Below are positions 1 through 27,598 of a DNA stretch of 27,598 nucleotides, piece by piece; position 1 is the first letter of the stretch; each line of letters opens with the position of its first letter. The translations under genes and the position numbers were made by a program. The notes under the pieces were generated by a model. The model was not told the origin of the DNA. It ran no database searches and saw only the letters and a list, made by a program, of their open reading frames with translations. Origin of the DNA: a virus; IMG/VR virus record IMGVR_UViG_3300035698_007128, positions 1-27,598 of that record; one strand, written 5' to 3'.

Positions 1-498
1 ATCGGCCATTTCTTGACTCACTTCTAGAGTTACCGTCTTCTGTGTCTTCTTTCGGAACTCTTCCTCAGTATACTCTACACCCTCAATAAACCATGCTTTA
101 TACCCATCGGGGCCAACAACAGCAGGCCCGTATGTACTGTGCCGTTTGCCATTCACATACCATATTTTGAAGTCGTAAATACAAACAATCTGGGCAGCAT
201 AAGGACAGTCCCAATTACTTTCTTCTTCCCACTCTTTTATTAATTTGAGGGTGATGATATTTCTACGCGATTTATTGAATTCTTCTTCCGAAAGCCTCAC
301 ATTATTAATATAGTGCAATACTCGACCGTCACTAAAAATAGCAGCAGGACCATCAAGACGGTGAATTTTGCCCTCTTTGTACCATGTTTCCGAACCATCG
401 GGATAGATAGTAGCAGGTCCATCAAGCCGATGCATCTTCCCATTCTGAAGCCATATTTGATCCCCATCTTCATATACTTCTACTGTATACGTTTCCAT
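1..498 (-). CDS. HRxDGPA-repeat family protein, copy A (3' end outside window)
   Basis: Starts METYTVEVY and stays open for 166 codons to the left edge without a stop. It has two typical repeats (NGKMHRLDGPA near residue 20 and EGKIHRLDGPA near residue 41), an unusual spacer of about 45 residues, then a degenerate third repeat (NGKRHSTYGPA), IEGVEYTEEEF and the family tail (VTLEVSQEMAD). The ATG at 498 follows a good Shine-Dalgarno (AAGGGAG). The frame is also open 39 codons upstream to an ATG at 615 that overlaps the stop of copy B (TAATG), so a longer 5' end is possible. It is the last visible member of a tandem array with the two genes upstream. The fold is probably a series of short beta-hairpins, loosely like MORN/YwqK repeats. 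No function can be assigned. Confidence 0.75.
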   Translation of the reverse strand, partial: METYTVEVYEDGDQIWLQNGKMHRLDGPATIYPDGSETWYKEGKIHRLDGPAAIFSDGRVLHYINNVRLSEEEFNKSRRNIITLKLIKEWEEESNWDCPYAAQIVCIYDFKIWYVNGKRHSTYGPAVVGPDGYKAWFIEGVEYTEEEFRKKTQKTVTLEVSQEMAD

Positions 499-614
499 GT
501 TTTCTCCCTTTCGTACTGAAGTAAAAAATCCATTTTCGTAATAGTGGGTAGTTGGGGCATCTATACATATCAGCATCCCATCATCATCAAAAGTTTGGTT
601 TCCACAAACAACCA

Positions 615-923
615 TTAGTCTACCAACTGTTCTTTCAGCATATCGGCAGTCTCTTGGCTGACTGTAATAGTTACCATCTTCTCTTTCTTACAGGTTGCTT
701 TGATGAATTCTTTCTCGGTGTACTCCTCACCTTCAATGAAGTAGTACTCCCCCCCAGAATCAAACGTAGCAGCAGGACCATCAAGTCGATGTCGTTCACC
801 TTCTTTGAACCATGCTTTGCTATCAACATTATCAATAGCAGGACCATCTATCCGATGTAAACGACCATTCTGATACCATCTTTGACCCCCATCCTCTGCC
901 ACCATTACTTCATACGTTTCCAT
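615..923 (-). CDS. HRxDGPA-repeat family protein, copy B
   Basis: 102 residues starting METYEVMVAEDG. It has two repeats (QNGRLHRIDGPA and EGERHRLDGPA), then YYFIEGEEYTEKEF and the tail KMVTITVSQETADMLKEQLVD. Its ATG overlaps the stop of copy C (TAATG), and its Shine-Dalgarno (AGGAGA) lies inside the last codons of copy C. It is the middle member of the tandem array at 1-1249. The sequence is close enough to the other copies to show recent duplication. The function is unknown; similar repeat proteins are common as uncharacterised accessory genes in large phages. Confidence 0.85.
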   Translation of the reverse strand: METYEVMVAEDGGQRWYQNGRLHRIDGPAIDNVDSKAWFKEGERHRLDGPAATFDSGGEYYFIEGEEYTEKEFIKATCKKEKMVTITVSQETADMLKEQLVD

Positions 924-1249
924 TATAGTTCTCCTAGTTGGGTTTTAAGCATATCTGCTGTTTCTTGACTCACTGTAATAGTTACCATCTTCTCTTTCTT
1001 GCTGGTCTTCGCAAGGAATTGTTCCTTTGAGTACTCCTCACCATCAATGAAGTAGTACTTGCTACCACCAGCACAGTAACGACTAAAATCCATAGCAGTA
1101 CCATCAAGACGGTGGAATTGGCCTTTTTGAAACCATGCTTCATAACCATCAGCATCAATGACAGCAGGACCATCTATCCGATGTAAACGACCATTCTGAC
1201 ACCATGTTTGATCCCCATTCTCTTCTACAGTTACTTGATACGTTTCCAT
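923..1249 (-). CDS. HRxDGPA-repeat protein copy C, possible internal start product
   Basis: This is the in-frame 3' part of the ORF at 923-1705, starting at ATG 1249 (METYQVTVEENG, 108 residues). It is listed separately because a strong Shine-Dalgarno (AAGGAG) sits 8 bases upstream, identical in sequence and spacing to the one used by the free-standing copy at 19834-20148. The first ~50 bases of the two copies are nearly identical. Independent translation is an inference from the preserved ribosome binding site. Confidence 0.55.
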   Translation of the reverse strand: METYQVTVEENGDQTWCQNGRLHRIDGPAVIDADGYEAWFQKGQFHRLDGTAMDFSRYCAGGSKYYFIDGEEYSKEQFLAKTSKKEKMVTITVSQETADMLKTQLGEL

Positions 1250-1705
1250 TTTCTTATTCTCCTTTGGGTGTCTTTTCTTCCAATTGTCAGTAGGCATTCC
1301 GGGGGTTTCAACATCTAACCAGCTTGTATTCAGTAGTTTATGCTCTTTAATAGGGTATAGTCCAAGGGGAGCGAGTTTCTCCTTATTCCAATACGATAAA
1401 ATATAGCTTTTCCAAAAACTATCGCTCGACTTTACAAATTTCTTTACTGCTTCCAAAGATACACTACAAAACAATTTATTCACTTCATCAACTCCCCAAG
1501 GTGTTGCATCTCCTCCACCAATCATACAATACAAAGAATGAAGAACCAAATCTTTGAATCTGGAACTACTAATCAAAGGGGTGCCCCGAAACTTGAGTAT
1601 CTTATCCTCAATCTGTTTAATCTCACCAGCAATAATCTCTTTGATTAAACGCTTACGCTCTTTACGCTTCCCAATTTTGTTCTTTATCTTTCCAAAAATA
1701 CTCAT
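923..1705 (-). CDS. Fusion ORF: unknown basic protein joined to HRxDGPA-repeat copy C
   Basis: 260 residues. The first ~152 are a lysine-rich protein of unknown function (MSIFGKIKNKIGKRKERKR...) with no motif I recognise. From residue 153 the sequence is a complete HRxDGPA-family protein starting METYQVTVEENG, with repeats QNGRLHRIDGPA and KGQFHRLDGTA and the tail VTITVSQETADMLKTQLGEL. The joint residues KENKK are encoded by the family's own ribosome binding site leader (AAGGAGAATAAGAAAATG), which serves as untranslated leader in the 19834 copy. The cassette therefore seems to have joined the 3' end of an older gene in frame. The main start has a good site (GGAAGGATAATATG), one base after the stop of the deaminase-like gene. 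Both a 260-residue fusion and a 108-residue internal product (ATG at 1249) may be made. Confidence 0.75.
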   Translation of the reverse strand: MSIFGKIKNKIGKRKERKRLIKEIIAGEIKQIEDKILKFRGTPLISSSRFKDLVLHSLYCMIGGGDATPWGVDEVNKLFCSVSLEAVKKFVKSSDSFWKSYILSYWNKEKLAPLGLYPIKEHKLLNTSWLDVETPGMPTDNWKKRHPKENKKMETYQVTVEENGDQTWCQNGRLHRIDGPAVIDADGYEAWFQKGQFHRLDGTAMDFSRYCAGGSKYYFIDGEEYSKEQFLAKTSKKEKMVTITVSQETADMLKTQLGEL

Positions 1706-1706
1706 A

Positions 1707-2081
1707 TTATCCTTCCATCTTCTTTATAGTACCCTGCTCGTCACTGTAAAAAACAGGAATTCCCGTTTCTTTCAAAATTATTTGACATTTCTTACATGGT
1801 TTTGCAATTGACAATTTACAATCTTTCTTCCTATACCTTACAACAAGTATGTTCAGGTTATCAAAACGATCTATTGCCTTCAGTCTAAGTGCTTTTGCAA
1901 TAAGCATTTCTTCTGCATGAATTGTGAATTTCGTTGCATGACCATAGAACTTCTTGTTTGATGCAGAACATACGATATGTCCCCCCCGAGTAAACAAGAC
2001 AGCACCCACCTTACCCCTCTTCACATTAGAGGCTTTGGCCATCTCTGTGGCCTGCTTTATGATGTTGTCTCTTATAATCAT
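1707..2081 (-). CDS. dCMP/cytidine deaminase-like zinc protein
   Basis: 124 residues with the zinc-dependent deaminase signature: HAEE at 55-58 (His55 metal ligand, Glu57 proton shuttle) and PCKKC at 95-99 (Cys96 and Cys99 metal ligands). Family members convert dCMP to dUMP, or deaminate related cytosine or guanine compounds. It is somewhat short for phage dCMP deaminases (about 150-190 residues), so the exact substrate is uncertain. It overlaps the upstream gene by ATGA and is followed one base later by the fusion ORF. Location close to the ribonucleotide reductase suits a role in the pyrimidine dNTP supply. Confidence 0.7.
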   Translation of the reverse strand: MIIRDNIIKQATEMAKASNVKRGKVGAVLFTRGGHIVCSASNKKFYGHATKFTIHAEEMLIAKALRLKAIDRFDNLNILVVRYRKKDCKLSIAKPCKKCQIILKETGIPVFYSDEQGTIKKMEG

Positions 2082-2329
2082 GTGAGTGCTGTGTCTGGAA
2101 GTTCAATCTCACAAAAGACCTTTCGGCCCTTACGAGGGAGTCTACCTTCATAAAGTTCACGGTACTGAGTTGTTTCCATCCAAAATAAACAGAGTCCCTC
2201 GTATTTGTCCCAACAAAGACCAATCTTATCCCAACATGGTTCTTGTTGATCCCCCCAGAAGGTGATCTCTCCATCAGCATCTCTACAGAGCCAACCACGT
2301 CTGGTAATCGTTTTCTTCTTAATCGTCAT
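2078..2329 (-). CDS. Small GWLCRD-motif protein, paralogue of 26848-27102
   Basis: 83 residues, unknown function. It shares an N-terminal GWLCRD-x-[DE]-G-x-I-[TS]-F block and a C-terminal G-R-K-x-FC-x-IE block with the protein at 26848-27102, so the two form a paralogous pair 25 kb apart. It is rich in Trp and Cys. It is the first gene after a consensus promoter (2364-2391) and starts after a clear AAAGGA ribosome binding site. The frame ends overlapping the deaminase-like gene (ATGA). Confidence 0.75.
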   Translation of the reverse strand: MTIKKKTITRRGWLCRDADGEITFWGDQQEPCWDKIGLCWDKYEGLCLFWMETTQYRELYEGRLPRKGRKVFCEIELPDTALT

Positions 2330-2363
2330 GGTATTCCTTTCGTTAAAGTATTATTCAATCAGC

Positions 2364-2391
2364 ATTATACCACAGATTATCCGTTTGTCAA
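2364..2391 (-). promoter_or_regulatory. Sigma70-type promoter P1
   Basis: On the minus strand: TTGACA (2391-2386), a 16-bp spacer, TATAAT (2369-2364). Both hexamers match consensus perfectly. It lies just after the ribonucleotide reductase stop codon and about 35 bases before the gene at 2329, so it should drive the block 2329 to 1. The -35 is followed by AACG, as in P4, and by AACA in P3. Confidence 0.85.
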
Positions 2392-2398
2392 TCAAAAT

Positions 2399-4828
2399 CT
2401 ATGAACATTTACTTGCCCCACACCCTTCGCAAACGACACAACCATCCTGTCGAAGCAACTTACCCCCACAGGATGCACAGTCTTCACCCGATACTTCTGT
2501 CCCATCTCTAATGTACCTCTTCAGGGTTCGGGCCATTGATTTACAAAATCCTGTCAATTCTCCCGTAGTCTTCTCTAACTGATGGACTAGGTATGAGATA
2601 TCCGTACCATGTCGTAGACTTGTTGATAGGAGTCTTGTAACCGCTTCCTGTTCCTCTGTCTCAAAGTCAATGATATAGTCAATCTCTTTATCAGCACAAA
2701 CCAGTTTGTACTTGCCCCTCTGAATCTTCTTTAAGTTGCCCTTCTTCAATGAGTTAGGGATATCTGTTACATTTCTTCCGGCAAATACTTCATAAGGATC
2801 ATTGTTATATAACCCGATGATAACAAAGTACTTATTGCCCTTTACTGTAGGATGATATATATCACAAGGGAGTGACTTTGGTCTCTTTGGGGCAACCGTC
2901 TTCTCGATGTTGTTTTCAAGAGTATCATGGGTCAATAGGATACCATCTCGGCAACCATCACGATACACTGTGATACCTTTCAATCCGGCTTCCCATGCAG
3001 CCATATAGATATCGCTAACTTCTTCCTGTGTCGTATCCTTATGAAGATTCACAGTAGAACTGACAGACGAATCAATATGCTTCTGAATCACTCTCTGCAT
3101 CTCAATACGGTCTAACCATCCGATATCGTGGGCAGTATAACCAAACCAAGGCGATTCTTCCATACTACCCCCCGTATTTTCCATCCATGTTTTCAGCTTG
3201 GGATGGAGTACGTCATAGATTTCCCAACTATCTCCACTGGCATCCACAAAATCAACCACACCATCACCAGCATAGATTTTCCTACGACGCTTGTATGACA
3301 ATTGGAATACTGGCTCGATAGCAGAAGTTGTTTGTGTTAGAAGACTTACAGAACCGGCGGGAGATGATGTCAATAGACAGATGTTACGCCTGCCATACTT
3401 CACCATATCATTGTATAGTTCTTCCCCCGAAATAACAACTCCCCCTATTGCCACCTCTTCTTCTTTGATACGGTTCAGAAATGGATTGTCTTTCTCCTTC
3501 TCAGAATCATATAGTTGGAATGATCCAATTTCCTTCGCCATTTCAACAGATGAACGATAGCATCCGAACTTCAATGTCTTGTAGATGCGTTCGGTTACTG
3601 CAATGCCCTCAGAAGACCCGTAACCGACCCCTAAAGCAGCAAGGCAGTCCCCAAGGCCCGTTGCCCCTGTCCCAGTCCTTCTCTCGTTCTCACAGACTCT
3701 CAGGATGTTTTCCCAAAGGTTCTTCTCTGTCTGCTTAATGATCTCATCTTCTGGGTCAGACTCAATCTTTTTCAGGATTCGATGGATTGACTCCACCTCA
3801 AGGTCTACCACATCGTCAATGATTCTCTGCATAGACTGTGTGTGGATGTAGAAAGTAGCATAATCGAAGTATGCTTCGTCGGTAAATGGGTTTACCACAT
3901 AGCTGAACAGGTTAGAGAGGATCAATCTACAGCACCCATAGGCGGATAGGAACTGTTCAGCACAAGGATTACAGCTAACAATGTTATATCCTTCGTAGCA
4001 ATCGGATAGACTTTCACGGACAGCATGATCCCAATTAAGGATACCCGGTTCGGCAGACTTCCAATTGGACTCTACCAATGCTTCCCACAGAGCCTTTGCC
4101 TTAATTGTCTTTGTGATTGTAGGATTATCCGAATCTACGGGCCATTGTAGAGTATACTCAGAGTCATTCTTCACACAATTCACAAAATCATCATTGATTC
4201 GGACAGAAAGGTTTGCCCCCGTGACCTTTGTTTTGTCGCTCTTGGCACAGATGAAATCAAAAATCTCAGGATGTCGGATATCAAGACTCAATAGGCAAGC
4301 CCCCCGTCTGCCATCTTGTCCCACTTCACGAATAGAGTTAGACCAACGACACATGAAGGGGATGATTCCTGTAGAGAATCTTGAAGAATTCGATGTTTGA
4401 GTCTTGTTGGGCCTGATATTAGAGATATCGAAGCCTACACCCATACGTCGCTTACTAGACTGGACAATCTCTTGATCTGTAAGCAGAATACCCCCATACG
4501 AATCATGGGGACTGGGGATAGTGAGGCAATTGCTAAGGCTTACAAACTGTTCTTTGTTCCCAATGCCTGAAAGCAAACTGCCCTGTGGGACAATGTACTT
4601 GAAATTGATAAGCTGACGTAGAAAAGCCTTTGAGTAAGGGTTCTTGAATTTCTTCTTCTCAATCCTATGGACTTCGGATATAATCCGTTCCAGTGTTTCC
4701 TCTGGGCCTGACTCTAAATAGTTTCCCTCTGCATCCTGTAGGACGTACTTAAAGTAAACTTGAGCAGCCAGTTCATCGTTATCAAAATAATTAAGGGTAT
4801 TCTTATAAACTTTTTCGTATTCGTGCAT
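2399..4828 (-). CDS. nrdJ: Adenosylcobalamin-dependent (class II) ribonucleoside-diphosphate/triphosphate reductase
   Basis: 809 residues from ATG 4828 (MHEYEK), which has AAGGA at the right distance; the in-frame TTG at 4861 is less likely. The enzyme reduces ribonucleotides to deoxyribonucleotides using a B12-derived radical. Visible landmarks: substrate-site Cys (SNCLTIP, about residue 101), the active-site loop N287-P-C289-A-E291 (usually NPCGE), LTSSPAGSVSLL in the barrel, and a cysteine-rich C-terminal tail (CASCGGKLL...CVVCEGCGASKCS) typical of class II NrdJ, thought to re-reduce the active site. Length is typical. It is preceded one base upstream by a 53-residue protein and followed by promoter P1. 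No intein or intron was seen. It implies that the phage depends on host-derived cobalamin. Confidence 0.92.
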   Translation of the reverse strand: MHEYEKVYKNTLNYFDNDELAAQVYFKYVLQDAEGNYLESGPEETLERIISEVHRIEKKKFKNPYSKAFLRQLINFKYIVPQGSLLSGIGNKEQFVSLSNCLTIPSPHDSYGGILLTDQEIVQSSKRRMGVGFDISNIRPNKTQTSNSSRFSTGIIPFMCRWSNSIREVGQDGRRGACLLSLDIRHPEIFDFICAKSDKTKVTGANLSVRINDDFVNCVKNDSEYTLQWPVDSDNPTITKTIKAKALWEALVESNWKSAEPGILNWDHAVRESLSDCYEGYNIVSCNPCAEQFLSAYGCCRLILSNLFSYVVNPFTDEAYFDYATFYIHTQSMQRIIDDVVDLEVESIHRILKKIESDPEDEIIKQTEKNLWENILRVCENERRTGTGATGLGDCLAALGVGYGSSEGIAVTERIYKTLKFGCYRSSVEMAKEIGSFQLYDSEKEKDNPFLNRIKEEEVAIGGVVISGEELYNDMVKYGRRNICLLTSSPAGSVSLLTQTTSAIEPVFQLSYKRRRKIYAGDGVVDFVDASGDSWEIYDVLHPKLKTWMENTGGSMEESPWFGYTAHDIGWLDRIEMQRVIQKHIDSSVSSTVNLHKDTTQEEVSDIYMAAWEAGLKGITVYRDGCRDGILLTHDTLENNIEKTVAPKRPKSLPCDIYHPTVKGNKYFVIIGLYNNDPYEVFAGRNVTDIPNSLKKGNLKKIQRGKYKLVCADKEIDYIIDFETEEQEAVTRLLSTSLRHGTDISYLVHQLEKTTGELTGFCKSMARTLKRYIRDGTEVSGEDCASCGGKLLRQDGCVVCEGCGASKCS

Positions 4829-4829
4829 C

Positions 4830-4991
4830 TTATCCTTCTTCGCACAGCATTGTAATTTCAACCCATGCTTGTTCCATGATTACTCCTTGGATCGTAACCT
4901 TACCTTCAGCAGGGTAACTAACAGACTCAACTACCATAGGGATATCTATCGTGTCACCCACCTTCAGTTCTTCTACATCCTGTTCCCTCAT
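4830..4991 (-). CDS. Small acidic beta-rich protein upstream of nrdJ
   Basis: 53 residues (MREQDVEELKVGDTIDIP...WVEITMLCEEG). The ATG at 4991 has AAGGA 9 bases upstream. It ends one base before the nrdJ ATG (GGATAAGATG), and its last codons carry the nrdJ Shine-Dalgarno, so the two are translationally coupled. The pattern LKVGDTIDIPMVV is reminiscent of small beta-barrel proteins, but no family is recognised. Confidence 0.7.
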   Translation of the reverse strand: MREQDVEELKVGDTIDIPMVVESVSYPAEGKVTIQGVIMEQAWVEITMLCEEG

Positions 4992-5015
4992 TGTTCATTT
5001 TCCTTATATTGATTC

Positions 5016-5021
5016 ATTATA
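5016..5021 (-). promoter_or_regulatory. Possible -10 element before the nrdJ pair
   Basis: A perfect TATAAT lies just after the stop of the 5024 gene and 25 bases before the ATG at 4991. The hexamer 17 bp upstream (TTATTA) is a poor -35 match, so this is a weak or activator-dependent promoter at best. Confidence 0.3.
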
Positions 5022-5023
5022 AT

Positions 5024-5233
5024 CTACCATTCCTGTGATAATAACACTAGCGCGAACCAGAGAAACCCGCCAACGAGAGCCTTGACAGCTAGACCTAACA
5101 ATTTACACCTCTCAACCCAACAACCTTCGTCATGGTCATACCTTGCAACATCTAGATAACCGTCAATATCTTCCCAAGGGGGTGTGTAGCTATCGTAAGG
5201 CCCACCGTATGTCATTACTTCACTATTTCTCAT
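5024..5233 (-). CDS. Small protein with C-terminal membrane segment
   Basis: 69 residues. The first ~43 are hydrophilic and rich in Tyr, Asp and Pro. A single hydrophobic segment (about residues 45-66, LLGLAVKALVGGFLWFALVL) ends three residues before the C-terminus. It overlaps the lysozyme-like gene by ATGA and has its ribosome binding site (GGGAGAAAG) inside that gene's last codons. Next to a cell-wall enzyme, a role in lysis (holin or spanin partner) is possible, but no family match is visible. Confidence 0.65.
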   Translation of the reverse strand: MRNSEVMTYGGPYDSYTPPWEDIDGYLDVARYDHDEGCWVERCKLLGLAVKALVGGFLWFALVLLSQEW

Positions 5234-5754
5234 TGTCTTTCTCCCATCAAAGTCTTATCAATTTCTTTCTTTACTTTTACCCAATAAATCTCTGTCGATT
5301 TCTTACTCATCCCCCTTGGACCACCATTATGAATTCGTGCCTTCTCTTCGTTAGAGAATGCCCCGTAACGTGCCCAGTAAGCCCGTATGACCTTTTCGCA
5401 TACAATAGGGTCTTCCACAAGGGTATCGTAGTCAATGTCCTTACGAAGGTACTCACAAGCATCCTGCCAGTACGCCTTACCTATCTGATATCTGCCCCTA
5501 GACTTGTTGTTGTCGCCAATTGCTTTATCATTCTTATTAGACTCCACAATAGCCATTGAATCGAATAGAATGTAGTCGGACAAAAGTTCACAATCTGGTT
5601 GAGTCTTCTTTTCCAGTTCTGTAACTTTGTCCTGTAGCACAATGACTTTCTGTGCAAGTGCTTCATTGTCTATTTTAAGATCACCAGAAGATTGAATTAG
5701 AGGCATAGTAACAAAAGCAAAACACAGAATAACCCCAATCAAAAAATCAAACAT
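5230..5754 (-). CDS. Lysozyme-like/soluble lytic transglycosylase-type enzyme with N-terminal membrane anchor
   Basis: 174 residues from ATG 5754, with GGAGAG six bases upstream; the TTG at 5757 is less likely. The N-terminus (FLIGVILCFAFVTMPLIQ) is a signal anchor or signal peptide, followed by a short coiled coil (about 28-50). The C-terminal domain has transglycosylase-like landmarks: MAIVES (likely catalytic Glu), SRGRYQIGKAYW (the GxYQI motif of SLT lysozymes) and a downstream RIHNGGPRG block. It probably cleaves peptidoglycan glycan strands and acts as endolysin or virion-associated lysozyme. Its start overlaps the upstream gene (TGATG). An export anchor on an endolysin would suit a SAR-type lysis mechanism; this is inference. 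Confidence 0.7.
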   Translation of the reverse strand: MFDFLIGVILCFAFVTMPLIQSSGDLKIDNEALAQKVIVLQDKVTELEKKTQPDCELLSDYILFDSMAIVESNKNDKAIGDNNKSRGRYQIGKAYWQDACEYLRKDIDYDTLVEDPIVCEKVIRAYWARYGAFSNEEKARIHNGGPRGMSKKSTEIYWVKVKKEIDKTLMGERQ

Positions 5755-5954
5755 CAATAACTCTCCGTAAAAGTGGTTTGGTGCAACATCTCGTGAAATA
5801 CGTTGCTCAGTTGGTCTAAGTCTGCCCCATCGTTGTCACAGCAGATATTGCCATCAATGTCCTTGTATACCATAACAGCCCAACCATTCCCCCGACCGTC
5901 TGTAAAATCTAGGTATAGTGTGTCGCCTTCAATTGTGAAATTAGTAATTTCCAT
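5754..5954 (-). CDS. Small hypothetical protein
   Basis: 66 residues (MEITNFTIEGDTLYLDFTDG...). The first half looks like a beta-sheet with a Gly-rich turn (DGRGNGW). The second has a Cys pair (NICCDNDG) and a helix. The start is supported by an upstream GGAG-type site (ATAGGAG). It overlaps the lysozyme-like gene by TGATG. No family is recognised. Confidence 0.7.
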   Translation of the reverse strand: MEITNFTIEGDTLYLDFTDGRGNGWAVMVYKDIDGNICCDNDGADLDQLSNVFHEMLHQTTFTESY

Positions 5955-5968
5955 GTTTACTCCTATAG

Positions 5969-6175
5969 TTATCCCAAAAGACTCTTCAGTATCACATTAC
6001 AATATGCCTCATGTGAAGCTTCATAAGCCAGTGCCGCCTTACGCAAGCATGTAGCTAATCCATCAGCCCTAGTGTGGGTGAATGTGCAAAGAAGGTCATC
6101 CCCAATAACTAGATTGTATTCACATGAACCCATAATATCTGACTCGTTTGATTCTACATTGATAATCTCTATCAT
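5969..6175 (-). CDS. Small hypothetical protein, first gene after terminator
   Basis: 68 residues from ATG 6175 (MIEIINVESNES...). I choose this start because it has GGAG seven bases upstream and because the longer in-frame ORF to 6214 would run through the terminator hairpin. It contains five Cys and a helical C-terminal half (LRKAALAYEASHEAYCN). No family is recognised. It leads the small block with the lysozyme-like gene. Confidence 0.65.
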   Translation of the reverse strand: MIEIINVESNESDIMGSCEYNLVIGDDLLCTFTHTRADGLATCLRKAALAYEASHEAYCNVILKSLLG

Positions 6176-6187
6176 CGTTTCTCCATT

Positions 6188-6218
6188 AAAAAATGCCCGC
6201 ATATCATTATACACGGGC
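6188..6218 (-). terminator. Rho-independent terminator
   Basis: On the minus strand a 24-base hairpin (6218-6195) has a GCCCG/CGGGC base, extended by T-G, G-T and A-T pairs to 10 bp around an AATG loop. One base later come six T (6193-6188). It sits between the stop at 6236 and the start at 6175, so it should end or attenuate transcription from the lipoprotein genes before the lysozyme block. The top of the stem contains TATAAT, but no good -35 is present. Confidence 0.8.
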
Positions 6219-6235
6219 GGACCACAAAAAACTAT

Positions 6236-6457
6236 TTATTCTTCAAAACCGACAATCAGTTCGTTGTATTCATCTTCCTCGATGATGTCATATTTCTCCC
6301 CATTTTCTGTCTCTAGGACAGGACAACCAAATACCTCAATGAATTGACGATCTGTTTCAGCAAGAAACTCTCTCTCAATGTAGGCTTCCCCCTCTTCAAA
6401 GGTATCAACATCACAAATTAGTTTGAAGTCCGGGATGTAGACTACTTTGTACTTCAT
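6236..6457 (-). CDS. Small acidic hypothetical protein
   Basis: 73 residues (MKYKVVYIPDFKLICDVDTFEEGEAYI...), very acidic at the C-terminus. The pattern of a short beta-strand, a helix with EEGEAYIEREF, then LETENGEKYDIIEEDEYNELI suggests a small alpha/beta protein. It overlaps the upstream lipoprotein gene by ATGA and is the last gene before the terminator. No family is recognised. Confidence 0.7.
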   Translation of the reverse strand: MKYKVVYIPDFKLICDVDTFEEGEAYIEREFLAETDRQFIEVFGCPVLETENGEKYDIIEEDEYNELIVGFEE

Positions 6458-6936
6458 TTTATACCCCCCACGATCTTATCCAGTTCAAAACTAACCTTGG
6501 ACTTTATAGACTTCTTCATAATCTTATACTTATCATCAGCAGACAGCCCAACATCTTCATTGGATTGAACCAGTATCTTATTGATCTTCAGACTCTTTCG
6601 ATACTTTTTGATGTACACATAAAGAACCACCCCAACAGCAACCACAACAATCAGGATAGCCCCCGCTACGGCAATAAACATAATCAAGGTTGACCCATCT
6701 ACCTGTAGAGTCCCTATAGAAATACCCCATCCACCTGTAGTCTGGTTCGTTGTAGCATTCAGTTGGTTTGATACTTCTTTACTCAAGTCTGCTTTGAAGT
6801 CAACAGATGCAAATTTAGCCTCCACCTTAGCCTCTACTGCCACATCTACATCAGCCTTGACAGCATCCTCGAAGGAACATCCAGTACACAGTACCATTGC
6901 AAAAATCAAAACCAAGATGTGTTTAAAGTAAAGCAA
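6454..6936 (-). CDS. Lipoprotein with internal membrane segment (possible spanin-like protein)
   Basis: 160 residues. The start is TTG at 6936 inside the end of the upstream gene; no ATG gives a complete signal peptide. The N-terminus is a lipoprotein signal ending LCTGC (lipidated Cys20). A repetitive Val/Ala/Lys/Asp stretch follows (VKADVDVAVEAKVEAKF), then a strong membrane segment (about 84-109, TLIMFIAVAGAILIVVVAVG) and a basic tail of ~50 residues. A lipidated end plus a membrane span is the layout of unimolecular spanins that join inner and outer membranes during lysis, though known ones lack such a long cytoplasmic tail. Its place beside a lysozyme-like gene supports a lysis role, but this is inference. 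Confidence 0.7.
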   Translation of the reverse strand: MLYFKHILVLIFAMVLCTGCSFEDAVKADVDVAVEAKVEAKFASVDFKADLSKEVSNQLNATTNQTTGGWGISIGTLQVDGSTLIMFIAVAGAILIVVVAVGVVLYVYIKKYRKSLKINKILVQSNEDVGLSADDKYKIMKKSIKSKVSFELDKIVGGIK

Positions 6937-7258
6937 ACAGGATACCTATCAGAGCCTTTCCAGCCAATGCGGTTGCCGCTTCACGGTTTGCAACAGCCTT
7001 CTCATTGAACTTAGTGGCCTCTACGACGAAGTTCTCTACCACACCATACCATTCATCATCAGTGCAATTATTCCTTAGAAGGTTAAGACCATCATAAGAA
7101 TCCTCAGAGAATAGGCTATTCAAAATAACCATAGCCTGATCTTTGCCAATGGCAATCAACATGGGGATAATGGGGGCAAAGATGTCAAGAAACTCCTGCA
7201 CCATCTCATCATTGATTTCAACATCGACTTCTTGAGTTCCTAGTGTTAGGACAGACAT
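6923..7258 (-). CDS. Helical hypothetical protein with hydrophobic C-terminus
   Basis: 111 residues (MSVLTLGTQEVDVEINDEM...). Mostly helical, with a hydrophobic stretch at 29-40 (PIIPMLIAIG) and a hydrophobic C-terminal helix (ATALAGKALIGILFALL). Its ATG overlaps the stop of the upstream lipoprotein gene and its 3' end overlaps the next lipoprotein gene by 14 bases. No family is recognised; membrane association is likely. Confidence 0.7.
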   Translation of the reverse strand: MSVLTLGTQEVDVEINDEMVQEFLDIFAPIIPMLIAIGKDQAMVILNSLFSEDSYDGLNLLRNNCTDDEWYGVVENFVVEATKFNEKAVANREAATALAGKALIGILFALL

Positions 7259-7503
7259 TATTTAATACCCCTAAAATAGTCTACAACAGGGTCAAGAGAC
7301 TTCTTGGATAGCTCTAGGGCTTTGATAGCTTTGGCTACCCCCTCTGTCTGGTCCTCTAAGGGCATATCCTGCAAACGCTCTAGCTGATAGGTCACAGTAA
7401 TCTCTGCCGAGTATGCAGCCCGTTTGATCTCTGGGGGGGCAAACACTCCCTGACAACCCAAAGACATGGAACACAGAATCAGTACTATAATAAGTTTCTT
7501 CAT
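7258..7503 (-). CDS. Small lipoprotein
   Basis: 81 residues. The signal MKKLIIVLILCSMSLGC has a classic lipobox (SLGC, lipidated Cys17). The mature part is a ~60-residue helical peptide with YQLERLQDM and IKALELSKKSL heptad-like stretches. It is flanked by two other lipoprotein genes. It may be an outer-membrane or periplasmic partner in lysis or superinfection exclusion; nothing in the sequence decides this. Confidence 0.75.
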   Translation of the reverse strand: MKKLIIVLILCSMSLGCQGVFAPPEIKRAAYSAEITVTYQLERLQDMPLEDQTEGVAKAIKALELSKKSLDPVVDYFRGIK

Positions 7504-7510
7504 AATATAC

Positions 7511-7954
7511 CTAACTAACTACAAACATCATGTTTTGAATTGATGCACTATCCGATCCAACCTTGATCTGATTCACAGCCTTGGTCACATTGAAACTCTT
7601 GGTCACATTGATAATGATACCATTGACATCAAGTGCAATAGTCACATCAAGCACCAGTTCCTCAGTGCCCCCTTGGGCTTCTAACGTGATACTCTGGATA
7701 TACTTACCCACTTTGAAGTACTTCACAGCCTGCCCACTTGTCTTATCAAAGATACTCAACACATCAGCCGTCTTGATAGGGACAGTGATGGTGGGCATAT
7801 TAGAGACTACTACCACAAGGCTTAGATTCGGAGCAGCATTAGGTACTTCGATGGTCTGCACCTCAAGACGCTCGATACTGGTACAAGAGGGGGCAAAACA
7901 TAACACAAACACAAACACTAACAACACTAACAACATTAAAGCAATACTTTTCAT
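7511..7954 (-). CDS. Lipoprotein, beta-rich
   Basis: 147 residues. Long hydrophobic signal ending FAPSC (lipidated Cys24). The mature part is rich in Val, Ile and Thr with alternating patterns (LSLVVVVSNMPTITVPIKT; VLDVTIALDVNGIIINVT), suggesting a beta-sandwich exposed at the envelope. The ATG follows a strong AGGAG. It is the first of three lipoprotein genes in a row. No family is recognised; superinfection exclusion or envelope anchoring are possible roles. Confidence 0.75.
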   Translation of the reverse strand: MKSIALMLLVLLVFVFVLCFAPSCTSIERLEVQTIEVPNAAPNLSLVVVVSNMPTITVPIKTADVLSIFDKTSGQAVKYFKVGKYIQSITLEAQGGTEELVLDVTIALDVNGIIINVTKSFNVTKAVNQIKVGSDSASIQNMMFVVS

Positions 7955-8189
7955 AATTTCTCCTAAATAACGAACTAACGATACACCAAATGACGTACCA
8001 ACAATACATACAATAAGACAAGGACACTAACGACGCCATACCACAGAAAAATACAAAGACTAGCAACGAAAACGTACTAATCCAAGAAGTGAATGGGATG
8101 CCTACAAACAAAATACAGGTAAAATATGTAAAAATGGCACTAACAACCATAAAAACCAGAGAACATAAAAATATATAGGTGGTGTTCAC
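7863..8189 (-). CDS. Possible small membrane protein overlapping the lipoprotein gene
   Basis: 108-codon frame starting with GTG at 8189, six bases after GAGG. It would have two or three membrane segments (residues 5-31 and 38-73, then a basic RRNYEK turn and a hydrophobic tail). The last 92 bases overlap the lipoprotein gene in another frame, which is more than usual here. Without it, 7955-8232 would hold no gene. The region is unusually rich in A and C on the plus strand, which by itself gives hydrophobic codons on the minus strand, so this may be spurious. Confidence 0.35.
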   Translation of the reverse strand: MNTTYIFLCSLVFMVVSAIFTYFTCILFVGIPFTSWISTFSLLVFVFFCGMASLVSLSYCMYCWYVIWCIVSSLFRRNYEKYCFNVVSVVSVCVCVMFCPLLYQYRAS

Positions 8190-8232
8190 GTCTTACCTCA
8201 AAAGACTATACACTATTTCGTACTCTCAAATA

Positions 8233-9273
8233 CTACCAACTATTTCCCTCTGATGCTTTCTTACAAAAATGTAAGACTCTCATCACGATACCAAGATAAT
8301 CCATCTTATCAACAATACTCGAACGAACCCAATTCCTGTCCAGAAACTCGCATTTTTCGACAGCTTCGCAACAACTAACAACATCATCGTGGCAGAAGAA
8401 GCCATTGATATGAGGCTCAATGAATGAACAAATACCTCCATTGTATGTAGCCACTACTGGAACTCCGTACATCATAGCCTCTTTGGGGGCCTGTGGTGAG
8501 CAGTCACAGATGTTTGGAAGGTGGATAAAGCAGGAGGCATTGTAGAATACATCATCTCTGCCATCTACCAACTCACCATGGAAGTTTACAGCCCTACGGA
8601 ACCCATTGAAATACTCTTGGTCGTCAATACGCCCATACACATCAAGGGTCTTTCCTAGACGTTTGCAAGCCTCTGCTGCAATATGAACCTGTTTCATGGG
8701 ATGGATACGGCCAACAAACAGCGGGTTTCCCGTATTGTCTAATGCTCGATCTACTTCAATTGGTGGAATGAAGTTAAAGATGGATGGACCATTCACATTA
8801 TCATTGAATCTTGCAAACTCTTTACTCAGATAAATCTTATTCCTTACCTCATCATGTGGGTACTTCTTGTACGGATCACCCCCCATAATAGAGACTACAT
8901 TGTCAAAAAACTGTCCAGCTAGGTGGAACATACTATTGTCAATGATGCAGTCATATTTGGTGTGATTCTCCTTCAGTTGCTCAAACAGATTCACTTCATA
9001 ATTTGCATCATTTACCTTTGTCTCGTACACCCGAATATTTGAAAGATCGTCAAAATAATAAGTAATTTTACGGGCAAATTCATCTACTGTTGAAACATCA
9101 ATAGGTGAAGTCAAAATACCATCAGCAGTACCTAATCCGGCATACACATCCAAGGAATCAAATAAATAGTACTGTTTTAGTACCTTAATGAAATGGTGAA
9201 GGAATCGCTCTGATCCACCATAACCTTTTGGTGGGATACTATTCTCAGGACATGCTAGTATTGCTAATTTCAT
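8233..9273 (-). CDS. Family 4-like glycosyltransferase (GT-B fold)
   Basis: 346 residues. The N-terminus has KLAILACPENSIPPKGYGGSE, typical of GT4 enzymes whose Gly-rich loop contacts the acceptor or nucleotide sugar. The C-terminal domain has FVGRIHPMKQ (start of the donor-binding Rossmann fold), a GRIDD turn and PKEAMMYGVPVVATYNGG, equivalent to the EAMACGxPVVA donor-binding motif. It transfers a sugar from a nucleotide donor, acceptor unknown. Its start overlaps the Ntn hydrolase gene (TAATG). With two other transferases and a deacetylase it forms a carbohydrate island that may modify phage virions, phage DNA or the host surface. Confidence 0.85.
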   Translation of the reverse strand: MKLAILACPENSIPPKGYGGSERFLHHFIKVLKQYYLFDSLDVYAGLGTADGILTSPIDVSTVDEFARKITYYFDDLSNIRVYETKVNDANYEVNLFEQLKENHTKYDCIIDNSMFHLAGQFFDNVVSIMGGDPYKKYPHDEVRNKIYLSKEFARFNDNVNGPSIFNFIPPIEVDRALDNTGNPLFVGRIHPMKQVHIAAEACKRLGKTLDVYGRIDDQEYFNGFRRAVNFHGELVDGRDDVFYNASCFIHLPNICDCSPQAPKEAMMYGVPVVATYNGGICSFIEPHINGFFCHDDVVSCCEAVEKCEFLDRNWVRSSIVDKMDYLGIVMRVLHFCKKASEGNSW

Positions 9274-9812
9274 TATAACTCACAATATGTTATGGGGCTA
9301 CTTACTCCGGCAGAGAAGAACTCTGCACACTTTACTGAATCAATGACAATCTTTTTCTTGTTCTTGCGGTTCTTTGTCCCATGCAAGTATCCAAGGGAAT
9401 AGGACTCACCACACCCCACAGAGTCATACCCACATAAAGACTCCCCCACCTGATAGTCTTCGTCAATCCGAAACAACCTACCCCTATAGCCTAGTAGGAA
9501 GCAGCCCCCAGTTTCCTCACCATTGACCGTTGTGCTAAATCCCCCATCTTTTAATGTTTTCCTAACAACATCAATCAACTTTGTGACCACATACTCATAA
9601 GAATCCATCCCAAGGGGATGCTTCGGGGGCTTCAGATTGAATCTAAGTAATTGACCCATACGGAAGGAAGAGGTAAATCCAAGAACCATCTTCTTGCCTA
9701 TCTTGAATACCTTCTCATCCCTTCGAATACTAATATCATATCCGGCAACCCCTGCCGAATCACCGGCCATGTAAACCTTCTTACCATCAGTCAATGCTGC
9801 AATACAGGTCAC
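9273..9812 (-). CDS. HslV/proteasome beta-like Ntn hydrolase
   Basis: 179 residues starting with GTG, after a strong AGGAGA site. After removal of the initiator Met the protein begins TCIAALTDGKKVYMAGDSAG. Counted from that Thr, the proteasome-type catalytic set is in place: Thr1, Asp17 (AGDS) and Lys33 (RRDEKVFKI). Further on, VLGFTSSFRMGQ and a YDSVGCGESYSLG block match the GxGG-type segment near Ser129 in HslV and proteasome beta subunits. Length matches HslV (about 175). These enzymes form ring-shaped threonine peptidases that work with an unfoldase; no HslU-like ATPase is visible in this window. It lies between a methyltransferase and a glycosyltransferase. Substrate and partner are unknown. 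Confidence 0.8.
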   Translation of the reverse strand: MTCIAALTDGKKVYMAGDSAGVAGYDISIRRDEKVFKIGKKMVLGFTSSFRMGQLLRFNLKPPKHPLGMDSYEYVVTKLIDVVRKTLKDGGFSTTVNGEETGGCFLLGYRGRLFRIDEDYQVGESLCGYDSVGCGESYSLGYLHGTKNRKNKKKIVIDSVKCAEFFSAGVSSPITYCEL

Positions 9813-9821
9813 TTGTTTCTC

Positions 9822-10601
9822 CTAAAATAGCTTATTACTTGCTTCTTCAATTCGTTTTTTTGCAATATCAAAGTATGTCTGTTCTTTCTCAATACCAATG
9901 AACTGACGACCAAAATTTACACAGGCTACTCCTGTTGTTCCGCTACCCATGAATGGATCAAATACAACATCACCATCATTACTCCATGAGATAATATGAT
10001 CGTGGGCTAATTGCTCCGGGTAAGAAGCTGGATGATCCCCTTTTTGTTTAGAATTAGGGATATTCCACACATTATCTTTAACTTTTGTTTCTTTTATTAC
10101 CCTATTTATAGAGTGACGGTCAGTTCTTAATGAACCATCTTGTCTACGTTGTCCATAATTATCTGTCTTTTTCTTACCAGCGTTTATACACGGAATTTTT
10201 ATATAATTACATCTAGGTTTACCCCTGCTAAATACAAACATATATTCAAAACCCTGCCAATATCTTTCGCATTTTGGATCGTAGGGGGTAGCATTTTTTT
10301 TCCATATCATAGTATCATGCAGCCGGAACCCACACCCCATGGCATAAAGGGCTTGCTTGAAGCTGGTTCCTGTCTCACTCCCCTTGATTGTAGCATCCCC
10401 AACAACCCATACAACAACACCACCTTCTTTAGTTACTCGATATAGAGATTCTAACACAGGCTTCCACACATGCTCTCCCCAATCCAAAGAATCATTGTAA
10501 GTCCTTAGATTGTCATAAGGAGGAGATGTGACAGTAAGGTCTATTGAACCATCTTCAATCTCTTTCATCCGTTCTAAACAATCACCCTGCATTAGTCTCA
10601 T
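9822..10601 (-). CDS. DNA N4-cytosine/N6-adenine methyltransferase (beta class order)
   Basis: 259 residues from ATG 10601 (MRLMQGDC), which overlaps the upstream stop (TGATG). Catalytic motif IV is TSPPYDN (residues 25-31) and the AdoMet-binding motif [14 protein letters not shown], lies late in the protein. This motif order places it in the beta class. SPPY is common in N4-cytosine enzymes but also occurs in N6-adenine ones. The central region ([18 protein letters not shown]) probably recognises the target. No restriction partner is visible, so it is likely an orphan phage methylase that protects phage DNA. Target sequence unknown. Confidence 0.9.
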
Positions 10602-11374
10602 CAATAATTCCAATCAATGCCTTCTTCTTCCATTCTTCGACGAAAGAGAATAACATCTTGCTTCATCATTTCTTCTTTACTTTCATCAATACCCCTGAAA
10701 CCACCTTCACTTACATGGTGGACGGCCTTCGCCTCTGTGTCTAGGAGCATCATGCCTTTTGTCCCCATTCGGAGAGTGAAATCAGTTTCAGCCCTATACG
10801 AGCATTGACTATAGTCGGTACAAAATCCACCAACGACTCTTGCCACTTCAACATTGTATACAAAGGATGAATAGATGTGGTGGACTTCAAAAATTATATG
10901 CTCACCAGACCATTCAAAGAACTGTAAATGCCGTGGGTTGCTGTCCCATGATCCCTCTTCATTACTACAAGCACCTTCATCATTGTTCTTGGATGGATAG
11001 AATCCACCAGAACAGACTACACCATCAAAGTTGAATACCCTTACCAACTTCTCCATACAGTCTTTTTCAGGAATAAGATCATCATCCCACTTGGCGATAA
11101 GGGGGGTCTTCCTATTCTTTAGAACAAACTCGAAAGCAGCCTGTTGACCATGGACATCCCCCTTGACTGGGTTCGGGTTCTCAATCACTGTAACTTTGTG
11201 GGTCAATTCCAATGGGAAGTCGTTGTTATTCACAATGATGATTTCAGCAGGCTTCTTTGTCTGCCCAAGGAAAGCTCCAATGGTCTTGTTTAGAATATCA
11301 GCCCGCTCTTTACCCTTGGTAGAGATGCATACGGTGTAATCAAAATCATTGAATAATGCGAAGTTAGTTTCCAT
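10601..11374 (-). CDS. Family 2-like glycosyltransferase (GT-A fold)
   Basis: 257 residues from ATG 11374 ([10 protein letters not shown]). The 35 extra N-terminal codons of the longest frame are the shadow of the deacetylase gene and are rejected. [19 protein letters not shown] and PAEIIIVNN are the usual GT2 opening. The metal/nucleotide-sugar binding DXD is at KWDDDLIP (Asp97-Asp99). A C-terminal region with [12 protein letters not shown] and HHVSEGG resembles the later catalytic segment. The sugar and acceptor are unknown. It overlaps the deacetylase gene by 11 bases and the methyltransferase by one. Confidence 0.85.
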
Positions 11375-12104
11375 TGGTAAAGTACTCTGGAGTAATGACT
11401 TCAATCTCTCCCGCTTGAACCTTACTTGAGATGAAGTCAACATCCTTCTTGAACTGTTCAAGCATAATCTCCTGACCATTACCAGTCATATGGTTTACAT
11501 TGTGGTAGCATACAACACAAATTGAATTGCAGTCAATTGCATCCTGTACCCCTCGTTTTACCTCATCAGGGAACCGAATATCGGCAGCAACAGAGATACC
11601 AATAACCTTGTACTTGTAATCATTGGGATAAAGTCGTTTATTTCCCGTAATGATCCATGTATCTTTTTCAGGAAGATAGTTACCAAACGTCAGACGCATC
11701 CATGAGAATTCATCTACAAACTTCTGTAAATGCTCCCCAAAGATGTTGTCCGTACCATAGGGCACAATAAGACTGTCCCCATGATAACCATGTTGATTCA
11801 ACCATCCCTTAGCCTTGACACAATCAGTGAAGAACTCTTCAATTGTCCCCTTGGGCACATTCTTTCTTGTTGGATCATCAATTGCTCGTAGGTGTGAATA
11901 GGAATGATTGCAGATATAGTGTCCTTGTTCATCCAACTTAATCAGGTCACGAGTACCAAAGAAGCCTAGTGTATCCACCTTGTCAACCACTACACTGAAT
12001 GTACCTTTAAGGCCATTATGTGCAAGCAGTTCTCCTGCATACATCTGGTCAATAACCCCATCATCAAACGTCAACATTACTTTACCCATCTTTGAATTCT
12101 CCAT
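11364..12104 (-). CDS. Polysaccharide deacetylase-like protein (NodB/CE4)
   Basis: 246 residues. NodB-type motif 1 is TFDDG (residues 12-16; Asp14 catalytic base, Asp15 metal ligand), and motif 2 is HSYSH (67-71; His67 and His71 metal ligands). VPYGTDN probably corresponds to the RxPYG-type motif 3, and CYHNVNH to the late His motif. It would remove N- or O-acetyl groups from a glycan. There is no signal peptide, so it acts inside the cell or on an intermediate. A second ATG at 12089 has a clearer GGAG site, so the start is slightly uncertain. It overlaps the heptosyltransferase-like gene by 23 bases. Confidence 0.85.
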   Translation of the reverse strand: MENSKMGKVMLTFDDGVIDQMYAGELLAHNGLKGTFSVVVDKVDTLGFFGTRDLIKLDEQGHYICNHSYSHLRAIDDPTRKNVPKGTIEEFFTDCVKAKGWLNQHGYHGDSLIVPYGTDNIFGEHLQKFVDEFSWMRLTFGNYLPEKDTWIITGNKRLYPNDYKYKVIGISVAADIRFPDEVKRGVQDAIDCNSICVVCYHNVNHMTGNGQEIMLEQFKKDVDFISSKVQAGEIEVITPEYFTNGN

Positions 12105-12960
12105 TCTTCATGTAATACGTTGTATAGTCAATCAGTTTACTTACTTCGGGCAACCACCCCAACTCATATACCTTGTGTTGGGCACCAAACCAGTTGGTTT
12201 CACAATACCGGATGATGTTCTTCTCTGTACCCCATACCAGATGGTTCTTACCCATTCGACTGGCAAGGTGCATAAGGCCCGTACTTCCACCCACAACCAA
12301 ATCAGCTACACCCATGATATCTACACAATCATCAAGGGTTGTGTCATTCAGAAAGTTGATTACACAATCATCGAAGACATACTCTTCTTTCTTGTTCAAA
12401 CCTAGCTTACCAATGACTACACAATTGTAATCTTGAGACATTGCATTCACTAGACTAGCCCAATCAGATGGACTCATATTCCGGTATGTGGACATCTCTC
12501 GATTCCGCACACAGAACACAATCGTCTTATCCTTGTCCATCTTGGGACACTTGCTTGTGTCTTTTGACCCGATGAGATTGGGTTTACCAATCATATACTG
12601 TGGATCATTGAACTTCTTGAGATTGTTATACCAGAAGAAGGGGAATTCACCCATCTCTTTCTTACACTCTTCTGTAACAAAAGTAGCCAGCTTGTCTAGC
12701 CCTTTCTTTCGCTCATCATTCATCCCATGCCAGAGAAAGCATTCGGCTTCAAAGGCCGGGATTTCGATTTCACGATACTCTGCAAAGTCATAGAATGATC
12801 TCTTACCGGCAGCACCATAAACTACGCACTTGCTATAACAACTCTCAAGAAATACATTCCTGATTAGGGGTTGCCATCCAAATAGTTCGTGCCCAAGCTC
12901 GCCCACATAGGGGCCTACGACTAATGTGTCTTTTGTAATTTTTACTTCTTTACCGTCCAT
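12082..12960 (-). CDS. GT9/ADP-heptose transferase-like glycosyltransferase
   Basis: 292 residues. The C-terminal half has the pattern of LPS heptosyltransferases: DCVDIMGVADLVVGGSTGLMH followed by ASRMGKNHLVWGT, equivalent to the motif in which a Ser/Thr-Gly loop contacts the nucleotide sugar. The N-terminal GPYVGELGHELFGWQP is also seen in glycosyltransferases acting on surface polysaccharides. I infer a GT-B enzyme that moves a sugar onto a glycan; ADP-heptose as donor is only a guess. It starts after AAGGG within the end of the upstream gene. Confidence 0.65.
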   Translation of the reverse strand: MDGKEVKITKDTLVVGPYVGELGHELFGWQPLIRNVFLESCYSKCVVYGAAGKRSFYDFAEYREIEIPAFEAECFLWHGMNDERKKGLDKLATFVTEECKKEMGEFPFFWYNNLKKFNDPQYMIGKPNLIGSKDTSKCPKMDKDKTIVFCVRNREMSTYRNMSPSDWASLVNAMSQDYNCVVIGKLGLNKKEEYVFDDCVINFLNDTTLDDCVDIMGVADLVVGGSTGLMHLASRMGKNHLVWGTEKNIIRYCETNWFGAQHKVYELGWLPEVSKLIDYTTYYMKNGEFKDG

Positions 12961-13132
12961 AATTACCCTTCATCTTCACCTCACCAATGCTACGGTCATT
13001 CTTGTACATCTTCATGCGAAAAAACGCCCAAGAGGTGCAAACAGTGTTTCGTTTGTCATAGTGGATCACTACATCATTAAAAAATTCACCCCGTGTTTCG
13101 GAGTATCCATGTAAATCATTCAGCAGCTTCAT
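12950..13132 (-). CDS. Small basic protein overlapping the terminase gene
   Basis: 60 residues from ATG 13132 (MKLLNDLHGYSETRGEFF...), chosen because AAGGA lies eight bases upstream; a longer frame to 13153 lies within the terminase coding region. It overlaps the terminase gene by 17 bases and the next gene by 11. It is basic and aromatic (NTVCTSWAFFRMKMYKNDR). No family is recognised. Confidence 0.65.
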   Translation of the reverse strand: MKLLNDLHGYSETRGEFFNDVVIHYDKRNTVCTSWAFFRMKMYKNDRSIGEVKMKGNYGR

Positions 13133-13838
13133 TGGCCCCATCCTTTTTGTCATAGAATTTTTGTTCGAGTTCTTCTTGTGTCGTAGACTCTACATCTATA
13201 ATCTCATCATCAGTTAGACGGTCCCTCCAAGAGGGGGTATTTGAATTGATGATGATTGTCTGTTCTCGATTATCAATATTGAGTGTGTTTGCGTCTTTGA
13301 TCCTGCCCCTTACCTTTGCCACAGATTCTAGGACATTCTTCTTGCTGTCCAATTCAACCTTGCCCCAAGGATTCCCATACTTGTCTACTCCCTTGCTGGC
13401 AGAACTCAAGATGGATGTATCAATCCCCCGGTCTCTAAGCTCTTGTAATGTCTCTTCGCCATTTAGGTAGGTTTCGTAATCAGCAATGTCAGCCTTTACC
13501 AAGTCAAGCATCTTGATTTCAACATAATTGTCTACAAACCCAGTCTTATCCAGAATTTCAGTAATACACCTTGAGATAACAGGGTGGTGTAACATCTGTA
13601 CAGCAAGAACGGCAGACGCTTTTGTCTCGTATCCAGCCTTGCGGATAGCATCAGCTCCCTTGAAACCATTCATAAAGTAGTGATAAACAAAGTTGACCTG
13701 TCGTGGGGTGGTCAAATCATCCATAGCAGGAACGTACTGCCCAATCTTCTTCATAGCCTTTATTGTCTTGACAAAGGCTATGCTCTTTGGGGGTTTCTTT
13801 TTCTTCTTCACAATCGCGTTTTTCTTGTTCTCAGTCAT
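13116..13838 (-). CDS. Terminase small subunit-like protein
   Basis: 240 residues. After a Lys-rich N-terminus, residues ~42-95 match the Terminase_2 helix-turn-helix region: LTTPRQVNFVYHYFMNGFKG, then DAIRKAGYETKASAVLAVQM and LHHPVISRCI (compare LTxKQxxFVxxYxxxxNxxxAAIRAGYS and LLxNPxV). The small subunit binds phage DNA at the packaging site and regulates the large ATPase/nuclease subunit. No large subunit is found in this window, and the next genes are a 60-residue protein and glycosyltransferases. The C-terminal third is acidic and may contact the large subunit. Confidence 0.75.
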   Translation of the reverse strand: MTENKKNAIVKKKKKPPKSIAFVKTIKAMKKIGQYVPAMDDLTTPRQVNFVYHYFMNGFKGADAIRKAGYETKASAVLAVQMLHHPVISRCITEILDKTGFVDNYVEIKMLDLVKADIADYETYLNGEETLQELRDRGIDTSILSSASKGVDKYGNPWGKVELDSKKNVLESVAKVRGRIKDANTLNIDNREQTIIINSNTPSWRDRLTDDEIIDVESTTQEELEQKFYDKKDGANEAAE

Positions 13839-13847
13839 ACTTCTCCA

Positions 13848-14066
13848 CTACCACTTGGCTGGTTTGTCCGATAGGCTATCAAGAAACATCTCAGCCAATA
13901 AAATCAGGAGAGCAACTAGGCCGTACAGGGCAAAACAAAGACCTATAACTCTGTCTCTTTTCGTCCACGGGAGCGGAAAAAACTTCTTAACCACAATATG
14001 CTTTTCAACCAAATATGTGGCAACCATGCAAACGACCCATCCGGCGATAATCAATGTCAATAGCAT
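13848..14066 (-). CDS. Two-TM small membrane protein
   Basis: 72 residues with two membrane segments (about 2-19, LLTLIIAGWVVCMVATYL, and 41-61, VIGLCFALYGLVALLILLAEM) joined by a basic loop (KKFFPLPWTKRDR). The start has a strong AGGAG site. Size and topology would fit a class II holin, but it is far from the lysozyme-like gene, so this is only a possibility. Confidence 0.7.
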   Translation of the reverse strand: MLLTLIIAGWVVCMVATYLVEKHIVVKKFFPLPWTKRDRVIGLCFALYGLVALLILLAEMFLDSLSDKPAKW

Positions 14067-14079
14067 TTCAATTCTCCTG

Positions 14080-15054
14080 TTATACTTCTTTGTACTCTAC
14101 ATCATCTAAATTTAAACAACTCAAATCACTACCCCCTGCATAGGAGATTGAAGACTGTAAATTCTGTTTAATATCGTCAAACGTATTCCAAATACTGCCC
14201 CGATAATCAATCAGGATTTTCTTGCCCTCTATGTGCTTACTCCTATTCTTATTATACGTAGAAGCACTCCCAAAATATTCCTTATATTTCTTGCCATTAA
14301 CCCCAATTTCAATCACATCACCGGGGCTTTCCTCATGTCCTGCAAAGATGTTACCCCCCATGACCAAATCGGCACCAAAGACAAGAGCCTTTGCAATATC
14401 TGCCCCACATCGGATACCCCCATCGGCAATAATCTTTATTCTACAATCATTTAAAGCACTTTTACAATCATTGATAGATGTAAGATTCCAGTTAGCACTA
14501 CCAAAACCTGTATGAATCTTTGTAGAGCATACGCTACCGGGGGCTATCCCTACCTTAATAGCGTTAATCCCACTACCGCTTAAATAATATGCCGCCATCT
14601 CTGTGCATACATTCCCCGCAATCAAAAATACATCAGGATAGAGAGTGCAAACAAAATCAATCATATCAAGAACCCGTTGCGTATAAGCATGGGCAACATC
14701 AATGGTGATATAGTCTATCCTATACCCATTATGCTTCAACATTTCAAGGAAACTACGATCCTCTTGCTTGATGCCCACTGAAATGGATACAAAATGGTTC
14801 TGCATCGTGTGAATGAAGTCCATCTCTTGTGTTGTATTGTCAAAGAAACGGTGCATGATATAGAAGAACCCCCGCTTAGCCATATCCTTAGCTAACTGGG
14901 GACACATCACACTCTTCATATTGGCCGGAATTACAGGAATATTGAATGTTCTATCACCAAGGGTAACAGAAGTGTCACATTTACTCCTAGATTCAACCAC
15001 ACACTTGTTAGGCACAAGCATCACATCATCATAATCCAGCATTGTCTCAATCAT
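14080..15054 (-). CDS. guaC: GMP reductase (IMPDH/GMPR family)
   Basis: 324 residues, the usual length of GMP reductase and without the CBS domains of IMP dehydrogenase. The catalytic loop is GIAPGSVCSTKIHTGFG (Cys176), with IADGGIRCGADIAKAL and FGADLVMGGNIFAGHEES as phosphate-binding loops; the ending EYFGSASTYNK is like the GMPR flap. The family member converts GMP to IMP with NADPH. A truncated IMPDH activity cannot be excluded. It overlaps the deoxyribosyltransferase-like gene by ATGA, which suggests a shared role in purine (deoxy)nucleotide supply or base modification. Confidence 0.85.
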   Translation of the reverse strand: MIETMLDYDDVMLVPNKCVVESRSKCDTSVTLGDRTFNIPVIPANMKSVMCPQLAKDMAKRGFFYIMHRFFDNTTQEMDFIHTMQNHFVSISVGIKQEDRSFLEMLKHNGYRIDYITIDVAHAYTQRVLDMIDFVCTLYPDVFLIAGNVCTEMAAYYLSGSGINAIKVGIAPGSVCSTKIHTGFGSANWNLTSINDCKSALNDCRIKIIADGGIRCGADIAKALVFGADLVMGGNIFAGHEESPGDVIEIGVNGKKYKEYFGSASTYNKNRSKHIEGKKILIDYRGSIWNTFDDIKQNLQSSISYAGGSDLSCLNLDDVEYKEV

Positions 15055-15578
15055 CTAATCACTTCCCAACGGCTGTTCCATGAACCATGTTTATCAATAT
15101 CTTTCAAATAGTCAACAATCTCACCCAAAGTCTCGAAGTAGTAATCAGGATGAACCAGTCCGACAATCCACCCCGGAATCGTGTGGAACCCCCTTGGGGC
15201 ATAAATCAGGACTGGTTTCTTTTGCCCCACGGCAATCACAATCTCATGTGTAGTCCCATAGGTGGGGATATCTACATCCAAGAAAGCAATCAAAAAATCA
15301 GATTTATCAACCATACGCAAATCAGGGCCAATGATTTTATGCTTGACATAGTAATGAGCCTTCTCGTATTGCTCTAACTCCCTATACTCTTTGTACTTCT
15401 CAAGCTCGGTATCCAATCCTTCTGTAATAGAACCCGGCTTATCAGTAGGATCAAAAAACGAAAGATCAATCCCCCCCTTAGAGATAAGACCCCTCAGAGA
15501 CTTTCTCCAATCTCTACCCCCATCAGACAAAACCTCAATTGGGCCTGCAAGATATCCAATCGCACCCTTCAACTTCAT
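15051..15578 (-). CDS. Nucleoside 2-deoxyribosyltransferase-like protein
   Basis: 175 residues. N-terminal GYLAGPIEVLSDGGRDWR matches the YLAGP-type opening of nucleoside deoxyribosyltransferases and related hydrolases. DFLIAFLDVDIPTYGTTHEI with IAVGQKKPVLIYAPR matches the segment in which a Glu (here in THEI) attacks the deoxyribosyl bond. Relatives exchange or remove bases on deoxynucleosides or their monophosphates. It is translated just before the GMP reductase (ATGA), and its ATG follows AAAGGA. The precise reaction is uncertain; hydrolysis of deoxynucleotides is an alternative. Confidence 0.7.
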   Translation of the reverse strand: MKLKGAIGYLAGPIEVLSDGGRDWRKSLRGLISKGGIDLSFFDPTDKPGSITEGLDTELEKYKEYRELEQYEKAHYYVKHKIIGPDLRMVDKSDFLIAFLDVDIPTYGTTHEIVIAVGQKKPVLIYAPRGFHTIPGWIVGLVHPDYYFETLGEIVDYLKDIDKHGSWNSRWEVIR

Positions 15579-16195
15579 TACAATTCCTTTACAAGGCTAA
15601 TACCATCAGCTTGACTGACCATGAATCCCTTACCATCAACAATCTCTTCTAGAATCTCTTTAGAGTGGGACACCATAATGATCTGTAAATCAAGCATATC
15701 TGCAAGTTTATGAATCATCTTACCAAATTCAGTGTGACTTAAAACACTATGCTTCCCCGGTTCATCAAGAATGAACAAGGGGGCAGGCTTAGGATTCATC
15801 AGAGAATACATCCCCAATCGTAGGGCCAATGAAGCCACATCCAGTGGTCCACCCCCATCTTCGTTCATGGGATCGTACTTCTCACCCCCCTTGATATACC
15901 AAAAAGTGACCTCTGTTTGGTTTCTCTTGATCTCAAAATCAATACAAAAACCATAATCCTCACCATAAACAGATGAAAGAGCCAAGGACGCTACCTCCTC
16001 CAGATACTCCTTTACTTGTCCCTGTGTGATAGACATTACATCGTTCACAACATCCCTAGCTCTTTCAAAGTCAATAAGTAAGTTTGTCAACTCTTTTTCT
16101 TTAAGAATAATGTTGGAAAAATCTAGTTCCAAACTTTCCTTCTTGAGCTTCTGCTTATTCAAAACATTACGAATTTTTAACGTATCAAATGTCAA
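15578..16195 (-). CDS. Rad50/SbcC C-terminal half (split gene)
   Basis: 205 residues. After a short coiled-coil stretch (about 10-60) it has the second half of an SMC/Rad50-type ATPase: signature motif region EDGGGPLDVASLALRLGMY (112-130), Walker B PLFILDEP (Asp144, Glu145), D-loop and H-loop VSHS (His177). It has no Walker A; that is in the ORF at 17716. It must pair with that protein to form an active nucleotide-binding site. The start is TTG at 16195 with GAGGAAG upstream, encoded inside the end of the HRxDGPA gene; an in-frame stop lies four codons upstream, so no longer form exists. It lies about 1.5 kb downstream of the N-terminal half. Confidence 0.85.
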   Translation of the reverse strand: MTFDTLKIRNVLNKQKLKKESLELDFSNIILKEKELTNLLIDFERARDVVNDVMSITQGQVKEYLEEVASLALSSVYGEDYGFCIDFEIKRNQTEVTFWYIKGGEKYDPMNEDGGGPLDVASLALRLGMYSLMNPKPAPLFILDEPGKHSVLSHTEFGKMIHKLADMLDLQIIMVSHSKEILEEIVDGKGFMVSQADGISLVKEL

Positions 16196-16493
16196 ATTGC
16201 TTCCTCAACATATCTCGTGACTCTTCACTGAGTGTAATTGTCACCATCTTTTTCTTACTGGTCTTCTTTTTGAATTGCTTCTCAGTATATTCAACCCCTT
16301 CAATCCAATATTCTTTGGTTCCACTAGCCCTAATTATTGCAGGACCATCTAAACGATGTCTCTTCCCATTCTTCCACCATGCTTTAAAGCCACTATCATC
16401 AATATAAGCAGGCCCATCAAGTCGATGCCATTGGCCATTCTGCTTCCATTGTTGTGAATCTTCGTCTACTATAACCTCATACGTTTCCATCAT
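16185..16493 (-). CDS. HRxDGPA-repeat family protein, copy D
   Basis: 102 residues from ATG 16493 (MMETYEVIVDED). I reject the longer frame to 16523 because it begins inside the promoter. Two repeats (QNGQWHRLDGPA and NGKRHRLDGPA), IEGVEYTEKQF and the tail KKMVTITLSEESRDMLRKQFDI. It has its own consensus promoter and AAGGAG leader, and sits between the coiled-coil gene and the Rad50 C-terminal half. Its last codons provide the Shine-Dalgarno of the Rad50 half. Function unknown. Confidence 0.85.
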   Translation of the reverse strand: MMETYEVIVDEDSQQWKQNGQWHRLDGPAYIDDSGFKAWWKNGKRHRLDGPAIIRASGTKEYWIEGVEYTEKQFKKKTSKKKMVTITLSEESRDMLRKQFDI

Positions 16494-16521
16494 ATTCTCC
16501 TTAGTGTTATTGAACAATAGC

Positions 16522-16549
16522 ATTATACTACATATATACTCTATGTCAA
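16522..16549 (-). promoter_or_regulatory. Sigma70-type promoter P2
   Basis: On the minus strand: TTGACA (16549-16544), 16-bp spacer, TATAAT (16527-16522), both consensus. The TGA stop of the upstream coiled-coil gene is the TGA of TTGACA. The leader from TATAAT to the AAGGAG site is identical to that of P3 over about 34 bases. It drives copy D and probably everything to the left, including the Rad50 C-terminal half. Confidence 0.85.
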
Positions 16550-16812
16550 GACAAATCTATGTTATTCTCTTTGATGAAGGTATCGACCTCTGTGTAAAGG
16601 GAATCCAGTTCACCCTGAAGTACAACAATCTCCTTGTCATACCCTTCCAGAAGAACTCCAACTTCATCCATTGAACCCACATCAAACTCTTCTAGGATGG
16701 ACTCCTCTAGCTGCTTCTGTCTTCCTTGGAGCTCTGTCTTCTCTTTCTCCATACTAGAGATATGAGTCTTGATCTTATTGATGTCTTTGACTTTTTGTTC
16801 TGTGTTATTCAT
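16546..16812 (-). CDS. Coiled-coil protein in the Rad50/Mre11 cluster
   Basis: 88 residues from ATG 16812 (MNNTEQKVKDINK...), one base after the Mre11 stop; the longer frame to 16848 is the shadow of Mre11. Heptad patterns with many Lys, Glu and Leu fill most of the chain (ISSMEKEKTELQGRQKQLEE; GYDKEIVVLQGELDSLYTEV), with a break around VGSMDEVG. No CxxC hook. It may supply a coiled-coil arm for the split Rad50 or be an independent partner; the sequence alone cannot decide. Confidence 0.7.
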   Translation of the reverse strand: MNNTEQKVKDINKIKTHISSMEKEKTELQGRQKQLEESILEEFDVGSMDEVGVLLEGYDKEIVVLQGELDSLYTEVDTFIKENNIDLS

Positions 16813-16813
16813 T

Positions 16814-17719
16814 CTATGATACAAACCCTTCTTTAATAATTCCAACAATTTTTTTATCTATTTTATTCTTCTCTACATATACATCTAGGTTATCAAAGAA
16901 ACTTGTGCCAATACTGCCTTCTTTTCGCAGTTTTGCAACAAATTCATCCAATATCTTATTCTCTTTTTTCTTCTCATCATTCTCGAAAAATGGGTTATCC
17001 TTTACAGACAGATACTCTAATTCGTATTCCAGTGTCTCTGTATCGAAAATAACAACATGAGGCTTGTGCTTGCGGTCTCGATCACTTCTCGACAACCTAA
17101 GCATCGCTCCACAATTGATTAGAGTGACATCATCAGCCTCATACTCATACGAGTAGTGGTAATCACCCAGAAGATACAGATTGTATCCAGCATACTTTTT
17201 CACATATCCTGATGGTGAAATGAGTGGCTGGCCGGGATACAGTTCATTATCCCCCACCATTGCATGAGAAATACAGATATTGAATCGTTTATCATCCTTT
17301 GGCATCTTGGGTGTTTCACCATACGCATGACCGTAAATATCGACATTACCTATTGACATCCCATAATCAGCACAATCAACCAACTTGAATAAATCAGGTA
17401 AGGCCGTAGCAATGATCCTCAAGGCTGATTCTTCCTTGTACTTCAGGCTATGGTACAACATATCATGCTGTCCATGAATAGCATACACAGGAATATTGTG
17501 TTTTCGGATAAGCTCGATGATATCACAAATCAACCCCTTGGAAGGACTTGGCTTATCAAAGAAGTCACCAGCCTGTAGAACAGCCCTGCAAGCTCGCTCA
17601 CAGGCCGTTGAGAGTACATTGTCTAATTTCTGTAGGCATACTGCCCTAAAGTCCTCTTCGACTCTCCCAGAGGGTGTGGTGTCCTTTACATGACCATCTC
17701 CTAGTAGACAGAACTTCAT
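16814..17719 (-). CDS. SbcD/Mre11-type nuclease subunit
   Basis: 301 residues of the calcineurin-like metallophosphoesterase family. Motifs: GDGH (Asp8, His10), AGDFFD (Asp52), GQHD (82-86 region), SHA (His152) and LGDYHY (His188). Family members cut DNA ends and hairpins with Mn2+ and pair with a Rad50/SbcC ATPase; phage versions (T4 gp47) process ends for recombination-dependent replication. The GNH motif reads GQH (Gln84), replacing the usual metal-binding Asn. Its ATG overlaps the stop of the Rad50 N-terminal half (ATGA), so the two are translated together. Confidence 0.85.
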   Translation of the reverse strand: MKFCLLGDGHVKDTTPSGRVEEDFRAVCLQKLDNVLSTACERACRAVLQAGDFFDKPSPSKGLICDIIELIRKHNIPVYAIHGQHDMLYHSLKYKEESALRIIATALPDLFKLVDCADYGMSIGNVDIYGHAYGETPKMPKDDKRFNICISHAMVGDNELYPGQPLISPSGYVKKYAGYNLYLLGDYHYSYEYEADDVTLINCGAMLRLSRSDRDRKHKPHVVIFDTETLEYELEYLSVKDNPFFENDEKKKENKILDEFVAKLRKEGSIGTSFFDNLDVYVEKNKIDKKIVGIIKEGFVS

Positions 17720-18756
17720 TCTATGACCCTATCACAAAAAGGACAAACTTCAAATTCGTTATATAACAATTCATACTCTTCTTCCAAATCTAAAAGTCCA
17801 TCGACCTTCGTTTTAATTGACTCTGCATACCTATTATACTCGGAGAACAAAGAAGAAACCCTCTCCTTCTCCTTTTTAATATCTGCAATCATACCACAAT
17901 CGGATAAAAACAAGTCAATCGTCTTTTGAACTCCCCCACTATCCTTGATATTCCCAATACGAACAACCAAACTATTGTAGTTTGTATACAACCCACTGAT
18001 CTTATCACGCTTAAGACTAAGTGCTTTCAGCTTTTCTAGTTTGTCTTCAACAGCATCAAAGTCGAAAATGGGGACAACAAGACGATCAAATGATTCTACA
18101 ACAACCAAGTATTTAGCATATGTGGCAGAAAGAGCCTCCTTCTTACTACACACATTAGATAACTTCTCTTCTAGGGTCTCTACAGAGGACACCAAGGCTT
18201 CTAGGGCGTCAATATGCTGTAAAGAGGCAAGGGCTTCTGATAGCTCCTGCTTCTTCTCAGCATGGTACTCAATATCCTGTTTGACCTTTCGCTTAGACGA
18301 ATTCAGGTTCTTTACAACATTCTCCGCTTTCTCTAATCGTGTAACCTCATTGATGATGCTTGCAGCCTTACCCCCAGACTCATTCAATAGAAAGAAGTTG
18401 TCGAACTGTTCCTGAAGGTTGATATCGTTAAAATTAACAAACTCTAGGATAGCTTCGGGGACATTACCCCCCAAAGCGGTATAGGTTTCCCCATTGAATT
18501 CATAAGAACTTGTAGTCTTTGTCCTTGTGAAGATGATCTCTTTGCTATCCACAGTTACGATGATCTTACATTGCTTCTGTCCCCTACGGATATATGAACT
18601 ACCCCTTGGCTTCTGCATGAAGACTAACTTCAATGCTCTGATGATTGAAGTCTTCCCCGATCCATGTGAACCACAAATGACATTGATGTTCTTGTTCAAA
18701 ACAATCTCTGTGTCTTTGTGGGACTGGAAGTTGATTAACCTAATTTTTTCAATCAT
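17716..18756 (-). CDS. Rad50/SbcC N-terminal half ending at the zinc hook
   Basis: 346 residues. Walker A is GSHGSGKT (29-36). A Q-loop region follows (FNDINLQEQFDNFFLL), then a long coiled coil (about 140-330) that ends in CPFCDRVIE (Cys338, Cys341). CPxC is the zinc-hook motif normally found in the middle of Rad50. The protein stops five residues after the second Cys, so the returning coil, signature motif and Walker B are missing; the last two are encoded by the ORF at 15578. The start has TTGGG and a further AAGGA upstream. Overlap with Mre11 (ATGA) means the split is not an assembly end effect. Confidence 0.9.
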   Translation of the reverse strand: MIEKIRLINFQSHKDTEIVLNKNINVICGSHGSGKTSIIRALKLVFMQKPRGSSYIRRGQKQCKIIVTVDSKEIIFTRTKTTSSYEFNGETYTALGGNVPEAILEFVNFNDINLQEQFDNFFLLNESGGKAASIINEVTRLEKAENVVKNLNSSKRKVKQDIEYHAEKKQELSEALASLQHIDALEALVSSVETLEEKLSNVCSKKEALSATYAKYLVVVESFDRLVVPIFDFDAVEDKLEKLKALSLKRDKISGLYTNYNSLVVRIGNIKDSGGVQKTIDLFLSDCGMIADIKKEKERVSSLFSEYNRYAESIKTKVDGLLDLEEEYELLYNEFEVCPFCDRVIE

Positions 18757-18770
18757 CCCAATTCAAGTCC

Positions 18771-19544
18771 TTATTCTATGGTTACTCTGTATTCGTTTCC
18801 ATCTCTATTTTTATAATGAACTACATTACCAAATTCGTCATATACTAACCACTCTCTAAAACCACGAGGACTCCCCCACCACATACAAAGAGTACAATCC
18901 CAAAAATTCATTTGATGCAATATACGACCTAATCCATCATATTCGTACTGCCGCTCACGGACAAAAGACCCCCAATAATTCTTTTGGCTTACTACATCCC
19001 CTGATTCATTATATTCATAAAAATCCTCAAACCCATTACAGTCAATGAGATAAACATTATTACCATGTTCATCATACTCTTTCCAATACTCAAAACCATT
19101 CCAATCAATACAATGAATCTCATTCCCATGTTCGTCATACTCTTTCAAACGATCAAACATATTTGGGATATTTATGTCATCGAATTCTTTGTCTTCAGAC
19201 ATATTATATTCTTCTTCAGGGACAATCCTCAATACTTTGAATTTATCCGTAATTAACTTAGTCCCCCAGACAGTATCACAAGAGACAAATACTTCCCCAA
19301 GTACAGCAATCTCTAACATTACAAAAGTAGAATAATCAAAATCAAACAAGTATCTTGTGGCAAGATCACTGATGATTTGTTTACGTTTTTCCCGATCTGA
19401 CTGATAAAAGAAATACTCATCCATATTCTTACAAAAATGCGACCCACGATTATGCCACATTTCACCTTCAAATGAGTAAGTCTTCCCAACTTCATAAGTG
19501 ATATTAATACATCTTCCTTTGAATGTACCCATGTATGCTATCAT
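18771..19544 (-). CDS. Protein with DUF7666-like N-terminus and YDxxGN (RHS-like) repeats
   Basis: 257 residues. The first ~125 (GTFKGRCINITYEVGKTYSF ... WHNRGSHFC ... DYSTFVMLEIAVLGEV ... VWGTKLITDKFKVLRIVP) recall a phage and bacterial domain of unknown function with a YEVGKTY and GFHxC pattern. From ~130 on there are repeats of about 20 residues: LKEYDEHGNEI, WKEYDEHGNNV, FYEYNESGDVV, QYEYDGLGRI, LVYDEFGNVV. These resemble YD/RHS repeats, which form beta-strands in bacterial toxins and surface proteins. No signal peptide or toxin domain is visible. AAGGA plus TTTGGG precede the ATG. Function unknown. Confidence 0.75.
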   Translation of the reverse strand: MIAYMGTFKGRCINITYEVGKTYSFEGEMWHNRGSHFCKNMDEYFFYQSDREKRKQIISDLATRYLFDFDYSTFVMLEIAVLGEVFVSCDTVWGTKLITDKFKVLRIVPEEEYNMSEDKEFDDINIPNMFDRLKEYDEHGNEIHCIDWNGFEYWKEYDEHGNNVYLIDCNGFEDFYEYNESGDVVSQKNYWGSFVRERQYEYDGLGRILHQMNFWDCTLCMWWGSPRGFREWLVYDEFGNVVHYKNRDGNEYRVTIE

Positions 19545-19592
19545 CCCAAATCCTTATCTCAGGTGTATTCTTCTATTGTACTCACAATTACC

Positions 19593-19772
19593 TTAAACAT
19601 GCCAACAGTCAGAATCGCACTCAATGAGGGTATCAATACATTGTTCCAAATTTTCTTGGTCTTCGATGGGGAGGTCCATGATTGCTCTTTGAATGTCTTC
19701 ACATTGTGACAAATCTTCTTGGTATTCGATGGGTAGGTCCATGATTACTCTTTTAATGTCTTCTAAGTCCAT
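19593..19772 (-). CDS. Small acidic protein with internal duplication
   Basis: 59 residues (MDLEDIKRVIMDLPIEYQ...). It consists largely of two copies of a 21-residue unit (EDI[KQ]R[VA]IMDLPIE[YD]QE[DN]L[SE]QC) followed by an acidic tail with three Cys (CIDTLIECDSDCWHV). Probably two helix-loop-helix units. It starts three bases after the remnant family copy; the ribosome binding site is weak (GACAG), which lowers confidence. No family is recognised. Confidence 0.55.
   Translation of the reverse strand: MDLEDIKRVIMDLPIEYQEDLSQCEDIQRAIMDLPIEDQENLEQCIDTLIECDSDCWHV
19647..19763 (-). repeat. 63-bp imperfect tandem repeat inside a coding region
   Basis: Two units, 19647-19700 and 19710-19763, offset by 63 bases and differing at only a few positions. 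They encode the 21-residue duplication in the protein at 19593-19772. The in-frame length shows that the duplication was tolerated as protein. Confidence 0.8.
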
Positions 19773-19774
19773 TT

Positions 19775-19834
19775 TTAATTCTGTCTACAATACTGTGTTC
19801 CGTCGTTGCCCACAGCTACTTCATACGTTTCCAT
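19775..19834 (-). pseudogene. Truncated HRxDGPA-family remnant, copy F
   Basis: A 19-codon frame, METYEVAVGNDGTQYCRQN, then a stop. It matches the first ~20 residues of the family (compare METYEVMVAEDGGQRWYQN in copy B) and breaks off exactly where the first repeat would begin. Its ATG overlaps the stop of copy E (TAATG) with AGGAGA upstream, the same junction as between copies C and B. So a former tandem copy has been lost except for its 5' end. Confidence 0.75.
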
Positions 19835-20148
19835 TATAGTTCTCCTAGTTGAGTCTTCAGCATATCAGCAGTCTCTTGGCTGACTGTAATTGTTACTGTC
19901 TTCTCTTTCTTGCTGGTCTTCTCGATGAATTGTTTCTCAGTGTAATACTCACCATCAATGTAGTAATATTCCTCACCATTACCCCAAATCGAAGCAGGAC
20001 CATCAAGTCGATGTTGTTTTCCTTCCTTATACCATGATTTGTACCCACCTGAATCAATATAAGCGGGGCCATCAAGACGATGTAGCTTACCATTTTGACG
20101 CCATCTTTGATTCCCATTCTCTTCTACAGTTACTTGATACGTTTCCAT
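19834..20148 (-). CDS. HRxDGPA-repeat family protein, copy E
   Basis: 104 residues from ATG 20148 (METYQVTVEENGNQRW). The longer frame to 20211 starts inside the promoter and is rejected. Two repeats (QNGKLHRLDGPA and EGKQHRLDGPA), IDGEYYTEKQF and the tail VTITVSQETADMLKTQLGEL. It is closest to copy C: leader and the first ~50 coding bases are nearly identical. Leader AAGGAGAATAAGAAAATG and promoter P3 lie upstream; the last codons carry the Shine-Dalgarno of the remnant copy F. Confidence 0.85.
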   Translation of the reverse strand: METYQVTVEENGNQRWRQNGKLHRLDGPAYIDSGGYKSWYKEGKQHRLDGPASIWGNGEEYYYIDGEYYTEKQFIEKTSKKEKTVTITVSQETADMLKTQLGEL

Positions 20149-20182
20149 TTTCTTATTCTCCTTAGTGTTATTGAACAATAGC

Positions 20183-20211
20183 ATTATACCAAATCTTGTG
20201 CTGTTTGTCAA
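20183..20211 (-). promoter_or_regulatory. Sigma70-type promoter P3
   Basis: On the minus strand: TTGACA (20211-20206), 17-bp spacer, TATAAT (20188-20183), a perfect consensus promoter. It starts four bases after the stop of the HNH gene and drives copy E and the genes to its left. From TATAAT to AAGGAG it is identical to P2. Confidence 0.88.
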
Positions 20212-20214
20212 GAC

Positions 20215-20661
20215 TTAATTATCCCAATTCAAATCCTTGAAGTTAAATTTATTCAAATTATCGAAAACAGCTTTAAGGTCCGGCCAATCTACTTTTTTCT
20301 TCGGCCTACTTGAAAACTCTTCGATACGACGCATACACCAACCATACTGTTCTGGTCTATTCGTCTTCAACCAGTCTGCAAACCACAATGCATTCTTATG
20401 GGCCGACCTTTTCCCAAACTTGTGGCAAGCGGAACATAATGTGATTCCTACTCTTGGATTGAAGGAATGTAAGAAGTAGGCCTCTTTTGGCAATAGGTGG
20501 TGTGCTTGTGTGAATCGGTCTGACCCACAAATGGTACACTTATAATCACTGTAATTCCTTATCGTGATTGACCACAAACGGTAACATTTTCTCATCCAAT
20601 ACTGTGAATGGACATCCTCTTTATTCTTTTGGAGCTTCGACTTCTTCTTCAGTTTTGACAT
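20215..20661 (-). CDS. HNH endonuclease-like protein
   Basis: 148 residues. A Lys-rich start, then a zinc-supported HNH core: CTICGS, FTQAHHLLPK (catalytic His region), NPRVGITLCSACHKFG (Asn and second Cys pair with His). Such proteins are phage homing or accessory endonucleases, or structure-specific nucleases. It overlaps recA by 41 bases in another frame; no internal ATG has a better ribosome binding site, so the start is tentative. Lying directly after recA, it may take part in recombination or be a free-standing homing enzyme. Confidence 0.75.
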   Translation of the reverse strand: MSKLKKKSKLQKNKEDVHSQYWMRKCYRLWSITIRNYSDYKCTICGSDRFTQAHHLLPKEAYFLHSFNPRVGITLCSACHKFGKRSAHKNALWFADWLKTNRPEQYGWCMRRIEEFSSRPKKKVDWPDLKAVFDNLNKFNFKDLNWDN

Positions 20662-21841
20662 CGTTGTACTTATGCCGATTCTTACGCTCTGGTGTCTTAT
20701 GCATGTCGAACCATACGCGAGCTACCTCTTCTTCGATTACCTGTTCCATGTTGTTGTCTTCGATATAGGCCACAGCCCTGTGCAAACCTTGACCCAGCGT
20801 GACTTCTTCTCCGTCTTCACCAACCCAGTAGAACCAAGAACCATTGTTTGTCGCCTTGGGGTTTACCTTTTCGATGATCTCTTTATCTAAACCACACAAC
20901 CATTCAATATTTGCCGATAGATCATCCACCCCTACATCAAACAAGACCTTAAACATACCCTCTCGGTGAGGGGGACCAACCTTGTTCTTTTCAATCTGGA
21001 ATCCTAGATTGACACCAATTTTTTGCTTGTACTTGTTCTCAATATAACCCTTATGCCGTAGCATGACCCGTGTTGATGCGTAAAACAGAATAGCCTTACC
21101 ACCGGACACTGTGTTCTTCTTATACATCTCACCCACAGCATCCCGTGTTTGGTCGATGGCAATAATTGAGATATCATTTGCCGCCATTTCAAACAGGTAT
21201 TTACGGAACGCCTTAGAGAAACGCTTTGCCCTTGACATATCGTAAGAGCTTTTGTCGATATCCTCACTAAGCTCTACCTCTGATGGAAGGGCTGAAAGGG
21301 TGTCCACTCCAATACAAACAGGACCACGAATCTTACCCTCTTTGACCTTCTCAATCACTGTAGCCACAATGACATCAAACAGGTGTTCAATGCTCTTAGG
21401 ATGGCAACACCCAAACTTTCCATCAGCAGCCAGAACTTCTTCAAAGGCTTTCTTCTGAACCTTGCGGACATCCTTCTTGGCTTCGTTTGCCTTATTCTCT
21501 TTGGCAACATTCTCTAGTTGTACTTCTTCATCCAACCAATTACCTACATCAAGACCAAACAATTCAGCCCTATCAAAATCCATCGTATGTTCTGCGTCTG
21601 CAAACACAGCATATCCTCCCCTACGCTGGCAAGCACCCAAGATTTCCTGACACAATACAGTCTTTGCTGTCGAGTTAGCCCCATAGATATGCGTAATACG
21701 GTTCTCTGCAACGCCACCGGGGGCAGAATTAGAAATTGATAGGTCTAAAAGAGTACTTCCTGTAGAGAAATACTCCTTTACCTTAGCCAGTACTATTCTT
21801 TTAAGACTATCACTAGCCTTTTCTTTTTTTTGTTTAGCCAC
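20621..21841 (-). CDS. RecA-type recombinase
   Basis: 406 residues from GTG 21841 (VAKQKKEKASDS), chosen because AGGA lies six bases upstream; the longer frame to 21871 overlaps the previous gene. It forms filaments on ssDNA and pairs homologous strands. Landmarks: GGVAENRITHIYG, Walker A GANSTAKT (54-61), FADAEHTMDFDRAELFGLDV (compare FIDAEHALDPxYAxxLGVD), IGVDTLSALPSEVEL (Walker B region), SGGKAILFYASTRVMLR (compare GGxALKFYASVRLDIRR) and a late GFQIEKNKVGPP. Two oddities: the last Gly of Walker A is Ala59, and about 40 charged residues (around NVAKENKANEAKKDVRKVQ) are inserted before the segment matching SQPDTGEQAL. The C-terminus is acidic. Confidence 0.9.
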   Translation of the reverse strand: MAKQKKEKASDSLKRIVLAKVKEYFSTGSTLLDLSISNSAPGGVAENRITHIYGANSTAKTVLCQEILGACQRRGGYAVFADAEHTMDFDRAELFGLDVGNWLDEEVQLENVAKENKANEAKKDVRKVQKKAFEEVLAADGKFGCCHPKSIEHLFDVIVATVIEKVKEGKIRGPVCIGVDTLSALPSEVELSEDIDKSSYDMSRAKRFSKAFRKYLFEMAANDISIIAIDQTRDAVGEMYKKNTVSGGKAILFYASTRVMLRHKGYIENKYKQKIGVNLGFQIEKNKVGPPHREGMFKVLFDVGVDDLSANIEWLCGLDKEIIEKVNPKATNNGSWFYWVGEDGEEVTLGQGLHRAVAYIEDNNMEQVIEEEVARVWFDMHKTPERKNRHKYNDVKTEEEVEAPKE

Positions 21842-22319
21842 GTCGGTTCCTATTGATTTGAGCAATCTCACTATCTGTTGCTCCTTCGGGACTTTCCTTC
21901 ACATTCACTTCCCCCCAATAATTCGATTGGTAAAGAAGTCCCTCAAGCTGTAGCATGGACTTTCTCTGATGATATGCTTGGTATACGGCATCAATATCAT
22001 CGGCAACCTTTTCAGCATCAATCTGTTCAAGCTTAGCCTTCAGGACTCTCTCATCCTTCTTGGCAGTGGAAGTGATAGCAGCCTCAGTTACCTTTGCTAC
22101 ATTGTACTCATCTGGATTGTTTCGAATATCAGTCTCTACCAAAGCACTTGTTTCATCAGCACTTAGCTTCTTTCGCTTTGCTTCTGCCTTAGCTTCGGCC
22201 AGCATAGCACCAGCCTGCTCACAATAAACAGGCTGGTGCTGAGCTTCCACATGCAGAGCATTGATATCGACGCTAAGGTTCTCGCGTAGTTCTTCAATAC
22301 TATGTTCGTTCGTCTGCAC
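21834..22319 (-). CDS. Helical protein between SSB and RecA (possible recombination mediator)
   Basis: 161 residues, start GTG 22319 with a strong GGAGGAG site in the end of the upstream gene. Mostly helical and rich in Ala, Glu and Lys (AGAMLAEAKAEAKRKKLS; KVTEAAITSTAKKDERVLKA), with RNNPDEYNVAKVTE in the centre and an aromatic YQSNYWGEV near the end. I do not recognise the family. Its place between a likely ssDNA-binding protein and RecA suggests a RecA loader, like UvsY in T4, but this is only context. A perfect 12-bp inverted repeat lies in its coding sequence. Confidence 0.7.
   Translation of the reverse strand: MQTNEHSIEELRENLSVDINALHVEAQHQPVYCEQAGAMLAEAKAEAKRKKLSADETSALVETDIRNNPDEYNVAKVTEAAITSTAKKDERVLKAKLEQIDAEKVADDIDAVYQAYHQRKSMLQLEGLLYQSNYWGEVNVKESPEGATDSEIAQINRNRRG
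22206..22240 (-). repeat. Perfect 12-bp inverted repeat (hairpin) in coding sequence
   Basis: AGCACCAGCCTG (22206-22217) and CAGGCTGGTGCT (22229-22240) are perfect complements around an 11-base loop. The stem is about two-thirds GC in an AT-rich gene. On the coding strand it is read as part of HQPVYCEQAGAM. No T-run follows, so it is not an intrinsic terminator. Confidence 0.85.
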
Positions 22320-23394
22320 GTTTTCTCCTCCGACTTACTCGATCTTTGATGGCTTCAACAGTGTCATCATCAACCTTCTCAGGTTCACTGGCTTCTGCCG
22401 AGCCCCCTGAATCTGCCGAATCTGCTGTATCTGCTGTATCTGCAATCACTGTCACATCATCAGAACTGTCCGCTGTTTCTGGTGTTGCTTCTACCTCAGT
22501 TGTCTCTACTGTCTCTTGTACCCTACGTCGGCGATTTGTTCGTTGTTCGAGCTTCTGTTCAAGATTAACATCCGTATCTTCTCCAGCAATACCACCTTCG
22601 AACAAACTCTTGATATCGTCATAGGAATAGAACGTCAAGATATCGGTATATCGGGGCACATCAAGCCAATCATCGCTGTAGCCTTCAGCATCTTTCTCAA
22701 TGTCAAAACCATAGTATTCAGTTTGGAGTCCTTTACCCTTACGGTTGAAGTAGCAGATGTATCCCTCATCAGGATCGGCAAGGTCGATAATCTCACCCTG
22801 ACGAGTCTTCGTCTTAACCATAATACTCTTTTCGTATAGACGTACTGGGACACGGAAGAAGTACTTCCTTGCTGTCTTTGCCGTAGAATTCAGCTTCACC
22901 CACATAAGATATCGGTTTGGCCGACGTTCGGAAGCCTTACCATAGAAGCATCGAAGTTCTTTTACGTTTTCCTCCCAATACTCTTTGTTATCAATACCTT
23001 CATTCTGCATCTCGTAACATTTCTTTTGCTTTAGGTCCATCTCATCACAAATGGGGCAACGACCATCCTTGATCTCTTCGGGGATATCAATCCCAAACTT
23101 TGTGAACACTTGCTTCATCATGGCAGGACATAGAACATCATCGTTGTTCGGACCTACTCCATAGTGGACAAACAGTTCAAGGGCATAACGTGGGGAGTCT
23201 GCATCTTGGGCAGGCAGAATGAAAAATTCATGCTGCTTCCCAGACCCATCTTCCTCTGCCGAAGGATAAAACTCTTCCAAATCAAGTCCCTCCAATACGT
23301 CTGTATTGATAAAGGACTTCTTTGTAGACCCACCAAACCCATACTGGGTGTCGGCCTGTGATTCAATTAACTGCTTTGCATTACTTCGTGACAT
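22300..23394 (-). CDS. Likely phage ssDNA-binding protein with zinc site and acidic tail
   Basis: 364 residues. The core has Cys89 (VLCPAMM) and a CPICDE cluster (Cys113, Cys116) followed by Cys126, similar to the zinc-binding region of T4-gp32-like phage ssDNA-binding proteins. It continues with beta-rich segments (NRYLMWVKL; KYFFRVPVRLY) and ends in a long low-complexity tail (ETAD, TADTADSADS) and a basic end (RVSRRRKRADERT). The acidic tail fits SSBs that recruit partners, although the last residues are basic, which is unusual. It is the first gene of the SSB-mediator-RecA block and overlaps the next gene by 20 bases. Confidence in family is moderate. Confidence 0.6.
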   Translation of the reverse strand: MSRSNAKQLIESQADTQYGFGGSTKKSFINTDVLEGLDLEEFYPSAEEDGSGKQHEFFILPAQDADSPRYALELFVHYGVGPNNDDVLCPAMMKQVFTKFGIDIPEEIKDGRCPICDEMDLKQKKCYEMQNEGIDNKEYWEENVKELRCFYGKASERRPNRYLMWVKLNSTAKTARKYFFRVPVRLYEKSIMVKTKTRQGEIIDLADPDEGYICYFNRKGKGLQTEYYGFDIEKDAEGYSDDWLDVPRYTDILTFYSYDDIKSLFEGGIAGEDTDVNLEQKLEQRTNRRRRVQETVETTEVEATPETADSSDDVTVIADTADTADSADSGGSAEASEPEKVDDDTVEAIKDRVSRRRKRADERT

Positions 23395-23425
23395 TTCTTT
23401 CTCCTGTAAAAGTTAGTTCTACTCT

Positions 23426-23431
23426 ATTATA
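23426..23431 (-). promoter_or_regulatory. Possible promoter before the ssDNA-binding protein gene
   Basis: TATAAT in the context ATGCGTATAAT, 32 bases before the ATG at 23394. There is no TTGACA-like -35. The same 11-base string occurs at 23727, and both are followed by AACTAACTTT and AGGAG. This may be a second promoter class, perhaps needing a phage factor. Confidence 0.45.
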
Positions 23432-23462
23432 CGCATAGAGTTCTTAAAATCTTATTTTATTC

Positions 23463-23699
23463 CTATGAAATACCTAGTTGGGATTTCAGCATATCTGCTG
23501 TTTCTTGACTTACTGTGATAGTAACGGTCTTTTGTGTCTTCTTGATGAAATCTTCATAAGAGTATCCCCGGCCTTTAATGAAGTATTCTTTTTCCCCATT
23601 AGGGTAAGTAACAGCAGGCCCATCTAGACGGTGTAGATAACCTTTCTGCTGCCAAAATTGCCCATTTTCATTCACATCTACTCTATACGTTTCCATCAT
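23463..23699 (-). CDS. HRxDGPA-repeat family protein, copy G (short form)
   Basis: 78 residues (MMETYRVDVNENGQFW...). It has a single full repeat (QKGYLHRLDGPA), then PNGEKEYFIKGRGYSYEDF and the tail VTITVSQETADMLKSQLGIS. It is one repeat shorter than the others. The leader AGGAGAATATGATG is the same as that of copy D. It sits alone between the polymerase and the SSB gene, with a possible promoter on each side. Confidence 0.85.
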   Translation of the reverse strand: MMETYRVDVNENGQFWQQKGYLHRLDGPAVTYPNGEKEYFIKGRGYSYEDFIKKTQKTVTITVSQETADMLKSQLGIS

Positions 23700-23726
23700 A
23701 TTCTCCTAAAGTTAGTTGCCTATGTC

Positions 23727-23732
23727 ATTATA
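23727..23732 (-). promoter_or_regulatory. Possible promoter before copy G
   Basis: TATAAT within ATGCGTATAAT, 28 bases before the ATG at 23699 and just after the polymerase stop. No consensus -35. See the matching element at 23426. Confidence 0.45.
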
Positions 23733-23745
23733 CGCATGACCATCG

Positions 23746-26178
23746 TTAAATTTTAATTTCTTCCATCTCAAGCATATTGGGACCGATTTTGATGTCAATT
23801 TCTTTCATTACTTTCGTATCCCATTCCCAAGCATCGCACAGCATCCATTTCTTCAACAGCCGAATGACTTCATCTTTCTCTGATTCAACCAGATCAATGA
23901 AAACAGAGTCGTGAATCTGGCCTATGATGATACTCTTCATACCCAAGGACCCCATTTCTTCGTCCAAACGTGTCACTGCCCACAACAGACGGTGGAATGC
24001 GGTAGACTGGATAGGACTGTTTGCAAGGTTGTTCCTGCTCATCATCCCTGTTTTCCCATATCGGAGCTTAAATCCTAGTGGTGTTTCAATATAACCATTA
24101 CGGATATACTCATCAAACAGAGTGAATTGCCATCTCTTTACACTTTGATATCGTTTCCAGAAGATATCCTCTGTCTCTTTGATGACCTTAATGTCCCATT
24201 CTGGGAACTTTTTTGCAATCGTCTTATAGTAAGAGCCATAAAACTCGGGGAATACAAAACCATTCTTGCTGTCATAACGCTCCTTCTTGGAGTCAATCTC
24301 GCTTTCTGGCTTCTGATATAGCAGAGATGCAAAGTATCTGTGGAAGTCAACCCCATCATTACATTCTTGGATCAAATTAGGATCATCTGCAATCGTTGCA
24401 ATGTACTTTACCTCATTTGCACCATAATCACATTCAAGGAACAAGTCATTCCTTGGTACAAGACACTTCCTGACACGGGCAAGAATAGGATTCCGTACAG
24501 GGATGTTCTGAAAATTAGGGTCTTTTGAACTACTCCTGTAGGTGGAAACCAGATGTAATAGAAATGATGGATGAATATACCCATTTGAATCACTAAGTCT
24601 TTGGAACAGACTGATATACGTTCCATTCAGCTTGTTCAATTTAGAAACATCTAAACCAGCCCGAATGAACTTCCCTTTCTCCGAATCTCTGCCCACCTGT
24701 TCAATCAGATATTCCATGGTCTCTGCATCAGTACCCAGATAACCCAAATCTTCGAGTGTCTTATTCTTCTTGATACCCGAAGCTGTTACCTTCAATGGTT
24801 TTAAATCCATCAGGTCAAAGTAGAGCCTCTGCTTCCGCTTTGGAGAAGTAGAAGAGAACTCTTCACCATATTTATCCGCATATTCCTTTAAGAAGGAAGC
24901 ATTCTTCTCAATGTACTCCAATTCAGCAATTTCGGCAATCACTTCCTCTTGAAGCACCTTCAAGGCTTTCATATCGACCTTAACACCACGTTCTTTGAAA
25001 TTCGTAAAGCAGTACAGAGCATCATGGAATAGTGAGTATGCAGCCCTTAGACCATCATCCATCTCTTCTTCCTGATCCATACACCACTTAAAAGCATACC
25101 GAGTATCCAGATTGTTGTATTCGGCAACAATATCTAGGGGTGTATTCTCAAGGTTCGACTGGTCAATATTTGCATCGTAAGTAGTCCCATACCGTACATA
25201 ACATTGGAACTTTTGTCCTGTAACACTTGACCTATTATCCAGAATGTGTTCACGAATCATGGTATCAATTGTACAATTTTTGATCTCTACTTCAAGCTGT
25301 GTACGAGATACCATCTCTTCAAAGGCGTAATTCTGGATGAGCTTCGGAGTATCTGAAACCAGCCATTTCTTCAACATTCCGTAGACCTTATCAAGATCAT
25401 TCAGGAATGGGCTCTCTTTATGCTCCAAGGGTACACAGTAGGCTTCTGTCTCACTAAAGGCAAATGATACAGTCAGAATCTTAAATGTATCAGAGAAGAC
25501 TTCAAGTCCATTTGTCTCATAGTCAACAGATACCAATTTATCACATTTATTCAGACGATCAAATAGCTTCTCACAAGCCTTCATATCAAAGATGGTGTTA
25601 TTGCCAGATACCTCATCCAGCTTACTCTCTGTATACCCCTTACTTGAGTAGGCGTCAATTGCCTTTGAAACAGCTTCTTCTACAATGTGTGAGTAGTTAG
25701 ACTCTACCTTGGCAGGATTGTATGTACAGGCTACCAGAGCCTTCCTAGATGCATTGGGGATAACTCTACCATGACATGTGTTCTCTGTAAGACTTACTCC
25801 CTTTGGTGAGTCATTTAAGACTGCTTTGATTGCATCAGAACCAAAACAAATAATCAATTCTGGGTCCATCTTCCCCAAATGGTCATCCAGAATCCCCCGT
25901 CCTTCAAGCTTCTGTTTCGTCGTGGGGGCAGTACCTCCATACTGTTTCTGTAAGGCTACAAAGGTTCGACAACTCTTTTCAACATCAATTCCCAGATTGC
26001 CAAAAATCCTTTTAATCATCAACCCCCTCTGGTCAGCCAATAGCTTCTTTGCAGAAATCTCCAAGTCGGATGGATAATCCAACACGACAGCAATCCCTAA
26101 GTCCCCCCTACCATACGGCTTGAGTGTTTCCTCAAACACTTTCTCTACTTCAAACAATTGCTTATCAATTAAGATCAT
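23746..26178 (-). CDS. Family A DNA polymerase with UDG-like N-terminal domain
   Basis: 810 residues. Residues ~25-190 resemble the uracil-DNA glycosylase superfamily fused to some phage polymerases such as that of SPO1 (DPELIICFGSDAIKAVL; GRVIPNASRKALVACTYNP), but the usual HPS-type motif reads NPA, so this domain may be inactive. Next is a 3'-5' exonuclease: Exo I VDYETNG (Asp219, Glu221), Exo II region QNYAFEE, Exo III Y354-N-N-L-D358. The polymerase domain has motif A CDYGANEVK (Asp584), motif B R634xxxK638...FYG, and motif C GQIHDS (His756, Asp757). It is the replicative polymerase. The start overlaps the zinc protein gene by ATGA. Confidence 0.93.
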   Translation of the reverse strand: MILIDKQLFEVEKVFEETLKPYGRGDLGIAVVLDYPSDLEISAKKLLADQRGLMIKRIFGNLGIDVEKSCRTFVALQKQYGGTAPTTKQKLEGRGILDDHLGKMDPELIICFGSDAIKAVLNDSPKGVSLTENTCHGRVIPNASRKALVACTYNPAKVESNYSHIVEEAVSKAIDAYSSKGYTESKLDEVSGNNTIFDMKACEKLFDRLNKCDKLVSVDYETNGLEVFSDTFKILTVSFAFSETEAYCVPLEHKESPFLNDLDKVYGMLKKWLVSDTPKLIQNYAFEEMVSRTQLEVEIKNCTIDTMIREHILDNRSSVTGQKFQCYVRYGTTYDANIDQSNLENTPLDIVAEYNNLDTRYAFKWCMDQEEEMDDGLRAAYSLFHDALYCFTNFKERGVKVDMKALKVLQEEVIAEIAELEYIEKNASFLKEYADKYGEEFSSTSPKRKQRLYFDLMDLKPLKVTASGIKKNKTLEDLGYLGTDAETMEYLIEQVGRDSEKGKFIRAGLDVSKLNKLNGTYISLFQRLSDSNGYIHPSFLLHLVSTYRSSSKDPNFQNIPVRNPILARVRKCLVPRNDLFLECDYGANEVKYIATIADDPNLIQECNDGVDFHRYFASLLYQKPESEIDSKKERYDSKNGFVFPEFYGSYYKTIAKKFPEWDIKVIKETEDIFWKRYQSVKRWQFTLFDEYIRNGYIETPLGFKLRYGKTGMMSRNNLANSPIQSTAFHRLLWAVTRLDEEMGSLGMKSIIIGQIHDSVFIDLVESEKDEVIRLLKKWMLCDAWEWDTKVMKEIDIKIGPNMLEMEEIKI

Positions 26179-26336
26179 AAATCTCTTTCAATTTTAGACA
26201 ACCCATTGTTCCATTTATTTTCCACACACTCTTTACAATAAGGCAACTGACCTATACCAATGTCAAATGGGGGCCATAGAGTATCTGCCGGTTTGCCACA
26301 TACGACACAGCGTTTGTCTGTCTGTTGTTCAATCAT
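26175..26336 (-). CDS. Small zinc-ribbon protein coupled to the polymerase
   Basis: 53 residues (MIEQQTDKRCVVCGKPADTL...). Two CxxC pairs (CVVCG at 10-13 and CKEC at 34-37) about 20 residues apart form a likely zinc ribbon. It ends overlapping the polymerase ATG (ATGA). The start has AAAGATC upstream, a weak ribosome binding site, but the coupling and the Cys pattern argue that it is real. It may bind nucleic acid or protein; function unknown. Confidence 0.7.
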   Translation of the reverse strand: MIEQQTDKRCVVCGKPADTLWPPFDIGIGQLPYCKECVENKWNNGLSKIERDL

Positions 26337-26353
26337 ATTGATCTTTCATGTAT

Positions 26354-26635
26354 TCAAAAGGACTCGATTGTATCTAATAGGACCATAACTTGCTTCTCAT
26401 CTAGATACCCGTTTTTATGTTTACCATTCCGATGTTCGGCAGTTAGCTGTTCATCTCTTCCCCCATTCTTGGTAAAGATATAACAGGAAAACACATGATC
26501 CCAATCAAGAATCGAAGGAGGCATACGCTTGATACTTACACAATAAAGATTACGCTCAAAATCCACCACACACCGCTCGATAGCACCCATACTATAGTCT
26601 GGTAGCCAATCTAGTTGTTTTCCTTTATAGTTCAT
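26354..26635 (-). CDS. Hypothetical protein
   Basis: 93 residues (MNYKGKQLDWLPDYSMGAIE...). Alpha/beta composition with ILDWDHVFSCYIF and a basic EHRNGKHKNG turn, then a C-terminal helix. The start is well supported by AAAGGAGAATATG. No family is recognised. Confidence 0.75.
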   Translation of the reverse strand: MNYKGKQLDWLPDYSMGAIERCVVDFERNLYCVSIKRMPPSILDWDHVFSCYIFTKNGGRDEQLTAEHRNGKHKNGYLDEKQVMVLLDTIESF

Positions 26636-26660
26636 ATTCTCCTTTCAGTATTGGTCTCAG

Positions 26661-26840
26661 TTATTCCTCTGCACTAATGTCTTCGTAAGGTATGTCAAGA
26701 GCCTCAAGGACTTTCTCCATAGCGGTAAAGCTATCGTCATCTCGTTCAATCCTTATAATTTTAGGGTTATCATGCCCAACTGAGAAGGCGAAGCCATCTT
26801 CGTTGAGATCAACAGTTACTCTAGGCTTGATAATCATCAT
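26661..26840 (-). CDS. Small acidic hypothetical protein
   Basis: 59 residues from ATG 26840 (MMIIKPRVTVDLNEDG...), chosen because AAGGAG lies directly upstream; the longer frame begins with TTG before that site. A beta-strand-rich first half and an acidic helical end (MEKVLEALDIPYEDISAEE). No family is recognised. Confidence 0.7.
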   Translation of the reverse strand: MMIIKPRVTVDLNEDGFAFSVGHDNPKIIRIERDDDSFTAMEKVLEALDIPYEDISAEE

Positions 26841-26847
26841 ATTCTCC

Positions 26848-27102
26848 TTAAATTTCAATCGTGCAGAAACGCTTCTTCCCGCGTCCGGGGACTGTGTTAG
26901 TATTGTACTCTTCGAGAAAATTTAGTTTTGACATATCTAAACGAAATCTACCTCTTTCAGTTTCCCATTGCCCACCTTCAAAATAAGGTTCGCCCCCCGA
27001 AAAGAAAGAAATCCAACCGCCTTCATCCCTACATAACCATCCAGCAACAACACTGGTTCTCTTTTGAATGAACTCTACTTTCTTGGTTTTGTTAATCATC
27101 AT
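26848..27102 (-). CDS. GWLCRD-motif protein, paralogue of 2078-2329
   Basis: 84 residues. Shares GWLCRD-x-x-G-x-IS-F near residue 22 and a C-terminal GRGKKRFCTIEI block with the protein at 2078-2329; the middle differs. The start is MMINK after AAGGAGAATATGATG. It follows directly downstream of the tRNA-like gene. Function unknown. Confidence 0.75.
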   Translation of the reverse strand: MMINKTKKVEFIQKRTSVVAGWLCRDEGGWISFFSGGEPYFEGGQWETERGRFRLDMSKLNFLEEYNTNTVPGRGKKRFCTIEI

Positions 27103-27133
27103 ATTCTCCTTCGTATTATTCCGATTGTTAGTA

Positions 27134-27245
27134 CGCCCCCATCAGGTTTCGAACCAAAGTCTCTGATTCCGTCTACCAATATCGCGTGTACCTTGCGATT
27201 CGGATCAGAGCAAAAACCAGTGTTTTACCATTAAACTACAGGGGC
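27134..27245 (-). tRNA. tRNA-like gene with apparent 41-nt insert in the anticodon loop
   Basis: Read on the minus strand: acceptor GCCCCTG pairs with TGGGGGC (two G-T pairs), followed by G73; no CCA is encoded. D-arm GTTT-AATGGTA-AAAC is canonical. T-arm TTTGG-TTCGAAA-CCTGA has a canonical loop but one T-T mismatch. The anticodon stem can form as CTGGT (27220-27216) with ATCAG (27167-27163), but 48 bases lie between the strands instead of 7. The loop starts TTTTG, so a UUG (Gln) anticodon is possible if the insert is removed. The insert has its own stem ATCGC/GCGAT. Alternatives: a decayed tRNA or a tRNA-like RNA. Isotype is not assigned. Confidence 0.55.
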
Positions 27246-27416
27246 AGAGAGATACGGGACGGTCGCTACTCCGTCTTGGAAGTACCACTTATCCGAGGAT
27301 GTTATCGGATCAACTAGTATGTAAGAGCGGACACCACAAGTCTTACTTGCAGCTTTCCAACCAACTATTCTTACTATTGCTGTGTGTCTACGATTTTCCA
27401 CACCGCCATATCTCAA
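27231..27416 (-). CDS. Possible small protein or structured leader between P4 and the tRNA-like gene
   Basis: A 61-codon frame with TTG start (RYGGVENRRHTAIVRIVGWK... ending VPYLSAPVV) whose stop lies inside the tRNA-like gene. No convincing ribosome binding site and no ATG. The same stretch can form three successive hairpins: GTAAGA/TCTTAC (27321-27346), ATCCGA/TCGGAT (27291-27310) and GACGG/CCGTC (27258-27275). It may be coding, a structured RNA leader, or both. Confidence 0.35.
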   Translation of the reverse strand: MRYGGVENRRHTAIVRIVGWKAASKTCGVRSYILVDPITSSDKWYFQDGVATVPYLSAPVV

Positions 27417-27444
27417 TATTCAATTTTAATTCTTTCACTAAAGT

Positions 27445-27473
27445 ATTATACCCGATCCGTGTTCGTTTGTCAA
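27445..27473 (-). promoter_or_regulatory. Sigma70-type promoter P4
   Basis: On the minus strand: TTGACA (27473-27468), 17-bp spacer, TATAAT (27450-27445), perfect consensus. The TGA stop of the upstream partial gene is the TGA of TTGACA. It drives the tRNA-like gene and, in the absence of a terminator, the polymerase block. Confidence 0.88.
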
Positions 27474-27598
27474 GCATCCATCTTATTTTTATAATATTTC
27501 GGCATCAACAAATCCCACGTTCGGGCACTACATAAATGGCCGGGCACAATCTTCACATCATCGTAGCTGTGTCGAAGGCATCGGAATAGATCATTCAC
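27470..27598 (-). CDS. C-terminal part of an unknown gene (5' end outside window)
   Basis: An open frame of 42 codons plus TGA that enters from the right edge (...NDLFRCLRHSYDDVKIVPG ... CSARTWDLLMPKYYKNKMDA). It looks like a normal protein end, with balanced composition and a basic tail. The stop codon overlaps the -35 of P4. No family is recognised from this fragment. Confidence 0.6.
   Translation of the reverse strand: MNDLFRCLRHSYDDVKIVPGHLCSARTWDLLMPKYYKNKMDA

What the first reader, a model, noticed from the sequence alone, without database searches (positions are those of the whole stretch)
15578..18756. Rad50/SbcC split exactly after the zinc hook, with Mre11 between the halves
The N-terminal half (Walker A, coiled coil, CPFC hook) stops five residues after the hook. 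The C-terminal half (signature motif, Walker B, H-loop) is a separate gene 1.5 kb downstream. Between them lie Mre11/SbcD, an 88-residue coiled-coil protein and an accessory cassette with its own promoter. In known Rad50/SbcC and T4 gp46 both ATPase halves are on one chain. All key motifs survive, so the two chains probably assemble in trans, with the small coiled-coil protein possibly as an extra arm. Different promoters could set the ratio of halves.
Basis: partly seen in the sequence, partly recalled or inferred. Interest (0 to 1): 0.78.

Follow-up and report, generated by a model that had tools for sequence, protein, structure and literature searches.

The report
Rad50 split at its zinc hook
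In this virus the DNA-break-repair protein Rad50 is made as two separate chains cut just after its zinc hook, and the same cut, with Mre11 and a small helical protein alongside, recurs in over 100 distantly related viruses and plasmids, so it looks like an old working design of a universal repair machine rather than a broken gene.

Summary
On the minus strand lie a Rad50 N half (17716-18756) stopping five residues after a CPFC hook, Mre11 (16814-17719), an 88-aa coiled-coil protein (16546-16812), an inserted repeat-protein cassette, and a Rad50 C half (15578-16195). The split is not local damage. Across 123 dereplicated loci no N and C half share a chain. 132 of 133 complete N halves end 2-25 residues after a CxxC; 82 loci have the order N-Mre11-coil-C. 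A coil profile trained on some loci found the coil between Mre11 and the C half in 44/44 unseen loci and nowhere else. Eight of nine Bacillota plasmids with a C half match an Mre11-Rad50N query over nearly its full length; in the four fusions read, Mre11 is fused to an N half that still ends at the hook, with a separate C half. Three genomes carry the halves far apart. Best explanation: an obligately split, four-subunit Mre11-Rad50 complex whose ATPase assembles in trans. The N arm consists of 47-residue repeats whose number varies while C half and coil stay constant, so the far arm probably lacks a matched return strand. The promoter-ratio idea is not supported. No open paper found describes this. 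Assembly is inferred, not shown.

The parts
17716..18756 (-). Rad50 N half, 346 aa: N lobe (Walker A, Q-loop NLQEQFD), helical arm of 47-residue repeats, zinc-hook CPFC at residues 338-341, stop five residues later
   Evidence: phrog_16465, 5.5e-29; only G29, K35, C338, C341 invariant in 45 sequences
16814..17719 (-). Mre11/SbcD-like nuclease, 301 aa; phosphoesterase residues D8 H10 D52 H85 D86 H152 H188 invariant; profile match to known Mre11 covers mainly the nuclease domain
16546..16812 (-). 88-aa coiled-coil protein (predicted helix-short turn-helix), conserved fourth component; ATG follows Mre11 stop by one base
16522..16549 (-). consensus sigma-70 promoter TTGACA-16-TATAAT, part of the inserted cassette, could also drive the C half
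16185..16523 (-). inserted HRLDGPA-repeat cassette gene (112 aa), paralogous to copies elsewhere in the window; not part of the conserved module
15578..16195 (-). Rad50 C half, 205 aa, TTG start: 73-residue helix (residues 5-77) then C lobe with signature-like GGG, Walker B LDEP, H-loop
   Evidence: (phrog_15167, 8.6e-23 over full length)

Best explanation
This is an obligately split Mre11-Rad50 complex of four gene products. The N half supplies the P-loop lobe, the arm and a half zinc hook at its free C-terminus. The C half supplies the signature, Walker B and H-loop lobe, preceded by a helix that likely packs antiparallel on the base of the N arm. The two halves join in trans into one Rad50-type ATPase head; two heads bind an Mre11 dimer; two hooks can bridge through zinc. 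The conserved small coiled-coil protein is most likely a structural subunit of the arm. The complex probably processes DNA ends for recombination-dependent replication or repair, as T4 gp46/47 does. Shown: the split, its conservation, retained motifs, the partner genes, arm repeats. Inferred: trans assembly, stoichiometry, hook bridging, coil role and biological function.
For: Conserved split: 132/133 N halves with a stop end 2-25 aa after a CxxC, no N+C chain in the family; 114 N clusters at 90% identity, 82 loci in order N-Mre11-coil-C. The N search used a pattern near the N-terminus (NFQSH), so it did not select for the hook end. Hook cysteines and Walker A residues are the only invariant N columns; D144, Q171, H177 invariant and E145, G116 nearly so in the C half; Mre11 catalytic residues invariant. 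The best PDB matches of the C half include the separate C-terminal chain of crystallised P. furiosus Rad50 (3qkr_B, 1ii8_B, 1f2t_B), and Foldseek agrees for both halves (1f2u_A; 9a9j_B, 1f2t_B): the head can form from two polypeptides. The same nine plasmids carry both pieces. Halves co-occur when unlinked: Magritte, Tunturi_5, Jeotgalibacillus plasmid. One C half per long record, 32/32. Coil in place in 44/44 unseen loci, 0 hits elsewhere among 1,875 short ORFs. Suggestive covariation along one antiparallel diagonal between the N arm base and the C helix (3 of 400 global shuffles as high).
Against: No complex was modelled and nothing was tested at the bench. The covariation is weak: up to 11 of 300 within-clade shuffles reach it and other N windows give similar maxima. 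The signature motif (GGG) and D-loop differ from canonical Rad50. The arm is far longer than the C-half helix, so a canonical two-stranded coil up to the hook is not possible from these two chains alone. Magritte's N half lacks a CxxC, so the hook is not essential everywhere.
Confidence: 0.85

Rival explanations
1. The halves do not form a Rad50. One or both act alone, for example as a decoy that inhibits the host SbcCD by occupying its subunits.
For: Phages are known to inhibit host SbcCD and RecBCD (own knowledge). The C half and N half are separate genes and sometimes unlinked.
Against: Catalytic residues of all three enzymes parts are invariant across very divergent sequences, and N, C and Mre11 co-occur almost without exception. 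In the ABC/SMC fold P-loop and Walker B strands lie in one core sheet, so neither half alone makes a nucleotide site (established knowledge of the family).
Confidence: 0.06
2. The same split complex serves element-against-element defence or competition (Lamassu-like) rather than recombination or repair.
For: N half and a plasmid C half match LmuB profiles weakly (9.8e-14 and 1.6e-7); some carriers are plasmids.
Against: No LmuA-type effector; the partner is a Mre11 nuclease. In L002 the genes sit with polymerase, clamp loader, RecA-like and RuvC-like genes (read from the ORFs); in the window next to a UvsX-like recombinase.
Confidence: 0.06
3. The chain is joined after transcription or translation by a split intein, trans-splicing intron or frameshift, so the mature Rad50 is one chain.
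For: Such gene pieces are known in phages (PMC3322345, introns and inteins in phage IBB_35).
Against: N halves end with the hook and a short tail, with no intein-like extension. Rfam finds no intron in the window. Mre11 lies between the halves, or they lie tens of kilobases apart.
Confidence: 0.02
4. Decay, sequencing error, or a local split caused by insertion of the repeat-protein cassette.
For: The cassette is a duplicated insert in this window.
Against: The split is present in about 120 loci without this cassette, including compact operons such as Microcystis phage Mvi-JY20, and in complete phage and plasmid records.
Confidence: 0.01

Closest known systems
Archaeal Rad50 with Mre11 (P. furiosus, M. 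jannaschii)
   Same: Best PDB profile matches of both halves and of Mre11; same motifs, zinc hook, Mre11 partner.
   Different: Natural Rad50 is one chain with a long antiparallel coil; here the chain ends at the hook, the arm has 47-residue repeats, and there is an extra coil protein. The crystallised P. furiosus head (1f2t, 1ii8, 3qkr chains A and B) is a man-made analogue of this split.
T4 gp46/gp47 and E. coli SbcCD
   Same: Viral or bacterial Rad50/Mre11 pair for DNA-end processing; phrog_77 and phrog_100 match weakly.
   Different: Both ATPase lobes on one chain (established knowledge).
Mre11-Rad50 fusion proteins (PMC3175470, 2011)
   Same: Mre11 fused ahead of Rad50, as in the Bacillota plasmids here. 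The paper notes for Bacillus phage 0305phi8-36 and Anaerostipes that one P-loop NTPase segment of SbcC was not observed.
   Different: That paper does not report a separate C half. The split found here would explain the missing segment, but that phage's record is not held and was not checked.
PHROG families 16465 (exonuclease) and 15167 (ATPase)
   Same: Existing database families that correspond to the N and C halves.
   Different: Listed as unrelated families, not recognised in the PHROG entries as halves of one protein.
Short-coil single-chain relatives: ASRP (NF045487) and Lamassu LmuB
   Same: N half matches along most of its length below curated cut-offs.
   Different: Single chains; LmuB works with other partners.
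Phage genes in pieces made by homing endonucleases
   Same: A conserved protein encoded as two functional chains; an AP2/HNH gene sits between N half and coil in the Bacillus phage.
   Different: Those have intact relatives; no intact relative of this family was found, and most loci have no endonuclease there.

Membership tests
Rad50/SbcC | Walker A P-loop | tested here: met
   G29 and K35 invariant in 45 N halves
Rad50/SbcC | Walker B, H-loop | tested here: met
   D144 and H177 invariant, E145 nearly, in 48 C halves
Rad50/SbcC | ABC signature motif LSGG | tested here: inconclusive
   Aligned position reads GGG (window DGGGPLD); G116 nearly invariant
Rad50/SbcC | CxxC zinc hook | tested here: met
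   C338, C341 invariant; 132/133; zinc binding itself not testable
Rad50/SbcC | both ATPase lobes on one chain with the hook between them | tested here: not met
   No N+C chain in the family
Rad50/SbcC | partner Mre11/SbcD nuclease encoded alongside | tested here: met
Rad50/SbcC | ATP-dependent head engagement and DNA tethering | not testable with these tools
   needs biochemistry
Mre11/SbcD | phosphoesterase motifs with metal-binding D and H residues | tested here: met
   D8 H10 D52 H85 D86 H152 H188 invariant in 46; best PDB match 1ii7
Mre11/SbcD | capping domain and C-terminal helix-loop-helix | tested here: inconclusive
   Best PDB match ends at profile position 206 of 300; C-terminal DUF7588 match below cut-off
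Lamassu (LmuABC) | LmuB-like SMC protein with LmuA effector | tested here: not met
   Weak LmuB similarity only; no LmuA hit among the proteins scanned
Homing-endonuclease gene in pieces | intact homologue in close relatives | tested here: not met

The most novel reading that the evidence does not exclude
A four-subunit Mre11-Rad50 machine in which the arm is an independent module. The N chain carries a self-supporting arm built from 47-residue units that is lengthened or shortened by whole units and bears the zinc hook on its free end, while the C lobe is a detachable half that binds only the arm base and could be exchanged or withheld to switch the ATPase. The small coiled-coil protein acts as a clamp at the arm joint. 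This would mean Rad50 function does not need one antiparallel coil reaching from head to hook.
Probability: 0.4. Interest if true: 0.87.

Novelty: new variant of a known kind. Interest (0 to 1): 0.74.

Why it matters
Rad50 is found in all cells and its single-chain hairpin, with the hook at the turn, is taken as a basic design rule. A widespread natural version with the turn cut open makes long-standing questions testable: what the return strand and the intact hook turn are for, and whether head engagement is controlled by how the two lobes are joined. Separate chains can be mixed, mutated and titrated independently. It also names several sets of generic phage genes (exonuclease, ATPase, hypothetical protein) as parts of one machine, and offers an explanation for a published oddity, an Mre11-Rad50 fusion lacking one NTPase segment.

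Tried and rejected
Single-protein search of viral contigs with the window C half found no relative; profile searches did. Broad alignments A10 and A11 had no stretch conserved enough to search with. Complex modelling was not available: one protein per job, two jobs used. The coil protein has no PDB match of weight (best E 0.013). Tree-distance correlations among N, C, Mre11 and coil were all 0.4-0.8, which shows shared inheritance but not contact. Inter-chain covariation was only suggestive. Bacillus phage 0305phi8-36 is not held. Promoter-set ratio of halves: rejected as a general feature. Frameshift, intein, intron, decay: rejected. No evidence was found for natural fusions among N, C and coil. 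Literature searches for split Rad50 or SbcC returned nothing relevant.
Full report
Observation. The window is a 27,598-base virus record. On its minus strand the order of transcription is Rad50 N half (18756-17716), Mre11 (17719-16814), an 88-aa coiled-coil protein (16812-16546), a repeat-protein cassette (16523-16185) and the Rad50 C half (16195-15578). The N half ends ...CPFCDRVIE. N half, Mre11 and coil are tightly coupled (ATGA and TAGAATG junctions). The C half starts at a TTG with a good ribosome site inside the end of the cassette gene. Pfam and PHROGs put the N half with Rad50-type ATPases (phrog_16465, 5.5e-29), Mre11 with SbcD (phrog_100, 6.9e-18), and the C half with phrog_15167 ATPase over its full length (8.6e-23).

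The split is conserved. A profile of C halves recovered 52 viral loci and a profile of N halves, searched by a pattern near the N-terminus, another 80; 8 came from genome assemblies, two of them single weak matches that include a canonical SbcC. Many repeat the same contig; after clustering at 90% identity there are 114 N-half clusters and 123 representative loci. Of 133 N-half frames with a stop in the locus, 132 end 2-25 residues after their last CxxC; the exception, Microbacterium phage Magritte, has no CxxC. The only chain with both halves is L066, an ordinary 1,172-aa SbcC. Of the representative loci, 82 have the order N-Mre11-coil-C, 4 Bacillus-type loci N-coil-C-Mre11, and most of the rest are cut by contig ends.

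Cultured phages and plasmids. Microcystis phage Mvi-JY20 has a compact four-gene operon. Bacillus phage vB_BboS-125 has an AP2/HNH gene between N half and coil. Nine Bacillota plasmids carry a C half, and the same nine carry Mre11 and N half. In the Geobacillus, P. polymyxa, Aneurinibacillus and Jeotgalibacillus plasmids Mre11 is fused ahead of the N half, whose chain still ends 18-24 residues after CxxC, with the C half separate. In Alkaliphilus Mre11 and N half are separate neighbours. Two further Paenibacillus or Brevibacillus records match the fusion query over its whole length but were not read individually. In three genomes the halves are far apart: Magritte (gene 155 and gene 2), Tunturi_5 (126949-128406 and 19071-19736) and the Jeotgalibacillus plasmid (374049-376460 and 450128-450727). 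In 32 long records there is exactly one C half each. AAA_23 finds one N-type match above cut-off in 30; Tunturi_5's was found with the N profile instead, and P. polymyxa pSC2 has an additional 710-aa AAA_23 frame that was not examined.

Motifs. In 45 N halves the invariant columns are G29, K35, C338 and C341. In 48 C halves D144, Q171 and H177 are invariant, E145 and G116 nearly so. In 46 Mre11 proteins D8, H10, D52, H85, D86, H152 and H188 are invariant, among others. The parts are therefore under selection as enzymes.

Homology and fold. The N profile's best PDB matches are Rad50 N-terminal segments, the C profile's include 3qkr_B, 1ii8_B and 1f2t_B, the separately crystallised C-terminal chain of P. 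furiosus Rad50. AlphaFold2 gives the C half a confident model (pLDDT 92, pTM 0.78): a 73-residue helix (5-77) then the C lobe; Foldseek's top hits are Rad50 C-terminal chains. The N half model (pLDDT 82, pTM 0.40) has the N lobe and four arm helices, 142-178, 182-230, 237-272 and 274-334, whose relative placement is not resolved; Foldseek's top hits are Rad50. From established knowledge of the ABC/SMC fold, the P-loop and Walker B strands belong to one core sheet, so the two halves must meet to make a nucleotide site.

The arm. N arms show a 47-residue tandem repeat: mean self-similarity peaks at offset 47 (z 25) and has a second local peak at 94 (z 11), while 35 and 49, expected for plain heptads, are below background. 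The consensus of the common 191-residue arm shows three units with the same hydrophobic spacing. Arm lengths cluster near 140, 190 and 237, one unit apart. C-half and coil lengths hardly vary (s.d. 5.5 and 3.2 residues against 28 for the arm; there is a weak arm-C rank correlation of 0.36). A return strand matched to the whole arm is therefore unlikely. Inter-chain covariation shows one antiparallel diagonal between N 142-178 and C 18-54 (3/400 global shuffles as high; 0 to 11 of 300 within clades), which fits the C helix packing on the arm base up to the first arm break, but other windows reach similar values, so this is only suggestive.

The small coiled-coil protein. A profile built from 45 first-round members found a hit between Mre11 and the C half in all 44 unseen loci with both genes and none elsewhere among 1,875 short ORFs. 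The motif (F/W)G(C/V)xSxxEA looks like a helix-turn-helix with a capping box (reading). It is a dedicated partner; its structural role is inferred.

The cassette and the promoter. The 112-aa cassette gene is one of several HRLDGPA-repeat genes in the window (12 copies of a 60-nt unit), and its promoter and leader are duplicated at 20151-20194. Other loci lack it. It is best seen as a local insertion; the promoter may drive the C half here but is not a general feature.

Novelty. No curated family covers the halves as a split Rad50, and ten searches of open papers found no description (among them). PMC3175470 reports an Mre11-Rad50 fusion in Bacillus phage 0305phi8-36 in which one NTPase segment was not observed; the present system would explain that, untested. 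Subscription journals and preprints were not searchable.

Verdict. A real, widespread, obligately split Rad50 with Mre11 and a fourth coiled-coil component: a new variant of the Mre11-Rad50 kind. Trans assembly is strongly implied but not demonstrated.

Noticed in passing
window 27133-27246, - strand: tRNA-Gln(TTG) with a 41-nt insertion in the anticodon loop (ARAGORN with introns allowed; Rfam tRNA 43.9 bits). The insertion ends pair CTCTGAT/ATCAGAG. Unusual for a phage that also has consensus sigma-70 promoters; could hint at an archaeal-type intron.
   Followed up: partly
window 615-923, 923-1705, 16185-16523, 19834-20211, 23463-23699, - strand: Dispersed family of HRLDGPA-repeat proteins with a shared C-terminal tail (VTITVSQETADML); 12 copies of a 60-nt unit. 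No Pfam or PHROG match for the copy tested.
   Followed up: partly
window 9273-9812, - strand: 179-aa protein starting MTCIAALTDGKKVYMAGDSAG, which resembles by eye the N-terminus of HslV/proteasome-type hydrolases; no Pfam or PDB match.
   Followed up: partly
N halves of all loci, arm region: 47-residue tandem repeat of the arm, gained and lost in whole units; apparently a distinct helical repeat.
   Followed up: yes
L152 2079-4604, L151 2247-4655, L153 1567-4380, L158 1050-3461: Natural Mre11-Rad50N fusions on Bacillota plasmids that still end at the hook and keep a separate C half.
   Followed up: yes
L007 8001-9053 and L148 284-934: Microbacterium phage Magritte: N half without CxxC and a distant C half, a hookless version of the split.
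   Followed up: partly
window 20215-20661, - strand: HNH endonuclease-like gene directly after the UvsX-like recombinase gene.
   Followed up: no
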